Shown piece by piece: positions 1-64,000 of a stretch of DNA of 64,000 nucleotides. Each line of letters begins with the position of its first letter. The first letter of the stretch is position 1. Below the pieces are notes generated by a model. It did no database searches and was not told the origin of the DNA. It saw only the letters and a list, made by a program, of their open reading frames with translations. The DNA is from Chloroflexales bacterium ZM16-3. Its GTDB lineage: Bacteria > Chloroflexota > Chloroflexia > Chloroflexales > Chloroflexaceae. The stretch lies in assembly GCA_004138175.2 (NCBI GenBank), contig RYFE02000003.1:124001-188000 (forward strand), read 5' to 3'. The position numbers were made by a program, and so were the translations under genes.

Positions 1-435
1 ATTGGTGGCCATGAGTACCTCACGCTGGTTGTAAGACCATGTTGAGCGCGGCCGGTCGGCGTAGATTTCTAGCCCGTTCCCGTCTGGGTCATCCAGATAG
101 AGCGTCTCGCTCACCAGGTGGTCGGATGCGCCGCTCAGGGGGTAGCGCGTTTCGGCGAAGCGGCGGATCACCCTGGCCAGGTCGCGGCGGCTCGGCAGGA
201 GCAGGGCGATGTGGTAGAGCCCCGTGGATCGCGGGGGCTTTGGCCTGGCCCCTGGCCGCTCGTCGAGGACGAGCAGGGTTGTCTCGCCTGCCTTGAGCCC
301 CACCGACCCGTCGGCGCGGCGCTCAACCTGCATGCCTAGCACGCCCTCGTAGAAGCTTAGGGCGCGTCCCATATCGGCCACCACCAGCCGGGCCGGGCCG
401 AGCGCCGTATGTGGGTCAATCACAAATGGTTCCAT
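1..435 (-). CDS. VOC (glyoxalase/extradiol dioxygenase) family protein, partial
   Basis: The frame is open from an ATG at 435 to the window edge (145 codons, C-terminus missing). The N-terminal half has the VOC pattern: a beta strand, then a helix reading DMGRALSFYEGVLGM, followed about 60 residues later by STGLYHIALLLPSR with a candidate metal-binding His. The second half contains DDPDGNGLEIYADRP, where the Glu of GLEIY is the usual second-repeat metal ligand. The family covers glyoxalase I, catechol 2,3-dioxygenases and fosfomycin-resistance proteins; the substrate cannot be told. The order resembles CatE-like 2,3-dioxygenases. It is divergent from purK, sharing a 132-bp gap. No strong ribosome binding site is visible before the ATG. 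Confidence 0.8.
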   Translation of the reverse strand, partial: MEPFVIDPHTALGPARLVVADMGRALSFYEGVLGMQVERRADGSVGLKAGETTLLVLDERPGARPKPPRSTGLYHIALLLPSRRDLARVIRRFAETRYPLSGASDHLVSETLYLDDPDGNGLEIYADRPRSTWSYNQREVLMATN

Positions 436-530
436 TGTGCTGTGTGCTCGCTTTCTGCCCGGCGAATCGGGCTTGCCTTTTCTCAGCGCATCATCGCACG
501 CGGGCGTAAACAGAACATCAACAGGGCAGC

Positions 531-559
531 TTGCGCGGCCTCGCAACTGCCGCTATGAT
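531..559 (+). promoter_or_regulatory. Promoter of purK-purE
   Basis: TTGCGC (531-536) and TATGAT (554-559) are separated by 17 bp. The purK ATG begins only 8 nt after the -10 box, so the predicted transcript starts at or within a few bases of the start codon. This agrees with the absence of a ribosome binding site and suggests a leaderless mRNA. Confidence 0.55.
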
Positions 560-567
560 AGCGCCCT

Positions 568-1698
568 ATGATTCGACTAGGTATTTTTGGGGGCGGCCAG
601 CTCGCCCAGATGCTCACCCAGGCCGCCGTCTCCCTCTGCGTGGAGACGGTGATTTTCGAGCGCAGCGCCGACAGCCCTGCCGGACGGCTCACCCAGGCCG
701 AGATCGTCGGCGCGTGGGACGACCCGGCCCTGCTCGCTCTGTTCGCTGCCCGCTGCGATATTGTCACCCTTGAGAATGAGTTTGTCGACGCGGCGATCCT
801 GGCGGGCCTGGAGGCGCGCGGGCTGCCGGTCTTCCCCGGCGCGGCGACGCTCGCGCTGATCCAGGATAAGCTGCTTCAGAAGGAGCGCATTGCGGCGGCG
901 GGGATCCCGGTGCCCGCCTTCAGCCGGGCTGATGCGCCCGAGGATCTCTCCGCCGTGGCTGGCGATCTGGGCTGGCCGCTGCTGCTCAAGGCCCGCCGCA
1001 ACGGCTATGATGGCTACGGGAATGTCACCCTGTGCAGCCCAGGAGATGTGGCACCGGCATGGGAGAAGCTCACCCGTGGTGGCAGCCCGCTGCTCGCCGA
1101 GGCATTCGTGCCCTTCGTCCGCGAGCTGGCGGTGATGGTGGTGCGTGGGCGAGACGGCGAGACGCGGGCTTACCCGGTGGTTGAGACCGTCCAGCGGCAG
1201 CATATCTGCCACATCGTGCGCGCCCCGGCGCCGATCTCGGCGGTCGAGGCAGACGCGGCCACATCCCTGGCGGTTGCCGCCGTAGAGGCGGTTGGCGGCG
1301 TGGGTATCTTTGGGGTCGAGCTGTTTGCCCTGGAGGATGGTAGCATCCTCTTCAACGAGCTTGCGCCGAGGCCGCACAACTCCGGGCACTACACGATCGA
1401 GGGCTGCGTGGCCTCGCAGTTTGAGAATCATCTGCGGGCCGTGCTCGGCTGGCCTCTGGCACCCACGGGGCTGCGCGCCCCGGCGGCGGTGATGGTGAAC
1501 CTGCTGGGTCGGCGCTGCGGGCCGGTCGGCCCACACGCGCTGCGGGCCGCCCTGGCCGTGCCAGATGCCCATCTGCACCTCTATGGCAAGCGCGAGTCGC
1601 GGGTCGGTCGAAAGATGGGCCATGTCACCGCCCTGGGGGCAACCCTCGCCGAGGCGGAGGAGCTAGCGCTGCGCGCCGCCGACCTCGTAGATATCTAA
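568..1698 (+). CDS. purK: N5-carboxyaminoimidazole ribonucleotide synthase (PurK)
   Basis: Catalyses the ATP-dependent carboxylation of AIR with bicarbonate to N5-CAIR in de novo purine synthesis. The 376-residue product has the usual family length (about 355-390). It opens with the nucleotide-binding turn IRLGIFGGGQLAQML, has the ATP-grasp central domain (RRNGYDGYGNV about residue 145), and ends with the signature LAPRPHNSGHYTIEGC (about 265-280) followed by the substrate-proximal QFENHLRAVLG. It is followed after 33 nt by purE, the mutase that uses its product, so the two form an operon. The start is the ATG at 568, just downstream of a promoter. Nothing is broken or fused. Confidence 0.96.
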   Translation: MIRLGIFGGGQLAQMLTQAAVSLCVETVIFERSADSPAGRLTQAEIVGAWDDPALLALFAARCDIVTLENEFVDAAILAGLEARGLPVFPGAATLALIQDKLLQKERIAAAGIPVPAFSRADAPEDLSAVAGDLGWPLLLKARRNGYDGYGNVTLCSPGDVAPAWEKLTRGGSPLLAEAFVPFVRELAVMVVRGRDGETRAYPVVETVQRQHICHIVRAPAPISAVEADAATSLAVAAVEAVGGVGIFGVELFALEDGSILFNELAPRPHNSGHYTIEGCVASQFENHLRAVLGWPLAPTGLRAPAAVMVNLLGRRCGPVGPHALRAALAVPDAHLHLYGKRESRVGRKMGHVTALGATLAEAEELALRAADLVDI

Positions 1699-1731
1699 GC
1701 GTCCAAACACAGCACTATTTCGGGGGTCTGA

Positions 1732-2202
1732 ATGATCGGGATTGTGATGGGGAGCGACAGTGATCTGCCGACGATGCAGGGCGCGGTCGATGTGTGTCGG
1801 GAGTTCGGGGTGGAGTACGAGCTGCGGGTGGTCTCGGCGCACCGCACGCCGCAGGACATGGCCGAGTACGGGATGACGGCCCACGCTCGTGGCCTGCGGG
1901 TGATCATCGCCGGGGCGGGCGGGGCCGCGCACCTGCCGGGTATGCTCGCCGCCTACTCGCCCCTGCCGGTGATCGGCGTGCCCGTGCAGAGCAAGGCGCT
2001 CAGCGGGTTGGACTCATTGCTCTCGATCGTGCAGATGCCCGCAGGCGTGCCGGTGGCCACCGTGGCCATCGGTGGCGGGCGGAACGCCGGTATGCTGGCG
2101 GTACAGATTCTCGCCGCGTCGGACCCGGCGCTCCTTGAGAAGATTCTTGCCTACAAGGCGGATCTCGCCGCGCAGTCGCGGGCGAAGAACGACAGTTTGT
2201 AG
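1732..2202 (+). CDS. purE: N5-carboxyaminoimidazole ribonucleotide mutase (PurE)
   Basis: Converts N5-CAIR, the PurK product, to CAIR in the cytoplasm. The 156-residue length is typical of class I PurE. Diagnostic elements are [13 protein letters not shown] at the N-terminus, the [11 protein letters not shown] loop carrying the catalytic His (about residue 43), [10 protein letters not shown] and the [25 protein letters not shown]-like core with [17 protein letters not shown] stretch just before the ATG may serve as the ribosome binding site. The presence of PurK beside it supports the class I bicarbonate-dependent route rather than the class II AIR carboxylase route. Confidence 0.96.
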
Positions 2203-2214
2203 GGGCGGCTCGCG

Positions 2215-2242
2215 GTAGGGGCGGCTCACGAGCCGCCCCTAC
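2215..2242. terminator. Hairpin after purE, convergent
   Basis: A perfect 13-bp inverted repeat (2215-2227 with 2230-2242, core GGGGCGGCT) follows the purE stop. A second direct copy of the left arm lies at 2199-2214. It sits between convergent purE and the small gene at 2239-2463, and its right end overlaps that gene's 3' end. There is no T-run, so it may act as an RNA-stabilising or bidirectional stop structure. Confidence 0.6.
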
Positions 2243-2463
2243 AGATTCGCGTACCCCTCGGCGTCCTCAATGATCACCAGGTAGCCTGTCTGGGTGGCGC
2301 GGAAGCGTAGGTGGCGCGGCGCAACGGGCAGCCCCTGGCGTTGCAGGTTAGCGTGGACATGTGCCTGGATCTCGCCCCAGAGCCCGCCCTCGCCCCGGTA
2401 GTAGCGGCACAGCAGCCCGGCGAGCTCCTCGTTGGCCTCCCACTGGATCGCTCGTTGATTCAT
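2239..2463 (-). CDS. Hypothetical 74-residue protein
   Basis: Not recognised. The 74-residue product is soluble with a mixed alpha/beta look (helical N-terminal half reading ANEELAGLLCRYYRGEG, then a basic strand-rich half ending in LVIIEDAEGYANL). It begins with an ATG at 2463 preceded by GGAG at a 6-nt spacing. It lies 16 nt downstream of the LOG-family gene on the same strand, so the two are probably cotranscribed. The operon position and ribosome binding site support a real gene; no function is suggested by the sequence. Confidence 0.6.
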   Translation of the reverse strand: MNQRAIQWEANEELAGLLCRYYRGEGGLWGEIQAHVHANLQRQGLPVAPRHLRFRATQTGYLVIIEDAEGYANL

Positions 2464-2479
2464 TAGGCGCTCCGCTATG

Positions 2480-3250
2480 CTACTCAGGCTGTTCCTTCTC
2501 GGTGGCGCGCCGTAGGTTGCTCGCGGATGCCTGCTCTACATCCCGCCGATCAGTACTGGCCTGTCGCTCGGTGTAGGATGCTTTGATCAGGGCGCAGACC
2601 TCGGCCGGGTCCTCGGCGAAGGTGAGCAGGTCAATGTCGGTTGAGCTGACCTTGCCGCTGGGGAGCATCGTGTCGCGCACCCAGCTGAGCAGCCCGGCCC
2701 AGTAGGCCGAGTCGAAGAGGACGATCGGGAAGTTGTGGACTTTGCCGGTCTGGATGAGGGTGAGAGACTCGAATAGCTCATCGAGGGTGCCGAATCCGCC
2801 GGGGAAGATCACGAAGGCCGAGGCGTACTTCATAAACATGGTCTTGCGGACAAAGAAGTAGCGGAAGCGGATTTCGAGATCGACGTAGGGGTTGGCGCCC
2901 GTCTCGAAGGGTAGTTCGATCGTGCAGCCGATTGAGGGGCCGCCGGCCTCGCGGGCGCCCCGGTTGGCGGCCTCCATGAGGCCCGGCCCGCCGCCGGTGA
3001 TGATCGCGAAGCCCTCCTCCGCGAGCAGTCGCGCCGTCTCGACGGCGGCGCTGTAGGTGGGGTCGCCCTCGCGCACGCGGGCGGAGCCGAAGATCGTCAC
3101 CGCCGGGCCGGTGCCGGCGAGGGTGTCGAAGCCCTCGACGAACTCGCCCATAATCCGCAGCACGCGCCAGGGATCGGTGTGGGTGAAGTCGCGGTTGCGG
3201 TCAGGCGAGTCGGTGCCCAGCAGTCGTTCATCCTCGGTGATTCGTTTCAT
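2480..3250 (-). CDS. LOG-family protein (TIGR00730), likely nucleoside 5'-monophosphate phosphoribohydrolase
   Basis: A Rossmann-fold protein of the LOG family; characterised members release free cytokinin or other bases from nucleoside 5'-monophosphates. Visible signatures are GGGPGLMEAANRGA (about residue 90) and the catalytic/ribose-binding motif PGGFGTLDELFE (about 150). The frame is open upstream to 3304. I chose the ATG at 3250 (256 residues) because AAGGAAAG lies about 11 nt before it and family homology starts soon after. The C-terminal 25 residues are polar and probably disordered. A small hypothetical gene follows on the same strand. The exact substrate is unknown. Confidence 0.88.
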   Translation of the reverse strand: MKRITEDERLLGTDSPDRNRDFTHTDPWRVLRIMGEFVEGFDTLAGTGPAVTIFGSARVREGDPTYSAAVETARLLAEEGFAIITGGGPGLMEAANRGAREAGGPSIGCTIELPFETGANPYVDLEIRFRYFFVRKTMFMKYASAFVIFPGGFGTLDELFESLTLIQTGKVHNFPIVLFDSAYWAGLLSWVRDTMLPSGKVSSTDIDLLTFAEDPAEVCALIKASYTERQASTDRRDVEQASASNLRRATEKEQPE

Positions 3251-3415
3251 AGTGGCATTATCTTTCCTTCGTGCGCGGGCAAAAACCGTGGTATACTCCC
3301 GCATCCTTTTGGCCGTCGTGTCTGTCGCCTCGGGCGTAGTCTATGGAGGGGCTGATTCACCGGGCCTTGTGGCACCGCGTGTGGCGGCAAGTGCTGATTG
3401 TGAGGAGTTGAACAC

Positions 3416-3997
3416 GTGACACGTCCAAGCGCGGGCGGGCGGATCGAGGTGATCTGCGGGTGTATGTTTAGCGGCAAGACAGAGGAGCTGATCCGGCGGA
3501 TCCGCCAGGTGCAGATTGCCCGCCAGTCGTACAGAATCTTCACGCCGCGGCTCGATACACGCTACAGCAGCAGCCATGTTGCTAGCCACAGCGGCGCGCG
3601 TCTGGAGGCGGTGTCGGTGAGCTCGATCAAGGAGATCATCGCTGGGGCCGAGGACATCCAGGTGATCGCCATTGATGAGCTACACTTTCTGGAGGACAAT
3701 CCGGAGGAGATCGTCTCTGCCTGCCAGGAGCTTGCCGACCGTGGGCTGCGTGTGATTGTGGCCGGGCTGGATCAGAACTATCGCGCCGAGCCATTCCTGG
3801 CCATGTCGCAGTTGATGGCGTTGGCCGAGCAGGTTGACAAGCTCTACGCGATCTGTGTGCGCTGCGGGGCTTACGCCACCCGTTCGCAGCGCCTGATTGA
3901 TGGCCGCCCGGCCCCCGCCGACGCGCCGACAATTGTGGTGGGCGGGCTCGATCTGTACGAGGCGCGCTGCCGTAGCTGCTACGAGCACGCCCGTTAA
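3416..3997 (+). CDS. tdk: Thymidine kinase, type II (zinc-binding)
   Basis: Phosphorylates thymidine to dTMP with ATP in the salvage pathway. The 193-residue chain is the size of bacterial TK1-like enzymes. It has a P-loop [13 protein letters not shown] (about residues 17-29), a Walker B/lasso entry VIAIDELHF (about 82-90, Glu as catalytic base), and the structural zinc pairs CVRCGAYAT (about 147) and CRSCYEH at the C-terminus. Start is a GTG at 3416 with GAGGAG about 8 nt upstream. It is divergent from the LOG gene. Together with tmk at 61459, it gives the cell both salvage and de novo dTTP routes. Confidence 0.96.
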
Positions 3998-4002
3998 GAC
4001 AA

Positions 4003-4059
4003 GGGGACAGGGGACAGGTCGATCCCCTGTCCCCTGTCCCCTGTCCTCTGTCCTCTGTC
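4003..4059. repeat. Heptanucleotide array with inverted arms, unit GGGGACA
   Basis: Two units of GGGGACA (4003-4018) face four or five complementary units (TGTCCCC and variants, 4026-4059), giving a perfect 16-bp stem with a 7-nt loop. It fills the gap between the convergent tdk and pspA genes and could terminate both. It belongs to the set of locus-specific heptad arrays found across this window. Confidence 0.85.
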
Positions 4060-4067
4060 GCCTCGTT

Positions 4068-4730
4068 TTAGCTCAGGCCCATCTTCCGCTTGAGCTCGGC
4101 CAGCTCCGAGTCGACCTCCTGATCCTTCTCCAGGTTGCGGAACTTGGTCTCCAGGGAGCCCTGTTCAAGCTTCGACATGGCCTCGGCCTTGGCGAGCCGG
4201 TCATCGACCTTCTCCTCAAGATCGTCGAGCTTGTCCATCGCCCCCACTCGGCCCATGCTCGATGCCGTGCGCTGGATCGCCTCCTGGGTAGCGGCGCGGT
4301 TCTTCTTGGCGATGATCAGCTCTTTCTTGGCCTTCACCTCGGCGATGCGCGTCTCCAGATTCACCAGGGCGTCCTGGAGGGCGTTGACCTGCTCCTCCTG
4401 GGCTGTCTCCTGCTGGCGGTACTGGTCGGCCAGCTTCTGAGACTGAACCTTCCGCGCGAGCGCGGCCTTGGCGAGCGTCTCATCACCGGCACGCAGGGCG
4501 GCCTCAGCCTTCGACTGCCACTGATCAGCTTCGCCCTGGGTGGAAATCCGCCGCTGCTCTAGCTTCGTCTCATCGGCCATCGCGCTAGCAACACCAGTGC
4601 GAGCCTCGTAGAGCTCATTGGTGAGTTGGCGAAGGTACTCGTTCGCCATCTTCTCAGGATCCTCGGCCTTGTCGAGCATGGAGTTGACGTTGGCGCTGAC
4701 GAGATCCTTGATACGGCCCAGGATAGACAT
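4068..4730 (-). CDS. pspA: PspA/IM30 family membrane-associated protein
   Basis: Phage-shock-protein-A type protein, an ESCRT-III-like membrane stabiliser that binds the inner leaflet. The frame is open to 4892, but the ATG at 4730 (220 residues) has a perfect AAGGAGGA ribosome binding site and starts with the amphipathic helix of the family, MSILGRIKDLVSANVNSML. The rest is almost wholly alpha-helical coiled coil rich in Glu, Lys, Ala and Gln, with AEDPEKMANEYLRQL typical of PspA/Vipp1. No PspB, PspC or PspF gene is nearby, so its stress control is likely different from that of enterobacteria. It is divergent from the RsbW-like operon. Confidence 0.93.
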   Translation of the reverse strand: MSILGRIKDLVSANVNSMLDKAEDPEKMANEYLRQLTNELYEARTGVASAMADETKLEQRRISTQGEADQWQSKAEAALRAGDETLAKAALARKVQSQKLADQYRQQETAQEEQVNALQDALVNLETRIAEVKAKKELIIAKKNRAATQEAIQRTASSMGRVGAMDKLDDLEEKVDDRLAKAEAMSKLEQGSLETKFRNLEKDQEVDSELAELKRKMGLS

Positions 4731-4928
4731 GGTCGATTCCTCCTTAAGAGCGAGTTTGTCGCATCCGACAGCACTGTACGGTGAGTTGGAACGGGCGACC
4801 AGCGTACCGAGACATATTTTAGCACGCGCCTCGCTGTTCCACAACACATATACGTCGTCTGCGACAAAAGGTTGCGCGGCAATCGGCGTCATTTCTTGGT
4901 CATGCTGGCTGATCGAACTTCCGCCCTA

Positions 4929-4958
4929 TTGCACCGTCATAAGATGCTGTGCTATGAT
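4929..4958 (+). promoter_or_regulatory. Promoter of the partner-switching operon
   Basis: TTGCAC (4929-4934) and TATGAT (4953-4958) have an 18-bp spacer. The predicted start near 4965 gives a 5' leader of about 120 nt before the first gene. The leader contains the inverted repeat GGCTTGTG-T-CACAAGCC around 5028-5044. The rest of the 354-bp gap 4731-5084 holds nothing else I can identify. Confidence 0.5.
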
Positions 4959-5084
4959 GGAGAAGCGTCGCGCACTGCGCTGCGCATCTGCCTGATCTCA
5001 TACGTGTGTGCGTACACGTTTTATCAACGGGCTTGTGTCACAAGCCGCGCCGCGCTTCTCGGCGGCCCATGAAAACGACTCTCT

Positions 5085-5546
5085 ATGGGCAAGAGCTACG
5101 ACATGTCACATGAGCCTGTTGAAAAGATTATCGAGCTTCGCCTGCCGAGTAAGCTTGGCTACGAGCGGGTTGCGATGGATACAGCCTCGTCATTGGCCCG
5201 GCGTATGGGTTTCCATGCCGACCGGGTTGAGTCGCTGAAGACAGCGATCAGCGAGGCGGTGACCAATGCGATCGAGCACGGGAATCAGCAAGATGCGGCG
5301 ATGAAGGTGGTGGTGCTGCTTACCGCCCGTGATGATGAGCTGATCATCAGCGTTGCTGATCAGGGTCGTAAGATCCTCAATCAGGATTGTACGACGAGCA
5401 GCCCCCAGATCGCCGATGTGCTTGATAAGCCGGACAAGGGCGGTTGGGGGATATGGTTGATTCGTGAGTTGATGGATGAGGTTGAATTTACAACGGCACC
5501 CAGCGGCGGCAATCAGGTACGTATGGTGATCCATCTCGAAAAATGA
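5085..5546 (+). CDS. RsbW-like anti-sigma factor / serine kinase (HATPase_c_2), first copy
   Basis: A GHKL-fold protein of the RsbW/SpoIIAB group. Such proteins hold a sigma factor or other client inactive and phosphorylate a STAS antagonist. The 153-residue product shows the N-box EAVTNAIEHGN (about residue 60), G1 box SVADQG (about 100) and G2 region DKGGWGIWLIREL (about 128). It overlaps the next homologous gene by the ATGA at 5543-5546, and a STAS gene follows, so this is a W-W-V partner-switching operon. No sigma factor gene is in the operon, so the client is unknown. The start could also be the ATG at 5103. Confidence 0.88.
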   Translation: MGKSYDMSHEPVEKIIELRLPSKLGYERVAMDTASSLARRMGFHADRVESLKTAISEAVTNAIEHGNQQDAAMKVVVLLTARDDELIISVADQGRKILNQDCTTSSPQIADVLDKPDKGGWGIWLIRELMDEVEFTTAPSGGNQVRMVIHLEK

Positions 5547-6001
5547 CATCTTCCACATGGACAATGAGCATGGAACTCGTTCTACCGAATGAGCTCGGCT
5601 ATGAGCTGATCGCCCGTGATGCCGTTGCCGCCTTTGCGCGGCGGGCAGGGATGCCTCGTGATCAGATCGATGATGTGAAGACGGCCCTCTGTGAGGCGTG
5701 CATCAACGCGATTGAGCATGGGAACTCTATGAACCCCGAGCTGCGCGTGCAGGTCTCCTGCTGTGTCGATGATGATCGTCTGGTGATTGAGGTGTGTGAT
5801 CAGGGGGTGAGCCCATTTGCACCGAAGGCCGAGCCGCTGAGCATGGTTGAAAAAGTGTCCGGCTTTGGCTCGCTGCGTGGGATGGGGCTGATGCTGATCA
5901 GCCAGCTATCCGATGAGTCGGGCTTTGTGCCGCACGGCGAGGTGGGGAACTGCTTCCGCTTTGCCTTTCAGCGCCATCGGGCCGCGAGCCTGAGCTGCTG
6001 A
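5543..6001 (+). CDS. RsbW-like anti-sigma factor / serine kinase, second copy
   Basis: A second HATPase_c_2 protein (152 residues) directly following the first by a 4-nt stop-start overlap, which suggests translational coupling. It has the N-box CEACINAIEHGN, the G1 box VCDQG and the G2 box GSLRGMGLMLISQL. The N-termini of the two copies (LPSKLGYERVAMD and LPNELGYELIARD) are clearly paralogous, so a tandem duplication is the likely origin. The C-terminus extends past the fold by a short basic tail. The pair may act as a heterodimer or recognise two clients; the sequence does not decide. Confidence 0.88.
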   Translation: MTSSTWTMSMELVLPNELGYELIARDAVAAFARRAGMPRDQIDDVKTALCEACINAIEHGNSMNPELRVQVSCCVDDDRLVIEVCDQGVSPFAPKAEPLSMVEKVSGFGSLRGMGLMLISQLSDESGFVPHGEVGNCFRFAFQRHRAASLSC

Positions 6002-6086
6002 GCAGATACTCACCATTGTGCTACCGGGGATCTTTTGAGGACCTTGCTGTCGTCTCTGACGGCTGTCGATAAGCTTGGAGGAGCGC

Positions 6087-6455
6087 ATGATGCTGGAAGA
6101 TGAGTTGACGGTGAGCACCCGTGAGCGCGATGGTGTGGCGATCATCGATCTCGTCGGCGATGTGACCACCTTTGCTGAGGAAAAGATTAATAGCGCCTAC
6201 CGCGAAGTGACGAACAAAGGCTCACGGTTTGTGCTATTGAACTTTCGTCAGAATGATTATATCAATAGCGCTGGTATTGCCATCCTGATCGGGATCGTGA
6301 CGGAGGTGAACCGCAATAGCCAGAAGCTGGCGGTGAGCGGCCTCTCGCAGCATTTTCAGAAGATCTTCCGCATGGTTGGCCTGGCGCAGTACGCCGAGAT
6401 CTATCAGAATGAGGATGATGCGCTCGATGGCTTCAAGCGCCTGAGCGCGGCCTAG
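6087..6455 (+). CDS. STAS-domain anti-anti-sigma factor (RsbV/SpoIIAA type)
   Basis: A 122-residue STAS protein expected to bind the RsbW-like kinases and release their client. The phosphorylatable loop reads NDYINSAGIAILIGIV; the Ser is kept but the Asp that normally precedes it is Asn. Start is the first of two ATG codons at 6087, preceded by GGAGGAG at 6077-6083. It is separated from the upstream kinase gene by 85 nt and followed by a strong intrinsic terminator. The full set makes a compact partner-switching operon without an adjacent sigma factor or PP2C phosphatase. Confidence 0.88.
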   Translation: MMLEDELTVSTRERDGVAIIDLVGDVTTFAEEKINSAYREVTNKGSRFVLLNFRQNDYINSAGIAILIGIVTEVNRNSQKLAVSGLSQHFQKIFRMVGLAQYAEIYQNEDDALDGFKRLSAA

Positions 6456-6488
6456 CTTCTCGCTTCTTTCAACAGGCTCCCCTGGCGC

Positions 6489-6520
6489 AAGCACGATGCC
6501 TTTGCATCGTGCTTTTTTTT
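6489..6520. terminator. Intrinsic terminator after the STAS gene
   Basis: AAGCACGATGC (6489-6499) pairs perfectly with GCATCGTGCTT (6504-6514) and is followed by an eight-T run ending at 6520. It closes the partner-switching operon. It also abuts the stop of the convergent kinase gene, which it may serve less well. Confidence 0.9.
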
Positions 6521-7505
6521 ATTGGCCGAGCACCGCCGCAAGCTCCTCGGGTGAGACGACAGCGTTGCCGAGCCGCTGCACCACCAGCGCCGCTGCCGTG
6601 TTCGCGATCTGGGCTGCGTCAAGGGGTGACATGCCGCTGGCTAGGCCGAGGGTCGCCACGGCGATGAAGGTGTCTCCCGCGCCGATCGTGTCGTAGACCT
6701 CGCTCACCTGGACGGCGGGCAGGTGCTGGTAGCCTGTCTCCGCGCCGATCAGCGAGAGCCCGTGCGGCCCGCGCGTGACGATCACCAGCCCGGCCTGCAG
6801 CTCGTCGCGCAGCCGAGCTAGTCCGGCCACAAAGTCCTCCTCGCACGCTAGCCTCGCCCCCAGGGCCGCCTCGGCCTCCTGGTTGTTGCACCGGAAGAGA
6901 TCCGCGCCGTGGTAGGCGTGGGAGTTGCCCTGGGCGTCTACAGTGAAGAGCACGCCGTGGGCGCGGCAGAGCTCGCGGGCCGCCGCGATCACGGCGGGGG
7001 TCATGAGCCCGAGCTGGTAGTCGGAGCAGATCAGGGCATCGGCCTGGGGGATCTGCTCGTGGAGGGCGGCGATGACGTGCTGCTCCTCTGCTGGCGAGAG
7101 GGGCGAGCGGTCGAGTCGGTCGAGCCGGGCGACCTGCTGGGGCAGTCGCGGCGACTCGTCGGCCAGGATGCGGGTCTTACGGGTGGTGGGGCGATCCGGC
7201 GAGGTGACGAGGCCATGGGTGGCGATCTCGGCCTGGCGCAGCAGGTCGTGCAGCTGCTGGCCCTCGATGTCGTCGCCGATGATGCCAATCTGGGCGGCCG
7301 CGCTGCCGAGGGCGACGATGTTGCGGGATGGGTTGGCGGCCCCGCCGAGGATGATCTGGCGGCGGAGCAGCTCAAGAACGGGCACGGGCGCCTCGCGGGA
7401 GAGGCGGGTGGCTCGGCCGAAGAGGTATTCGTCGAGGGACACGTCGCCAACGACGAGGATGCGCATGCCGGCGAGGCGGGGGATGAGGGCGGCGAGTGGG
7501 TTCAT
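6519..7505 (-). CDS. PfkB-family sugar kinase, RfaE1/HldE kinase-domain-like
   Basis: A 328-residue PfkB-family kinase most similar in layout to the N-terminal kinase domain of HldE/RfaE, which phosphorylates heptose 7-phosphate at C1. It has MRILVVGDVSLDEYLFG near the N-terminus, the substrate loop LGGAAN (the usual following VA is PS here), CSDYQLGLM in mid-protein and the catalytic anion hole DTIGAGDTFIA near the C-terminus (Asp base). The nucleotidyltransferase domain of bifunctional HldE is absent. Chloroflexota lack LPS, so the product may feed another heptosylated polymer; this is inference. The start ATG at 7505 follows the heptad array. Confidence 0.82.
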   Translation of the reverse strand: MNPLAALIPRLAGMRILVVGDVSLDEYLFGRATRLSREAPVPVLELLRRQIILGGAANPSRNIVALGSAAAQIGIIGDDIEGQQLHDLLRQAEIATHGLVTSPDRPTTRKTRILADESPRLPQQVARLDRLDRSPLSPAEEQHVIAALHEQIPQADALICSDYQLGLMTPAVIAAARELCRAHGVLFTVDAQGNSHAYHGADLFRCNNQEAEAALGARLACEEDFVAGLARLRDELQAGLVIVTRGPHGLSLIGAETGYQHLPAVQVSEVYDTIGAGDTFIAVATLGLASGMSPLDAAQIANTAAALVVQRLGNAVVSPEELAAVLGQ

Positions 7506-7510
7506 AGGGA

Positions 7511-7636
7511 ATTGTAGATTGCAGATTGTAGATTGTAGATTGTAGATTGTAGATCAGCTCATCGTCCGGCGTGAGATATCTACAGAGTGTTCTATGGTGC
7601 TAAATCTGCAATCTGCAATCTGCAATCTGCAATCTC
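7511..7636. repeat. Heptanucleotide array with inverted arms, units GATTGTA and TGCAATC
   Basis: About six units of GATTGTA/GATTGCA (7511-7554) face about five units of ATCTGCA (7603-7636), separated by 48 bp. The arms can pair over most of their length, giving a long hairpin between two minus-strand genes. The right arm overlaps the stop codon of the downstream gene. The word GATTGCA recurs at 9261-9285 and near 37640 and 58648. Confidence 0.85.
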
Positions 7637-7964
7637 ATCGTATACGTCTGGTGCTGGCGTGAATATAGAAGCCGGCGGCGATGAGCAACACCACGCCATC
7701 GCCGATAATGCGGGTGGGCGTGGGCAGGAGCCCGACGACGGCGAGGCCAAGGAGCGACCAGGCGACGATGTGGATGATCTTTAGCGGCAGGCCGCTGGTG
7801 ATAATGTCGCGTCGCAGCCTGCGGCTCTGGAGCCAGGCGAGGGCGGCCATTGCCAGCAGCCACCAGGTGGCGTAGCGGCCGAAGGAGATCAGGAGGCCGG
7901 CGCAGAGGGCGACGACGGCTATGGCGATATAGCGGGCGAGCCGGGCGCGGGCATTCTTGTTCAT
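7635..7964 (-). CDS. Small hypothetical membrane protein
   Basis: Not recognised. A 109-residue protein with three or four hydrophobic segments (about residues 12-30, 33-45, 62-80 and 88-102), a positively charged start (MNKNARARLARY) and a positively charged C-terminus (STRRIR). This suggests an integral inner-membrane protein with both ends in the cytoplasm. It lies between the aspC and sugar-kinase genes on the same strand. Its stop codon falls in a heptad array. No motif gives a function. Confidence 0.6.
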   Translation of the reverse strand: MNKNARARLARYIAIAVVALCAGLLISFGRYATWWLLAMAALAWLQSRRLRRDIITSGLPLKIIHIVAWSLLGLAVVGLLPTPTRIIGDGVVLLIAAGFYIHASTRRIR

Positions 7965-7982
7965 AGGTGGGCGGGCTGGTGT

Positions 7983-8020
7983 CTCGCCTCGTGTGGCCTA
8001 GGTGCGCCACACGAGGCGAG
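7983..8020. terminator. Hairpin downstream of aspC
   Basis: A perfect 15-bp inverted repeat (7983-7997 with 8006-8020, arms CTCGCCTCGTGTGGC) with an 8-nt loop lies just past the aspartate aminotransferase stop. It has no T-run on either strand, so it may stabilise mRNA ends or work with Rho. Confidence 0.6.
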
Positions 8021-8031
8021 GCGACGAGCGG

Positions 8032-9240
8032 TTATTTGAGGGCGGCGGCGAAGCGGCGCATCCCCTCGACGATCTGCTCCTCGCTGGTGGCGTAGGAGAG
8101 GCGAATGTAGCCCGGCGCGCCGAAGGACTCGCCGGAGACGGCGGCGATGTGGGCTTCGTCGAGCAGGTAGTTGGTCAGCTCATCGCTGCTCGCGCACACC
8201 TTGCCGCCGCGCAGGGGCCGGTTGAGCAGGCCGGTGACGTTGGGGAAGACGTAGAATGCGCCGTCGGGCACGTTGCATGTGACTTCGGGGATCTCGGCCA
8301 GCAGGCCGAGGATCAGGTCGCGGCGCTTGTGGAACTGGGTGGCCATCTCGACGACCGTGGCCTCGATCTCGGGGTTGGGCGTGTAGGCGGCCAGGGCGGC
8401 GTACTGCGAGATCGATGCGGTGTGGGTGCTGGTGTGGCTCTGGATGGCCTTGATCGCCTCGATGATCGGCTGCGGGCCGGCCACATAGCCCACGCGCCAG
8501 CCGGTCATTGCATATGCCTTGGCGGCGCCGTTGATGATCAGGGTGCGGTCGGCCATCTCTGGGGCGACCCTGAGCCAGCGGGCGTAGTCGACATAACTAA
8601 TCGCGTCGTAGATCTCATCGCTGATGATGATCGCCTCGCTGTCGCGGAGGACATCGGCGAGGGCGCGCAGCTCGGCGGCGCTGTAGACGGCGCCGGTGGG
8701 GTTGCTGGGCGAGTTGAGTACGACGATGCGGGTGCGTGGGCTCAGGCTGGCGGCCAGCTGCTCGGGGGTGAGCTTGAACCCGCTGGCCTCGGTGGTCATC
8801 GGGGTGATGGGGGTGGCCCCGGAGAGCTTGGCCTGCTCGATGTAGCTGACCCAGTAGGGCGCGGGGATGATCGCCTCGTCACCCTCGTCGCAGAGCGCCT
8901 GGAAGGCTAGGTAGAGCGCCTCCTTCGCCCCGGCGGTGGTCGTGACCTGGCCGATCGCGTAGCTCACGCCGCTGTCGGCGCTGGCGCGCTGGGCGACGGC
9001 TTTGCGTAGGTCGGCGGTGCCGCCCGCCGGGGTGTAGTGGGTGTGGTTCTTGTTGATCGCGTCGATCCCAGCGGCCTTGATCGGCATCGGCGTGTCGAAA
9101 TCTGGCTCGCCGACGCTGAACGAGATCACGTTGATGCCGGCGGCGCGCATCTGGGCGACCCGGCCGGTCATGGCGGCGGTGGCCGATGCCTCAAGCTGGG
9201 CGAGGCGTTTAGCGAAGCGGTACGCGGTCTGGGTGGGCAT
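8032..9240 (-). CDS. aspC: Class I aspartate aminotransferase (I-gamma type)
   Basis: PLP-dependent transfer of the amino group between aspartate and 2-oxoglutarate. The 402-residue length and N-terminus match thermophile-type AspAT. Seen are SVGEPDFDTP (substrate arm, about residue 42), YTPAGGTADLRKAV, LNSPSNPTGAVYS (PLP pocket Asn, about 180), ISDEIYDAISY (cofactor Asp and Tyr) and INGAAKAYAMTGWRVGYV with the Schiff-base Lys (about 240). The conserved C-terminal Arg lies in GAPGYIRLSY. Start is the ATG at 9240; an AGGAG stretch lies just upstream. It could alternatively accept prephenate, as some relatives do. Confidence 0.93.
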   Translation of the reverse strand: MPTQTAYRFAKRLAQLEASATAAMTGRVAQMRAAGINVISFSVGEPDFDTPMPIKAAGIDAINKNHTHYTPAGGTADLRKAVAQRASADSGVSYAIGQVTTTAGAKEALYLAFQALCDEGDEAIIPAPYWVSYIEQAKLSGATPITPMTTEASGFKLTPEQLAASLSPRTRIVVLNSPSNPTGAVYSAAELRALADVLRDSEAIIISDEIYDAISYVDYARWLRVAPEMADRTLIINGAAKAYAMTGWRVGYVAGPQPIIEAIKAIQSHTSTHTASISQYAALAAYTPNPEIEATVVEMATQFHKRRDLILGLLAEIPEVTCNVPDGAFYVFPNVTGLLNRPLRGGKVCASSDELTNYLLDEAHIAAVSGESFGAPGYIRLSYATSEEQIVEGMRRFAAALK

Positions 9241-9260
9241 GGGCGGCTCTCCTTACGCAC

Positions 9261-9285
9261 GATTGCAGAATGCAGATTGCAGATG
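9261..9285. repeat. Heptanucleotide array, unit GATTGCA
   Basis: Three and a half tandem copies of GATTGCA (one as GAATGCA), with no inverted partner arm visible. It lies in the aspC upstream region. The same word, in the opposite orientation, forms the right arm of the array at 7603-7636, on the other side of aspC. Confidence 0.8.
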
Positions 9286-9464
9286 GGGATGGGCCATACG
9301 AAAGGCGCGGCGAGGCAGAGATTGGCTCATGCGACGTCGCACCTCTGTGGTGTGGCCCATTCGTGGAGATTATACCATTGCGGGGTCAGGGGCACGCCTT
9401 CGCTGCTATGACGTTCTGTAGGGTGACGTATCGGCGTGGCCGTAGGTGATCATCGTAGAGGTGC

Positions 9465-9470
9465 TATGAT
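9465..9470 (+). promoter_or_regulatory. Minus-10 box TATGAT just before the glycosyltransferase start
   Basis: TATGAT ends 6 nt before the ATG at 9477, and the gene has no ribosome binding site. As at purK and tmk, this fits a leaderless transcript. The -35 region is weak. Confidence 0.4.
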
Positions 9471-9476
9471 AGCCCG

Positions 9477-11531
9477 ATGCGAGCGCAGCCCCATAAGCTT
9501 ATATTGGCGCTGATCCTGTTGCTGTCTCTGGCCTGGAGGCTGCTGCTCTGGGCGCAGCCGCTGCATCTGCCGTCGAACGACGAGGTGGAGTATGTGCGGG
9601 TCGCTCGCGACCTGCTGGCTGGCCGGGGCTGGGTCTTCTATGAGAGCTGGCGCTGGCTGCGCGCCCCGCTCTACCCGCTGTTTCTGGCTGGCTCGCTCTG
9701 GCTGGCTGGTGGCGACCTGCATCTGGCGGCGCTGCCTAACCTGGCCCTGAGCGTCGGTGTGGTGTGGCTCGCCTACGGGCTGACGCGCGCGCTGGCTCCC
9801 GATGGGCGGCGCGGCCCGGCGCTGCTGTCTGCTGCTGTGGCCGCCGCGCTCCAGACCTACGCGACCTTCGCGAGCCTGTATATGAGCGAGATGCTCTTCT
9901 CGCTGCTGTTTGGCCTGGGGCTGCTGGCGCTGGCCCGCTGGCAGCACTCGGGCGGGCTGGGCCGGGCCGCCCTGGCGGGGGCGCTGGTTGGGCTGGCCTG
10001 CCTGACCCGCTCGGCCGCGCTGGTCTTCCTTCCCGTGGCGGGCCTGTGGATGCTTTGGGTCGCCCTTAGGCGGAGCGGGTGGCGGCCAGGGATCGTGCTG
10101 CCGCCGCTGACCCTGGCTCTGGGGGCGGCCCTGGTGATCGCGCCGTGGACGCTGCATACCTGCCGGGCCTACGGGCGCTGCACCCTGATTGAGACGGGCG
10201 GATCCTACAACCTGTGGGCGTTCTACGAGCCGCGCGAGAGCCTGGAGACGATTAACCAGACCCTGGAGGCGATCCGTAACCCCATGGAGCGGGCGGATGT
10301 AGCGACGCAGCACGGGCTGGCGCGGCTGCGCGAGGATCCGGCGATCATTCTGCGGAAGCTCCCGACCGAGTGGATTCGGCTCTGGACGGTCAAGCCGATC
10401 GAGGATCGCTTTCTGCGGGCGGACAACTATAGCGACCCGCCCCCCGCGATCTTTTTGTCCGGGCTCGTGCTGGACGACATGCTCTACCTGCTGGTGCTCT
10501 GCGCCGCGCCCTTCGGGCTGGCCTTGGCTCGCCGTAATGCCTTTGCGCTGCTGCTAGGCCTATGGGTGGTGGTGTTTGTGCTGGCCACATTGTTCACCCA
10601 CGCAGAGGGGCGCTACCGGCACTTCCTGTTTGTTGCCATGATACCGCTGGCGTCTGTGGCGCTCGCCGGGCTGCGGCGGCGCGAGCGGCCCCCGCAGGCG
10701 CTGGCGCTGCTGGCCGGGGCCGCGCTGGCGCTGGCGCTGCTGCCGGGCCTGCGCTACTACCCGTGGGGCTGGGCGGGCGGCGGCGCGCTACGCAGCGTCT
10801 ATCGCGCTGTTGGGGATGGGCTGGCGGACGCCGGGCGCTACACCACTGCCGAGAGCGCGTACCGGTCGGCGCTAGAGGCCAGCCCGACCCCGGACGGATG
10901 GATCGCCATGGGCGACCTTCAGCGCCGCGCGGGCGATGCGGGCGCGGCCATTGACTCCTACGAGCAGGCCCACGCGCTGCGCCCGCCCTATGTGGGGGCC
11001 AGCGCCGCCCTGGGCGACCTGCTGCGCGAGCTGGGGCGGGCCGATGCTTCGCGCGTGGCGTTTCGGGGGCGCTACCTCGACCAGCAGCACCTGGCGGATT
11101 GGAGCTTCCTGATGCGCCCGCCGGCTCCGGCGTCGGCTGTGGATGTGGGCGATGGGCTGGATTTCGGCTATGTCGGCGGGGTCTATCAGGCGGAGCAGAT
11201 GCAGGACACAACGGTGCGCTGGACGGCGGGCCGGGGGCTGCTGCGCCTCCAGCCGACTGGAGGCCCCGGCCCGGCGGTGCTGATATTGCGGGTGGCGGCC
11301 CCGCGCCCGGATGGCGTCCCGGTGCCGCTGAAGATTTGCGTCGGGGGCGCGTGTGCGGATGTGCCGCTGGGGGCGGGGTGGCGGGTGGTGCGGCTCTGGC
11401 TGCCTTCGGTCGGCGCGGGCCCAATCGAGCTGTGTAGCCCCACGTTCTACGCGGCTGATGGGCGTGACCTGGGGGTGCTGCTGGATTGGGCGGTGCTGGA
11501 AACACTGAGGACTGAGGCACTGAGGCACTGA
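9477..11531 (+). CDS. GT39/ArnT-like polytopic membrane glycosyltransferase with C-terminal TPRs
   Basis: A 684-residue inner-membrane protein. The first TM segment (about residues 8-24) is followed by the periplasmic loop PSNDEVEYVRVARDLLAGRG, which matches the Asp-Glu catalytic start of the GT39/PMT/ArnT superfamily that uses polyprenyl-phosphate sugars. About ten more TM segments run to about residue 430. A soluble tail follows, with two tetratricopeptide-like repeats (AGRYTTAESAYRSALEASP, then AGDAGAAIDSYEQAHALRP) and a beta-rich end of about 130 residues. The last residues are encoded by a heptad/octad array, so the C-terminus has probably been set by repeat expansion. Acceptor unknown. 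Confidence 0.78.
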   Translation: MRAQPHKLILALILLLSLAWRLLLWAQPLHLPSNDEVEYVRVARDLLAGRGWVFYESWRWLRAPLYPLFLAGSLWLAGGDLHLAALPNLALSVGVVWLAYGLTRALAPDGRRGPALLSAAVAAALQTYATFASLYMSEMLFSLLFGLGLLALARWQHSGGLGRAALAGALVGLACLTRSAALVFLPVAGLWMLWVALRRSGWRPGIVLPPLTLALGAALVIAPWTLHTCRAYGRCTLIETGGSYNLWAFYEPRESLETINQTLEAIRNPMERADVATQHGLARLREDPAIILRKLPTEWIRLWTVKPIEDRFLRADNYSDPPPAIFLSGLVLDDMLYLLVLCAAPFGLALARRNAFALLLGLWVVVFVLATLFTHAEGRYRHFLFVAMIPLASVALAGLRRRERPPQALALLAGAALALALLPGLRYYPWGWAGGGALRSVYRAVGDGLADAGRYTTAESAYRSALEASPTPDGWIAMGDLQRRAGDAGAAIDSYEQAHALRPPYVGASAALGDLLRELGRADASRVAFRGRYLDQQHLADWSFLMRPPAPASAVDVGDGLDFGYVGGVYQAEQMQDTTVRWTAGRGLLRLQPTGGPGPAVLILRVAAPRPDGVPVPLKICVGGACADVPLGAGWRVVRLWLPSVGAGPIELCSPTFYAADGRDLGVLLDWAVLETLRTEALRH

Positions 11532-11636
11532 GGACTGAGGCACTGAGGTGGTGAGGCACTGAGGGGCTTTGAGGAGGTTCTGTCTCCCCGTCTCAGTGCC
11601 TCAGTGCCTCTGTGTTTCATTGCCCTCAGTGCTACT
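11506..11636. repeat. Octanucleotide array with inverted arms, unit CACTGAGG
   Basis: About seven copies of CACTGAGG, with GACTGAGG and related variants (11506-11563), face a shorter complementary array rich in CTCAGTGC (11586-11636). They lie between convergent glycosyltransferase and glycosidase genes. The left arm encodes the last residues of the glycosyltransferase. The same word recurs at 30832-30863 and 63077-63102. Confidence 0.85.
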
Positions 11637-12732
11637 GTGGCGCGGCGTACGCCTGCACAGCGAGGTAGATCGCGCGCGGGGTGCCGTCGGGGGCGACGAA
11701 GTTCCAGCTGTCGGGGTAGGAGTGGGTGGCGAAGGGCGTGCTGAACTGCCAGAGGGCGACGGCGACGAGCCAGGGGTAGCTGCGGGCCTGCTCGTAGGTG
11801 GCGATCGTCCAGCGGATGCGGTTGGCCGGGCTGATGGCGGCGCTCCAGCGCGGGTGGTCGTTGTAGCCGCCCTCGGTGATGATGATTGGCTTATCGCTGC
11901 CGCCGAGCCTGTCGAGCATGGCGCGCACAAGCTCCACGCGGCGGAAGTTGACCTTCTCGGGGGCGGGCGCGGCATCGGGGGGCTCCTGCCCGCCGTAGGC
12001 GTGGACGGCCCACATGTCGAAGAAGGGGCCTGCCTGGGCATCGTAGAGCGATGCGAGGTACTGCATGTCGTCCATGCGGGTGGCCCCGTCGTCGATGGAC
12101 TGGCCGGGCGAGAGCGCCCCGGCGATGATGATCGCGTCGGGGACGGTGGCTTTGACGACGGGGTAGACGACCTTGAGCAGGGCGGCGTAGGCGCCGGGGT
12201 CGGGCGGGCGCTCGCCCCACTCGAAGCGTAGGTTGGGCTCGTTCCAGATCTGGATGTGGCGCACGCCGAGGGGGCGGTAGCGGGCGGCGAAGGCGGCCAC
12301 GTAGCTGGCGTAGTCCTGGTAGCGCGCCGGGTCGAGGTAGCGGTCGGTGGCGTCGGCGGGCCTGGCCCATGCTGGCACGAGGTCGATCCGGGCGACGACC
12401 TGGAGCCCCTGGCGGCGGGCGTGCTCGATGACCATATCGGAGCCAGTCCAGTCGTAGCCGTAGCGCGAGCGGGGCTGGACGTAGGCCCAGGGGAAGAGCT
12501 CGACGATCCAGCTTGCCCCCATCTCGCGCACCTGCTCTAGGTTGTGCTGGATGTAGAACTCGTCGCCGACGCCGTTGAGCCGGGTGTGGACGCCGATCAG
12601 CGGGTTGGTGGTGCGCACCTGCTGCTGGGGCGGCAGGTTGAGCGGGCGGGGTAGCCTGGGGCCAAGGAACTCGGCTAGGGTTAGGGCTATCATCGCCAGG
12701 GCGGCCAGGATGATGGGCGCTGAGCGTGGCAT
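11632..12732 (-). CDS. Secreted/anchored glycoside hydrolase, clan A type (GH39/GH5-like)
   Basis: Starts at the ATG at 12732 (366 residues), with AAGGAAACC just upstream; the frame is open further to 12915. The N-terminus (MPRSAPIILAALAMIALTLA) is a signal peptide or membrane anchor. The rest fits a (beta/alpha)8 barrel: NPLIGVHTRL at the first strand, HIQIWNEPNL with the acid/base Glu after Asn (about residue 163) and IIITEGGYND with the candidate nucleophile Glu (about 284). Both carboxylates are present, so activity is expected on an extracellular polysaccharide. Substrate is unknown. The neighbouring membrane glycosyltransferase suggests a link to cell-surface glycans. Confidence 0.78.
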   Translation of the reverse strand: MPRSAPIILAALAMIALTLAEFLGPRLPRPLNLPPQQQVRTTNPLIGVHTRLNGVGDEFYIQHNLEQVREMGASWIVELFPWAYVQPRSRYGYDWTGSDMVIEHARRQGLQVVARIDLVPAWARPADATDRYLDPARYQDYASYVAAFAARYRPLGVRHIQIWNEPNLRFEWGERPPDPGAYAALLKVVYPVVKATVPDAIIIAGALSPGQSIDDGATRMDDMQYLASLYDAQAGPFFDMWAVHAYGGQEPPDAAPAPEKVNFRRVELVRAMLDRLGGSDKPIIITEGGYNDHPRWSAAISPANRIRWTIATYEQARSYPWLVAVALWQFSTPFATHSYPDSWNFVAPDGTPRAIYLAVQAYAAPQ

Positions 12733-13004
12733 GGTTTCCTTATGGCGGGGTTGCAAAGGGCGAAGCCCGTACCCCGCCCCTCGGGCACGCCAGATCCGCG
12801 CGCGGAGCGCGTCACCTTGCGGCGTGTGGTGAGCCATGTTATAACACGAGAGGCTCTGTTGTGAGATCTTAACCGTGAGGGCGCGTCGCCATACGTCGCG
12901 CGATGGCATAGGCATAGGTGATCAAGCTGGTACAATGGCTCATTGCCAATGGTTGTTGATATAATTCCGTGGCGTATGCTGACGCAGCAGACTCCGAGGA
13001 TACG

Positions 13005-16000
13005 ATGCTGGCTCTTGAGTCGACCCTTTACGACCACTATCGAATCACCTATGTTGTCGATGAGCGCCCCGACTGCGTGATTTACCGCGCGATCGATATG
13101 CGCTCGTCGCTGGGCGTGCTTGTCGCCGAGTTGCCGCAGGCCGGTGACTCTGCGCTGTCCGATCTGGGCGCGCTGGCTGGCCAGATCGCCACCGTGAGTG
13201 CGCCGGGCCTGCTCCCACTGCGTGATCACTTTGCTCAGGATGCGGCTTACTACCTGATCGCGGACGACCCTGGTGGCCAGGATCTGGATCGGGTGTCGCG
13301 AGATCGCGGCGGCCCGCTGCCTGAGTCCGAGGTGCTGACTCTGGTGAGCCAGCTGTTGGGCGCGCTAGATGTGCTGCACGAGCATAACCCGCCGCTGCTG
13401 CTGGGCGACCTGCGCACAACGGATCTGTGGTCGTCGCCGGATGGCGGGCTAAGCCTGGCCCCCTTCGCCCTGGCCCGCCAGCTAGGCGTTGAGCCCTCGT
13501 CCTACCGGGCACCTGAGTTGCACGACAGCGAGACCGAGCCGACGATGTCGAGCGACCTATACGCGATGGGTGCGGTGCTCTACCAGCTGCTGACCGGGTG
13601 GCCGCCGCCCACGGCGGCGCAGCGCGAAGCGGGCACGCCGCTGAATGCGCCGCGTACGCTGAATACGCGTATCTCGCCACTGGCCGAGCAGATGGCCCTA
13701 CGGGCGATGGAGAAGAAGCCGGCGAGCCGCTACCAGCGCGCCCGCGAGATGCGCAGCGCCCTAGAGACGGTGCATCTGATGGCGGGGCGGCCCCAGGGCG
13801 CTATGGCATCGGCCGAGGATGCCGCGCTGTCGCCCGCGCCGGTTGAGCAGCCAGATCGCCCGGTCGAGACGGCCATGGTCTATGGCCCGCCGCCGCCTGT
13901 GCCGCCCTACACCCAGCCCGCCCCCGGAACCTATGCGCCATCTCCGCAGCAGCACTATGTCGGCGGATACAGCCAGGCGACATCGCAGGTCGCTCCGAAT
14001 CCCTCATCCCGGGTGAGCAACGGCTGTCTGATCGCGATTGTGGCGACCCTGGCCATGATGACGCTGCTGATCTGTCTTATCGGGGTCTTTATCGGCTACC
14101 GCATCCTGACCGACACTGGCATGTCGCTGCCGGGCGGTGCCGCTGCGATGGGCACGCCCTCCCCGGCGGGTGGCGTCGTCCAGGACGCAACCCCCTTGCC
14201 TGCGCCGCCCGCGCCTACGGACAGCGGCGCCCCCGTGGTGCCGGAGACCTTCACCCAGACCAGCCAGATCCAGGAGGACGATGTTGGCCCGGCGGCCTAC
14301 GCGCCGAGTGGCGAGCTGATCGCTGTCGGCGTCGGCAAGACAATCCAGCTGCGCCTGGGCGATACGCTCGCCCAGGGGCTGACCCTGAGCGGCCACACCG
14401 GCACGATCAGCGTGCTGACCTTCTCGCCGAACAGCGCGATTCTGGCCTCGGGCGCGCAGGATGAGAACAGCGTGATCCTCTGGGATGTGGCCACGGGCCA
14501 GGAGCGTCAGCGCCTCGAAGGCCACACTGGCTGGATCCGCAGCCTAGCCTTCTCGCCCGATGGGGCAATCCTGGCCTCGGGCAGCACCGATAACACGGTG
14601 CGCCTGTGGGATGTGGCCAGCGGCCGGGAGCTGGGTGTGCTGGAGGGCCACACCGATTACCTGGGCAATATCGCCTTCTCTCCCGATGGTGCGGCGCTGG
14701 CTTCGGCATCGCGGGATGGCACGGTGCGCCTGTGGGACATGGGCTCGCAGCAGCTCAGCGTGGGGTTTCGCTATGTAGCTCCCACAGACCCCGCCACCAA
14801 TCAGCCCTACTGGCTCACCGGAATCGCCTACAGCCCCGATGGGAAGAGCATCGCGGTCGGCTCGGTGAGCGCGAGCATCTATGTGCTCGATGCCGCCAGC
14901 GGCAAGCTCCAGCACGAGCTGAAAGGCCACCAGGACTGGGTGGTGATCCGCGGGCTGAGCTACAGCCCGGATGGCCGAACCCTGGCTAGCGCGAGCCTTG
15001 ATGGCACGGTGCGCCTGTGGAGCCCGCTTACCGGTACGGAGCGGGCCGTGCTGACCCAGCGCGGCATTCGCCTGCTCGGCCTGAGCTGGGCACCAGATAG
15101 CCAGCACCTCGCGTCCACGAGCGACAGCGCTGGCTCGCTGACGGTCTGGAACACCCAGACCCGCCAGGCTGAGCAGACCATCCTGCTCTCCCAGGGCACG
15201 GTGACGACGCTGACCTACTCGGATAGCGGCACGGTGCTCGGCTCGGGCGGTGCCAGCGGCACGGTGCGCCTGCATATCTTCCCGAGCGATCGCCATGTGA
15301 GCCTGAATGGTGGCGCAGTGACAAGCCAGTTTATCGGCTTTGTGAGCGACACGCAGCTGGCCGCGATCAGCGACGCCGGGGAGGTCGTGATCATCGACCT
15401 GACCGGCCAGGATCGCAACCGGCAGCTCCAGGGGCTCAGTGGTTTTGCGGTGAGCCTGGTGGTGAGCCGCGACCGCAGACTGCTAGCCGCCGGCAATGGT
15501 CGCGGCGATGTGGCCATCTGGGATGTGGGCAGCCAGAAGCTGCTGCGAACGCTGCGCGGGCTGAACGGGTCTGCTTTTCTGCTCTCGTTTAACCGCGACG
15601 CCTCGCAGATCTCCGCCGCCACGAATCAGGACTCGAATGTCTCCCAGATCATTGTTTGGGATGTGCAGAGCGGCGATACACAGACCACGATCCGCGGGGG
15701 TCAGTCGCAGGTGACGAGCATGGAGATGCTCGCTGGCGGCGATATGGTGGCCAGCGCCGACATCGACGGCTCGCTGACGATCTACAGCTCCTCCGATGGC
15801 GAGGCGATCCGCACCATCACCGCGCCGGCGGAAGACCATTGGTTTAGCAGCTTCGTCTTCTCGCCTGATAGCAAGATGCTCGTGACGGGGAGCGTCGTCG
15901 GCACAGTCGATTTCTGGGATCCGCAGAGCGGCGCGCTGCTGAACAGCATCCACCTTAGCACGGGGAGCGTGATGGCTCTAGCCTTCCGCCCCGACGGTAA

Positions 16001-16058
16001 GCAGATCGCCGCGAGCACGCGCGATGGTGGGATCTATCTGTTTGATCCGGCTAGTTGA
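13005..16058 (+). CDS. Membrane-anchored pseudokinase with C-terminal WD40 propeller
   Basis: A three-part protein. The N-terminal 250 residues fold like a Ser/Thr kinase (SYRAPELH and a D-x-W/L-style helix SSDLYAMGAVLYQLLTG are kept), but the catalytic residues are lost. The Gly loop reads VDERPDC, the VAIK Lys is Glu (VLVAELP), HRD is LGD, the catalytic-loop Asn is Asp and DFG is PFA. A Pro-rich linker leads to one TM helix (about 340-368, beginning GCLIAIVATLAMM). About 650 extracytoplasmic residues follow, made of WD40 repeats (for example SGSTDNTVRLWDVASG), probably two propellers. I prefer the ATG at 13005 (GAGGA before it) to the GTG at 12969, which lies at the -10 box. The role is likely scaffolding. 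Confidence 0.85.
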   Translation: MLALESTLYDHYRITYVVDERPDCVIYRAIDMRSSLGVLVAELPQAGDSALSDLGALAGQIATVSAPGLLPLRDHFAQDAAYYLIADDPGGQDLDRVSRDRGGPLPESEVLTLVSQLLGALDVLHEHNPPLLLGDLRTTDLWSSPDGGLSLAPFALARQLGVEPSSYRAPELHDSETEPTMSSDLYAMGAVLYQLLTGWPPPTAAQREAGTPLNAPRTLNTRISPLAEQMALRAMEKKPASRYQRAREMRSALETVHLMAGRPQGAMASAEDAALSPAPVEQPDRPVETAMVYGPPPPVPPYTQPAPGTYAPSPQQHYVGGYSQATSQVAPNPSSRVSNGCLIAIVATLAMMTLLICLIGVFIGYRILTDTGMSLPGGAAAMGTPSPAGGVVQDATPLPAPPAPTDSGAPVVPETFTQTSQIQEDDVGPAAYAPSGELIAVGVGKTIQLRLGDTLAQGLTLSGHTGTISVLTFSPNSAILASGAQDENSVILWDVATGQERQRLEGHTGWIRSLAFSPDGAILASGSTDNTVRLWDVASGRELGVLEGHTDYLGNIAFSPDGAALASASRDGTVRLWDMGSQQLSVGFRYVAPTDPATNQPYWLTGIAYSPDGKSIAVGSVSASIYVLDAASGKLQHELKGHQDWVVIRGLSYSPDGRTLASASLDGTVRLWSPLTGTERAVLTQRGIRLLGLSWAPDSQHLASTSDSAGSLTVWNTQTRQAEQTILLSQGTVTTLTYSDSGTVLGSGGASGTVRLHIFPSDRHVSLNGGAVTSQFIGFVSDTQLAAISDAGEVVIIDLTGQDRNRQLQGLSGFAVSLVVSRDRRLLAAGNGRGDVAIWDVGSQKLLRTLRGLNGSAFLLSFNRDASQISAATNQDSNVSQIIVWDVQSGDTQTTIRGGQSQVTSMEMLAGGDMVASADIDGSLTIYSSSDGEAIRTITAPAEDHWFSSFVFSPDSKMLVTGSVVGTVDFWDPQSGALLNSIHLSTGSVMALAFRPDGKQIAASTRDGGIYLFDPAS

Positions 16059-16108
16059 TCCGCGACCAAACATTCTATTTGTCCTTGAATTCATGAAGGA
16101 GTGCCCTC

Positions 16109-16726
16109 ATGTTTGATTCATTCAAGAAGAAGGATGATCACACCCCCGTAGACCACCAGGAGGGGCGAGTCCCGCCGGGGCAGTATGTCACTGGGAAGTT
16201 TCCGGTGCTGCACTATGGCAGCGTGCCGCAGTATAGCGACCTAGAGAGCACATGGGATCTGCGTGTCTGGGGTGAGCTTTCCGAGCCGGCGCGCCTGAGC
16301 TTCAGCGAGTTTCGCGCCCTGCCGACCATCCAGATCACTACCGATATCCACTGTGTCACCCGCTGGAGCAAGCTGGATACGCACTGGGAGGGCGTGCAGT
16401 TCAAAGAGTTTCTCAGGCACATCCCGGCCCTCAATCCGTCGGCGCAGTTTGTGATCGCCCACTGCGACCAGGGCTATACGGCGAATGTGCCGCTTGAGGT
16501 GCTGCTCGACGATGAGGCCATGCTGGCCTATAAGTACGATGGCGAGGAGCTAACGCCGGAGCACGGCTTCCCGCTGCGCCTGCTCACCCCGCGCAAGTAC
16601 TTCTGGAAGAGCGCCAAGTGGCTGCGTGGCCTGGAGTTTCTTTCCTACGATAAGCTCGGCTTCTGGGAGCGCTACGGCTATAACAATCACGCCGACCCCT
16701 GGAAAGAGGAGCGCTACGCGGAGTAG
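16109..16726 (+). CDS. Sulfite-oxidase-like molybdopterin oxidoreductase (YedY/MsrP-like)
   Basis: A 205-residue protein covering only the molybdopterin-binding domain of the sulfite oxidase superfamily. The Mo-ligand Cys lies in TTDIHCVTRWSKLDTHWEGV (about residue 80). Further conserved elements are AHCDQGYTANVPLEVLLD and HGFPLRLLTPRKYFWKSAKW, which contact the cofactor. There is no Tat signal or TM segment at the N-terminus (MFDSFKKKDD), so unlike MsrP it appears cytoplasmic. A GAAGGAG ribosome binding site precedes the ATG by about 7 nt. The electron partner and substrate are not indicated; a haem-binding YedZ subunit gene is not nearby. Confidence 0.9.
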   Translation: MFDSFKKKDDHTPVDHQEGRVPPGQYVTGKFPVLHYGSVPQYSDLESTWDLRVWGELSEPARLSFSEFRALPTIQITTDIHCVTRWSKLDTHWEGVQFKEFLRHIPALNPSAQFVIAHCDQGYTANVPLEVLLDDEAMLAYKYDGEELTPEHGFPLRLLTPRKYFWKSAKWLRGLEFLSYDKLGFWERYGYNNHADPWKEERYAE

Positions 16727-16793
16727 AGCGGGGAGGCTCGGAGGGACTGCGCTCCTCCGAGAAAAACTCCTTATGATGACATCGCGATTCAGG

Positions 16794-18755
16794 CTAGTGA
16801 GTCAGCGGGGTCATGGTGATCTGGTAATCGCCCCAGGTGTTGCCGTACCACATGCTGACCGTTGCGATGGTGAGCGCCAGACACAGCGCCCATGCACCTA
16901 CTCGCCCGAGGCTGCCCTTTGCGGCGATCAGGCCCAGCAGCCGGGCCATGGCCGCCAGCGCCAGCGGTAGCATGAAGTAGAGGTAACGCACCTGAAGGTA
17001 GAGCGTCAGGTCAACCAGGAAGAAGACCAGGGCCGTCAGCAGCATTGCGCTGACGGCGAGCACGGCGTCGCTCGATGGCGGGCGGGCGTAGAAGAGCACC
17101 AGCGCTGGCGGGAGCAGGAGCACCCCCGCCTCGGTGAAGGCCAGGCGGACGCCCTTCCAGAGCAGGTGCGACGCACCCTTGAGCAGTGGGCCTGCCTCGT
17201 TGCCTCCGCTATGTGACAGGCTTCCAATATGGCTCAGTGTCTCAATAACAATGCTGCTATAAAGAAACGCGACCGATCCCAGAAGCATGACGGCAAGCGC
17301 CCCGATTCCCCAACGCAGGCCCGGGCTGTCTCGGCGGAAGAGCAGCATGAGTGTGATCAGCACCCCGAACCAGGCGATGCCTAGGATCGCCACACCAATA
17401 TGTGAGAAGACCCCGAAGGCGAGGGTGGTAATCGCCAGCAGCCAGCTGCGGGGCTGATCGAGTGCGCCCGGCTGGCAGAGCAGCAGCAGGATCGGGGCGG
17501 TGAACCACTGGCCAAAGATCTGCGCCGAGAAGCTGTAGATCATCACTGAGAACGCGGTCAGGCTCCCCGCATAGAGGATGATCGCCAGGCGCGCTGCCGT
17601 CTGCGAGCCGCCCAGCCGCAGCGCCAGCAGCCCGACAAATAGCGCGGTGAAGCCGTCCATCGTGGCAAGCACGCCCTGCATCACCGAGCCCTGGTCATCC
17701 GTCGCGATCAGCCAGGGCATGATCGCGATATACGGGCCAGTGGGGTAGATCGTCTGGCCGTCGGCGAACTCGCTAGATGCGCCGATAATCACGTGCTCGC
17801 CATTGATCGCAGTGTTCAGCCGCTTGAGGTTGCGCCCCAGATCTTGCCCGCCGAAGGTCGGGAAGAGTACCCCGGTCAGGCGGATGGCGACGGCGACCAG
17901 CGTGAGCGCCCAGAGGATGCGGATCTGACGGGGGCTGCCAGCCCAGCGCAGGTGTCGCTCGGCCAGCGGCAGGAAGATCCATGTCAGGCATGCCATCATG
18001 GCTGCGGCAACTGCTAGGCGGAGTAAGTAAATATAACTAAGCGGCAGCACGCTCACAGCAATAATGGCTACCCCGGCGGCGACGGCAAGCATTATGAGAA
18101 GCTGGCCTCGCCACCCCGCACCGAGGCGCATTGCCATTAGTTGCACCCCGAGCAAAATTCCAATCTGCGCCAGCATGAGCTCGGCGGAGGGGGCAACTGG
18201 CCCATTGCCGATCACCCGCAGGCTAAACGCATCGAGGATAAAACCGAGATCGCGCGGGTCTCCCGGCACCTTGAAGGTCGAGCTGAGCATCTCGATCAGG
18301 AGGTGCTGTGGCGCATCGGGGGGGAGGAGCAGCCTGGCTACCCGCGCCCCGGGGCCTGCCAGCATCGACACCCAGGGCTGACCATTCAGCAGCAGATCCA
18401 CACTCGTCCCCGTGGGCCGCGGGCCGCTGTAGATCTCCATCACGGTCGGCTGCGTATGCTGGACACTGAAGATCTCAAGCGTGGCCCGACCCGCTGTCCA
18501 GCGATAGGTGCGGCCATCGGCGGCCTCGATCGGGTATGTCCCAGCGAGCCAGAAGTCGTCGCGGAAGTTGCCGATATCGACGCGGTACTGCTCGGGGCGA
18601 AGGCTAAATGCTGCCAGGTTCGCTAGCCAGAGTCCGATGATTGCCACCAGGAACACGGCGAGTGTGCTGCGCCACGCGCCCTGACCCAGGGTAACGACAA
18701 TAGGTGATTCGTATGTCTGATTCTGACTTGAGGCTTTCCTTAACGAAAGCGACAT
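16794..18755 (-). CDS. Large polytopic membrane protein, possible glycosyltransferase
   Basis: Not firmly recognised. About 653 residues from the ATG at 18755 (the frame is open to an ATG at 18812). One TM helix near residue 30 (STLAVFLVAIIGLWLANLAAF) is followed by about 140 extracytoplasmic residues of beta-rich character, then ten or more TM helices to the C-terminus. The loop PTFGGQDLGRNLKRL and the overall plan resemble GT-C membrane glycosyltransferases, as does the architecture of the GT39-like protein at 9477. No catalytic motif is certain. It is divergent from endonuclease V. The C-terminal end lies 67 nt from the convergent molybdoprotein gene. Confidence 0.7.
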   Translation of the reverse strand: MSLSLRKASSQNQTYESPIVVTLGQGAWRSTLAVFLVAIIGLWLANLAAFSLRPEQYRVDIGNFRDDFWLAGTYPIEAADGRTYRWTAGRATLEIFSVQHTQPTVMEIYSGPRPTGTSVDLLLNGQPWVSMLAGPGARVARLLLPPDAPQHLLIEMLSSTFKVPGDPRDLGFILDAFSLRVIGNGPVAPSAELMLAQIGILLGVQLMAMRLGAGWRGQLLIMLAVAAGVAIIAVSVLPLSYIYLLRLAVAAAMMACLTWIFLPLAERHLRWAGSPRQIRILWALTLVAVAIRLTGVLFPTFGGQDLGRNLKRLNTAINGEHVIIGASSEFADGQTIYPTGPYIAIMPWLIATDDQGSVMQGVLATMDGFTALFVGLLALRLGGSQTAARLAIILYAGSLTAFSVMIYSFSAQIFGQWFTAPILLLLCQPGALDQPRSWLLAITTLAFGVFSHIGVAILGIAWFGVLITLMLLFRRDSPGLRWGIGALAVMLLGSVAFLYSSIVIETLSHIGSLSHSGGNEAGPLLKGASHLLWKGVRLAFTEAGVLLLPPALVLFYARPPSSDAVLAVSAMLLTALVFFLVDLTLYLQVRYLYFMLPLALAAMARLLGLIAAKGSLGRVGAWALCLALTIATVSMWYGNTWGDYQITMTPLTH

Positions 18756-18936
18756 AACATTAGCCCCGCGCTTGTCCCTATCTCTGATCACAGGCATGGG
18801 CGCGGGCATCATACCACAACCGTAAACGCCCTCTGCCGTGCCGTCTTGATCTGTCGGCGCTCAGCGGGTATCCTGGTGGCGTACCCGACTGCGCCTGTTC
18901 GTGTCGTTCAGGTGAGGCACCGACTCTGGGGGGTTT

Positions 18937-19608
18937 ATGGAGTGGCCAACCACAACGCATGAGGGAGTCGCCATCCAGGAGCAGCTGCGCGGCCGGGTGA
19001 TCGTCGCTGACGAAGACTTCCCGCTGCGCACGGTCGCTGGCGTCGATGCCGGGTTCGAGCAGGATGGGACGGTCGCCCGTGCCGCCGTGGTGGTTCTCTC
19101 TTTCCCAGATCTGGCCCCGGTTGCCCACGCCCTCGCTCGCAGCCCCGCGCTCTTCCCCTACATCCCAGGCTTCCTCTCATTCCGCGAGGCTCCCGCCATT
19201 CTTGAAGCCCTCGCCATGCTCGACATACCTCCCGACCTACTGATCTGCGATGGCCAGGGGATCGCCCACCCACGGCGTCTCGGCATCGCCAGCCACCTCG
19301 GCGTGCTCACCGGTATCCCCGCCATTGGCTGCGCCAAGGCGCTCCTCATTGGCCGCCACGACCTCGTCCCAGATGAGCGCGGCGGGCGGGCGGCGCTTAT
19401 TCATCGGGGCGAGCAGATCGGCTATGTGCTGCGCACCCGCCCCGGCGTCAAGCCGGTCTACGTCTCGCCGGGGCACCGCGTGAGCCTGGATCGCGCCGCC
19501 AACCTAGTGATGTCCTGCATCACCCGTTACCGCCTGCCCGAGACCACCCGCTACGCCCACAACCTCGCCTCCCACGGCACCATCCCGCAGCCGCGCAAGC
19601 GCCCGTAG
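18937..19608 (+). CDS. nfi: Endonuclease V
   Basis: Cleaves DNA (or RNA) at the second phosphodiester 3' to deaminated bases such as inosine. The 223-residue length is typical. Catalytic acidic residues lie in VAGVDAGFEQ (first Asp), PYIPGFLSFREAP (the Tyr wedge and catalytic Glu) and LLICDGQGIAHPRRLGIASH (second Asp and conserved His). A later KPVYVSPGHRVSL matches the family C-terminal part. It begins with an ATG at 18937. The gene appears to be monocistronic, with the next gene 120 nt away behind its own -10 box. All active-site residues are present. Confidence 0.95.
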   Translation: MEWPTTTHEGVAIQEQLRGRVIVADEDFPLRTVAGVDAGFEQDGTVARAAVVVLSFPDLAPVAHALARSPALFPYIPGFLSFREAPAILEALAMLDIPPDLLICDGQGIAHPRRLGIASHLGVLTGIPAIGCAKALLIGRHDLVPDERGGRAALIHRGEQIGYVLRTRPGVKPVYVSPGHRVSLDRAANLVMSCITRYRLPETTRYAHNLASHGTIPQPRKRP

Positions 19609-19682
19609 CCCAGTCGCGCGTTCGCGCCGATTCGCGTTTTCTGCGCCACTTCACATCTTTCATGATCCAAACGCTGCTATGG

Positions 19683-19688
19683 TATACT
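19683..19688 (+). promoter_or_regulatory. Minus-10 box TATACT upstream of the acidic hypothetical gene
   Basis: TATACT lies 40 nt before the ATG at 19729, with AAGGAG as ribosome binding site between them. The -35 element is weak, so the assignment rests on the -10 box alone. Confidence 0.35.
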
Positions 19689-19728
19689 AGAAGCCATATG
19701 TGCCCTGCGTCAAGGAGAAGTTGTCATA

Positions 19729-20349
19729 ATGAGTGGTGAGGTAGCTTCCGAGCTCGACCTAGTGGTCGGCTCTATGATCACGGTGCGTCCCGATGAGGAC
19801 CGCGCCGCATACGATGAAGAGTACGAGTCGATCTCCGCCGTGCAGGATCAGCTGCGCGAAGAGGGTATCGCTGTTGATCTGATGAGCCAGCCCGGCACTG
19901 AGGTCTGGGAGGGCTCGATGGAGAATATGGGCTCCCTCTACCAGCTCTCGCGCCTGGCCGCCCGCATTGAGCACGGCCACGATATTACCGATGTGATCGA
20001 GGATGGCCCGGTGATCTACGATGACCTCGACCGCGCTGTCACCGATATCTGGGACGACCTGATAAAGTCGCGTTTCCAGCACCTGATCAACCTTCAGGGC
20101 ATCAATAGCTACTATATGCCCGCCGACTTTGACCAGCCTGTCTGGCTCTCGTTCGAGGACGAGGATGGCGAGGAGGATAACGCCTTCTTCGGCTCGTCCT
20201 CCCAGCTCCAGCGTGAACTGGCCGACCTGGCCCCGCTCCTGATCAAGGCCGGCGTCTCCCAGAACTCTGAGGCATACCGCTGCCTGGAACTGCTCCGCGA
20301 GGCCGCCGCCAAGAGCCTGGAGTTCAGCCTGCCGATTATTGTCTGGTAG
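19729..20349 (+). CDS. Acidic hypothetical protein
   Basis: Not recognised. A 206-residue acidic soluble protein, starting at an ATG with AAGGAG upstream. It is mostly helical with two Asp/Glu-rich stretches, one at residues 20-35 (RPDEDRAAYDEEYESI) and one near 140 (EDEDGEEDN). No signal peptide, TM segment or catalytic motif is visible. It is followed by a heptad array and then miaB on the same strand, so it may share a transcript with miaB. The C-terminal SLEFSLPIIVW suggests a buried final strand. Probably lineage-specific; no function assigned. Confidence 0.7.
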   Translation: MSGEVASELDLVVGSMITVRPDEDRAAYDEEYESISAVQDQLREEGIAVDLMSQPGTEVWEGSMENMGSLYQLSRLAARIEHGHDITDVIEDGPVIYDDLDRAVTDIWDDLIKSRFQHLINLQGINSYYMPADFDQPVWLSFEDEDGEEDNAFFGSSSQLQRELADLAPLLIKAGVSQNSEAYRCLELLREAAAKSLEFSLPIIVW

Positions 20350-20356
20350 GTATCAA

Positions 20357-20408
20357 TGCTGAATGTTGAATGTTGAATACTCCATTCAACATCTAACATT
20401 CACCATTC
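20357..20408. repeat. Heptanucleotide array with inverted arms, unit TGAATGT
   Basis: Three copies of TGAATGT (20357-20380) face about three and a half complementary copies (CATTCAA, ACATTCA; 20382-20408). The array fills the gap between the acidic hypothetical gene and miaB and would form a hairpin immediately upstream of the miaB start. The same word builds the array at 57996-58050. Confidence 0.85.
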
Positions 20409-20414
20409 GAACAC

Positions 20415-21767
20415 ATGCAGGAACTGCTCTTCTTCGATACGCAGCCCCGTGCCGACCGCGACGCCACCCCGCGCTCGCGGCGCTATTATGTCTGGACGGT
20501 CGGCTGCCAGATGAATATCTCGGACTCTGAGCGCCTTGAGGCCGCCCTCCAGGGCGTCGGCTATAGTCCGGCCACGCGCCCTGATGAGGCGAGCTTTATC
20601 GTGCTCAACTCATGCAGCGTGCGCGCCAGCGCCGAGGAGCGTATTCTCGGTAAGCTTGGCGAGCTTATGCGCGTGAAGCGTGAGCAGCCCGATACTCAGA
20701 TCGTCCTCTGGGGCTGTATGGTCGGCCCAGATAATCGCTCGATCTTCGAGCGCCAGCTGCCGATGGTCGACCACTTCGTCTCACCCTCGGCGGTCGATGA
20801 GATCGTCGCCCTCGCGCCAAACTCGCTCTACACCCTCGACGAGCCGGCGCTGCCTGTGCGCGATATGGATCACCCGCCGGTCTCCGTCCACGTGCCCATC
20901 CAGTACGGCTGTAACATGAGCTGTAGCTACTGCGTGATCCCGCTTCGCCGTGGCCACGAGCGCTCGCGCCCGCTGGAGGAGATCGTCGAGGAGGTGCGCC
21001 GGATCGTCGCCCGCGGTGCCCGTGAGATCACCCTCCTCGGCCAGATCGTCGACTCCTGGGGCCACGACCTACCCGGCCGCCCTCAGCTCGCCGACCTGAT
21101 CGCGGCTGTCCACGATACCCCCGGCCTGCTTCGGCTGCGCTTCCTCACCTCGCACCCGGCCTGGATGACCGACCATCTGATCGAGACGGTCGCCCGCCTG
21201 CCGCGCTGCATGCCCGAGGTGAACCTGCCCATCCAGTCGGGCTCCGACACGCTGCTCAAGATCATGCGCCGTGGCTACACCACTGCCCGCTACCGCGCCC
21301 TGATCGCCCGCATCCGCCAGGCGATGCCCGATATCTCGCTCACCACCGATGTGATCGTCGGCCACCCTGGCGAGACGCCAGCGGACTTCGCCCAGACTCT
21401 GGCCCTCTGCGAGGAGATCCGCTTCGATAAGATCCATATCGCCGCCTTCTCAGCTCGCCCCGGCACCCCCGCTGCCGAGCAGGAGCAGAACCCGGCCCTC
21501 GCCGTGCCCGAGGATGAGAAGCAGGAGCGCCGCCGCGCCCTAGAGCAGCTCCACGAGCAGATCGCTACCGAGCGCAGCGCCCAGCTGCTTGGGCAGACCC
21601 TTGAGGTTCTCGTCGAGGGCGAGTCGCGTGGCAAGTGGCGCGGACGCAGCCCCGGCAATAAGCTCGTCTTTTTTGCCCACCCCGACGAGTGGGCAGGCCG
21701 CCTCGCCCGCGTCCATATCACTCAGACAAGCCCCTGGGCGCTCCAGGGTAACGTCCTTCCCGACTGA
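20415..21767 (+). CDS. miaB: tRNA-2-methylthio-N6-dimethylallyladenosine synthase (MiaB)
   Basis: A radical-SAM methylthiotransferase that adds the 2-methylthio group to i6A37 of tRNAs reading U-initial codons. The 450-residue order fits MiaB. The N-terminal UPF0004 domain carries three auxiliary-cluster Cys in WTVGCQMNISDSE, VLNSCSVRASAE and LWGCMVGP. The radical-SAM motif CNMSCSYC lies at about residue 171. A C-terminal TRAM domain of about 60 residues contains LEVLVEGESRGKWRGRSPGNK. The latter and the PIQSGSDTLLKIMRRGY segment favour MiaB over RimO or MtaB. The ATG at 20415 directly follows a heptad hairpin, leaving little room for a ribosome binding site. Confidence 0.93.
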   Translation: MQELLFFDTQPRADRDATPRSRRYYVWTVGCQMNISDSERLEAALQGVGYSPATRPDEASFIVLNSCSVRASAEERILGKLGELMRVKREQPDTQIVLWGCMVGPDNRSIFERQLPMVDHFVSPSAVDEIVALAPNSLYTLDEPALPVRDMDHPPVSVHVPIQYGCNMSCSYCVIPLRRGHERSRPLEEIVEEVRRIVARGAREITLLGQIVDSWGHDLPGRPQLADLIAAVHDTPGLLRLRFLTSHPAWMTDHLIETVARLPRCMPEVNLPIQSGSDTLLKIMRRGYTTARYRALIARIRQAMPDISLTTDVIVGHPGETPADFAQTLALCEEIRFDKIHIAAFSARPGTPAAEQEQNPALAVPEDEKQERRRALEQLHEQIATERSAQLLGQTLEVLVEGESRGKWRGRSPGNKLVFFAHPDEWAGRLARVHITQTSPWALQGNVLPD

Positions 21768-21813
21768 GCATAAGCCCTCCGTATTTGTAGTGCGATAGAG
21801 TAGGAGTTCCACA

Positions 21814-22656
21814 TTGGCAAAGCAAGATGAAAAGATGCGGATGCGCCGCAAGCTCCAGGAAAAAGCTGTCGAGCTTGCGGCGATGAACAACTGGGCCGAA
21901 GCCCTGGACTTCAACCGCCAGATCCTCGCCCTCGGCGAGGACCCTGATACGTACAACCGTATGGGCAAGGCTCTGATGGAGTTGGGCCGCTACAGCGAGA
22001 GCCACGACACATACCAGCAGACCCTGCGCATCTTCCCGACCAATGCGATTGCCCGCAAGAATATCGCCCGCCTCGACGCCCTGCTCTCCCGCGGATTCGA
22101 CCACGGCCAGGTGAGCCGCACGCCGCGCCAGCAGGTCGACCTGCGCCTCTTCATCACCGAGACGGGCCGCACCGCTCTGACGACCCTGATCGACGTGCCG
22201 CGCAGCCCCGCCGTCGATGCCCTTGTCACCGGCGAGAAGATGGACTTCCGCATTGAGGGGAAGACCGTCTATGTGATCGACGCCGACGGCAACGTGGTCG
22301 GTCGCCTAGAGCCGAAGCTCGGCCAGCGCCTCGCCGAGCTGATCAGCGGCGGGAATCGCTATATCGCCGCGATCGCCCAGACCGACCCGCGCATCGTCCG
22401 TCTGCTGATCCGCGAGACCTACCAGGACCCCAGCCAGCGCGGCAGGATCTCTTTCCCCGGCAAGCTCGGCGAGGGCGCAATGTATGTCTCCAGCCTGCGC
22501 TACGAGGAGTACGAGGACGTTATCGACGATGACGACACGGGCGATGATGGCGACTCCGGCGAGGAAGAGTACAGCGGCGGCGATGAGGAGGAGGAGCTTG
22601 GCCTCGAAGAGATCGATCAGGATATGTCCGACGATGACGATAACCTTGAGGAGTAA
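21814..22656 (+). CDS. TPR protein with acidic C-terminal tail
   Basis: A 280-residue protein starting at a TTG (21814) with AGGAG 7 nt upstream. Residues 10-90 form two tetratricopeptide repeats (WAEALDFNRQILALGEDPDTY and YSESHDTYQQTLRIFPTNAIA). The middle third is basic and beta-rich (EGKTVYVIDADGNVVGRL), resembling a small nucleic-acid or protein-binding barrel, though not clearly any family. The last 50 residues are almost entirely Asp, Glu, Gly and Ser, which suggests a disordered tail. It may share a transcript with miaB (46-nt gap). The function is unknown. Confidence 0.75.
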   Translation: MAKQDEKMRMRRKLQEKAVELAAMNNWAEALDFNRQILALGEDPDTYNRMGKALMELGRYSESHDTYQQTLRIFPTNAIARKNIARLDALLSRGFDHGQVSRTPRQQVDLRLFITETGRTALTTLIDVPRSPAVDALVTGEKMDFRIEGKTVYVIDADGNVVGRLEPKLGQRLAELISGGNRYIAAIAQTDPRIVRLLIRETYQDPSQRGRISFPGKLGEGAMYVSSLRYEEYEDVIDDDDTGDDGDSGEEEYSGGDEEEELGLEEIDQDMSDDDDNLEE

Positions 22657-22690
22657 GCGCCTCATATCTCTCTGAGAGCACTTCTACATG

Positions 22691-22717
22691 CGCGGGGCCG
22701 GCATTGCCGGCCCCGCG
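22691..22717. terminator. GC-rich perfect palindrome after the TPR gene
   Basis: Arms CGCGGGGCCGGCA (22691-22703) and TGCCGGCCCCGCG (22705-22717) are perfectly complementary. It is followed within 90 nt by two more hairpins, CCGCCCG/CGGGCGG around 22750 and GCGTCGGC/GCCGACGC around 22772-22791. No T-run is present. This cluster likely ends the miaB-TPR transcript. Confidence 0.6.
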
Positions 22718-22869
22718 CCTGCGGTTTCGGCAATGCCTTTTGCCTCCCGCCCGCCTTCACGGGCGGTTCCGGCGTCGGCGCAGGCCGACGCCCGGCGCAA
22801 CTGTAACAGCCCTGCCATCCAAAACCTAATTTCTTGCTATCACTGATGCGCGGGTTTATACTATTTAGG

Positions 22870-23002
22870 TATGTTTCAAAATTGGCTGTCTCAACATTAC
22901 CGTTTGGCCTTGCCCTTACCCCCGCCGCTGGCGCAGCACCCCAGGGGGCTGGGGATGGTGAGAGCTGCCCGGCGGCAGCCTGTCAAGCTGGGTTGAAACA
23001 TA
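22870..23002. repeat. MITE-like element with TATGTTTCAA terminal inverted repeats
   Basis: TATGTTTCAA at 22870-22879 is perfectly matched by TTGAAACATA at 22993-23002, bounding 133 bp. The interior is GC-rich with a run of CCCC/GGGG (around 22920-22960) that can pair with itself. It occupies most of the otherwise gene-free 408-bp gap 22657-23064. The size and ends fit a non-autonomous transposable element or a large hairpin. No target-site duplication is clear. Confidence 0.4.
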
Positions 23003-23064
23003 TCTTATAGCGGCGGGCAGAGAGGATGGCCCGGCTCGGCAGCATGCCTGCTGAAGGAGGATCG

Positions 23065-24444
23065 ATGACGTTCAGACTACACGAGATCCCGACATCCCAG
23101 CCGGCATTGCGCTCATCTCAAGACGCCAAGATGCCCGACATCCCCGCTCAGCCGCGATCCATCGTCGAGTCGGGGCTGACGATGGGCTTCCTCACCGATC
23201 TCATCCTAAAGGTTATCTACTTCACCGGCTCCGTCACTGGGCAGCGCCTTGAGGAGATGACGAAGCTGCCCTTCCTCGGCATTATCGATAAGGTGCTGGA
23301 GTTCCTCAAGCTTGAGGAGTTTGTCGATATTACTGGTGCCGAGGGCGGCTTCAGCGAGCGCTCGTTCCAGTATGTGATCGCCAACAAGGGCCGCGACAAG
23401 ATTCATGAGGTTCTGGAGCGATCACAGTATGCCGGCCCTGCCCCGGTGCCGTTCCAGCAGTATATCGATATGGTCAAGCTCCAGAACGTCGGCGAGATGG
23501 TGATTGACCAGGCCGCCATCCGCCAGGCATTCGGCCATATTGTGGTGAGCGAGAAGATGCTCGATAAGATCGGGCCGGCCGCCAACTCGGCCCGTTCGCT
23601 CTTCCTCTATGGCCCGCCCGGCAACGGTAAGACCACGATCGCCGAGGGCATCTCGAATATGCTCGGCGGCTACGTCCTCATCCCCTACACTGTCGAGATC
23701 GACGGCCAGATTATTAAGGTCTTTGATCCGCTCAACCATCAGGTTGTTCAGCAGAATGCAGTCGGCCACGCCGAGGTGGACGCGCCCTTCCCTGGTGCGC
23801 CTGTTCGCCAGGTTTCCTCGTCCTTCCCCGATGCGCGATGGGTTGTCTGCAAGCGCCCGCGCGTGGTCGTCGGCGGCGAGCTCATCCTTGAGCAGCTTGA
23901 GCTAATCTTCGACCCGAGCGCCAAGATCTACGAGGCACCCTTCCAGATGAAGGCGAACGGCGGCCTCTTTCTGATTGACGACTTCGGTCGCCAGAAGTGT
24001 CGCCCCCAGGATTTGCTCAACCGCTGGATCGTGCCCCTGGAGAAGAAGTTTGACTACCTCGCCCTCCAGACCGGCAAGAAGCTCCAGGTGCCCTTCGATG
24101 TGCTGATTGTCTTCTCCACGAACCTGAACCCGAAGGATCTGGTTGATGACGCCTTCCTCCGCCGCATCCGCCATAAGATCGAGGTGCCGAACCCCTCGCC
24201 CGCTGAGTTCCGCTCGATCTTCCAGCTTGTCTGCAAGCAGAAGAAGATCCCCTATAGCGACGATGGCTTGCGCCACCTGATCCAGGAACACTATATGAAG
24301 GCCGGGCGCGATCTGCGCTCCTGCCACCCCCGCGACCTGTGCGACCAGATCCTCGATGAGGCGAAGTATCGCAGCATCGCGCCTACGATGAATAAAGAGC
24401 TGATCGACCGGGCTTGCGAGGCATACTTCGTCAAGCTTGGCTAG
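23065..24444 (+). CDS. AAA-family ATPase
   Basis: A 459-residue protein from the ATG at 23065, which has a perfect AAGGAGG upstream (the frame is open to 23026). The N-terminal 170 residues contain a hydrophobic helix near residue 40 (GFLTDLILKVIYFTGSV) and helices of unknown fold. The ATPase domain has Walker A LYGPPGNGKTTIAEG (about residue 180), Walker B GGLFLIDDFGRQ (about 300), sensor-1 IVFSTNLNP (about 350) and the arginine finger region FLRRIRHKI. It lies 52 nt upstream of a TadA/CpaF ATPase gene, and the two are likely an operon. It could work in pilus or secretion assembly, but that rests only on the neighbour. Confidence 0.82.
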   Translation: MTFRLHEIPTSQPALRSSQDAKMPDIPAQPRSIVESGLTMGFLTDLILKVIYFTGSVTGQRLEEMTKLPFLGIIDKVLEFLKLEEFVDITGAEGGFSERSFQYVIANKGRDKIHEVLERSQYAGPAPVPFQQYIDMVKLQNVGEMVIDQAAIRQAFGHIVVSEKMLDKIGPAANSARSLFLYGPPGNGKTTIAEGISNMLGGYVLIPYTVEIDGQIIKVFDPLNHQVVQQNAVGHAEVDAPFPGAPVRQVSSSFPDARWVVCKRPRVVVGGELILEQLELIFDPSAKIYEAPFQMKANGGLFLIDDFGRQKCRPQDLLNRWIVPLEKKFDYLALQTGKKLQVPFDVLIVFSTNLNPKDLVDDAFLRRIRHKIEVPNPSPAEFRSIFQLVCKQKKIPYSDDGLRHLIQEHYMKAGRDLRSCHPRDLCDQILDEAKYRSIAPTMNKELIDRACEAYFVKLG

Positions 24445-24496
24445 GGCACTTAGCTATACCCGCCGCCCCCGGCGGCCACCAGGAGGTATGTGACCT

Positions 24497-25984
24497 ATGT
24501 CTCTGCTGAAACGTCTTGGCGGCACAACCCAGCCCCCCGAGAGCCCGGCTACCGCACCGGTTCGCGGCCCTTCTCCTATGCCGACGCCGCTTAGCCCGAT
24601 CCCCGAGGCATCGGTTGCCGTTGCGCCCTCTGAGCCGCGTAACCTAGCACCCGCCCCAAGCCAGTCCGCTATCGTAGAGGACCCGACTCCCGCCACCGAC
24701 CCCAAGCGCATGCTTGAACTCTCGCTCTGGATCGTCGACCGTATCCAGGCATCCCTCGGCAACCAGAGCGAGCTGAAACGCTCGTCCGAGAGCGAAAAGC
24801 TGCTCCAGGAGCGCTTCGCCCGTATCTACCAGCAGTCTGGACAGAGCCTCCCCGACACGGCCGTCAAGGAGCTGTTCACGATGGTCTGTGACGAGCTGAT
24901 GGGCTTTGGCCCCATCCAGCAGCTTCTCAACGATGATACGGTCTCTGAGGTTATGGTCAATGGCCCCAATATGGTCTACGTCGAGCAGAAGGGTAAGCTC
25001 CGCCTCACCCCCGTACACTTCGTTAACGACGAGCACGTCCTCAAGGTGATCGACCGGATCATCCGCCCCCTTGGCCGTCGTATCGACCGCAAGTGGCCAA
25101 TGGTCGATGCCCGCCTGCCCGATGGCTCCCGCGTCAACGCGATCATCCCCCCATGCGCCATTGATGGCTCCACTGTCACCATCCGCAAGTTCTCGAAGAA
25201 TAAGCTCAAGATCGATGACCTTGTTCGCTTCGGCTCAATGTCGCCCGAGATGGGCGAGTTCCTGCGCGCCTGTGTGATCAGCCGACTCAATATCGTTGTC
25301 TCCGGCGGCACTGGCTCTGGCAAGACCACCCTGCTCAATGTGCTCTCCAACTTCATCCCCGAGGACGAGCGCATCGTCACGATCGAGGATAGCGCCGAGC
25401 TTCAGCTTGCCCAGGATCATGTGGTGCGCCTGGAGGCGAAGCCCGCCGAGGTAGACGGCACCGGCCTTGTCGCCATCCGCGACCTGGTGAAGAACTCGCT
25501 GCGTATGCGCCCCGAGCGCGTGGTGATCGGTGAGTGCCGTGGCGGCGAGACGCTGGACATGCTCCAGGCTATGAACACCGGCCACGATGGTTCCCTCACC
25601 ACCCTCCACGCCAACACCCCCCGCGATGCCCTCGCTCGTATGGAGACGATGTCGATGATGGCCGGCATGGATCTGCCCCTCAGGGTTATTCGTGATCAGA
25701 TCGCTGCCGCTATCGACGTGATTGTCCAGCAGACCCGCCTCGATGACGGTCAGCGCAAGGTGTCCTATATCACCGAGGTGCAGGGTATGGAGGGTGACAC
25801 GGTGGTGCTGCAGGATATCTTCAAGCTTGAGATCCTCGGCAAGACGCCTGAGGGCAAGATCCAGACTGAGATGCGCCCCACCGGCGTGCGCCCGCGCTTC
25901 ACCCCGCGTCTAGAGGCCCACGGCTTTAAGCTGCCGCCGAGCATCTTTGGCACCCAGATGCCTGGCCAGAAAAAGGGTTGGTAG
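24497..25984 (+). CDS. TadA/CpaF-family secretion ATPase
   Basis: A 495-residue type II/IV secretion ATPase of the TadA (CpaF) branch. After a Pro-rich, probably disordered N-terminus (residues 10-75) come the N-terminal domain, IIPPCAIDGSTVTIRKFSK (about 215), Walker A VSGGTGSGKTTLLN (about 275), the Asp box ERIVTIEDSAELQL, Walker B PERVVIGECRGGETLDM (about 340) and the His box TGHDGSLTTLHANTP. All catalytic motifs are intact. The usual tad partners (TadB, TadC, pilin, prepilin peptidase) are not adjacent, so it is an orphan paired with the AAA ATPase upstream. AGGAGG lies about 10 nt before the ATG. Confidence 0.93.
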   Translation: MSLLKRLGGTTQPPESPATAPVRGPSPMPTPLSPIPEASVAVAPSEPRNLAPAPSQSAIVEDPTPATDPKRMLELSLWIVDRIQASLGNQSELKRSSESEKLLQERFARIYQQSGQSLPDTAVKELFTMVCDELMGFGPIQQLLNDDTVSEVMVNGPNMVYVEQKGKLRLTPVHFVNDEHVLKVIDRIIRPLGRRIDRKWPMVDARLPDGSRVNAIIPPCAIDGSTVTIRKFSKNKLKIDDLVRFGSMSPEMGEFLRACVISRLNIVVSGGTGSGKTTLLNVLSNFIPEDERIVTIEDSAELQLAQDHVVRLEAKPAEVDGTGLVAIRDLVKNSLRMRPERVVIGECRGGETLDMLQAMNTGHDGSLTTLHANTPRDALARMETMSMMAGMDLPLRVIRDQIAAAIDVIVQQTRLDDGQRKVSYITEVQGMEGDTVVLQDIFKLEILGKTPEGKIQTEMRPTGVRPRFTPRLEAHGFKLPPSIFGTQMPGQKKGW

Positions 25985-25991
25985 ATTCTGT

Positions 25992-26037
25992 AGGGGTGCG
26001 ATAGGGGCGCAGCGCGCTGCGCCCCTGCCGCACCCCT
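25992..26037. terminator. Two-step hairpin after the secretion ATPase gene
   Basis: The inner arms AGGGGCGCAGCG (26003-26014) and CGCTGCGCCCCT (26015-26026) and outer arms AGGGGTGCG (25992-26000) and CGCACCCCT (26029-26037) form one long interrupted stem. It lies between the ATPase stop and the desaturase start. It is likely a transcription stop or mRNA-stabilising structure. Confidence 0.65.
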
Positions 26038-26057
26038 CCGTATATGTGATGTGATCT

Positions 26058-27530
26058 GTGAACGACCAGACAATCATTGTTGGCGCTGGACTCGGCGGCC
26101 TTGCCGCCGCCATCCGCCTCGCCGCCGCCGGCTACTCTGTCACGCTGCTTGAGAAGAATGATCGCGTCGGCGGTAAGCTCAACCTCGTCCAGGAGCAGGG
26201 CTACACCTTCGACACCGGCCCCTCGCTCCTGACGATGCCCTGGGTCATCCGCGAGCTCTTTGTCGCCGCTGGACGACGGATGGAGGACTACCTCAGCCTC
26301 GACCAGATCGAGCCCACATGCCGCTACCTCTGGCCCGACGGCACCGCCTTCCATGCCTGGCAGCGCCTCCCGCAGCTCATCCAGGAGATTGAGCGCGTTA
26401 GCCCCGGCGATATCCCCGGCTTCTTTCGCTTCCTCGCCCACACTGCCCGGATCTACGATGCGGTGGCCGATAATTTCTTGCTCAAGCCCTTCGACGGCAT
26501 CTCCGAGCTGATCACGCCCCGCCTGCTGCGCGATGGCCCGCAGATCGACTCGCTCCGCACTGTGGATGCGGCGGTGCGCGCCCACTTCCGCAGCCCCTAT
26601 CTGCGCCAGATCTTTAACCGCTACGCCACCTACAACGGATCGTCGCCCTACCTCTCTCCGGCCACCTTCAATGTGATCGCCTATATTGAGATGGCCGAGG
26701 GTGGCTGGTATGTGTGCGGCGGGATGTACGCGCTCGGTCGGGCCATGCTTCGCCTCGCCGAGGAGCTGGGCGTGCAGGTGCGCACTGGGGCCGCCGTGGC
26801 CGAGGTGCTGCTAGAGCGTGGTTCCGCCTGCGGGGTGCGCTTAGCCTGCGGCGAGCGGCTTCCCGCCGCCCGCGTGATCGTCAACGCAGACCCACGCTAC
26901 GCCTACGCGGCCCTGCTCCCTGGCCAGGAACGCACCGCTGCTCGTCTCGCCCGTCTGGAACCCTCCTGTAGCGGCTATATGCTCTTTCTGGGCGTCGACC
27001 GTATCTATCCGCAGCTGGCCCACCACAACATCTTCTTCAGCGCCGATTACCCGCGCGAGTTCCAGGCGATCTTCCAGAAAGGCGTGCCTGCCGTTGACCC
27101 CACCGTCTATGTGGCCACGACCTGCCTGAGCGACCCGCAGCACGCCCCGCCTGGCCATATGAACATCTTCGTCCTCGTCAATGCGCCCGCCCTCGGCCAG
27201 CGTGTGAATTGGCAGCGTGAGGCCGCGCCTTACCGCGATCTGGTGCTGACGAAGCTTGAGCGCATGGGCCTGTCCGACCTGCGCGGCCACATCGCCTACG
27301 AGCAGATATGGACCCCTGTAGATATCCAGGAGCGCTACAATGCCGCTGGCGGCGCGATCTATGGCCTGTCGTCGAATAATCCCTTCTCGGCGTTTATGCG
27401 CCCGCCCCTGCGCGCCCACGGCCTGCGCAACCTCTACTTCGTCGGCGGCGGCACCCATCCGGGCGGCGGGATACCGCTCGTCCTCCTCTCTGGCAAGGCG
27501 GTTGCCGAGCGGGTTGTCGCTGATAGCTGA
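26058..27530 (+). CDS. crtI: Phytoene desaturase-family FAD protein (CrtI-like)
   Basis: A 490-residue amine-oxidase-fold flavoprotein of the CrtI family, which dehydrogenates phytoene (or related C30/C40 polyenes) in carotenoid synthesis. It starts with the dinucleotide-binding motif IIVGAGLGGLAAAIRLAAAG (GTG start at 26058), then LLEKNDRVGGK, and ends with the family C-terminal signature GGTHPGGGIPLVLLSGK. In between, TGPSLLTMPWVIREL and NVIAYIEMAEGGWYVCGGMY match CrtI. Paralogues such as CrtD or CrtN cannot be excluded. It stands alone here, without crtB. It is consistent with a pigmented, probably phototrophic, chloroflexote. Confidence 0.88.
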   Translation: MNDQTIIVGAGLGGLAAAIRLAAAGYSVTLLEKNDRVGGKLNLVQEQGYTFDTGPSLLTMPWVIRELFVAAGRRMEDYLSLDQIEPTCRYLWPDGTAFHAWQRLPQLIQEIERVSPGDIPGFFRFLAHTARIYDAVADNFLLKPFDGISELITPRLLRDGPQIDSLRTVDAAVRAHFRSPYLRQIFNRYATYNGSSPYLSPATFNVIAYIEMAEGGWYVCGGMYALGRAMLRLAEELGVQVRTGAAVAEVLLERGSACGVRLACGERLPAARVIVNADPRYAYAALLPGQERTAARLARLEPSCSGYMLFLGVDRIYPQLAHHNIFFSADYPREFQAIFQKGVPAVDPTVYVATTCLSDPQHAPPGHMNIFVLVNAPALGQRVNWQREAAPYRDLVLTKLERMGLSDLRGHIAYEQIWTPVDIQERYNAAGGAIYGLSSNNPFSAFMRPPLRAHGLRNLYFVGGGTHPGGGIPLVLLSGKAVAERVVADS

Positions 27531-27545
27531 AAATACTTTACACTT

Positions 27546-27571
27546 ACGATTACTACGGATAATCGTATAAT
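27546..27571 (+). promoter_or_regulatory. Operator-like palindrome next to a TATAAT box
   Basis: ACGATTA (27546-27552) and TAATCGT (27560-27566) form a perfect 7+7 palindrome with a 7-bp centre. Its last base is the first base of TATAAT at 27566-27571. This places a dyad of repressor-site size directly on a -10 box, in the gap between the desaturase gene and the predicted structured RNA. Confidence 0.5.
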
Positions 27572-27645
27572 ACGCATCTTATCGCTGTAGAACCTCGTTC
27601 GCCCCCGTACTCTTGGTCTATCATCGTTAACTTGCGATAGACTAC

Positions 27646-27674
27646 TTGATTTTAGCGCATCACAGTGCTATCAT
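27646..27674 (+). promoter_or_regulatory. Strong sigma70-type promoter in front of the non-coding region
   Basis: TTGATT (27646-27651) and TATCAT (27669-27674) are separated by exactly 17 bp. The expected start is near 27681. No coding sequence follows on this strand for over 1.3 kb, so the promoter most simply serves a non-coding RNA. Confidence 0.6.
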
Positions 27675-27680
27675 AGCCAC

Positions 27681-28192
27681 GAAGCCTCAAGAGAACAGCA
27701 AATAACCAAGGAGAACCTGCACAGCCGAACAAGTGTAGTCGGATGGTAAGCGCTGAACCTCACTGTAAAGTAATTTACGTGAACGAAGCGTACGTTAGGG
27801 GAAATGGTCAGGCCGTAAGCCGGATCAGCGAGACTAACAGACAAGCGCCAGGTCGCTGAAGGAGCGACCGGATGCTCTGCGAACCAGATGACTTCCTCCA
27901 GCGCAAAGCTCACAGCGTACGGAACAGACAAGAATCCTACGCGAGAATGGAGCCATACCCAAAGGCAAAAGCTGGCATAGCGACTGTCGGACACACCGCC
28001 ATATGGCAGGAGAGGCATCATCGCTACTTGAAGAGCAGCCAAGGGTTTGCAGCGGATGAGTAGGCGGGCGGCGAAACACGAACGGCGAAGCTGGTCTCTT
28101 GAGGTATCACGCTTGTACGCTCGGAAGACGGACGATGACGGACTTCGGACGGACGTAGCAAGACACGTACAAAAGAGGTAAAAGCAAAAAAA
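27681..28192 (+). ncRNA. Candidate long structured RNA of unknown family
   Basis: About 510 nt with no plausible gene, less GC-rich than its neighbours, A-rich between helices, and placed between a consensus promoter and a 26-bp stem. Local hairpins seen: CCGA/TCGG (27725-27742); TCAC+GTAAA closed by a GUAA tetraloop (27760-27782); TGGTC+GGC (27805-27827); CC+GGTCGCT/AGCGACC+GG (27848-27871); GCGTA/TACGC (27915-27942). The GNRA-type loop and A-rich single strands occur on the plus-strand reading, which fixes the orientation. It lacks the conserved segments of RNase P RNA, tmRNA, SRP RNA and group II intron domain V that I can recall. Orphan omega-RNA (HEARO) or a large ornate RNA are possible. 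Confidence 0.45.
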
Positions 28193-28248
28193 CGTAAACA
28201 CAAAGGGGCCGCAGGCGGAATTGCCTGCGGCCCCTTTGTGTTTACGTT
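28191..28248 (-). terminator. Perfect 26-bp terminator stem
   Basis: Positions 28191-28216 pair perfectly with 28223-28248 around a 6-nt loop. On the minus strand the stem is followed by a run of seven T, the hallmark of an intrinsic terminator, so it ends the fab operon. On the plus strand it has no T-run but would still cap the 3' end of the candidate RNA. Confidence 0.9.
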
Positions 28249-28250
28249 GC

Positions 28251-29000
28251 TCACCCAGCCATTCGCCAGCCGCCGTCGACGGCCAGGGTATGGCCGGTGA
28301 TGTACGAGGCCAGTGGAGACGCCAGAAAGAGCACCGCCGCTGACACCTCTTCGGGGCGACCCGCCCGGCGCATCGCGATGATATCCTCGCCCCAGGCTCG
28401 CACCTCGCTCGGCAGCACATCAAGCTGCTCTGTATCCACAAAACCTGGTGCCACCGCATTCACCGTGATCGACCAGGCTGCGGCCTCGCGGGCGAGCGAG
28501 CGGGTGAACCCGAGGACGCCGGCAGTGGCCGCCGAGTAGTCGGCCTGGCCAGGGAATCCGCCGCTGGCGTGAAGTGCCGAGAGGTTGACGATCCGCCCGT
28601 AGCGCCGCTGCATCATCGGCTTGAGGGCCGCGCGGCAGGTGTGATAGACGCTGGTGAGGTTTATGGCGATGCTCTCGCGCCAGCGCTCGCTGCTCATCGT
28701 CTCAATGGTGCCGTAGCTGGCGCGCCCGGCACAGTTCACCAGAATGTCCAACTGTCCCCAGCGATTGAGGGCGGCCCCTACCAGGGCAGGCCCGGTGGCC
28801 GGGTCGGCCACGTCGGCCTGAATCGCCTCGGCCACGCCGCCTGCCACCTCCACCAGTGCTTGTGTTTTGGCTGCAGCATCAGCTCGCTCACGGTAGCAGA
28901 AGAGCACGCGCGCCCCGCGACGGGCGAGTTCATAAACAACCGCACGTCCGATTCCCCGTGATCCGCCGGTGACGATGGCTACCTGCCCCGTGAAGTCCAT
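28251..29000 (-). CDS. FabG-like short-chain dehydrogenase lacking catalytic Ser and Lys
   Basis: A classical SDR of 249 residues closest to 3-oxoacyl-ACP reductase. The nucleotide turn TGGSRGIGRA, the NAG-equivalent NCAGRAS, the structural Asn in INLTSVY and PGFVDTE are present. The active site is not. In the segment NLSALHASGGFPGQADYSAAT the Tyr is kept, the residue 13 before it (catalytic Ser) is Ala, and the residue 4 after it (catalytic Lys) is Thr. The neighbouring FabG has all three. This copy is therefore probably inactive alone and may pair with FabG as a non-catalytic subunit, or be a divergent enzyme. It ends against the fab operon terminator. Confidence 0.88.
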   Translation of the reverse strand: MDFTGQVAIVTGGSRGIGRAVVYELARRGARVLFCYRERADAAAKTQALVEVAGGVAEAIQADVADPATGPALVGAALNRWGQLDILVNCAGRASYGTIETMSSERWRESIAINLTSVYHTCRAALKPMMQRRYGRIVNLSALHASGGFPGQADYSAATAGVLGFTRSLAREAAAWSITVNAVAPGFVDTEQLDVLPSEVRAWGEDIIAMRRAGRPEEVSAAVLFLASPLASYITGHTLAVDGGWRMAG

Positions 29001-29072
29001 TCGCTCCTCCTCATGCAGTATCAGATGGTATGGTTGGAGCGTTCTGCGCGCCTAACAGTATCGCGAGCAATG

Positions 29073-29090
29073 CCAACACTCAACACTCAA
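29073..29090. repeat. Short heptanucleotide array, unit CAACACT
   Basis: Two and a half copies of CAACACT in the 91-bp gap between the two SDR genes. No complementary arm is evident. Confidence 0.6.
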
Positions 29091-29091
29091 A

Positions 29092-29838
29092 TCACGGCAT
29101 CACCCATCCCCCATCGAGCGTGAGCACATGCCCGGTGATGTAGGACGCGCGTGGCGTGGCGAGAAAGCTGACAGCCGCCGCAACCTCGTCGGCTGTGCCA
29201 AAGCGGTGCATCGCGATCGTGTTCAGCGCCCACTCACGGAGTGCGGGTGAGATAGTCTCGACCATATCGGTGTCGATATAGCCTGGTGCAACAACATTGG
29301 CGGTGATGCCCTCGGCGGCTACCTCGCGCGCAAGTGCCCGCGTGAACCCGATCATGCCAGCCTTCGCCGCCGCGTAGTTTGTCTGGCCGATATTGCCAGC
29401 CAGGCCGGCCAGTGAGCTGATCGTAATGATCCGCCCATACTGGCGGCTGCGCATTGCCGGGAGAGCTGCCTTACAGCAGAGAAATATCGAGTTCAGATCC
29501 GTCTGGATCACGTGATCCCACTGCTCTGGCTTCAGCCGCATCAGCGGAGCGTCGGCGGTGACTCCGGCGTTGCCAATCAAAATATCGAGACGCCCCCATC
29601 GTGACAGGGTCGCCTCAAACATCTTCGTCACCGCAGATTCGTCGCTCACATCGGCCTGGTAGGCCAGCGCATCGCCGCCGGCCTGGCGGATCTGCGCCGC
29701 CATCTCCTCGGCCACCTCAGCGCTGTGCCGATAGTTTACCAGCACGCGAGCGCCCTGCTGGGCCAGGTCAAGCGCGATTGCGCGGCCAATTCCGCGAGAT
29801 GCGCCGGTTACTATTGCAACCTGATCATGAAGCGTCAT
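29092..29838 (-). CDS. fabG: 3-oxoacyl-ACP reductase (FabG)
   Basis: NADPH-dependent reduction of 3-oxoacyl-ACP in type II fatty acid synthesis. 248 residues from the ATG at 29838, which overlaps the fabD stop by ATGA; AGAGGG lies upstream. Seen are TGASRGIGRAIALD (cofactor turn), GNAGVT, and the complete active site ISSLAGLAGNIGQTNYAAAK with Ser, Tyr and Lys at the canonical 13- and 4-residue spacing. It also has VAPGYIDTDM. The frame is open upstream to 29970 through fabD, but the internal start fits the family. It sits in the order fabH-fabD-fabG; acpP and fabF are not in this cluster. Confidence 0.95.
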   Translation of the reverse strand: MTLHDQVAIVTGASRGIGRAIALDLAQQGARVLVNYRHSAEVAEEMAAQIRQAGGDALAYQADVSDESAVTKMFEATLSRWGRLDILIGNAGVTADAPLMRLKPEQWDHVIQTDLNSIFLCCKAALPAMRSRQYGRIITISSLAGLAGNIGQTNYAAAKAGMIGFTRALAREVAAEGITANVVAPGYIDTDMVETISPALREWALNTIAMHRFGTADEVAAAVSFLATPRASYITGHVLTLDGGWVMP

Positions 29839-30791
29839 GATCTGCCCTCTGCTATGAACGCCCGCACATCTGCCACGCTGCTGATCGTCACTAACCGTGC
29901 CTGAGGTGCGATGCGGCGAATAAGGCCAGTGAGCACCTTGCCTGGCCCAATCTCCACAAAGGTCGTACATCCGCGCTCGGCCATCGCCTGGATCGAGGCG
30001 ACCCAGCGCACCGGCGCAACGATCTGTGCGACCGCCTCACGCCGCACCTCATCTGCCGATCGTAGCTCCTGGGCCGTCACATTCGCGATTAGCGGCACTG
30101 CGAGGTCGCGCACATCGGCGTGCTCAAGCTCGTGGGCCATGCCCTCGGACGCCTGGCGCATAAGTGGCGAGTGGAAGGCGGCGCTGACTTTAAGCGGGAG
30201 CACGCGCTTTGCCCCGCGCTCTTTGGCCAGCTGTCCGGCCCGCTCGACGGCCTGTGTTCCCCCGCTGATCACCAGTTGGTCGGGGGCGTTGTAGTTCGCC
30301 ACGACGACAGTTGACGCGGCCCCGCTCGCCCCAGGTGCGGCGCTGATATCCTGGCAGATCTGCTCCAGCACATCCTGCGCTAAACCGATCACGGCGGCCA
30401 TGCTGCCCTCGTGGGCCGCCGCCATCAGCTCGCCGCGCCGTCGCACCAGCCGCAGGGCGGTCGGGAAGTCAAGGGCATCCCCAGCCACGAGGGCCGAGTA
30501 CTCGCCAAGGCTGTGCCCAGCCACTGCCATTGGTCGCTCCAGCCCCGCTCCGCCCAGATCCTCAAGCGTCCGTACCAGCGCTGCGCTCACCGTCAGCAGG
30601 GCTGGCTGTGCGTTCTCTGTCGCTGTCAGTTCGGCCTCTGGCCCCTCGAAGCACAGCCGCGTGATGGGAAACCCCAGCACCTCATCGGCCTGATCGAAGA
30701 TGGCGCGAGCGCTAGGCATCTGCTCGTAGAGGTCGCGGCCCATACCAACTGCCTGCGAACCCTGCCCCGGAAAGACCCACGCAGTACTCAT
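29835..30791 (-). CDS. fabD: Malonyl-CoA:ACP transacylase (FabD)
   Basis: Transfers malonate from CoA to acyl carrier protein. The 318-residue protein has the entry motif FPGQGSQAVGMG, the nucleophile elbow VAGHSLGEYSALV with the catalytic Ser (about residue 95), and SAAFHSPLM with the catalytic His (about 205). Gln and Arg of the active site are in place. It lies 73 nt downstream of fabH with an octad array in the gap, and overlaps fabG by 4 nt, indicating translational coupling. All elements of a working FabD are present. Confidence 0.96.
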   Translation of the reverse strand: MSTAWVFPGQGSQAVGMGRDLYEQMPSARAIFDQADEVLGFPITRLCFEGPEAELTATENAQPALLTVSAALVRTLEDLGGAGLERPMAVAGHSLGEYSALVAGDALDFPTALRLVRRRGELMAAAHEGSMAAVIGLAQDVLEQICQDISAAPGASGAASTVVVANYNAPDQLVISGGTQAVERAGQLAKERGAKRVLPLKVSAAFHSPLMRQASEGMAHELEHADVRDLAVPLIANVTAQELRSADEVRREAVAQIVAPVRWVASIQAMAERGCTTFVEIGPGKVLTGLIRRIAPQARLVTISSVADVRAFIAEGRS

Positions 30792-30831
30792 ATCGTCCGT
30801 TACCCTTGCCGTCGCACCAAACGCACGACCT

Positions 30832-30863
30832 TCAGTGTCTCATCGCTTCAGTGCCTCAGTGCT
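30832..30863. repeat. Degenerate octanucleotide array, unit CACTGAGG
   Basis: On the minus strand it reads GCACTGAGGCACTGAAG, with a further degenerate copy. It fills the fabH-fabD gap inside the fab operon. The word is shared with the arrays at 11506-11636 and 63077-63102. Confidence 0.75.
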
Positions 30864-31862
30864 CTAAGGGCGTCCCCAGCGGATAACAGACGAGCCCCAG
30901 GTGAGCCCGCCGCCGAATGCGGTGAGCAGCAGGTAGTCCCCATCGTGTACGCGCCCCTGCTGGACGGCCTCGTAGAGGGCGATCGGCACGGATGCGGCGG
31001 AGGTGTTCCCGTAGTGGTCGATATTGACCATAACCCGATCCATCGGTATCTCAAGCCGTTTGGCGGTCGCCTCGATGATCCGAAGATTCGCCTGGTGGGG
31101 AATCATAAGCCGAATGTCGTCAAGGCTTAGGCCAGCACCTTCCACCGCTCGGAGCGTAGAGTCACACATCTCGCGCACAGCATGCTTGAAGATCTCGCGA
31201 CCGTTCATATAAACATACTGTTTGCCTTGCTCAAGCAGATCAGCCGTGGCCGGCATGCGCGTGCCGCAGGCGTCAACTGCCATCAGTGTCTCGCCCTCGC
31301 CGGCGGCCCCGATCTGCGCGCTGAGCAGGCCCAGGGGCTTGTCCGTGGCCTGTAGCACCACCGCGCCAGCCCCGTCGCCGAAGAGGACACAGGTGTTACG
31401 GTCGTTCCAGTCGATCAGGTGCGTGAAGATATCGGCAGCGATCAGGAGCAGGTTGCGACTCGCCCCGCTCTGGATCATGCTGGTTGCCACGCTCAGACCA
31501 TAGACGAACCCGCTGCACGCTGCGGCGATATCGAAGGCGGGCACACGCTTGATCCCCAGGTTGGCCTGTACGGCACACGCCGTGGCCGGGAAGGGCCGAT
31601 CTGGGGTGCAGGTGGCCACAATCACCATGTCAATATCGTCGGGCGATAGGCCGGCGCGCTCTATCGCCTCACGGCCAGCAGCTGTGGCGAGGGTTGAGGT
31701 GAACTCGCCAGGGCCAGCTACCCGTCGCTCAGCGATCCCGGTGCGCGAGCGGATCCACTCGTCCGAGGTGTCCATCCGCTGGGCGAGATCGTCGTTGGTG
31801 ACGACCTGCTGCGGGACTGACATGCCCCAGCCAATGATCGCCGCATAACGTGAGCTGCTCAC
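30864..31862 (-). CDS. fabH: 3-oxoacyl-ACP synthase III (FabH)
   Basis: Condenses acetyl- (or branched acyl-) CoA with malonyl-ACP to start fatty acid synthesis. The catalytic triad is seen as Cys in FDIAAACSGFVYGL (about residue 115), His in IPHQANLRIIEA (about 250) and Asn in IDHYGNTSAAS (about 280). RTGIAERR at the N-terminus is the usual CoA-contact region. About 332 residues if started at the GTG 31862; the GTG at 31880 is also possible, and neither has a well-spaced ribosome binding site. It lies just downstream of a strong hairpin that follows rpmF, so part of its expression may come from terminator readthrough. Confidence 0.95.
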   Translation of the reverse strand: MSSSRYAAIIGWGMSVPQQVVTNDDLAQRMDTSDEWIRSRTGIAERRVAGPGEFTSTLATAAGREAIERAGLSPDDIDMVIVATCTPDRPFPATACAVQANLGIKRVPAFDIAAACSGFVYGLSVATSMIQSGASRNLLLIAADIFTHLIDWNDRNTCVLFGDGAGAVVLQATDKPLGLLSAQIGAAGEGETLMAVDACGTRMPATADLLEQGKQYVYMNGREIFKHAVREMCDSTLRAVEGAGLSLDDIRLMIPHQANLRIIEATAKRLEIPMDRVMVNIDHYGNTSAASVPIALYEAVQQGRVHDGDYLLLTAFGGGLTWGSSVIRWGRP

Positions 31863-31889
31863 TCCTTCGATGCCTTTCACTATACACAA

Positions 31890-31928
31890 GGGGCGGCCGG
31901 CCCGGTGAGAACACCGGCCGGCCGCCCC
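31890..31928. terminator. Strong hairpin between rpmF and fabH
   Basis: GGGGCGGCCGGCCCGGTG (31890-31907) pairs with 31912-31928, leaving one bulged C and an AGAA loop (17 bp). There is no T-run on the minus strand. It may terminate part of the ribosomal-protein transcript ahead of the fab genes. Confidence 0.65.
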
Positions 31929-31960
31929 TCGCCACCACGTCACCGCAGGATGGCTGGTTC

Positions 31961-32161
31961 CTAGCGGTTACCGGCTGTCTTATCTGCGACGGTAATCACC
32001 TGACGGCCCTTGTAGGTGCCGCATGCCTGACATACAATATGCGCGCGCATGAGATTGCCGCACTGCGGGCAGGTCACCAGCGTCGGCGCTGTGAGCGCCA
32101 GGTGCTGGCGGCGATTGCCGCGGCGGTGGCGCGACACTTTTCGTTTCGGTAATGCACCCAT
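31961..32161 (-). CDS. rpmF: Ribosomal protein bL32 (zinc-binding form)
   Basis: A 66-residue 50S subunit protein. It starts MGALPKRKVSRHRRGNRR and has two CxxC pairs, CPQCGN and CQACG, which form the zinc ribbon of the C+ form. Located 7 nt after the YceD-type gene and followed by a strong hairpin. The yceD-rpmF-fabH order is a widely conserved bacterial arrangement. Confidence 0.95.
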   Translation of the reverse strand: MGALPKRKVSRHRRGNRRQHLALTAPTLVTCPQCGNLMRAHIVCQACGTYKGRQVITVADKTAGNR

Positions 32162-32168
32162 GGTTGTG

Positions 32169-32717
32169 TCAACTCCTGCTCTGCTTGTTGTTCTGTTGGG
32201 CGGCCCAGGCTTTTAGCGCCTCGAACCGGCTATCCACCACATCATCGGTCTGATCATCGTCAGCGCCATCAGACTGAACCGTGTAACTTACCGGCCTGTC
32301 GCGGTACGCCGGGCTGACCGGGCTGATCGGCAACTCAAGGATCGTGTAGTCCCGTATGACCTCGCCGATATCGGCCATGTGCAACTCATCGATCAGGTAC
32401 GGGTCGTCCTCTTCCGGCGCGGGCAGCCCGACACCCGTCATCACATCGACAACCGAGTGGAACTGATCGCTAAAATCAAGCTCCACTGTGTGATCGAATG
32501 CCTCAAGCGAGCGCACACAGATCAGTTGAACCGTCCCCCGCGCACGTACCTGGGCGTATACTCCCGTAACCGTGCGGATGAATCGCACACTGCCGCTGAT
32601 GCCACGCAGGATGAGCTGATCATCAAGCGAGATCGACTCCTCGGTGAAGGTGTAGTCTCTCCGCCCGCCAATCATCTCGCGTAGCAGTTGCGCGACGTTA
32701 AACTTAATGGTTGACAT
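32169..32717 (-). CDS. YceD/DUF177 family protein
   Basis: 182 residues from the ATG at 32717 (the frame opens at 32741). Members of DUF177 (YceD) are linked to 23S rRNA accumulation and are almost always upstream of rpmF, as here. Visible features are an N-terminal MSTIKFNVAQLLRE, a beta-rich middle with GVYAQVRARGTVQLICVRSLE, and an acidic PEEDDPYLIDELHMADIGEVIRD segment typical of the family. The usual Cys pair is reduced to a single Cys (LICVRS) here. The last 40 residues are acidic and probably disordered. No strong ribosome binding site is visible. Confidence 0.85.
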   Translation of the reverse strand: MSTIKFNVAQLLREMIGGRRDYTFTEESISLDDQLILRGISGSVRFIRTVTGVYAQVRARGTVQLICVRSLEAFDHTVELDFSDQFHSVVDVMTGVGLPAPEEDDPYLIDELHMADIGEVIRDYTILELPISPVSPAYRDRPVSYTVQSDGADDDQTDDVVDSRFEALKAWAAQQNNKQSRS

Positions 32718-32810
32718 ATACGTGTGTGGCGCTGCCGCCATGCGCTACAAACGCCGCATTATAGGCCAGGGGCCTTGCTATTGTCAAGCGTGCTGCCGGT
32801 CGCTGAACCT

Positions 32811-33251
32811 CTATTGCTCGCGTACAGGCGTCTCACTGCCACCAAGGGCGCTCAGCCCATTGCGCACGCTCGTCACCAGCTTTGTCAGACGATCATCAAG
32901 GTCTTCGAGCACCTGACGTGCATAGTCATCGGCACCGGCGCGCACCTGAACTGCCTCCTGCTCAGCCTGCTGGATCAGCCGTGCCCGCTCCGTATTGATC
33001 GCATCGAGCAGCCCGCGCTCTTCGAGCACCTGCTGGACGCGCGCCTGCGCCTCGGCGATCAGCCGCTCCTGCTCTTGGATGATCCGTCTGGCCCGCTTCT
33101 GCTCCTCAGGGATCGCGACCCGCATCCGATCAATAATGTCTAGGATTCGCTCTTCGTCCACCAGCAGCCGACCGCTGAACGGCACGCGCCGACCCTCTGC
33201 CAGGGCGTCCTCGATCTCGTCGATCAAATCGTCCAGTTCGATGGCCGTCAC
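32811..33251 (-). CDS. Coiled-coil hypothetical protein (DivIVA/F0-b-like)
   Basis: A 146-residue, highly charged protein whose middle (about residues 45-110, rich in [20 protein letters not shown]-type heptads) is predicted coiled coil. It starts at a GTG that overlaps the coaD stop by 4 nt. The N-terminal [25 protein letters not shown] resembles the short proteins commonly found beside coaD in Chloroflexota and Firmicutes. It is not clearly DivIVA or ATP synthase subunit b. A role in cell-envelope organisation would be a guess. It is cotranscribed with coaD and rsmD. Confidence 0.75.
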
Positions 33252-33733
33252 CCCCTTTGCGCGAACTTCTGGCGCAGCGCCGCGACGACGTTCGGCGGCA
33301 CGAACTCCACGGGCTCGCGGCCCAGGCTAGCCATCTCGCGTACTGCGCTGGAGCTAATGTGTCCGTACTGTCGGCCGGCCGCCAGCAATACCACCTCGAT
33401 GGTCGTATCGAGCGCCTGGTTGATCTGGGCCATCTGGAATTCGGCTTCGAAGTCGCTGACTGTCCGCAGCCCACGCACCAGCGCGCAAGCGCCGACAGAT
33501 CGGGCGAAATCGACTGTGAGCATGCTATAGCTCACCACCTCAACCCTAGGCAAGCCATGCGATGCCTCGCGCAGTAGATCCAGGCGCTCCTCAGTTGTAA
33601 AGAGCAGGTTCTTCTTCGGGCGGTCGAAGACCGCCATCACCACCGTATCAAACACCCGGCTTGCCCGCTCGGCAATATCCAGGTGCGCATAGGTGACAGG
33701 GTCGAAGCTGCCTGGGTAGACGGCGATGCGCAT
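33248..33733 (-). CDS. coaD: Phosphopantetheine adenylyltransferase (CoaD)
   Basis: Adenylates 4'-phosphopantetheine to dephospho-CoA, the penultimate step of CoA synthesis. The 161-residue length is typical. The N-terminal nucleotidyltransferase motif [15 protein letters not shown] carries the second His, although the usual first His of the TxGH turn region is TYAH. Further signatures are [17 protein letters not shown] and the C-terminal [13 protein letters not shown] (the ISSTxxR-type motif). It overlaps the following coiled-coil gene by 4 nt and is 12 nt after rsmD, so rsmD-coaD is an operon as in many bacteria. Confidence 0.95.
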
Positions 33734-33745
33734 ACAGTGTTGATT

Positions 33746-34342
33746 CTACGGGGCTGCTGAAGAGGCAGCCTCTCCATCAGGCCCGCCATCGAGCTCATAG
33801 ATCGAGAAGCAGGAGTCGCCGAGCCGCCGGAACTTGATCCTGGTCAGTTGCGGGTAGCTATCTGCCAGGGTGACGCGCGGCGAGTGCCCGACGATCAGCA
33901 GACTGCCGGGGTGCCCAACCCCAATCGTGGCTACAGTCATCACTGTATGCTCGATCTGCGGGTCGGCGTAGGGCGGATCCATCACAATTATATCATAGTG
34001 ACCGCTGCCCCGATGTCCCTGCAAAAAACGATCCACCGGCATACAGTGGACCTTACCGATCTGGTCGAGTTTCGTGTGTCGCAGGTTATCGGTGATGATT
34101 GCGCACACATGGGCGCTCTGCTCAACGAAGTCGGCTGCGCCGGCACCGCGCGAGAGGCACTCGATGCCAAGCGAGCCCGTCCCCGCATAGAGATCGAGCA
34201 CACACCCGCGGATCGGCCCGTAGCCCTCAAGGATCGAGAAGAGCGACCCCTTGACCTTATCGAGCATCGGGCGGGTGCTGAGTCCCTTTGGGGCCTTGAG
34301 CTTGTGCCCCTTAGCTTTGCCAGTGATGACGCGCATAGACAT
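33746..34342 (-). CDS. rsmD: 16S rRNA (guanine966-N2)-methyltransferase (RsmD)
   Basis: An SAM-dependent methyltransferase acting on 30S subunits. About 198 residues from the ATG at 34342 (a second ATG two codons later is equally possible). It has MRVITGKAKGHKL, the family-specific TRPMLDKVKGSLFSIL, the SAM-binding LDLYAGTGSLGIECLSRGA, and the catalytic DPPY (in IIVMDPPYADP). A ribosome binding site is not obvious; the start lies beside a heptad array. The order rsmD-coaD is conserved widely. Confidence 0.95.
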   Translation of the reverse strand: MSMRVITGKAKGHKLKAPKGLSTRPMLDKVKGSLFSILEGYGPIRGCVLDLYAGTGSLGIECLSRGAGAADFVEQSAHVCAIITDNLRHTKLDQIGKVHCMPVDRFLQGHRGSGHYDIIVMDPPYADPQIEHTVMTVATIGVGHPGSLLIVGHSPRVTLADSYPQLTRIKFRRLGDSCFSIYELDGGPDGEAASSAAP

Positions 34343-34349
34343 AAAAGAA

Positions 34350-34420
34350 AACAGGGCGCAGGGAACAGGCAACCACTCCTCGCCGCCCCTGTTCCCTGTT
34401 CCCTGTTCCCCGTTCCCCTT
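34350..34420. repeat. Heptanucleotide array with inverted arms, unit GGGAACA / TGTTCCC
   Basis: The left arm (34350-34369) has two units of GGGAACA-type sequence, and the right arm (34387-34420) has four units of TGTTCCC. They can pair over about 15 bp. It separates rpsI from rsmD inside the long minus-strand cluster and may end the ribosomal-protein transcript. Confidence 0.85.
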
Positions 34421-34430
34421 GGTGTCAAAA

Positions 34431-34829
34431 CTACCGCTTGGTGTACTGCGGTGCCTTACGAGCGCGCTTCAGGCCAACCTTCTTGCGCTCCTTCATGCGC
34501 GGGTCGCGCGTGAGCAGGCCAGCCTTCTTGAGCACCGCCCGCAGGTCGGCGTCAAGATCAAGCAGCGCGCGGGCGATGCCGTGGCGCACCGCGCCAGCCT
34601 GGCTCGCCACACCGCCGCCGCGCACCTTCACCAGCACATTGAAGCTGCTCAGGTTATTCGTTAGGACAAGTGGGTGGCGTACATCGCGCTGAAGCAGATC
34701 ACGCGCCCCAAAGTAATCCTCTGTGCTCCGACCATTGACCACGAACTCCCCGCTGCCGGGGAACAGGCGCACCCGCGCGACCGACGTCTTTCGCCGCCCG
34801 GTGCCCTGATAATAGCGCTTTGCTTCCAT
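34431..34829 (-). CDS. rpsI: Ribosomal protein uS9
   Basis: A 132-residue 30S protein that contacts the P-site tRNA through its C-terminal Arg. It starts [20 protein letters not shown], has the family segment [21 protein letters not shown], and ends with the basic [12 protein letters not shown] tail. Preceded by a GGAGAG ribosome binding site and 15 nt behind rplM, its usual operon partner. Confidence 0.97.
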
Positions 34830-34844
34830 TGCTCTCTCTCCTTC

Positions 34845-35276
34845 TTAGCGCGGCATCCATGCCGTCGGCTGCTGGGCTGCGTGCGGGTGCTTCGGGCCTG
34901 CGTAGATTCGCAGTTTCGTCATCAGGCGGCGGCCGATGCGGTTCTTCGGCAGCATCCCCTTCACCGCGATGCGCAGGATGCGGTCGGGGTGCTTGGAGAG
35001 CATCATCTTGTAGGGCGTGGCCTTGATGCCGCCTGGGTAGCCGGAATGGCGATAGTAGACCTTCTGATCCGCTTTGCGGCCAGTGATCTTGATCTTCTCG
35101 GCGTTAACGACAATGACGAAGTCGCCGCCATCGATCGAGGGTGTGTATGTCGGCTTGTGCTTGCCGCGCAGGAGTGTCGCGATCTGCGTCGCGAGCCGAC
35201 CGACAACCTGGCTGTCGGCATCGACGAGCAGCCAGTCGCGCTGCACTTCGGAAGGTTTCTGATGATAGGTCTTCAC
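34845..35276 (-). CDS. rplM: Ribosomal protein uL13
   Basis: 143 residues from a GTG at 35276, preceded by AAGGA at a suitable distance (the frame is open to 35330). Features include [39 protein letters not shown] and the C-terminal [10 protein letters not shown] typical of L13. It precedes rpsI by 15 nt, the conserved L13-S9 pair. Confidence 0.96.
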
Positions 35277-35362
35277 AGCTGATATCCTTGTGTGGTGTCT
35301 GGTTGCCGGCCGCGCCGCGCCACGGCCCAACCGACATCAAAAACTGTCAATACTGGCAGAGG

Positions 35363-36166
35363 TTATGCGCTTCCCAGCGCATCCTCGGCGTCCTCGTCAT
35401 CCCAATGCACCATGCCGGAGGGGTACCCGACCGACACCAGGGTGAGACCGTGGGCCACCGCAGTTGGCCCAGCTGCCTTACGGTCATGGCTTTCCAGGAT
35501 GCGCTGGAAGCCATCGGGGGTGATCTTCCCACGGCCAACCAGGAGGGCCGTCCCGACGATCACCCGCACCATATGTTGTAAAAAAGCGTTGGCAGCTAGG
35601 TCTATCGCAATCAGGTGCCTGCCGAAGATCATGACCTCGCTCAAGCGCGCGGTGTAGCAGGTTCGCACCGTTGAGCGCTGATCAGGGACGAGAGCCGAGA
35701 ATGCCGCAAAGTCGTGGGTTCCCACCAGCCGCAACAGCGCCTCTGCCATCGCTGCCGTATCGAGTTTCTGCTCGACATAGAGCACATAGTGTCGCTGCGT
35801 GGGCAGCCATGCGGCATTATTGTCGATCAGGTAGCGGTACTCCCGTCGCTTGGCCGAATGTCGTGCATGAAAGTCCATATCGACCTCACACACCGCCTGG
35901 ATCGCCACATCGGCCGGGAGCTTTGCATTCATGCCGCGCAAGATAGTCCTACGCGAGTGCTTGGTTGCCGTGCGGATATTCGCTACCTGGCCTGATGCAT
36001 GAACGCCGGCATCGGTGCGCCCGGCAAGCGTGATCCGCTGCTGCTCCTGGGTCAGCGCCTCCCATGCTTGCTCCAACGCACCCTGCACGGTGCGGCCCTG
36101 ATTCTGGTACTGCGAGCCGACAAAGTCGGTGCCATCGTAGGCCAGGCGCAGGGCGATATTCCGCAC
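35363..36166 (-). CDS. truA: tRNA pseudouridine(38-40) synthase (TruA)
   Basis: Isomerises uridines 38-40 in the anticodon arm of many tRNAs. The 267-residue protein has the catalytic-Asp motif [18 protein letters not shown] (about residue 50), the N-terminal [16 protein letters not shown] and the C-terminal [20 protein letters not shown]. It is 2 nt from the rplQ stop, so the two are translationally coupled. The position between rplQ and rplM-rpsI is the one found in many bacteria. Confidence 0.97.
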
Positions 36167-36168
36167 CG

Positions 36169-36519
36169 CTAGACCAGCTCGATCAGCGCCATCTCGGCGC
36201 CGTCGCCGAGGCGTGGCCCGAGCTTGGTGATGCGCGTATAGCCGCCGTTGCGCCCCGAGTAATCCTGAGGGGCGAAGGTGAACAGCTTGCGCATCGCCTC
36301 TTTGCTATCCAGCTTCGAGAGCGCCATGCGGCGTGCGTGGTTCGTATCCTCGCGGGCGATCGTGATCAGCCGCTCGAACTCGGGCTGCACCGCCTTCGCC
36401 TTCGCCAGGGTGGTCTTGATCTTGCGATGATCAATCAGTTCGATCATCAGGTTGCGGTAGAGTGCCTTGCGGTGCTCGTACGAGCGGCTGAGCAGTTTCC
36501 CTGCGTGTCGATGTCGCAT
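36169..36519 (-). CDS. rplQ: Ribosomal protein bL17
   Basis: 116 residues from the ATG at 36519 (the frame is open to 36540). The start [19 protein letters not shown] and the segment [21 protein letters not shown] are diagnostic of L17. It follows rpoA, with a hairpin in the 74-nt gap, and ends 2 nt before truA. Confidence 0.97.
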
Positions 36520-36534
36520 TGTCTTATCCCTTAC

Positions 36535-36578
36535 AGCCACAGGCAGCAGTGGTGCGCTTGCACGTGCTACCTGTGGCT
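36535..36578. other. Hairpin between rpoA and rplQ
   Basis: AGCCACAGG (36535-36543) pairs with CCTGTGGCT (36570-36578); the intervening 26 nt can extend the stem imperfectly. It lies within the alpha operon and may cause partial attenuation or processing between rpoA and rplQ. Confidence 0.5.
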
Positions 36579-36593
36579 CGTTACTGTGGCTGC

Positions 36594-37592
36594 CTACTCT
36601 GCCCCAGCTGACTCCAGCGTCGCTGGCGCACCCTCGTCCATCAATTCGCCGATATCGCCAGTCGGTCGTGTAATATAGCCACGCTCGACCAGTCGATCAC
36701 GGATTTCTTCCATCGACTTCTGCCCAAGGTTACGCACCGAGAGCAGCGCCTTCTCGTCCATCTGGAGCACCTGTCCCACCTTCGTGATGTCGGCCCGCTT
36801 GAGGCAGTTGTAGGTGCGCGTCGACAGATCCAGATCCTCGATCGGCGTATCGTAGATATCCGCCGGGATAGCCAGGCCGCTCGGTGCGGGGGCTTCCTCT
36901 TCCTCAACCGCCAGGCGATTGAAGTCGGCGATCGTCTGGCTGTACTGCACCATCACCTGTGCCGCGTGGCTGAGCGCATCGCCTGGCTTCACCGTGCCGT
37001 CCGTCCAGATCTCCAGGATCAGTCGGTCGAAGTCAGTGGCCTGGCCAATACGTGTATTCTCGACCACGTAGTTTACCCGAGGAACCGGCGTGAAGATCGC
37101 ATCGACCGGGATCTCACCGATCGGCAGGACATCGCGCTGGTCAGCGGAGACATAGCCGCGACCGCGCTCCACGGTCATCTCGATCTCAAGCCGGGCCGAG
37201 TCAGAGTCGAGCGTGCAGATATAGTGCTTCGGGTTAACCAGCTCAATATTGCTGGGCGCATCAATATCTTCGGCGGTAACGATGCCTGGGCCACGCTTGG
37301 TCAGCAGCACCTTCACCGGGCGTTCGGCGTAGGAGCGCAGACGAACGCCCTTAATATTGAGCACAATCTCGGTAACGTCTTCTTTTACGCCCTCAATCGT
37401 CGAGAACTCGTGGAACACTCCATCGATCTTTATCTTGGTGATCGCCGAACCGGGGATTGACGAGAGCAGCACGCGGCGAAGCGCATTGCCCAGCGTATGA
37501 CCGTACCCCGGGTCAAGCGGCTCGATCTTGAAGCGCCCATAATTCTCAGCCGCCTGCACAACCTCAATTTTGGGCATGGCGATATCAAGCAC
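36594..37592 (-). CDS. rpoA: RNA polymerase alpha subunit
   Basis: A 332-residue alpha subunit, from a GTG at 37592 with AGGAGG 6 nt upstream. The N-terminal dimerisation domain shows DPGYGHTLGNALRRVLLSSIPG and GVKEDVTEIVLNIKG. The C-terminal domain, which binds UP elements and activators, shows TRTYNCLKRADITKVGQVLQ and LLSVRNLGQKSMEEIRDRL. The linker (about residues 232-250) is acidic. Position between rpsD and rplQ is the conserved alpha operon. Confidence 0.97.
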   Translation of the reverse strand: MLDIAMPKIEVVQAAENYGRFKIEPLDPGYGHTLGNALRRVLLSSIPGSAITKIKIDGVFHEFSTIEGVKEDVTEIVLNIKGVRLRSYAERPVKVLLTKRGPGIVTAEDIDAPSNIELVNPKHYICTLDSDSARLEIEMTVERGRGYVSADQRDVLPIGEIPVDAIFTPVPRVNYVVENTRIGQATDFDRLILEIWTDGTVKPGDALSHAAQVMVQYSQTIADFNRLAVEEEEAPAPSGLAIPADIYDTPIEDLDLSTRTYNCLKRADITKVGQVLQMDEKALLSVRNLGQKSMEEIRDRLVERGYITRPTGDIGELMDEGAPATLESAGAE

Positions 37593-37616
37593 GGAAAGCC
37601 TCCTTAAAGCTTTGAA

Positions 37617-37683
37617 GATCTCAGATCACAGACGGTAGATTGCAGAGAGTTCCACAATCGACCATCTGCAACCTACCATCCAC
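37617..37683. repeat. Degenerate inverted heptad-type repeat, word GATTGCA
   Basis: GGTAGATTGCAG (37634-37645) pairs with CTGCAACCTACC (37666-37677) with one G-T mismatch. Other AGATC/CAGATC-type half units surround it. It fills the 99-nt rpsD-rpoA gap and appears to be a decayed member of the array class. Confidence 0.65.
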
Positions 37684-37691
37684 AGAAGCTC

Positions 37692-38312
37692 TTACCGGCT
37701 GTAGAACTCGACGATCAGCTGCTCATTGATCCCAGCTTCGGCGTCCTCGCGGCGCGGCAGCGCAATAACAGTGCCGGAGAGATCAGCGGCGCTGAGGCGC
37801 AGCCAGTCGGGCGCCCGATACTTATTGAGATCACCGCTATCAACCAAATTCTTGAAGTAGGCGCGCTTCCGGCTCTCAGCGCGAACCATGATCACCTGGC
37901 CAACCTTCAGCGTATATGATGGGATGTTGGTCTTGCGCCCATCGACGGTGATGTGTCCGTGGGTGACCAGCTGGCGAGCCTGCGCTCGCGTGGTGGCCAT
38001 GCCCAGTCGGTAGACCACATTATCGAGGCGTCGCTCCAGCAAGCTCAGCAGATACTCGCCGGTCACACCGCTGCGCCGGGAAGCCTGCTCAAACGTACGT
38101 CGGAACTGTCGCTCAAGTACGCCGTAGATGTACTTCGCCTTCTGCTTCTCCATCAGCTGTAGGCCGTAGTCGGACACCTGGCGGCGTCGCGCATTCGGTC
38201 CGTGCTGACCAGGCGGATACGAGCGCTTATTGAGAATCCGCTGCCCCTTCTCGGTGATTCCGATGCCAAGGCGGCGACTGATTTTTCCTACGGGGCCGTG
38301 ATAACGCGCCAT
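37692..38312 (-). CDS. rpsD: Ribosomal protein uS4 (zinc-free form)
   Basis: A 206-residue primary 16S rRNA-binding protein. The N-terminal [16 protein letters not shown] lacks the Cys cluster of the zinc form. The S4/RNA-binding domain reads [27 protein letters not shown]. It is an alpha-operon gene. The ATG at 38312 is preceded by GGAGGCATGACCTAGC, giving a usable ribosome binding site. Confidence 0.97.
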
Positions 38313-38494
38313 GCTAGGTCATGCCTCCCAAATGTGTTGCGGGTGAGTTCCCGCCATATAGTCATCATCACGCCGAGGGATGGGCGCTTATACAGCGGAG
38401 CATTGTCCGCTTGAACTACCGTGGTGGGCGCCTGGGCCGTGCCCTGCGGTTCCGTCCACGGTCACCCCATCGGCTCCATCGCGATCATCGCACC

Positions 38495-38908
38495 CTACAC
38501 GCGGCGGCGCTTCGGGGGGCGGCAGCCATTGTGCGGGATCGGCGTCACATCTGTGATCGCAGACACCTGAAGGCCCGCAGCCTGGAGCGAGCGGATGGCC
38601 GCCTCGCGACCGGAGCCTGGCCCCTTCACAAACACCTCAATCGAGCGCATCCCATTCTCCATAGCCTTGCGGGCGGCGCTGTCGGCGGTGACCTGAGCTG
38701 CATAGGGCGTGCTTTTGCGCGAGCCCTTGAACCCGCCCTGGCCGGCGCTTGCCCAGCAGACCACCGCGCCCGAGGGGTCGGTGATCGTCACGATCGTATT
38801 ATTGAAGGTGCTCATCACGTGGGCCTGGCCACGCGGAATATTCTTGCGCTCACGGCGCCGACCGCGCTGACGGGTTGCCGCACCGGACTTCTGACCTTTC
38901 GGGGGCAT
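38495..38908 (-). CDS. rpsK: Ribosomal protein uS11
   Basis: 137 residues from the ATG at 38908 with AAGGAGA upstream; the frame continues to 39196, which is not coding start. Diagnostic stretches are [32 protein letters not shown] and [20 protein letters not shown]. It is followed by a 182-nt gap before rpsD in which I see no gene or clear structure. Confidence 0.97.
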
Positions 38909-38984
38909 AGATGTCTCCTTAACACACAATGGGCACAGGCGGGCACACGAGGCCCACCTGTGCAGGAAAGCTGTATCGCTACAG

Positions 38985-39365
38985 TTACTTCTTCGTCTTC
39001 TTCTTAATACCGATCGCCTGGCCCTTGCGTCCGCGGCGCGTGCGCGCATTCGTGCGGGTGCGCTGCCCACGAACTGGCATCCCACGCCGGTGGCGCAGGC
39101 CGCGGTAGCAGCCGATATCCATAAGCCGTTTGATGTTGAGCTGGACTTCGCGGCGCAGGTCGCCCTCGACGCGGTACTCGCGATCCACGATCTCACGAAT
39201 CCGACCGACCTCTTCCTCAGTGAGATCGCGTACCCGCGTCTCCGGGTTCACATTGGCCTTTTCTAGAATGTCTAAGCCATTCGAGGGGCCAATTCCGTAG
39301 ATGTACCGGATCGAAATCTCGATCTTCTTGTTGCGGGGAATATCTACCCCAGCGATACGTGCCAT
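38985..39365 (-). CDS. rpsM: Ribosomal protein uS13
   Basis: 126 residues from the ATG at 39365. It starts [19 protein letters not shown], has [14 protein letters not shown] and ends with the P-site tRNA-contacting basic tail ([17 protein letters not shown]). It is the first S-protein of the alpha block, after rpmJ. Confidence 0.97.
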
Positions 39366-39483
39366 GAACGTCCTCGTATAAACGCTATTAGCGACGGCCA
39401 CCAGCCGTTCGCGCCTCTCCTCCGCCCGACTCCCGCGTAGCCAACAGCCGGGCGCGAGATCGCCAACTGCCTTATGCCGCCAA

Positions 39484-39600
39484 CTAGCCCTGGCGCTGCT
39501 TGTGCTTGGGGGTGCGCGAGCAGATCACACGGATGATGCCCTTGCGCTTGATGACTTTGCAGTACTCACAGCGCGGCTTCACTGCAGCTCGAACTTTCAC
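39484..39600 (-). CDS. rpmJ: Ribosomal protein bL36 (zinc-binding form)
   Basis: 38 residues from a GTG at 39600 (GGGAGG upstream). The sequence has the C+ zinc site: CEYC, then a Cys in VICSRTP and the His of KHKQRQG. It lies between infA and rpsM as in most bacteria. Confidence 0.95.
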
Positions 39601-39679
39601 AATAACCTCCCATAGTGGCGACGCGGATGCCGCCGGATGCTGTGTTGTCGCCAACAGCAGGATATGATACAGGTAATAG

Positions 39680-39901
39680 CTACTTATAGCGATATGTGAT
39701 CCGACCACGAGTCAGATCATAGGGTGAAAGCTCAACGAGCACCCTATCGCCTTTAAGAATACGAATATAGTTCATCCGCATCTTACCCGAGATATGAGCC
39801 AGAACCTCGTGGCCATTCTCAAGCTCTACTCGGAACATTGCATTTGGCAGTGGCTCCGTGATCGTGCCTTCCATTTCGATCACGTCCTTCTTTTTGGACA
39901 T
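39680..39901 (-). CDS. infA: Translation initiation factor IF-1
   Basis: A 73-residue S1-fold protein that occupies the ribosomal A site during initiation. Segments [20 protein letters not shown] and [17 protein letters not shown] are diagnostic. It starts at an ATG at 39901 immediately after the adk stop. The gene order adk-infA-rpmJ is found without the methionine aminopeptidase gene that many bacteria keep between them. Confidence 0.97.
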
Positions 39902-39902
39902 A

Positions 39903-40580
39903 TCACTCCTTCGGTGGTGCCGTCAGCTCAGGATTAATTTCCAACGCAAGCAGCATCGCCTCTGTCACCAGAGATATCTCACGTTGTCCATCGATCTCGT
40001 GGAGCAGCCCCTGACGCTGATAGTACTCAATGAGCGGCATCGTTTGCTCGAAGTAGACGTCTAGACGGTGCTCCGCCGTCTCTATCGAGTCATCGCTCCG
40101 CTGGTAGAGCTTTCCTGTACAGGCATCACAAATTCCCGGCCGATGGGACGGGAAATAATAGATATTATATGTGGCACCGCAGGTTTTGCAAGTCTGCCGC
40201 CCTGCGATGCGCCGCAGCAGCACATCCTTCGGTACCCGAAGGTAGAGCACGGCGTCGATCTGGTTCTTGTGTTCGGCCATCGCCGCCTCAAGGGCCGTTG
40301 CCTGCTCGCGTGTGCGTGGGAACCCATCGAAGATGACCCCTGCACCACAGTCGGGCTGCGCGATCCGCTCCAGGATCATCCGGATCACGACCTCATTTGG
40401 CACGAGCTCGCCGCGATCCATATACGACTTTGCCAACATACCCAGCTCAGTACCTTCACGCAGCGCTGCTCTGAACAGATCGCCACTCGCCACATGGATC
40501 AGCGAGGTACGATCAGAAAGTGTCTTCGCCTGCGTCCCTTTACCTGCGCCAGGAGGTCCGAGCAGAATAACGTTGGTCAT
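39903..40580 (-). CDS. adk: Adenylate kinase (zinc-LID type)
   Basis: Interconverts ATP+AMP and 2 ADP. The 225-residue protein has the P-loop [14 protein letters not shown], the AMP-binding [10 protein letters not shown] (about residue 86), and a LID domain whose zinc site is formed by CKTC and CDAC. The length and zinc-LID are of the Gram-positive type. It lies downstream of secY after a 214-nt gap with no gene; map is missing from its usual place next to it. Confidence 0.97.
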
Positions 40581-40794
40581 AGTCGATGCCTCTTGCGTAT
40601 AGATCTCGCGCGCCGCCGCGCGTTCGGTTTACAGATCCTCACGTACGAGCTGGAGGTGACATTGGTGCAGAGCAGCACCATCACACTACACGAACAGGAA
40701 GCGTTCACTATACCACTAAATCCGTATGGCCGTGGCAGCCTTCCTGTAGGGAGAGTGGGCCGATATCAACCTTCGGCCCAGCCTTTCCTATGTC

Positions 40795-42147
40795 CTAGCG
40801 ACTCAAGAAGCCCTCATAGTCACGCATGACCAGCTGTGACTCGAGCTGTCGCATGGTGTCAACTGCTACACCCACCACAATTAGCAGGGCCGTACTGCCC
40901 AAACCAAGCTGTAGCCCTGTAATTGTCTGGGTGAGGAACGGTAGAATCGCAACCAGGCCGAGAAAGAGCGCGCCAACAAGCGTAATCCTGTTCAGCACCC
41001 GTCCCAGATACTCCTCGGTCTTCTTTCCCGGACGAATGCCAGGGATGAACCCGCCATTGCGCTGGAGGCTATCGGGGATGTCCTGCTGACTGAACAGCAC
41101 GATGGTGTAGAAGTATGTGAAGCCGACGGTCAGCAAGAATAGCAGGAGCATATAGACGATGCCGCCGCTCTGACCGGTTGGGTTAAAGGTTGTGTAGAAG
41201 AAGCCCGCGATCATATTCCCGATCCCCGTGCCCGTTGGCTGGTAGAACCACGAGGCAATAATGCCGGGGAAGATGATGATGCTCTGGGCGAAGATCAGCG
41301 GGATCATACCGGCCATATTCACCTTGAGCGGGATATGGCTGCTCTGCCCACCATAGACCTTGTTGCCACGCACGCGCTTAGCATACTGCACAGGGATACG
41401 GCGCTGTCCTTCTTGAATCAGCACAATGCCAATGATCGTCAGGAGGGCGATGGCCACGAAGCCGATCACGCCGATAATGGTACTCACCCCGCCGGCCTGA
41501 CTCACCTGAAAGCCCTGGACAATCAATCCAGGCAGGCGCGACACAATACCGCCGAAGATAATAACCGAGATGCCCTGTCCAATGCCACGCTCATTGATCT
41601 GCTCGCCAAGCCAAACCAGCAGCATCGTGCCCGCCACCATTGAGGTGAGAATCGTGAAGGTTGGCAGGAAATTACCGACAATGTCGAACGGCGAGCGGAA
41701 CAGCGATGCGGTCAGATCATTCGTCGGGTTGACCGTGCGCTCCAGAGTCAGCGTCTGCCCATACGCCTGTAGATAGGCCAGCGGAATAGTCAGCCACATC
41801 TGGTAGCGGTTCATCTTGATCCGGCCCTGCTCACCCTCTTTCGATAGCTCCTGGAGCGCCGGGATGAGTGGCTGGAGCAACTGCATAATGATCGATGCCG
41901 TGATGTACGGGTAGACCCCCATCGCCGCCACCGAGAAGTTCTGCAGGGCGCCGCCGGCGAAGATATTCAGCAATTGGGCGAGCTGGTTGTTGGCCAGGGC
42001 GTCCTGGAGTTGCTGAAGCGATGCCGGGTTGATATTGGGCACCGGGATATGCGCGATCAGACGGAAGATTAGCAACATCCCCATCGTAAAGAGAATTCGT
42101 CGCCGAAGATCTGGCAGTTGAATAGCGCGTACAACAGCTTGGAGCAT
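40795..42147 (-). CDS. secY: Protein translocase subunit SecY
   Basis: The channel subunit of the Sec translocon, ten TM helices. 450 residues from the ATG at 42147 with AAAGGG 8 nt upstream (the frame is open to 42300). Seen are the first helix RRILFTMGMLLIFRLIAHIPVPNI-like start, the plug region, GISVIIFGGIVSRLP, and the cytosolic-loop signature PGIRPGKKTEEYLGRVLNRIT. It belongs to the spc operon between rplO and adk. Confidence 0.97.
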   Translation of the reverse strand: MLQAVVRAIQLPDLRRRILFTMGMLLIFRLIAHIPVPNINPASLQQLQDALANNQLAQLLNIFAGGALQNFSVAAMGVYPYITASIIMQLLQPLIPALQELSKEGEQGRIKMNRYQMWLTIPLAYLQAYGQTLTLERTVNPTNDLTASLFRSPFDIVGNFLPTFTILTSMVAGTMLLVWLGEQINERGIGQGISVIIFGGIVSRLPGLIVQGFQVSQAGGVSTIIGVIGFVAIALLTIIGIVLIQEGQRRIPVQYAKRVRGNKVYGGQSSHIPLKVNMAGMIPLIFAQSIIIFPGIIASWFYQPTGTGIGNMIAGFFYTTFNPTGQSGGIVYMLLLFLLTVGFTYFYTIVLFSQQDIPDSLQRNGGFIPGIRPGKKTEEYLGRVLNRITLVGALFLGLVAILPFLTQTITGLQLGLGSTALLIVVGVAVDTMRQLESQLVMRDYEGFLSR

Positions 42148-42229
42148 CTGTATACCCTTTGGACGATCGGTATGAAGGAGAGGTCGATGCCGATTTTTTT
42201 CGATATCGGCATCGACCATTGCGCGTGGC

Positions 42230-42751
42230 TTATGCCTGAACCTTCTTCTTGGCGTTCCGACCGCCGTAGTTCGCACCGCGCGAGCGCGACCGGCGCTCAA
42301 TCACCCATTCTAGCTCGACCACTGTGCCACCGGCGGCCTCAATCTTCTCTCGGGCGCTGGTCGAGAACTTATGGGCTTTCACTGTCAGCGCGGCGCTCAG
42401 TTCGCCGTCGCCGAGCACCTTCACCGGCATCCGCTTACGCCGAATGGCGCGAGCCTCAAGCAGGCTCTCCGGAGTTACCTCGGCCTCGACCGGCCACTCG
42501 GCGAGGCTGCCGACATTGATTACCTCATAGTCGACGCGGAAGATGTTCGTGAAGCCGCGCTTGTAGGGCATACGCTTCACGAGGCGGTTCTGTCCGCCCT
42601 CAAATGTACGATACGGGCCAGGGCCAGAGCGGGACTTCTGTCCCATCATGCCCTTGCCGCTCGTCTTGCCCTTGCCCGAGCCAGCGCCACGACCGAGTCG
42701 CTTGCTCTTATGGTGCGAGCCCTCAGCGGGCTTCAGATCGTGCAGTTTCAT
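42230..42751 (-). CDS. rplO: Ribosomal protein uL15
   Basis: 173 residues, a little longer than usual (about 145-150) because of a basic C-terminal tail ([20 protein letters not shown]). The core has [39 protein letters not shown] and the central GFTNIFRV segment. It overlaps the rpmD stop by 4 nt. Confidence 0.96.
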
Positions 42752-42945
42752 TCCGTCACCTCGTCGGAGACCTCTTCAACCGACACCAGGTGCTTGACCT
42801 TAAAGATCATACCCCTGATGGAGGGGTTGTCGGGCTTAATCACCGAGTGCTTCAGCTTTCTCAGACCGAGGGAGGCGACTGTCTCCTTCTGATCCTTGGC
42901 ATAGCCGATCACACTCTTCGCATAGGTGATCTTCAGCTTGCTCAT
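42748..42945 (-). CDS. rpmD: Ribosomal protein uL30
   Basis: 65 residues with the usual L30 pattern ([20 protein letters not shown] and [19 protein letters not shown]). It overlaps rpsE by 4 nt upstream and rplO by 4 nt downstream, so translation is coupled. Confidence 0.95.
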
Positions 42946-43487
42946 ACGGACGCCTCCTGGTCAGTCGACTCCCGGCGGGTTCGCCTGCGGATCAGCTCCT
43001 GGGTGGTCATATCGCGGCGGCGGGCCATATCGCCGAGGGAGATCAGCTCGCTCAGCGCCTGAAACGCAGCCTTGACCACATTCACCGGGTTATTGCTCCC
43101 GTACACCTTCGAAAGCAGATCCTTGATACCGGCAGCCTCAACCACCGGGCGGACGCCGCGACCGGCGATCACACCGGTACCAGGGGCGGCGGGCCGAATC
43201 ATCACCTTCGTGGCGGCGAACTTCGTGATTACCTCGTGAGGGATCGTGGTGTTCACCAGCGGGATGCGAATAAGATTCTTCTTAGCGGCCTCGGTACCCT
43301 TACGGATCGCCTCAGGCACCTCACCCGCCTTCCCCATCCCGACGCCGACGTGGCCTTTGCCATCGCCGACCACGACCACCGTGCTAAAGCTAAAGCGCCG
43401 ACCGCCCTTGACGACTTTCGAGACGCGGTTGATCTGAACGACGCGCTCCTCAAGCTCAAGTGACTCAGCGTTAATACGTTCTCGCTT
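42942..43487 (-). CDS. rpsE: Ribosomal protein uS5
   Basis: About 181 residues. I prefer the GTG at 43487, preceded by GGAGGA, to the GTG at 43520 that overlaps the rplR stop. Family signatures include [39 protein letters not shown] and [21 protein letters not shown]. It overlaps rpmD by 4 nt. Confidence 0.95.
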
Positions 43488-43519
43488 CACAGTTCCTCCG
43501 GAAAGCTGCCCGAGGGGCA

Positions 43520-43885
43520 CTAGAAGTTGAGGCCAGCCTCACGCGCGGCATCGGCCAGAGCCTGCACCCGCCCGTGATACTTAAAGCCGCCGCGGTCAAA
43601 GACGACCTTCGTAATACCAGCCTCAATCGCGCGCTCGGCGACAAGCTTACCGACCAGCGCTGCCTGCTCTGTCTTCGTCTTCGTTTCGTCAGTTTCGGCC
43701 CATGCCTTCTCATTCGTCGATGCGGAGGCAAGTGTGCGCCCGAGCGTATCGTCGATGACCTGGGCATAGATATGGACATTGCTACGGAAGATGCTCAGCC
43801 GCGGCCGTTCCTGAGAGCCGATGACCCGCTTGCGCAACCGGTTATGCCGGCGGACGCGCAGTTCGCGCGGAGATCGCTTTGCCAT
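43520..43885 (-). CDS. rplR: Ribosomal protein uL18
   Basis: 121 residues, binds 5S rRNA. Segments [20 protein letters not shown] and [20 protein letters not shown] are diagnostic. It lies between rplF and rpsE. Confidence 0.97.
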
Positions 43886-43950
43886 ATATTCCTCACTGTC
43901 GCAATAGAGATTATATCCCCTATCGCAAGCACTATTACACTGCTACCGGA

Positions 43951-43973
43951 GGCGGGCACAGCATGTGCCCGCC
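43951..43973. other. Hairpin between rplF and rplR
   Basis: GGCGGGCACA (43951-43960) pairs perfectly with TGTGCCCGCC (43964-43973) around a 3-nt loop. It is followed by no T-run. It lies in the 98-nt gap of the spc operon and may be a processing or attenuation site. Confidence 0.5.
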
Positions 43974-43983
43974 TGCCGACAGA

Positions 43984-44547
43984 CTATCGCGCCTTACCAG
44001 CCTTACCGGCCTTGCGGCGGATCTTCTCTTCGAGATACTTCACGCCCTTGCCCTTGTAGGGCTCAGGCGGACGCAGGCCACGGATTCGTGCGGCCTCTTC
44101 GCCGACCACCTGCTTGTCGATCCCGCGCACGAAGACAGGTAGCGGGTCGTTAGCGCTCTTGCGCTCGCCGACCGAGAACTGTACATCCTGCGGCGGATCA
44201 ACGCGTACTGGGTGCGAGAAGCCAAGCTGGAGCACCAGAGTCTTGCCCTCAAGCTGGGCGCGGTACCCCACGCCATTGATCTCCAGCGCCCGCTGCCAGC
44301 CGTCGGTGACACCGACGACCATATTGAAGAGCAGTGTGCGAGTGAGTCCGTGGAGCGACTTATGCAGCTTCCCGTCAGACGGGCGCTTCACTGTTAGTTC
44401 GCTACTTTCCTGCTCGATGATCATGTCGGGGTGGAACTGCTGGTGCAGGGTGCCCTTTGGCCCCTTCACCGAGACAAGGTTGTCCTTGCCGATCTCCACC
44501 GTTATCCCTTTAGGAAGGGTGATAGGTTTCTTGCCGATACGCGACAT
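43984..44547 (-). CDS. rplF: Ribosomal protein uL6
   Basis: 187 residues, starting MSRIGKKPITLPKGITVEI, with the second L6 domain signature PEPYKGKGVKYLEEKIRRK. The C-terminal tail is short and basic. It follows rpsH by 18 nt (stop to start). Confidence 0.97.
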   Translation of the reverse strand: MSRIGKKPITLPKGITVEIGKDNLVSVKGPKGTLHQQFHPDMIIEQESSELTVKRPSDGKLHKSLHGLTRTLLFNMVVGVTDGWQRALEINGVGYRAQLEGKTLVLQLGFSHPVRVDPPQDVQFSVGERKSANDPLPVFVRGIDKQVVGEEAARIRGLRPPEPYKGKGVKYLEEKIRRKAGKAGKAR

Positions 44548-44565
44548 TCGCTTCCTCCGTGGGGG

Positions 44566-44964
44566 CTACCAGACGTAGCAGAGCACTTCGCCGCCCACCC
44601 GCTCCTGCCAGGCATCGTGACCGGCGAGGACACCCTTGGGGGTCGAGAGAATGCTCAGACCAAGGCCGCCACGCACCCGCGGAATCTCATCGCGCTTGGT
44701 GTAGATGCGCAGGCCAGGCTTGCTTACGCGGCGCAGGCCAGTGATAGCCGGCCGCCGGTCGGGCATATACTTGAGTGTGATGGCGATCATGCTGAAGGGC
44801 GTCCCCTCGATCAGGGTATAGTCCTTGATAAACCCCTCGCGCTTCAGGATGTCGGCAATCGCCAGCTTCATCTTGGACGCAGGAATATTCACAACCACAT
44901 GCCGCGCCATACAGGCGTTACGGATGCGTGTCAGCATATCGCCGATAGGATCGCTAACGCTCAC
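44566..44964 (-). CDS. rpsH: Ribosomal protein uS8
   Basis: 132 residues from a GTG at 44964 with GAGGAGG 6 nt upstream (the frame is open to 44979). Segments [15 protein letters not shown] and the C-terminal [19 protein letters not shown] (STPKG box) are diagnostic. In many bacteria S8 represses the spc operon; whether it does so here is not visible. Confidence 0.97.
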
Positions 44965-45043
44965 GGTGTGCCTCCTCACACGTCGGGTGCCGACGCGGCA
45001 AATAGCCGCTATTATGGCCGGTCGCCCGCAACGTTATGATGTT

Positions 45044-45229
45044 CTACCAGCTCGATTTGACGACACCCGGAATCAGGCCCTTCAGCGCGTTCTCGCGGAA
45101 GCAGATGCGGCACATGCCGAACTTACGCATATATGCGCGTGAGCGGCCGCACGTCTTGCAGCGATTGTATTCGCGCACCTTAAACTTCGCCGGGCGTGAC
45201 GCCTTAACAATCAGTGAGGTCTTCGCCAA
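45044..45229 (-). CDS. rpsN: Ribosomal protein uS14, zinc-binding (type Z)
   Basis: 61 residues from a TTG at 45229 with a perfect AGGAGG 7 nt upstream. Two CxxC pairs, CKTC and CRIC, make the type Z zinc site. It is located between rplE and rpsH. Confidence 0.96.
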
Positions 45230-45281
45230 AGATGGTTCCTCCTAAACAGTTGGACTAGTTAGCCTTTGCTCCTGGTCCAGA

Positions 45282-45824
45282 CTAATCGCGAAATGGCATA
45301 CCGAGGCGCTTGAGCAGTGCGTATGCCTGCTCATCATCGGTAGCGGTGGTCACAATTACCACCTCGAGGCCGCGAATCTTATCGATCTTATCGTAGTCGA
45401 TATCCGGGAACACAATCTGCTCGCGCAGGCCAAGGCTATAGTTGCCGCGGCCATCAAACGACCGGCGGCTAATGCCGCGGAAGTCGCGGATACGTGGCAG
45501 GGCAAGGTTGATCAGGCGGTCGATGAAGTCGTACATACGCTCTGAGCGCATCGTCACCATCGTCCCGATCGCCATCCCCTCGCGGAGCTTGAACGAGGCG
45601 ATTGACTTCTTTGCCTTCGTGATCACCGGCTTCTGTCCGGTGATTGTCGTCAGATCGGCCACCGCCGCATCAAGCGCCTTCGAGTTTGTTACGGCCTCGC
45701 CGACGCCAACATTGACCACAACCTTCGTCAGGCGTGGCACCTGCATCACCGACGTATACTTGAACTCCTGCATCAGCGCAGGGACGATCTCGGAGCGATA
45801 CTTTTCGCGCAGACGGACTGTCAT
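45282..45824 (-). CDS. rplE: Ribosomal protein uL5
   Basis: 180 residues from the ATG at 45824 with GGAGAG close upstream. Signatures are [40 protein letters not shown] and [16 protein letters not shown]. It binds 5S rRNA in the central protuberance. Confidence 0.97.
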
Positions 45825-45886
45825 GTTCTCTCTCCAGGGGCTAGGAGGCGCAGGCACGCGTAGCTCCGGCCCTGAGCATGCAATGG

Positions 45887-46219
45887 CTACTTATCGATCA
45901 CCGCATCGCAAGACTTGCAGAAGCGCACCTTGCGCGGTCGGCCCTTGTGATCGGTCTCTTCCAGGAAGCGATGCCCGGTGCGCGCCGCGTGTCCGCAGCT
46001 GGGGCAGATCAGCATCACATTGGAGCTATCGAGTGGTGCCTCCATCTCGATGATGCCGCCGGGCTTCCCTGGGCCACGGGGCTTGGTGTGGCGCTTGACG
46101 ATATTCCAGCCCTCCACAACCACCCGGCCCGCTTTCGGGTTCACGCGCTTGATCTTGCCGCGCTCGCCCTTATTCTTGCCAGCGATGATCAGGACCTCAT
46201 CGCCCGTTTTGACATGCAT
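45887..46219 (-). CDS. rplX: Ribosomal protein uL24
   Basis: 110 residues with the KOW motif [20 protein letters not shown] near the start. The C-terminal part has a Cys pair (ICPSCG) and a second (FCKSCD) that together may bind zinc, as in some L24 proteins. The ATG shares one base with the rplN stop. Confidence 0.95.
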
Positions 46220-46587
46220 TACAGCACCTCCGGTGCCAGCGACACGATTCGCATGAACTGCTTTTCGCGCAGCTCACGGGCCACTGGGCCAAAGATACGT
46301 GTGCCGCGCGGGTTGTTTTCCTTGCCGATGATCACGGCCGCATTGTCGTCGAAGCGAATATGCGACCCATCAAGGCGACCATACTCTTTGGTGGTACGTA
46401 CAATCACCGCCCGCACCACCTCACCCTTCTTGACCGACCCGCCGGGTGCGGCGTGCTTGACCGAGGCGACGATCACATCGCCGACCCGACCGTAACGAAC
46501 CCGTGATCCACCGAGTACGCGGATGCACATGATCTCTTTGGCACCGGTGTTATCGGCAACCTTCAGGCGAGACTGAGGCTGGATCAT
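46219..46587 (-). CDS. rplN: Ribosomal protein uL14
   Basis: 122 residues, beginning [20 protein letters not shown], the classic L14 start. It contains [21 protein letters not shown] and ends in [12 protein letters not shown]. It is 5 nt after rpsQ. Confidence 0.97.
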
Positions 46588-46592
46588 GGCTC

Positions 46593-46859
46593 TTACTCCT
46601 CACCGCGCTTCACGATCTCGATCACCCGCCAGCGCTTTGTGCGGCTAAGGGGGCGAGACTCCTCGATTCGTACCGTATCGCCCACCTTGCAGCTGTTCTC
46701 TTCATCGTGGGCGTGAAACTTGTTGGTCTTGCGGATAATCTTGCGGTAGAGCGGGTGGGGCTTGAGGTAATCCACCGCGACGACCACCGTCTTATCCATC
46801 TTATCGCTCACCACACGCCCGACCTTCATGATCTTGCGTGTCGTCTGCTGATCAGTCAT
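46593..46859 (-). CDS. rpsQ: Ribosomal protein uS17
   Basis: 88 residues with [20 protein letters not shown] and the oligonucleotide-binding fold end [12 protein letters not shown]. The N-terminal ten residues ([10 protein letters not shown]) are variable. Located between rpmC and rplN. Confidence 0.96.
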
Positions 46860-46924
46860 ATCGTCTTGCTCCGTGATGGTCGCTGCAGCGACGCCTCTGG
46901 TCGCCCGCGCTCTGCCTACGAGCT

Positions 46925-47119
46925 TTAGATCCCCAGCTCGCGCTCGTTCAGGATCGTGTGGATGCGCGCGACATCCTTGCGAACCTGCCTGAATCGCGCG
47001 GTGTTGGTCAGGCGGCCCGTCACCTGCTGGAAGCGCAGGTTAAAAAGCTCCTCGTCGAAGCTCTTCAGCTGGGCGCGCAGCTTCTCGTCCTCTAGTTCGC
47101 GCAGCTCATTCGCCTTCAC
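46925..47119 (-). CDS. rpmC: Ribosomal protein uL29
   Basis: 64 residues from a GTG at 47119, with GAGGAGG 6 nt upstream inside the end of rplP (14-nt gene overlap). It is a two-helix protein, [19 protein letters not shown] and [20 protein letters not shown], beside the peptide exit tunnel. Confidence 0.95.
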
Positions 47120-47543
47120 TGGCGGCCTCCTCAACTTCGTCCCGTGTGATGATCTTGCATGGCACCGGCAGCTTCTGGGCTGCGCGGCGCATTGCTTCTA
47201 AGGCAATCGTCTCGCTGACGCCACCGAGCTCAAACATCACGCGACCGGGCTTGACTACCGCCACCCAGTGGTCGACCGAGCCCTTGCCGCCGCCCATGCG
47301 GGTCTCAGCGGGCTTCTGGGTCACGGGCTTATCGGGGAAGATCCGGATCCAGACCTTACCGCCGCGCTTGATATAGTTCGTCATCGTACGGCGAGCGGCC
47401 TCGATCTGGCGGCTGGTGATCCAGGTGCTCTCAAGAGCCACCATCCCATAGTCACCAAAGGCAACGCCGCTGCCGCGATAGGAGAGACCCTTGTTACGAC
47501 CGCGCTGCTGCTTGCGGTACTTTGTTCGCTTAGGAAGCAGCAT
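47106..47543 (-). CDS. rplP: Ribosomal protein uL16
   Basis: 145 residues from the second ATG (47543), which has AGGAGG at a 7-nt spacing; the ATG at 47549 is only 1 nt from it. Signatures are [38 protein letters not shown] and the C-terminal [20 protein letters not shown]. It overlaps rpsC by 14 nt. Confidence 0.96.
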
Positions 47544-48258
47544 TGTCATTCCTCCTGGGCGAGCGCTCGCGCCGCTCGCTGGGGGCGCTGGGGGCGCTCG
47601 TCTGCTGCTCGACCGCGGCCTTGGCCAGCTGGTCGGGGAAGACCTCGCCCTTATAGATCCACACCTTCACACCGATACGTCCGTAGGTGGTGTGGGCGTG
47701 AACCTGCGCGTAGTCGATGTCGGCGCGCAGCGTGTGGCGCGGCACGCGGCCCTCGCTCTCGTTCTGGATGCGTGACATCTCGGCGCCGCCGAGGCGGCCC
47801 GAGCAGCGCACCTTGACGCCCTGGGCGCCGAGGCGAACTGCGCGCTGGACGGCCTGCTTCATGGCGCGCTTGTAGGAGACACGCTTGGTAATCTGCTCGG
47901 CAATGCTCTCCGCCACCAGCTGAGCATCGAGCTCGGGCTGATGGATCTCTTGGATGTTGAGCTTAATCTTCTTGCCGGTCTTCCGCTCAAGCGTATTCTT
48001 CAACAGATCAACATTTGCCCCGCGCTTTCCGATCACAATACCGGGCTTGGCAGTGAAGACTGTTACCTCGATCTTGTTTGCCGAGCGCTCGATCTCGATG
48101 CGCGAGACGCCAGCGTTCTGTAGCTCTTTGGCGATCAGCTTGCGTAGCGCCAGATCCTCGTGGAGCTGCTCTGTGTAGGTGCGCTCAGCGAACCACTTCG
48201 ACTGCCAATCCTTGATGTAGCCGAGGCGGAAGCCGATCGGATGTACTTTTCGTCCCAA
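47530..48258 (-). CDS. rpsC: Ribosomal protein uS3
   Basis: 242 residues, with the start [20 protein letters not shown], a KH domain ([19 protein letters not shown]) and the S3 C-terminal [16 protein letters not shown]-type helix and [17 protein letters not shown]. It has an extended acidic/basic tail. It overlaps rplP. Confidence 0.97.
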
Positions 48259-48281
48259 GACAACCTCCTAGTCCTGGCCGC

Positions 48282-48623
48282 CTAATAGGTTTCGCCGTCG
48301 TCCACGATTACCGTAATGTGGGTCGTGGGCTTGCGGATGCGGTTCGCCATCCCGCGGGCGCGCGGCATAAAGCGCTTGAGTACTGGCCCCTGGTCAGCGA
48401 AGATCGTCTTGACCACAAGGGCGTTCGGGTCGAGGTCGAAGTTGTTCTCTGCGTTAGCGGCGGCCGACTTAATCGTCCGGGAGACCTCGCGCGCCGCCTT
48501 CTGCGGCATATACTGCAAGGTCGACAGGGCGCGATCAACCGGCATCCCGCGTACCACATCCATCACCAGGCGAACTTTTAGCGGCGAGATGCGCACATAT
48601 CGGGTTATAGCTTTGACTTCCAT
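48282..48623 (-). CDS. rplV: Ribosomal protein uL22
   Basis: 113 residues from the ATG at 48623 (the frame is open to 48704). Signatures are [19 protein letters not shown] and [20 protein letters not shown]; the long loop lines the exit tunnel. Located between rpsS and rpsC. Confidence 0.96.
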
Positions 48624-48770
48624 TGCCTTACTCGTCTGCGGCCAGGCCGCGTGATGGATGGCGTTTAGCTCGCACGCAAACCCGCCAATTGTACCACAAT
48701 TCACGATTTGCGTACACAGCCAGCCTCACATGCGAGCTAACCGAGCTCAGCGCGACACCCGAGGGCATCA

Positions 48771-49058
48771 CTACTTCATCTTGCCGCGCTTATCCGCCTT
48801 CTTCCCGCCGTGGCTGCGGAAGAAGCGGGTCGGTGCGAACTCACCAAGTTTGTGGCCGACCATGTTCTCGGTGACATAGACCGGGACGTGGCGGCGGCCG
48901 TCGTGAATCGCGATCGTGTGACCGATCATCTGCGGGAAGATAGTCGAGTCGCGCGACCAGGTGCGTAGCACCCGCTTATCGCTCGTGCGATTCATCGTCT
49001 CGACGCGGTCAAGGAGCCGAATATCGACGTACGGCCCCTTCTTTGAAGAGCGAGCCAT
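48771..49058 (-). CDS. rpsS: Ribosomal protein uS19
   Basis: 95 residues with [40 protein letters not shown] and [20 protein letters not shown], all diagnostic. A 147-nt gap to rplV holds no gene. Confidence 0.97.
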
Positions 49059-49112
49059 AGAACCTCCTGGGCAACTTCGGGGAAGGTTGAATCCTTCCCC
49101 AAAGCTAAGTGC

Positions 49113-49937
49113 TTAGGGCTTGCGCCGCCGGACAATAAACCGATCACTGCGCGGGTTGTGGCGTGTCCTCACACCGCGGGCGGGCTTTCCCCACTTGGTC
49201 TTCGGGTTCATACCGCGCGGAGAGCGGCCCTCACCACCGCCGTGGGGGTGGTCGCGGGGATTCATGACTGATCCACGCACATGGGGCCGTCGACCGAGCC
49301 AGCGTGAGCGACCGGCCTTGCCGAGGCGAATATTCTGATGATCCAGGTTGCCGACCTGTCCAATAGTGGCCATGCAACGGATATGGATCATGCGCGTCTC
49401 GCCGGAGGGCATACGGAGGGTGGCGTAGTCACCCTCTTTGGCCATCAGCTGGGCGGAGGTGCCGGCGCTACGCACCAGGACGCCGCCGCGACCAATCTCC
49501 AGTTCAACGTTATGAATCTGGGTGCCGAGAGGGATGGATGCCAGCGGCAGGGCGTTGCCGACGCGGATATCGGCGTCGGGGCCGTTGCTGAGCATATCGC
49601 CAACCTTCAGGCCGACCGGGGCGATGATATAGCGCTTCTCGCCATCGACATAGGCCAGTAGCGCGATGCGCGCGGTGCGGTTGGGATCATATTCGATCGC
49701 CTGAACCTTGGCCGGGATGCCGAGCTTATTGCGCTTGAAGTCGATAATGCGGTAGAAGCGCTTATGGCCACCGCCGCGATGGCGCACGGTGATCTTACCG
49801 GTGTTATTGCGGCCCGCCTGCTTGCGCAGCGGCTCGATCAGGCCCGGCTCCGGGCGCTTCTTTGTGATCTCCTCGAAGGTCGACACCGACATGTTGCGCC
49901 GGCCCGCCGAGGTTGGTTTGTACTTGCGTACACCCAT
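49113..49937 (-). CDS. rplB: Ribosomal protein uL2
   Basis: 274 residues from the ATG at 49937 (the frame is open to 49961). Signatures are [37 protein letters not shown] and the peptidyl-transferase-proximal [20 protein letters not shown] with the conserved His. A degenerate heptad array precedes it. Confidence 0.97.
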
Positions 49938-49957
49938 CGCTTTGCTCCAGGTACATA

Positions 49958-49983
49958 GCACAGGGCACAGGGGGCTGTCCCCT
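49958..49983. repeat. Short heptad-type repeat, unit CACAGGG, with partial inverted arm
   Basis: Two copies of CACAGGG are followed by GGGCTGTCCCC, in which GGGG/CCCC can pair. It lies in the 57-nt rplW-rplB gap. It is a small, likely decayed member of the array class. Confidence 0.55.
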
Positions 49984-49993
49984 CGTACTGTGA

Positions 49994-50278
49994 CTAGCTT
50001 TCAAAGATCTCGATGCGGTCGCCAGCGGCAAGCGTGACGATGGCCTTCTTCCAGTCTCTGGTATAGCCGGACTCACGACCGCGTCGGCGCATCTTGCCAC
50101 GGACATTGAGGGTGTTCACCCGTGTCACCGTGACGCTGAAGATGGTCTCAACGGCGCGCTTGATCTCGGGCTTGCTCGCCTCACGCAGCACCTCGAAGGA
50201 ATACTGGTTCGACTCCATAAGAATCGTATTCTTCTCGGTGATCAGCGGGCGGACGATAATCTGATGCGGCGTCGGCAT
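49994..50278 (-). CDS. rplW: Ribosomal protein uL23
   Basis: 94 residues; [20 protein letters not shown] and [20 protein letters not shown] are diagnostic. It sits 2 nt after rplD and provides the docking site for trigger factor and SRP at the tunnel exit. Confidence 0.96.
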
Positions 50279-50280
50279 CG

Positions 50281-50943
50281 TTATTCCTCCTCGCTCTGAG
50301 CAGACGTCGTGCTGGCACCCAGGTAGCTCTCGATGACCTCGATCGCGGCCTGGGGCAGCACCACCATATCGTAGGTGAGCAGGTCGCGCACATTGAGGTA
50401 ACTGGCGAGCAGCGTCTTCACATTCGGCAGGTTATTGGCCGAGCGCTGGACAATCCCAGTCTGCTCGTTTTTGCGGTCGAGCACGATCAGGGTCTTGCCG
50501 CTCAAGGTCTGGTCGCCAAGAAACTTGACGATATCCTTCGTGCGTGGCTTCTCAAAAGCGAGCGCATCGACGACACGGATCTGGGCTGCGGCAAGCTTGG
50601 CGGAGAGAGCTGAGCGTACCGCCAGGCGACGCATCTTCTTCGGCATATTGAGCCGGTAGGAGCGGGGGTGTGGCCCGTGGGCAATACCACCGCCAATGCG
50701 GTGCGGGGCGCGAACTGAGCCCTGGCGAGCCCGACCGGTGCCCTTCTGGCGATAGATCTTCTTGGTACTGCCGCGCACCTCGCCGCGACCGCGGGTGCTC
50801 TGGGTTCCCTGACGGGCGTTGGCCTGCTGCATCAGCACATACTGGTGCATCACCGGGATGTTCGGCTCGATACCGAAGATGTGCTCGCTGAGATCGATGC
50901 TCCCGATCTGCTCGCCGGCCTGATTATAGAGAGTTGCTTCCAT
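50281..50943 (-). CDS. rplD: Ribosomal protein uL4
   Basis: 220 residues. Features include [20 protein letters not shown] with [20 protein letters not shown], the tunnel-facing loop, and the C-terminal [17 protein letters not shown]. In other bacteria L4 can repress its own operon, but no leader structure is identified here. Confidence 0.97.
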
Positions 50944-51003
50944 TGCTGTTTCCTATATCCTTCTTGTCACCCGTATGTCGGCGACAAGGCGGCATAGTTT
51001 TAT

Positions 51004-51633
51004 CTAGACCTTTACGGCGCGGCGGATCTCAAGCAGGCCCGTGCGGGCACCGGGAACCGACCCCTTCACGAGCAGAAGGTTCTTCTCGGGCAGCACCTCG
51101 ACTACCTCAAGGTTCTGGATGGTGATGCGCTTGCCGCCCATGCGACCAGCCATCTTCTGACCCTTCCAGACGCGGCCAGGGGTTGTGCCGGCACCGATGG
51201 AGCCAGGGGCACGATGGCGGTCGCTCTGGCCGTGGGTCTTCGGGCCACCGTGGAAGCCCCAGCGCTTCACCACGCCGGTGAAGCCGCGTCCCTTCGAGGT
51301 TCCCGAGATATCGATCTTCTGCCCAGGCTGGAACAGTTCGACGTTGATCACCTCTCCGGGCGTATGCTCCTGAGGGTTATCAGCCGGAAACTCACGCAGA
51401 TAGCGCAGCATCGCGTTGGCGGCCTTCAGATGGCCCTGCTGCGGCTTGGTGAGCTTGCGCGGCTCGACCTGCTCGTACCCGATCTGCACTGCGGCGTATC
51501 CGTCGCGCTCAACAGTGCGCACCTGGGTGACGATGCAGGGGCCTACGGCGATCACCGTGACGGGGATCACCTCACCTTTATCGCTGAAGACTTGCATCAT
51601 CCCCAGCTTTCGACCCAACAACCCACTAATCAT
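51004..51633 (-). CDS. rplC: Ribosomal protein uL3
   Basis: 209 residues from the ATG at 51633 with GGAGG upstream (the frame is open to 51717). Signatures are [36 protein letters not shown] and [17 protein letters not shown]. It follows rpsJ in the S10 operon. Confidence 0.97.
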
Positions 51634-51738
51634 TACTGCTACCTCCGCAGCGTGCGTCATTGCGCAGCGGCTGCCTTTTAACTCTTTGCCCAACGACCAA
51701 CGATCACCTGATCGCAATATGTGTCGTTTGCCGAATTC

Positions 51739-52047
51739 CTAGAGCTTAATCTCGATATCCACGCCAGCGGGCAAGTTCAGCTTCATCAGCGCGTTGATTG
51801 TTTGCTGGCTTGGGTCAAGGACATCAATAAGCCGCTTATGCGTGCGGATCTCGAACTGCTCCTGCGAGTTCTTATCGATGAAGCCTGAGCGGATCACGCT
51901 GTACTTCTCGATCTTGGTTGGCAGGGGCACGGGACCGGCTACCAGGGCGCCGGTGCGCTCAGCGGCCTCGACGATTTGGCGGGCCGACTGATCCAGGATT
52001 TTGTGGTCGTACGCCTTGAGGCGAATACGCACCTTCTGCTTAGCCAT
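51739..52047 (-). CDS. rpsJ: Ribosomal protein uS10
   Basis: 102 residues with [38 protein letters not shown] and [17 protein letters not shown], as in all S10 proteins. Its 5' gap carries a 9-bp hairpin. In transcription, the tuf remnant lies just upstream. Confidence 0.97.
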
Positions 52048-52080
52048 ATCACGCTCCTCAGACGAGGCTATAGATGTCGG

Positions 52081-52111
52081 TGGTGGCGGCCGTACAATTC
52101 GACCGCCACCA
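52081..52111. other. Hairpin between the tuf remnant and rpsJ
   Basis: TGGTGGCGG (52081-52089) pairs with CCGCCACCA (52103-52111) around a 13-nt loop. It has no T-run. It sits about 35 nt from the rpsJ start and might attenuate or regulate S10-operon expression. Confidence 0.5.
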
Positions 52112-52116
52112 TACGG

Positions 52117-52647
52117 CTAGGTAAGACAAACTCTACTCGATGATCTTGGTGACGACGCCGGCACCGACGGTGCGAGCAGCTCGCGCATCTCGATCTCGAC
52201 GAGCTCCAGCAGTTCCTCATCGTCCATCATATCGGTCTTGTTGAGGAAGACCACGATGGCCGGCACCTGCACCTGGCGGGCGAGCAGGATGTGCTCGCGG
52301 GTCTGGGGCATCGGGCCGTCGGGGGCGGAGACCACCAGGATCGCCCCGTCCATCTGGGCGGCGCCGGTGATCATGTTCTTGATATAGTCGGCGTGGCCTG
52401 GGCAGTCCACATGGGCATAGTGCCGGTTCTCGGTCTGGTACTCCACGTGGCGGATGGCGATCGTGATACCACGGGCGCGCTCCTCGGGGGCGTTGTCGAT
52501 CTGGTCGTAGGCCAGGAACTGGGCCGCGCCGCGCAGGGCGAGCACCTTGGTGATCGCGGCGGTCAGGGTCGTCTTCCCGTGGTCCACGTGGCCGATCGTG
52601 CCGACGTTAATATGCGGCTTCGTGCGCTCAAACTTCTGCTTCGCCAT
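52117..52647 (-). pseudogene. tuf: Elongation factor Tu remnant with large internal deletion
   Basis: The first 158 residues are a good EF-Tu G domain: [14 protein letters not shown]-loop, RGITIA switch, [13 protein letters not shown] (DxxG) and NKTDM. After EIEMRELL the sequence jumps straight to the DNA encoding the EF-Tu C-terminal end ([13 protein letters not shown], native stop at 52133-52135), read here in another frame. The join is at about 52172-52180. About 229 codons covering the end of the G domain and domains II and III are missing, and the 176-residue product ends in an out-of-frame tail. Start and ribosome binding site (GAGGG) are intact. A translated fragment would not work as EF-Tu. 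Another tuf must exist, or this is an assembly error. Confidence 0.9.
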
Positions 52648-52683
52648 AGTGTTACAAACCCTCGTATGCTAAATGCGAAACGC

Positions 52684-53598
52684 TCATGCAGCCGGAAGCT
52701 GCTCCTGGTGGGGTGCCGCCCCGCTTGACCAGCAGGCGTAGATTGCCGCAGGGAGCAGGCGACCGGATGCGCTCTCGCGCAACACCAATTCGCCAGCGCT
52801 AGTCGTCCCTTGATAGTGAGCCATGGCCGCGTTAAGAACATTCTGCAAGGTCAGGGCCGAGATATTTGTCGCGTAGGCGCTGATCAGCATTCCCAGAGGG
52901 TTTTCGCTCAGCAGACCCACACACTCACGAACGAGGCCCGGTAGTTGTTCGGTGAGCCGCCAGACTTCGCCGTCTGGTCCGCGCCCAAAGATCGGCGGAT
53001 CCATGAGGATGAGATCATAGCGGCGTCCGCGGCGGATCTCTCGGGCTACAAACTTCATCGCATCATCGATCAGCCAGCGCACCGGGCGATCAGCGAGCCC
53101 CGACGCCTGCTGGTTCTCCTGAGCCCAGCGCAGCGACGGCTTTGACGCATCGACGTGGACGACCTGGGCACCGAGGCGGGCGGCCTCAAGGCTACTTAGC
53201 CCGGTGTACCCAAACAATACCAGGACACGTGGCTGGCGTCGGCTCGCCAACTGGCGACGCATCCACGCCCAATGGGCGCTATGTTCTGGGAAGACCCCGG
53301 TGTGGCGGAAGGGGGTCAGCCGTGCCCAGAACGCCAGATTGTGATCATGCATGAGCCACTGCTCGGGTATCTGGCGGCGCTGCTGCCAGACACCGGCACC
53401 GTCCTCGCCGCGCACCTTCTCGAATATAGCGTCAGCGAGTTGCCACTCGCGCTCCGACAAATTAGGCGACCAGATCGCCTGGGTTTCGGGCCGTACCAAG
53501 GTGTACTGGCCAAAACGCTCAAGCTTTGCGCCGTTCCCCGAGTCGATCAGTTCGTAATCGTTCCAGGGCGGAGGTGCTAGCAGGTTCAGTTCGGCCAT
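52684..53598 (-). CDS. Class I SAM-dependent methyltransferase (rRNA-type)
   Basis: 304 residues from the ATG at 53598, consistent with a family start; the frame is open far upstream. The methyltransferase core reads [20 protein letters not shown] (SAM-binding loop, about residue 155), [14 protein letters not shown] (acidic residue for the ribose) and [13 protein letters not shown] (DPPx catalytic motif, about 215). It resembles the RlmI/RlmK-like YccW group that methylates 23S rRNA, but lacks a PUA domain. It lies between fusA and the tuf remnant, an uncommon interruption of the str operon. Confidence 0.82.
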
Positions 53599-53612
53599 AC
53601 TTACGTTACATA

Positions 53613-53647
53613 AGGGACGGAGCCTCTCAGACAGAGGCTCCGTCCCT
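53613..53647. terminator. Hairpin downstream of fusA
   Basis: AGGGACGGAGCCTCT (53613-53627) and AGAGGCTCCGTCCCT (53633-53647) are perfectly complementary with a 5-nt loop. It is 10 nt from the fusA stop on the minus strand. No T-run follows. It may insulate fusA from the methyltransferase gene. Confidence 0.65.
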
Positions 53648-53656
53648 CTCCGTACA

Positions 53657-55765
53657 CTAGTTCCCAGTACGCTTTTCGATGATCTCTTTTGCGAGGTGGT
53701 CGGGCAAGCCCTCGTAGTGATCGAACTCCATCGAAGATGTGGCGCGGCCCTGGGTGGCCGAGCGCAGGTCGGTGGTGTACCCAAACATCGTGGCGAGGGG
53801 CACAAACGCTTTGATGATCTGGGCGTTTGCGCGGGCCTCCATGCCATCCACGCGGCCACGGCGCGAGTTGAGGTCGCCGAGCACCGAGCCGAGGAAATCC
53901 TCGGGGGTGGTGGTCTCAACCTTCATGATCGGCTCAAGGAGCTGGGGGCGGCCTTTGCGGACGCCGTCCTTGAGGCTCATCGAGGCGGCGATCTTAAACG
54001 CCATCTCGGACGAGTCTACCTCGTGGAATGAGCCATCGTAGAGGGTGGCCTTCAGGTCGACCACCGGGTAGCCGGCCATCACGCCCGTCTGCATGGCCTC
54101 TTTGATACCTGCCTCGACCGGGCCAATATACTCGCGCGGGACGGAGCCGCCGACGATCCCGTTGACGAACTCGAAGCCTGCGCCCGGTTCCTGGGGCTCG
54201 AAGCGGATCTTCACCTCGGCGAACTGCCCCTTGCCGCCAGTCTGCCGGATGAAGCGAGTGTGGATCTCGGCGGCCTGGGTGATCGTCTCGCGGTAGGAGA
54301 CCTGGGGCTTGCCCTGGTTCGCCTCAACCTTGTACTCACGGCGCATGCGGTCGACGATCACCTCAAGGTGAAGCTCTCCCATGCCCTTGATGATCGTCTG
54401 TCCGGTCTCCTGGTCGGTATAGACCCGGAAGGTCGGATCCTCCTCGCTCAGGCGATTGAGGGCGATGGCCATCTTATCCTGGTCGGACTTGGTCTTTGGC
54501 TCGATGGCGAGCTCGACGACCGGCTCAGGGAAGCGGATGCTCTCCAGCACGATGGGATTGTCGGGGTCGCAGATCGTATCGCCGGTGAAGCTCTGCTTGG
54601 GGCCGACCATGGCGGCGATATCGCCGGCGTAGACCGACTCAATATCCTCGCGGTGGTTGGCGTGCATCTGAAGGATGCGACCGAGCCGTTCGCGCTGGCC
54701 TCGGGTCGAGTTCAGGACATAGTTGCCCTTCTCGATCTTGCCGGAGTAGACCCGGAAGTAGGCCAGCTTGCCGACGTAGGGGTCGGCGACGATCTTGAAG
54801 ACCAGCCCGGCGAAGGGCGAGTCATCGCTGGCCTCGCGGGTGATCGCCTCAACGCCCTCATCGCCGAGCACATGGCCGGGCATGCTGCCCTGGATTGGCG
54901 GGCGGTTGATGGGTGAGGGCAGGTACTCGATGACGGCATCGAGCAGCCGCTGGACGCCCTTATTCTTGAGGGCGGCCCCGCAGAGCACCGGCACCAGCTT
55001 CCCGTCGATTGTAGCCTGGCGCAGGCCGCGCTTGAGCTCCTCAATACCAAGCTCCTCGCCTTCGAGGTAGAGCAAGGTGAGCTCATCGTCGGTCTCGGCG
55101 ATCATCTCGATCAGATCGGCGCGAGCCTTCTGGGCGATGGCGAGCATATCGGCAGGGATCTCCTCAACCCGCATATCCTTGCCGAGGTCGTCCATATACA
55201 TCGTCGCCTGCATCGTGAAGATGTCGATCACACCCCGGAAGTTATCCTCTGCGCCGATTGGCAGCTGGATGACGGCGGGCTTGGCGCCGAGGCGCTCGAT
55301 GATCATGCCGACGCAGCGGTCGAAGTTCGCGCCGATGCGATCCATCTTGTTGACGAAGCAGATGCGCGGGACGCTGTACTTGTCGGCCTGACGCCAGACC
55401 GTCTCAGACTGCGGCTCAACGCCGGCGACGCCATCGAACACCACGACCCCGCCATCGAGGACGCGCAGCGAGCGCTCAACCTCAACGGTAAAGTCGACGT
55501 GGCCGGGGGTGTCAATAATATTGACCCGATAGTCAACATCCCGGAAGCGCCATGCGGCAGTGGTGGCTGCGGAGGTGATGGTGATGCCGCGCTCCTGCTC
55601 CTGCGGCATCCAGTCCATCGTCGCGGTGCCTTCGTGAACCTCGCCGATCTTATAGGTGCGCCCGGTATAAAACAGGATGCGCTCCGTCGTCGTGGTTTTG
55701 CCCGCGTCGATGTGGGCGATGATGCCAATATTTCGGATCTTTTCGAGCTCTATCTGGCGTGGCAT
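53657..55765 (-). CDS. fusA: Elongation factor G (EF-G)
   Basis: Promotes ribosomal translocation with GTP. About 702 residues from the ATG at 55765 (a GTG at 55774, closer to AGGAG, adds three residues). Seen are the P-loop [47 protein letters not shown] and [12 protein letters not shown], then domain IV ([19 protein letters not shown]) and domain V ([18 protein letters not shown]). All domains are present. It belongs to the str operon after rpsG; the usual downstream tuf is the remnant at 52117. Confidence 0.97.
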
Positions 55766-55860
55766 ACCTGTCACTTACTCCTGTGGAAGGTGCGACACGG
55801 GGCGCTCTCATCGCAGCCGTGTCGGCCTGGCATCGCTTCTCGCTCTCGCAGTGCTGGTCG

Positions 55861-56334
55861 TTAGAGCCGACCGTAGTGGGCGAAGGCGCGGTTGGCTTCG
55901 GCCATCTTATGCACGTCCTCGCGGCGCTTGATCGTGCTGCCGGTGTTGTTATAGGCGTCCATGATCTCGGTGGCGAGCCGCTCGGCCATTGGCCGACCGC
56001 TGCGCCCGCGTGACGAGATGAGCAGCCAGCGCATCGCGAGGGCGTAGCGCCGCTCGCTCTTGACTTCGATCGGCACCTGGTAGGTGGCACCGCCAACGCG
56101 CTTGGGCTTAACCTCAATGGAGGGGCTGGCGTTGCGCAGCGCCTGCTCGAAGACCTCTAGGGGCGCCTTCTTGAGCTTGTCTGCGGCGATATCCATCGCG
56201 TTATAGACGATCCGCTCGGCGATGCTCTTCTTGCCGCGCTCCATGACCTTGTTGATGAACTTCTGCACCATCAGGCTCTCGTAGCGTGCGTCGGGCAGAA
56301 TGGTGCGCTTGACCGTATTGCTTCGGCGGGACAT
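55861..56334 (-). CDS. rpsG: Ribosomal protein uS7
   Basis: 157 residues from the ATG at 56334 (the frame is open to 56361). It has MSRRSNTVKRTILPDARYES, RVGGATYQVPIEVKSERRYA and RAFAHYGRL at the end, all as in S7. It lies between rpsL and fusA in the str operon. Confidence 0.97.
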   Translation of the reverse strand: MSRRSNTVKRTILPDARYESLMVQKFINKVMERGKKSIAERIVYNAMDIAADKLKKAPLEVFEQALRNASPSIEVKPKRVGGATYQVPIEVKSERRYALAMRWLLISSRGRSGRPMAERLATEIMDAYNNTGSTIKRREDVHKMAEANRAFAHYGRL

Positions 56335-56382
56335 TGCTTTACCTCGGTGGGCGGCAGGCACTGCGCCTGCGGGCGGCCCAAA

Positions 56383-56817
56383 CTAGCGCTTCTTGCCGAC
56401 CGGCTGCGCGTTCTTCTTCGTGCCATACTTCGAGCGGCCCTGCTTGCGGCCGTTGACGCCCTGCGTGTCGAGGGTGCCGCGCACAATATGGTAGCGCACG
56501 CCGGGCAGATCCTTCACGCGGCCGCCGCGGATCAGCACGACCGAGTGCTCCTGAAGGTTGTGTCCCTCGCCGGGGATGTAGGCCGTCACCTCAAGGCCGT
56601 TGGAGAGCCGCACGCGCGCGATCTTGCGCAGGGCCGAGTTCGGCTTTTTGGGGGTGACGGTGGCGACCTTGGTGCAGACGCCGCGCTTCTGCGGCGAGCC
56701 TTTACCACGGGTCAGCTTCCCCTTGAGCGAGTTGTACGTGAACCGCAGCGCGGGAGCCTTCGTCTTTTTTGCGACTGGCTTACGCGGCTTGCGAACGAGC
56801 TGGTTGATCGTCGGCAT
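56383..56817 (-). CDS. rpsL: Ribosomal protein uS12
   Basis: 144 residues from the ATG at 56817, a little long because of the basic C-terminal tail ([14 protein letters not shown]). The decoding-centre loops [18 protein letters not shown] and [20 protein letters not shown] are intact, with the streptomycin-relevant Lys present. It is the first gene of the str operon, behind a strong promoter. Confidence 0.97.
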
Positions 56818-56974
56818 CAAGAACTCCTGTTTCAGGCACCCAGGACAGATAGCAGTTGTTATATCGAGACAAAATAATAACCTAGCCCGCGTCTGGTCGT
56901 AGTGTTGACTACGCCTTAGAGTAGGCCGGTGTAGCACACGGACGCACGCTTGCGCATCTGCACAGCGATAAAAA

Positions 56975-57003
56975 AGTATAGCATCCACCCCTAGCTTTGT
57001 CAA
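56975..57003 (-). promoter_or_regulatory. Consensus promoter of the str operon
   Basis: On the minus strand, TTGACA (57003-56998) and TATACT (56980-56975) are separated by exactly 17 bp. Expected start is near 56968, giving an rpsL leader of about 150 nt. This is the strongest sigma70-like promoter seen in the window and could drive transcription into the S10-spc-alpha block. Confidence 0.85.
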
Positions 57004-57024
57004 ACATGCCGCGGCGTGCGTTCA

Positions 57025-57054
57025 TTGCCGCAACCCGAGGGGCTATGGTAGAAT
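57025..57054 (+). promoter_or_regulatory. Promoter of pdxS
   Basis: TTGCCG (57025-57030) and TAGAAT (57049-57054) have an 18-bp spacer. The leader to the pdxS ATG is about 45 nt and includes GTGAGG as ribosome binding site. The divergent str promoter is just 22 bp upstream. Confidence 0.55.
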
Positions 57055-57107
57055 GGAGTGTATTCGTTCTCTCTTTACTTGGAACCAAGCGCGAGTGAGG
57101 TGCTGTG

Positions 57108-57989
57108 ATGGAGATGTCTACCTGGACAACAAAGGTAGGCCTTGCGCAGATGCTCAAGGGCGGCGTGATCATGGATGTCGTCACCCCGGAGCAGGCGCGT
57201 ATCGCCGAGGAGGCAGGCGCGGTGGCGGTGATGGCGCTGGAGCGCGTCCCCGCTGATATTCGCGCCCAGGGCGGCGTTGCGCGGATGAGCGACCCTGAGC
57301 TGATTGCGGCGATCAAGGCTGCGGTGACCATCCCGGTGATGGCCAAGGCCCGGATCGGCCACTTCGTTGAGGCTCAGGTGATCGAGGCGCTGGGCATTGA
57401 CTATATTGATGAGAGCGAGGTGCTCACCCCGGTCGACGAGGAGCACCACATTAATAAGCACAAGTTCAAGATCCCGTTTGTGTGCGGCTGCCGTAACTTG
57501 GGCGAGGCGCTACGGCGTATGGCCGAGGGCGCGGCGATGCTGCGCACGAAGGGCGAGGCTGGCACGGGCAACGTCGTCGAGGCGGTGCGCCACTTCCGCG
57601 CTGTGCAGGGCGAGATCCGTCGCCTGCACAGTATGGACGAGGATGAGTTGTTCACGGCGGCGAAGAACCTGCAGGCGCCCTACGAGCTGGTCAAGCAGGT
57701 GGCTGCGGCCGGCCGGCTGCCGGTGGTGAACTTTGCTGCCGGTGGGATCGCCACTCCCGCTGATGCTGCCCTAATGATGCAGCTGGGCGTGGATGGGGTC
57801 TTTGTTGGCTCTGGCATCTTCAAGAGCGGCGACCCGGCCCGACGTGCGCGGGCAATTGTCGAGGCGACCACGCACTATAACGACCCGGAGATCATCGCCG
57901 AGGTGAGCAGGGGTCTGGGCGAGGCGATGGTCGGCATCAATATTGATCAGATCCCGGCTGATCAGCTAATGGCTAAGCGGGGCTGGTGA
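57108..57989 (+). CDS. pdxS: Pyridoxal 5'-phosphate synthase subunit PdxS
   Basis: The synthase subunit of the ribose 5-phosphate-dependent PLP pathway, working with PdxT-derived ammonia. 293 residues from the ATG at 57108 (GTGAGG upstream; the GTG at 57105 is also possible). Seen are [21 protein letters not shown] with the catalytic Asp, [16 protein letters not shown] with the first Lys (about residue 80), and [20 protein letters not shown]. The second active-site Lys lies in GTQ-like [17 protein letters not shown]. It is followed by a heptad array and pdxT in the expected order. Confidence 0.97.
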
Positions 57990-57995
57990 TTTTTT

Positions 57996-58050
57996 AATGT
58001 TGAATGTTGAATGTTACATTATTCGACATTCAATATTCAATATTCGACAT
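57996..58050. repeat. Heptanucleotide array with inverted arms, unit TGAATGT
   Basis: Three units of TGAATGT (57996-58016) face about four degenerate complementary units (ATTCAAT, ATTCGAC; 58020-58050). It fills the pdxS-pdxT gap and ends at the pdxT start, so a hairpin would sit on the pdxT translation start region. The same word is in the miaB upstream array (20357-20408). Confidence 0.85.
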
Positions 58051-58051
58051 T

Positions 58052-58624
58052 ATGAAAGTTGGCGTTCTAGCCCTTCAGGGTGACTTCCGCGAGCATATTG
58101 AGGTGCTACGGCGCATCGGCGTACAATCGCTGGAAGTACGCCTACCGAAACATCTGGAGGCGGTTGATCGTCTGATTATCCCCGGAGGGGAGAGCACGAC
58201 GATTGGCCGCCTATTGACGCTCTACAAGATGATTGACCCGATCCGGGCGCGCGCCGGGCGCGACCTCGCGATCTGGGGGACGTGCGCGGGGGCGATCCTG
58301 CTGGCCCGCACGGTGCTTGATGTGAAGCAGGGCGGGCAGCCGGGCCTTGAGGTGATGGATATGGCGGTGCGGCGCAACGCCTATGGCAGCCAGCTCGATA
58401 GCTTCGAGCAGCCCATCGACTTCCCCGCCCTTGGCGATGCGCCGCTGCACGGGGTGTTCATCCGCGCCCCACAGATCGAGTCGGTCGGCCCGTCGGTGCG
58501 TGCTCTCGGCAGCCTCCCCAGCGGGGCGATCGTGGCCGCGCAGCAGGGCCGGATGATGGCCACAACCTTCCACCCCGAGCTCACCGGCGATGACCGGGTA
58601 CACCGCTACTTTCTGGAGCTGTAG
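58052..58624 (+). CDS. pdxT: Glutaminase subunit PdxT of PLP synthase
   Basis: The class I glutamine amidotransferase that supplies ammonia to PdxS. 190 residues from the ATG at 58052 (the frame is open to 58004, but that part is repeat sequence). Seen are [33 protein letters not shown], the nucleophile elbow [11 protein letters not shown] and the C-terminal [12 protein letters not shown] with the catalytic His and Glu. It has no ribosome binding site of its own because the start abuts the array. Confidence 0.97.
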
Positions 58625-58626
58625 AC

Positions 58627-58692
58627 GATTTTAGATTTTGGATTTTAGATTGCAGTGCGCAATCTAAAATCGAAAATCCGAAATCTAAAATC
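58627..58692. repeat. Heptanucleotide array with inverted arms, unit GATTTTA
   Basis: About three and a half units of GATTTTA/GATTTTG (58627-58651) face four or more complementary units (AATCTAAAATC and variants, 58661-58692). The loop contains GCAGTGCGC. The array lies between pdxT and the GNAT-like gene and would form a long AT-rich hairpin. Confidence 0.85.
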
Positions 58693-58697
58693 ACACT

Positions 58698-59690
58698 ATG
58701 ATCCGCTCTGTCACCCCCGGCGATCTCTGGGCGCTGCGACGCAAGCCGCGCAACCAGGTAGTGCTCTACAGCGATGAGCTGCTCGCGCAGGCCCACCGGC
58801 CCGCGTGGTTTGCGCTGCGCTGCCTCATCCAGGGCAATGGGCGCGACCGGGCCACGCTGATCGCGCAGGAGCGCGGGGTGAGCGCTGTGGCCCAGGCTCT
58901 TGGCAGGGGCGGGCGGCCCGAGCAGGATATTGTGTACCTAGGCACCTCGGGGGTGCGGGCGGCGCGGCTGCCGAGCGATTACGATGTCTGGTTTCGCCTG
59001 CTAGAGCAGCTCTGCATCAATGCTGGTCACAACTATGTCCAGCGGCTCTACGCCGCTGCCCCCAGCCAGCACACCGAGGTGCGCGAGATCTTTCGTCAGC
59101 TCGGGTTTCAGGCATATACCCACAAGACGATCATGCACCTTTCGGGGCCAGATTGGGATCAGCGCACCACGCTGGCACAGATGCGCATGCAGTCGCGCCG
59201 CGACTACTGGGCCATCCATAAGCTCTACGGTGCGGTGACACCGCATCTTGTGCAGCACGCCGAGGTGCGCAATGCACGCCACTGGTCGATCCCGATGCCG
59301 CAGCAGCTTGGTGCTCAGCGGCGGGTGGCCTGGGTGCTTGGCCCCGACGATGACCTGCTGGCCTACCTGCGGCTCACCAGCGGCATCTCGGGTCACGTCT
59401 TTAGCCTGCTCATTCGCCCGGATGCGCGCGAGCAGGTGGTTGAGGTGCTGCGCTTTGGGCTGGCCCAGCTCAGCGACACTCGTCCGATCTACCTGGTGCT
59501 GCGCGAGTACCAGGAGGAATTGCTGGCGCCCTGTCAGGCTCTCGGCTTTCAGCCGATCGGCGAGCAGGCGCTTCTGGTGAAGAGCACGGTCGTCGCGGTG
59601 CGTCGTCCGCTGCTCGCGCCTTCGTTCGAGCCGGGGCTTGAGCCTCGGATCACCGCCCCACAAATCTCCACGGCGAGGGAGGACAGATAA
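58698..59690 (+). CDS. GNAT-like hypothetical protein
   Basis: Not firmly recognised. A 330-residue protein, with alternating helices and strands in two halves, each about 130-150 residues, such as [23 protein letters not shown] and [20 protein letters not shown]. The second half contains [29 protein letters not shown] and ends with [21 protein letters not shown], which resembles the end of a GNAT acetyltransferase fold. No clear acetyl-CoA Q/RxxGxG/A motif is seen. It starts at an ATG at 58698 just after the array. It is followed by the SpoIIIAA-like ATPase 4 nt later, so the two are cotranscribed. Confidence 0.65.
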
Positions 59691-59694
59691 GGCT

Positions 59695-61365
59695 ATGTCT
59701 GATCGACCTGACGTGACAAATAATATCGATCTGCTGCTCGATGCGCTGCCGCCTCACATCACGAACGCCATCCAGGCCAGCGATGCTGACTCTGCGGATC
59801 TACTTGAGGTGGTGATGGATCTTGGGCGTCTGCCTGAGGCGCGCTACCGTGATGAAGAGCGATTCCTGAGCGACCGTGAGGTGACTCAGGAGGACATCGA
59901 CTATGTGATCGGGCGGATCGGTACGTTCGGTGAGGATAACCGGGCTGGTATCCCGCGCACCCTGCACCGGATCTCGGCGATGCGGAACCGGCGTGGCACG
60001 GTGATCGGCCTGACATGCCGGGTGGGCCGGGCGGTGTTTGGCACGGTGGTGATCATCCGCGACCTGGTGGAGACCGGGAAGAGCATTCTGCTGCTGGGCA
60101 AGCCGGGCACGGGCAAGACGACGCTGCTGCGTGAGACGGCGCGCGTGCTGGCCGAGGAGTTTCGCAAGCGGGTGGTGATCGTGGACACCTCGAATGAGAT
60201 CGCAGGCGATGGCGATATCCCGCACCCCGGCATCGGTCGGGCGCGGCGCATGCAGGTGCCCCGGCCCGCCGAGCAGCACGGCGTGATGATCGAGGCGGTG
60301 GAGAACCACATGCCCGAGGTGATCGTCATCGATGAGATCGGCACCGAGCTTGAGGCGATGGCTGCGCGCACGATTGCCGAGCGCGGCGTGCAGCTGGTGG
60401 GAACCGCGCACGGTAACACGCTCGATAACCTGATGATCAACCCGACCCTCTCGGATCTGGTGGGTGGTATTCAGGCCGTTACGTTGGGTGACGAGGAGGC
60501 CCGTCGGCGTGGCACGCAGAAGACGGTGCTGGAGCGTAAGGCACCGCCCACCTTCGATGTGCTGGTTGAGATCGAGAGCTGGGATAGCGTGACGGTGTAC
60601 GACGATGTGGCGGCGGCGGTGGACGCCATCCTGCGCGGCGAGGATCCGCCAGCCGAGCTGCGCTCGCGTGATGCGGATGGGGTGGTGCAGGTAGAGACGG
60701 TGCGGCGCGAGCTGATCGATGCGCCAGCCCTCGGGCGGCGGATCTCGCCGACTCGTGGCGGCGGGGAGCGTGGCGGCGGGGAGCGTGGCGGCGGGGAGCG
60801 CTTCGGCGGGCCGCGCCTGCGCGAGCGGGGCGGCGCAAATGGCGGAGTCGGCCCGGGGGTGCTGACCCAGCGCATCTTTCCGTTCGGAGTGAGCCGCAAC
60901 CGGCTGGAGACGGCGATTGAGCGGCTGCGGGTGCCGGCGGTGATCGTCCGCGATATGAAGGACGCCACCCTGGTGATGACGCTGAAGAACTACTATCGCC
61001 AGAGCGCCCAGCGGCTGAAGCAGGCCGAGGAGCATGGCGTCCCGGTCTATGTGCTGCGAAACAACACGATCACGCAGATGGAGCGCCAGCTGTCCCAGGT
61101 GTTCAATCTTCGCGAGCCAGAGGGCGACGATGCCGAGCCGGAGAGCCGTGAGCCGCGCAGTAACGGCTCTGAGGTGATCGAGGACGCCATGGTGGAGATT
61201 GAGACGGCGATCGGGCAGCTGATGACCGGCGAGCGCAGCGCGATCGAGCTGACGCCGCGCAGTAGCTATATTCGTCGGCTACAGCACCAGATGGCGGATC
61301 GCTATAACCTGCGCTCGGAGAGCCGCGGCGACGACCCGAACCGGCGGGTGAAGATCTACCGATAG
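59695..61365 (+). CDS. SpoIIIAA-like AAA ATPase with C-terminal R3H domain
   Basis: A 556-residue protein from the ATG at 59695. The core is like the SpoIIIAA/Ycf45-type RecA-fold ATPase: [20 protein letters not shown] (Walker A, about residue 140), [36 protein letters not shown] (Walker B, about 215) and [13 protein letters not shown]. The linker near residue 360 has three tandem copies of GGGER. The C-terminal end, about residues 495-545, fits an R3H single-stranded nucleic-acid binding domain ([18 protein letters not shown] with the Arg-x3-His pattern). Chloroflexota do not sporulate, so a DNA/RNA-associated housekeeping role is more likely. Confidence 0.85.
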
Positions 61366-61394
61366 CCGGGCGCGTTCGCGCCCGGCTATCGGTA
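61357..61394. terminator. 18-bp perfect hairpin at the end of the SpoIIIAA-like gene
   Basis: TACCGATAGCCGGGCGCG (61357-61374) is fully complementary to 61377-61394, with a two-base loop. The stop codon lies inside the left arm. No T-run follows, but the structure is well placed to end the transcript before tmk. Confidence 0.65.
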
Positions 61395-61421
61395 GGGATG
61401 CCGCACAAGGCTAAAAGCGAG

Positions 61422-61452
61422 TTGCGGCAGAATGGCGTAGACAGGCTATAAT
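61422..61452 (+). promoter_or_regulatory. Promoter of tmk with consensus -10 box
   Basis: TATAAT at 61447-61452 is a perfect -10 box; a possible -35 is TTGCGG at 61422-61427 (19-bp spacer). The tmk ATG is only 6 nt after the -10 box, so the mRNA is probably leaderless. Confidence 0.6.
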
Positions 61453-61458
61453 GTGCCT

Positions 61459-62151
61459 ATGGGCCTATTTATCACATTTGAGGGGCCGGAGGGCGCTGGG
61501 AAGAGCACGCAGGCGCGTCTGCTCTATGAGCGGCTCCAGGCGATGGACTACCCGGTCATCCTGACCCGCGAGCCCGGCGGCACCCGGATCAGTGAGATGA
61601 TCCGGCGGATCGTGATGGATCTGCGGCATACGGAGATGGCACCGACCACTGAGACGCTGCTGTTCTCGGCGGCGCGGGCGCAGCTGGTGAGCGAGCTGAT
61701 CCGGCCCTACCTGAACACTGGCGGGATCGTGCTCTGTGATCGCTACGCTGACTCGACGTTCGCTCACCAGGGCTATGGACTCGGTCGGGATCTGGATGAG
61801 CTCCAGTCGATCACCGCCGTGGCGACGGGCGGCCTGATGCCTGATCTGACCTTCTACCTGGATCTTCCGGTGAACGATGGCCTGCGCCGCAAGCATGTGG
61901 CGAAGGAGCGGGCTGAGCAGAACTCGTCCGGATCGACCTTCAGCACGCCTCCTGAGTGGAACCGCCTGGACGCCCGTGACCTGGAGTATCATCAGCGGGT
62001 GGCCGCCGGGTTTGCTGAGCTGATGCGCCGCGACCCCGGTCGCTGGCGGAAGCTTACGGCCGAGCAGCCGGTTGGCGCGCTGGCCGAGCAGATCGCGCAG
62101 GAGGTTGATCCGGTGCTGAAGCGTGTGACGCGCCTGGGGGCAGATGCATGA
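61459..62151 (+). CDS. tmk: Thymidylate kinase
   Basis: Converts dTMP to dTDP. 230 residues from the ATG at 61459 (GTG at 61453 is also in frame). Seen are the P-loop FITFEGPEGAGKSTQARLL, the DR(Y/H) motif VLCDRYADSTFAHQGYG with the conserved Arg, TREPGGTRISEMIR with the Glu/Arg of type I, and the LID-like DLPVNDGLRRKHVAKER. It overlaps the next gene by ATGA, as with the tmk-yaaQ pair of Firmicutes. Confidence 0.96.
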   Translation: MGLFITFEGPEGAGKSTQARLLYERLQAMDYPVILTREPGGTRISEMIRRIVMDLRHTEMAPTTETLLFSAARAQLVSELIRPYLNTGGIVLCDRYADSTFAHQGYGLGRDLDELQSITAVATGGLMPDLTFYLDLPVNDGLRRKHVAKERAEQNSSGSTFSTPPEWNRLDARDLEYHQRVAAGFAELMRRDPGRWRKLTAEQPVGALAEQIAQEVDPVLKRVTRLGADA

Positions 62152-62474
62152 AGCTGATCCTTGCGGTGGTACAACATCAGGACTCCAGCACCCTTGTGGA
62201 TGCGCTCACTGAGCAGAGCTTTCGGGTGACGAGGCTGAGCAGCCAGGGCGGATTCCTCCGTGAGGGGAATATCACGCTGATGCTGAGTGTTGAGGACGCC
62301 CATGTGAATGCGGTGATTAAGACGGTGCGGGAGCACTGCTCGACACGCACGCGCTATGTCTCGCCGATGCCGCCAATCGCCGAGTCCGGCGAGTTTTATC
62401 CGCCGGCACCGCTTGAGGTGCAGGTGGGTGGGGCGACGGTGTTTGTGTTGAAGGCGGAGACGGCGAGGCTATAG
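62148..62474 (+). CDS. Cyclic-di-AMP receptor-like protein (DarA/PstA family)
   Basis: A 108-residue PII-like protein of the DUF970 family (YaaQ/DarA), whose known members bind c-di-AMP. Diagnostic features are MKLILAVVQHQDSSTLVDAL, RLSSQGGFLREGNITLMLSV (the GGFL..GN turn) and the C-terminal EVQVGGATVFVLKAE. It overlaps tmk by 4 nt. The family position next to tmk is conserved in Firmicutes, which supports the assignment. Binding to c-di-AMP is not proven by the sequence. Confidence 0.9.
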   Translation: MKLILAVVQHQDSSTLVDALTEQSFRVTRLSSQGGFLREGNITLMLSVEDAHVNAVIKTVREHCSTRTRYVSPMPPIAESGEFYPPAPLEVQVGGATVFVLKAETARL

Positions 62475-62475
62475 T

Positions 62476-62510
62476 CGGGGGTTGGGGGTTGGGGGTTGGG
62501 GGTTGGGGGG
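62476..62510 (+). repeat. Heptanucleotide array GGGGGTT, G-quadruplex-forming
   Basis: Four to five tandem copies of GGGGGTT on the plus strand, with no inverted partner. The G runs (five each) separated by TT match the sequence rule for a stable G-quadruplex. It is in the gap between the DarA-like and zinc-ribbon genes. Confidence 0.85.
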
Positions 62511-62557
62511 CTCGTGAGCCTTCACTCGGCTGCCCGCGTTCGACCTACTGAGGTTTC

Positions 62558-63076
62558 ATGGAAGCTATTCAGAATTTTCTCGCGAATCTGGTGCCCATCC
62601 TCCAGGTTCTCGGCGTCTTTCTCGGGGCCTACCTGGTGCTGCTCTGGGCAGCGTCGGTGCTGTGGACGTACCGCGACATTCGCAGGCGCAGCGAGGATGT
62701 GTCGGTGCAGGTGCTGGCGGTTGGCCTGGTGCTGCTGCTGCCCTTTGTGGGCATCCCCCTACACCTGATCCTGCGCCCCCCGCAGACGCTCGCCGAGAGG
62801 TATGAGCGCTCCCTTGAGGAGGAGTACCTGCGTAACGATATTGAGGAGAAGTTCGTCTGCCCTGAGTGCCAGCGGCCGATTGAGCCGGACTTCATTCTTT
62901 GCCCCCACTGCAATACGTCGCTGCGCCGCCACTGTGAGGGCTGCTCGCGGGTGGTCGATCTGACCTGGAGCGTCTGCCCGTACTGTGGCGATGATGGCAC
63001 TGCCGCTTCGCGCCGGGCGGCCACGGTGCAGGCTGCTAACTACCGCCCCCCGCACTCTCAGGAAGTGGTGCGCTAG
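62558..63076 (+). CDS. Membrane protein with double zinc ribbon
   Basis: 172 residues, start ATG at 62558 with GAGG 6 nt upstream. Two TM segments (about residues 11-35 and 49-70) are followed by a cytoplasmic charged stretch, and then two zinc-ribbon modules, CPECQRPIEPDFILCPHC and CEGC-CPYC, carrying four CxxC pairs. Domain order suggests an anchored adaptor. No enzyme domain is visible. It ends before an octad repeat and an intrinsic terminator. Confidence 0.75.
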   Translation: MEAIQNFLANLVPILQVLGVFLGAYLVLLWAASVLWTYRDIRRRSEDVSVQVLAVGLVLLLPFVGIPLHLILRPPQTLAERYERSLEEEYLRNDIEEKFVCPECQRPIEPDFILCPHCNTSLRRHCEGCSRVVDLTWSVCPYCGDDGTAASRRAATVQAANYRPPHSQEVVR

Positions 63077-63102
63077 AACACTGAAGCACTGAGGCACTGA
63101 GC
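63077..63102. repeat. Octanucleotide array, unit CACTGAGG
   Basis: Three copies of CACTGAGG-type octamers, in part degenerate, between the zinc-ribbon gene and its terminator. The word is shared with arrays at 11506-11636 and 30832-30863. Confidence 0.75.
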
Positions 63103-63105
63103 GGC

Positions 63106-63143
63106 ATATGACAAGGTGATAATCGTCACCTTGTCATATTTTT
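63106..63143 (+). terminator. Intrinsic terminator before the P1-family peptidase
   Basis: ATATGACAAGGTGA (63106-63119) pairs perfectly with TCACCTTGTCATAT (63126-63139), a 14-bp stem with a 6-nt loop, followed by a T-run. It ends transcription of the zinc-ribbon gene. Confidence 0.88.
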
Positions 63144-63162
63144 GTTATGAAGGGGTTATGCG

Positions 63163-64000
63163 ATGACGCCAATGATCACCGATGTGTCGGGCATTCTGAT
63201 CGGCCACGCCGAGAACCGCGAGGCGCTGACCGGGGTGACGGTTGTGCTCTGCCCGGAGGGTACGGTGGGCGGGGTGGATGTGCGCGGCGGCGCTCCTGGC
63301 ACGCGCGAGACTGATCTGCTGAACCCGGTGAATATGGTCCAGGAGGTTCACGCCATCGCCCTATGTGGCGGCAGCGCGCTGGGGCTGGCGGCCGCCAGCG
63401 GGGTTGCGCAGTGGCTCCACGAGCGCGGCCACGGCTTTGATGTGGGCGTCACGCGGGTGCCGATCGTGCCGGCAGCGGTGATCTTCGACCTGGCCTTTGG
63501 CTCGCCGGTCTGGCCGGATGCGGCCATGGGCTACGCGGCCTGCGAGGTTGCTGGCCCGACCACCGCCGAGGGCTGCGTCGGCGTTGGGATCGGTGCGACG
63601 GTGGGGAAGATCCTCGGCCCGGCCCAGGCGATGAAGAGCGGGGTGGGCACCTGGAGCGAGGCGCTGCCCGACGGCACGACGGTGGGCGCGCTGGTGGTGG
63701 TGAATGCCTTCGGCGATGTCTGGGAGGAGCACGGCGGGATTATCGCCGGGGCGCGGGCAGCGGGTGGGGGATTTGTCGATGCCACGCGGGCGCTGCGCGA
63801 CCCGGCCCTGCTGGCGGCTTTCGGCGGCGGGCGCGCCGACGAGGTGAGCAATACGACCCTGGCGATTGTGGCGACCGACGCGCGCCTGACGAAGGCTGAG
63901 GCGACGAAGCTGGCCCAGATGGCGCAGGACGGGCTGGCCCGCACGATCCAGCCTATCCATACGCCCTTCGATGGGGATACCGTCTTCGCGCTGGCCACGG
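63163..64000 (+). CDS. P1-family peptidase (DmpA/NylC type), partial
   Basis: The frame is open from the ATG at 63163 (AAGGGG about 8 nt upstream) to the window edge (279 codons, C-terminus missing). It is an N-terminal nucleophile hydrolase of the DmpA/S58 family, related to aminopeptidases and nylon-oligomer hydrolase. Features are the N-terminal TPMITDVSGILIGHAENRE, RGGAPGTRETDLLNPVNMV, VGALVVVNAFGDVWEE, and the likely self-cleavage/nucleophile segment DEVSNTTLAIVATDA near residue 230. The substrate is not indicated. Confidence 0.88.
   Translation, partial: MTPMITDVSGILIGHAENREALTGVTVVLCPEGTVGGVDVRGGAPGTRETDLLNPVNMVQEVHAIALCGGSALGLAAASGVAQWLHERGHGFDVGVTRVPIVPAAVIFDLAFGSPVWPDAAMGYAACEVAGPTTAEGCVGVGIGATVGKILGPAQAMKSGVGTWSEALPDGTTVGALVVVNAFGDVWEEHGGIIAGARAAGGGFVDATRALRDPALLAAFGGGRADEVSNTTLAIVATDARLTKAEATKLAQMAQDGLARTIQPIHTPFDGDTVFALAT

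Follow-up and report, generated by a model that had tools for sequence, protein, structure and literature searches.

Between a carotenoid desaturase gene (crtI) and a convergent SDR gene, a gap of 0.72 kb holds what is very probably a stand-alone gene for a non-coding, structured RNA, the representative of a new Chloroflexales family that would act in trans as a structural RNA (Table 1). By "the window" we mean the whole stretch of DNA analyzed, 64,000 nucleotides in length. In order, the gap contains a palindrome, a promoter, a fold closed by helix P1, a variable tail and a 26-bp hairpin. The element is conserved in relatives, its P1-closed fold covaries, promoter and palindrome are conserved along with it, no coding frame is conserved and no Rfam family matches; the architecture of the RNA suggests that it acts in trans and serves as a scaffold. 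The initial annotation had proposed a 510-nt element at 27681-28192. A non-coding RNA gene is indeed found there, but the end has to be moved: as predicted from the DNA, the transcript probably reaches about 28230-28248, giving about 550 nt, with the folded, conserved part at 27684-28105. The 26-bp stem described in the same place as terminal to the RNA exists as well, but lies past that end, and the RNA is closed by P1 instead.

Table 1. The predicted RNA gene, its parts and its neighbors (positions in the window).
Feature	Position	Strand	Remarks
CrtI-family carotenoid desaturase gene	26058-27530	+	TIGR02734; 5' of the RNA, same strand in most homologues
Palindrome ATCGTTAActtgCGAT, likely regulator-binding site	27623-27638	.	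upstream of the -35 box
Promoter TTGATT-17-TATCAT, extended -10 (TG)	27646-27674	+	pattern in 45/48 homologues
Predicted RNA gene	27681-28248	+	predicted start about 7 nt past the -10 box, predicted end at the terminator hairpin
Conserved structured RNA	27684-28105	+	MAFFT alignment A1, RNAalifold, pair counts, P1 test in 53 homologues
Closing helix P1	27684-27694 with 28095-28105	+	tested in 53 homologues
Core domain (models R1 and R2)	27747-27912	+	P3, P3a, P4, P4a, P5 and flanking joiners
P3	27750-27791 (27750-27753 with 27788-27791)	+	encloses hairpin P3a; covariation in A3
P4 (GUUAG with CUAAC)	27794-27838 (27794-27798 with 27834-27838)	+	GGGAAA / GGGAGA internal loop, apical P4a
P5 hairpin (AGCGCC...GGAUGCU)	27844-27876	+	most conserved part; A3
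P6 (GCUC with GAGC)	27908-27953 (27908-27911 with 27950-27953)	+	around hairpin P6a (27915-27919 with 27938-27942)
P7 domain (ACCC with GGGU)	27957-28046 (27957-27960 with 28043-28046)	+	inner helices; 90.2% of cells paired
Variable 3' tail	28106-28190	+	tandem repeats in at least one relative
26-bp perfect inverted repeat	28191-28248	.	inner 12-bp GC stem
FabG-like SDR gene	28251-29000	-	convergent neighbor; FabD or other genes instead in relatives

Base composition sets the RNA stretch apart from its surroundings: GC content drops from about 0.65 to 0.46-0.57, in agreement with the lower GC first reported for it, and the AT skew rises to as much as +0.44. Its own genome holds one copy, according to a search with R1, a covariance model of the core; the second match that a DNA search gave there is the hairpin read backwards. 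Within this hairpin, the inner 12-bp GC stem is followed by UUUGUGUUU on the plus strand and by a T-run on the minus strand, and a terminator scan finds the 28191-28248 stem to be terminator-like on the minus strand only, the side of the T-run. We read the stem as a terminator that is probably shared by both strands and includes the end of the plus-strand RNA. In the Roseiflexus-like loci L106, L107 and L108, a hairpin with a T-run, recognized by eye, stands almost directly 3' of P1. The tail differs in length among genomes, and in one relative (L009, 1959-2073) 3.8 copies of a 30-nt tandem unit lie between P1 and the terminator. The predicted size of the RNA is about 0.4 to 0.55 kb.

The order Chloroflexales consists mostly of photosynthetic filamentous bacteria. 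A DNA search of 61 genomes returned matches in 32, the source genome included (the weakest, on contig C73 of G056, is not at any of the RNA loci found later), and model R1 recognized the RNA in 48 of the 82 genomes of the order. With G043, added through its crtI locus, and G037, added through the second model, R2, the count comes to 50 of 82, one of which (G054) carries only the paralogue described below. This bears out the expectation that the element is conserved in relatives. By family, the RNA is present in 35 of 41 genomes of f1, 5 of 6 of f2 and 10 of 26 of f4, and in none of the 9 of f3. A search of 158 genomes of the class gave 47 matches and one of 400 genomes of the phylum gave 30, all within the Chloroflexales; these searches used strict filters and scored few candidates per genome, so that weak matches can be lost, and because one of the wider searches missed G054, which R1 found in the order, and the R1 search of the order missed G043 and G037, absence outside the order means that no match of that strength was found. 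A pattern scan of named genomes yielded 31 records, among them Chloroflexus, Oscillochloris, Chloroploca, Viridilinea and Kouleothrix, 28 of which are recognized by R1. The other three, from outside the Chloroflexota (L051, L066, L067), were set aside as chance matches of the DNA pattern because R1 does not recognize them. One record titled Candidatus Gracilibacteria (L048, JAAUTF010000047.1) carries the RNA, and its public name looks wrong. A tight link to phototrophy was not found, as the reaction-centre family PF00124, present in 63 of the 82 genomes, occurs in 42 of the 50 RNA-bearing genomes (8 are without it) versus 21 of the 32 that lack the RNA.

On the plus strand, 27681-28110 folds better than all of 100 dinucleotide shuffles (z -4.5), versus a z of -1.2 on the minus strand, where the fold is not better than that of shuffles. 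Three alignments were made: A1, an unfitted MAFFT alignment of 28 of the 30 homologues then in hand (L031 and L032 were left out); A2, of 25 rows, with four near-duplicates removed and L043 added; and A3, in which 52 core sequences, all the matches of one search, were fitted to the model. RNAalifold proposes 65 pairs for A1, 36 of which are changed on both sides, with pairing kept, in at least one sequence. A 63-pair model of our own scores 0.285 on the same alignment, versus 0.153 after shuffling and at most 0.096 with slid partners; both-sided change is seen in 27 of its 63 pairs and in 143 cells, versus 47.0 in shuffled data, and the number of further pair types, one of five measures, is 68 versus 62.5, a value reached by 17 of 500 shuffles. 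Helix 9 of that model was misregistered by one column (7.2% paired); in the RNAalifold register, the hairpin pairs in most sequences.

R2 matches the core domain with 138.3 bits in the window. On A3, 25 of the 31 core pairs show both-sided change, 93.8% of cells are paired and the score is 0.491, versus 0.179 after shuffling and at most 0.101 with slid partners, in an alignment that was fitted to the structure. The P3 pair 27753/27788 takes all six standard forms (CG, GC, AU, UA, GU, UG) among the 52 homologues, and both-sided change occurs in at least one homologue for each of the five P4 pairs (98.5% paired) and for 10 of 13 pairs in P5 (97.5% paired); P3a is the weakest core helix, with 75.5% of cells paired. 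Beyond the core, P6 is paired in 87.5% of cells in 28 sequences, with no both-sided change within it. The most constant stretches include CAAGCG, GGGAAA opposite GGGAGAC, CAAGCGC, GAUGCUNUGYGAG and AAAGCUC. These sequence comparisons establish a covarying, multi-branched fold that is closed by P1 and has been kept in evolution. The folding noted in the initial annotation is confirmed by the folding energy of the plus strand; the GUAA tetraloop singled out there is present, but the loop of its hairpin is not conserved in A1.

The closing helix, P1, keeps its complementarity while its sequence differs between families, with arms as unlike as GCCTCAAG, CCCCAGGG and GCTCCAAGATG. It takes the form GCCTCAAGAG/CTCTTGAGGC, with near variants, in most of f1, GCCTCGAGAG/CTCTCGAGGC in Chloroflexus, CCCCAGGG/CCCTGGGG in Roseiflexus-like genomes and AGCCCTG/CAGGGCT in part of f2. 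In 44 of 53 homologues (L131, the 3' end of which is missing, was left out), the best helix between a 5' and a 3' window equals or exceeds the 95th percentile of shuffles, a count that followed a look at the data: a first test, the 3' window of which did not take in the shorter Roseiflexus-like RNAs, gave 27 of 53, and the windows were then shifted, the 5' one from 95-45 to 80-40 nt upstream of the core and the 3' one from 150-300 to 100-280 nt downstream of it. Nine homologues stay below the cut-off. P1 is present with a low score in L017, L113 and L114; L021 and L026 have another helix as their best, yet P1 can be seen with mismatches in A1; and in L031, L115, L118 and L119 the best helix is likewise not P1. 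Above the cut-off, L155 and L121 pass with helices or lengths (431 and 505 nt) that may not correspond to P1.

The RNA is preceded by the promoter that had been proposed for it, TTGATT-17-TATCAT. As a lone consensus match this sequence is within chance (1 found versus 0.6 expected); among non-paralogue homologues, the pattern occurs in 45 of 48, versus 4.5 expected from shuffles, and its position is shared by 43. The exceptions are the five f2 homologues, all of which lack the pattern at the usual place. A palindrome (ATCGTnAAnnnnCGAT) lies upstream in 48 of 48 non-paralogue homologues and in 0 of 6 paralogues, separated from the -35 box by 23 nt in most homologues and by 26-27 nt in several Roseiflexus-like ones. 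A non-paralogue copy is present in 49 genomes, and both counts cover all of these except G025. In seven whole genomes, the palindrome pattern has 10 occurrences, of which 7 belong to this promoter; the 3 sites elsewhere compare with 2 for a reversed control pattern, and the idea of a regulon motif was dropped on this account. Since the palindrome is nearly unique in each genome, it appears to serve a putative regulator with about one target. One genome (G032; loci L152 and L161) has a second copy of the palindrome away from the RNA, at C1:4707221-4707239, where R2 finds no RNA.

Known RNA families do not account for the element. No Rfam 15 model matches the 64-kb window at its gathering score; with E up to 10, 13 sub-threshold matches appear between 27500 and 28300, of which 12 fall on the terminator stem or overlap it, and with E up to 1 none lies inside the RNA at 14 homologue loci, where the sole sub-threshold match (sR28, 27.8 bits versus 39, at L112) is beyond the 3' end of the RNA. 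The family is thus unlisted, as first supposed, and the Rfam scan gave no match to the RNase P, tmRNA or intron models that might have explained it. 6S RNA, tmRNA and RNase P RNA resemble it as stand-alone structured RNA genes, and each has a gene of its own elsewhere: RF00010 (RNase P) has its only match in the genome at C62:196175, and the over-threshold genes for RF00023 (tmRNA) and RF00013 (6S RNA) are at C43:58667 and C62:119455, with no match of the three at this locus. The RNase P RNA of the source genome (G000:C62:196175-196607) scores 70.7 bits with RF00010, versus an Rfam cut-off of 100, and is perhaps unusual or of another RNase P type. Chloroflexi-1 RNA, which was reported as a candidate structured RNA of Chloroflexus aggregans (PMC2864571), is in Rfam as RF01698 and matches neither the window nor the homologue loci scanned. 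Bacterial Y RNAs, bound by Ro60/Rsr, are alike in being structured RNAs held by a protein; TROVE occurs in 11 of the 82 genomes of the order and in only 7 of the 50 that bear the RNA, and for lack of such co-occurrence a Ro/Y RNA was rejected. No protein partner of the RNA emerged. A coding gene was rejected too, in line with the initial view that no frame is credible: the best plus-strand frame, of 63 aa, is matched only partly or with stops in congeners, and 11 of 86 pairwise gap runs among six congeners are multiples of three. No report of this RNA was found among open-licence papers, a weak negative.

The genomic setting is conserved on one side. Of the first 30 loci, 27 have crtI 5' of the RNA and in the same orientation (it was not found in L017, L021 and L025), as do all 22 non-paralogue loci in a second set, of which five come from genomes already represented in the first; in G037, the RNA is about 2 kb beyond crtI. 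On the other side, 16 of 19 non-paralogue loci examined have a convergent frame as the next long one. The identity of the next frame differs, with an SDR gene at 15 of the 27 loci that have crtI and FabD in six others examined. The RNA has no match in 32 of the 82 genomes of the order. Among RNA-lacking genomes, crtI is present in 19 of the 21 searched (21 of 24 when G043, G037 and G054 are counted), and R2 finds no RNA at the crtI loci of those 19; of 21 loci scanned, only L131, from G043, has it. In G020, crtI and fabD are about 20 nt apart, a clean empty site at a junction that holds the RNA in L008, L009, L012, L014, L019 and L120. That lineage can therefore do without the RNA, and the empty site, together with the genomes that give no match, argues against a universal housekeeping RNA. 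The position between carotenoid and fatty-acid genes invites the thought of a membrane-related role; vertical descent would explain the linkage equally well.

Six f4 genomes (G042, G048, G051, G054, G056, G060) carry a diverged paralogue, with loci at L158 (5001-5140, in G042), L162, L155, L156 and L116-L119. It is without the palindrome and has a promoter of its own, TTGTAA-17-TATACT, in 6 of 6. In the four loci tested (L116-L119) it is not beside crtI; a same-strand frame lies 3' of it in four loci examined (L116, L117, L119, L155), and in G042 the protein of this frame combines cyclic-nucleotide-binding domains with an M50 peptidase domain. On the other side of the paralogue, the loci examined have an SDR gene. 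One IMG/VR viral contig, L163, has the RNA core (6500-6890, minus strand) directly 5' of a phage portal gene, beside phage head genes. What we take to be a trpC fragment is joined within the 5' part of this RNA, so the contig is probably a chimeric assembly; a phage-borne copy is possible. A second viral pattern search, blastn of the L163 copy against phages and blastn of the window's RNA against plasmids all found nothing, and with the sole viral contig likely to be chimeric, a mobile or phage RNA was dropped as a reading.

Several other explanations were weighed against a trans-acting structural RNA. Were the element part of a neighboring message, as a crtI 3' UTR or the leader of the downstream gene, one would point to crtI on the same strand in most loci and to the paralogue 5' of a same-strand frame; the conserved promoter and palindrome that separate crtI from the RNA, a next frame that is mostly convergent and varies in identity, and the hairpin with T-run right after P1 in Roseiflexus-like homologues argue against a leader or UTR, and we regard a cis element as very improbable. 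A regulator that base-pairs with transcripts of the neighboring carotenoid and fatty-acid (membrane) genes would fit the position between crtI and fabG or fabD in many genomes. It is made doubtful by the frequency of crtI without the RNA and by the paralogue, which sits elsewhere, and vertical descent at one locus can give linkage of this kind. Even less can be said for the initial suggestion of an orphan omega RNA or a group II intron remnant, a guess to which our analysis adds nothing in favor: HEARO/omega RNAs and group II introns are also large and structured, but here a single genomic copy is fixed at one place, between genes and behind its own promoter, no Rfam model for either matches at the locus or at the homologue loci scanned, and the named neighbors, crtI and SDR genes rather than IscB/TnpB, include no transposase, nuclease or reverse transcriptase. 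A mobile-element remnant thus has next to no likelihood.

The remaining alternatives concern what a large structured RNA does. OLE, GOLLD and ROOL are large, intricate bacterial RNAs of unknown biochemical role, and "large ornate RNA", another of the initial suggestions, is a fair description of kind, given the size and the extensive covarying secondary structure, but not of family membership, as the present RNA has no Rfam match (the OLE model has none in the window or at 14 homologue loci) and is found in Chloroflexales only among the genomes searched. An RNA-only homo-oligomer after the manner of these RNAs would be of comparable complexity (among those studied, OLE has 577 nt and ROOL 659 nt; PMC12286853) but receives no support from model matches to their families, and we think it unlikely, if less so than a ribozyme. 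In the latter, the GGGAAA/GGGAGA internal loop and the P5 joiners would form an active site and P1 would close a catalytic body. Size, intricate fold and nearly invariant unpaired nucleotides speak for catalysis, as does the argument, made for OLE, that ribozymes are among the large structured bacterial RNAs whose function is known (PMC11332333); against it, no Rfam ribozyme or intron model matches, and a fixed gene with promoter and terminator implies no flanking exons or processing sites, which leaves a ribozyme about as doubtful as the base-pairing regulator. Scaffold, ribozyme and assembly would look alike at the level of sequence. A wider proposal, more plausible than either of these alternatives and still less likely than not, takes the RNA for an ancient, order-wide large RNA, either a new ribozyme or a new machine made of RNA only or of RNA and protein, which would have a transcription factor dedicated to this single target and a sister that arose by duplication and diverged in the Roseiflexus branch.

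For the trans-acting structural RNA that we favor, the following course may be envisaged. The housekeeping RNA polymerase would transcribe the gene when a DNA-binding regulator, with essentially this one target, permits it, and that regulator would sense the conditions under which the RNA is made. The transcript would end at the hairpin terminator, fold into a compact body closed by P1 and act in trans, where its most likely role would be to scaffold an RNA-protein particle, with an RNA assembly as the other option. Its lack in part of the order suggests that it is useful but not universally needed, and in the Roseiflexus branch it would have been duplicated.

The RNA appears to be new as a family, of a kind, the large orphan structured RNAs, already known from OLE, GOLLD and ROOL (PMC12286853). 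Large structured RNAs are described as rare in bacteria, and those with a known role as performing central tasks (PMC11332333). The present one adds a family beyond the 4227 of Rfam 15, and because it is found in named organisms, its expression, structure and partners are testable at once. An upstream site with essentially one target offers a handle on when the RNA is made, and its natural loss with intact flanks provides a built-in comparison.
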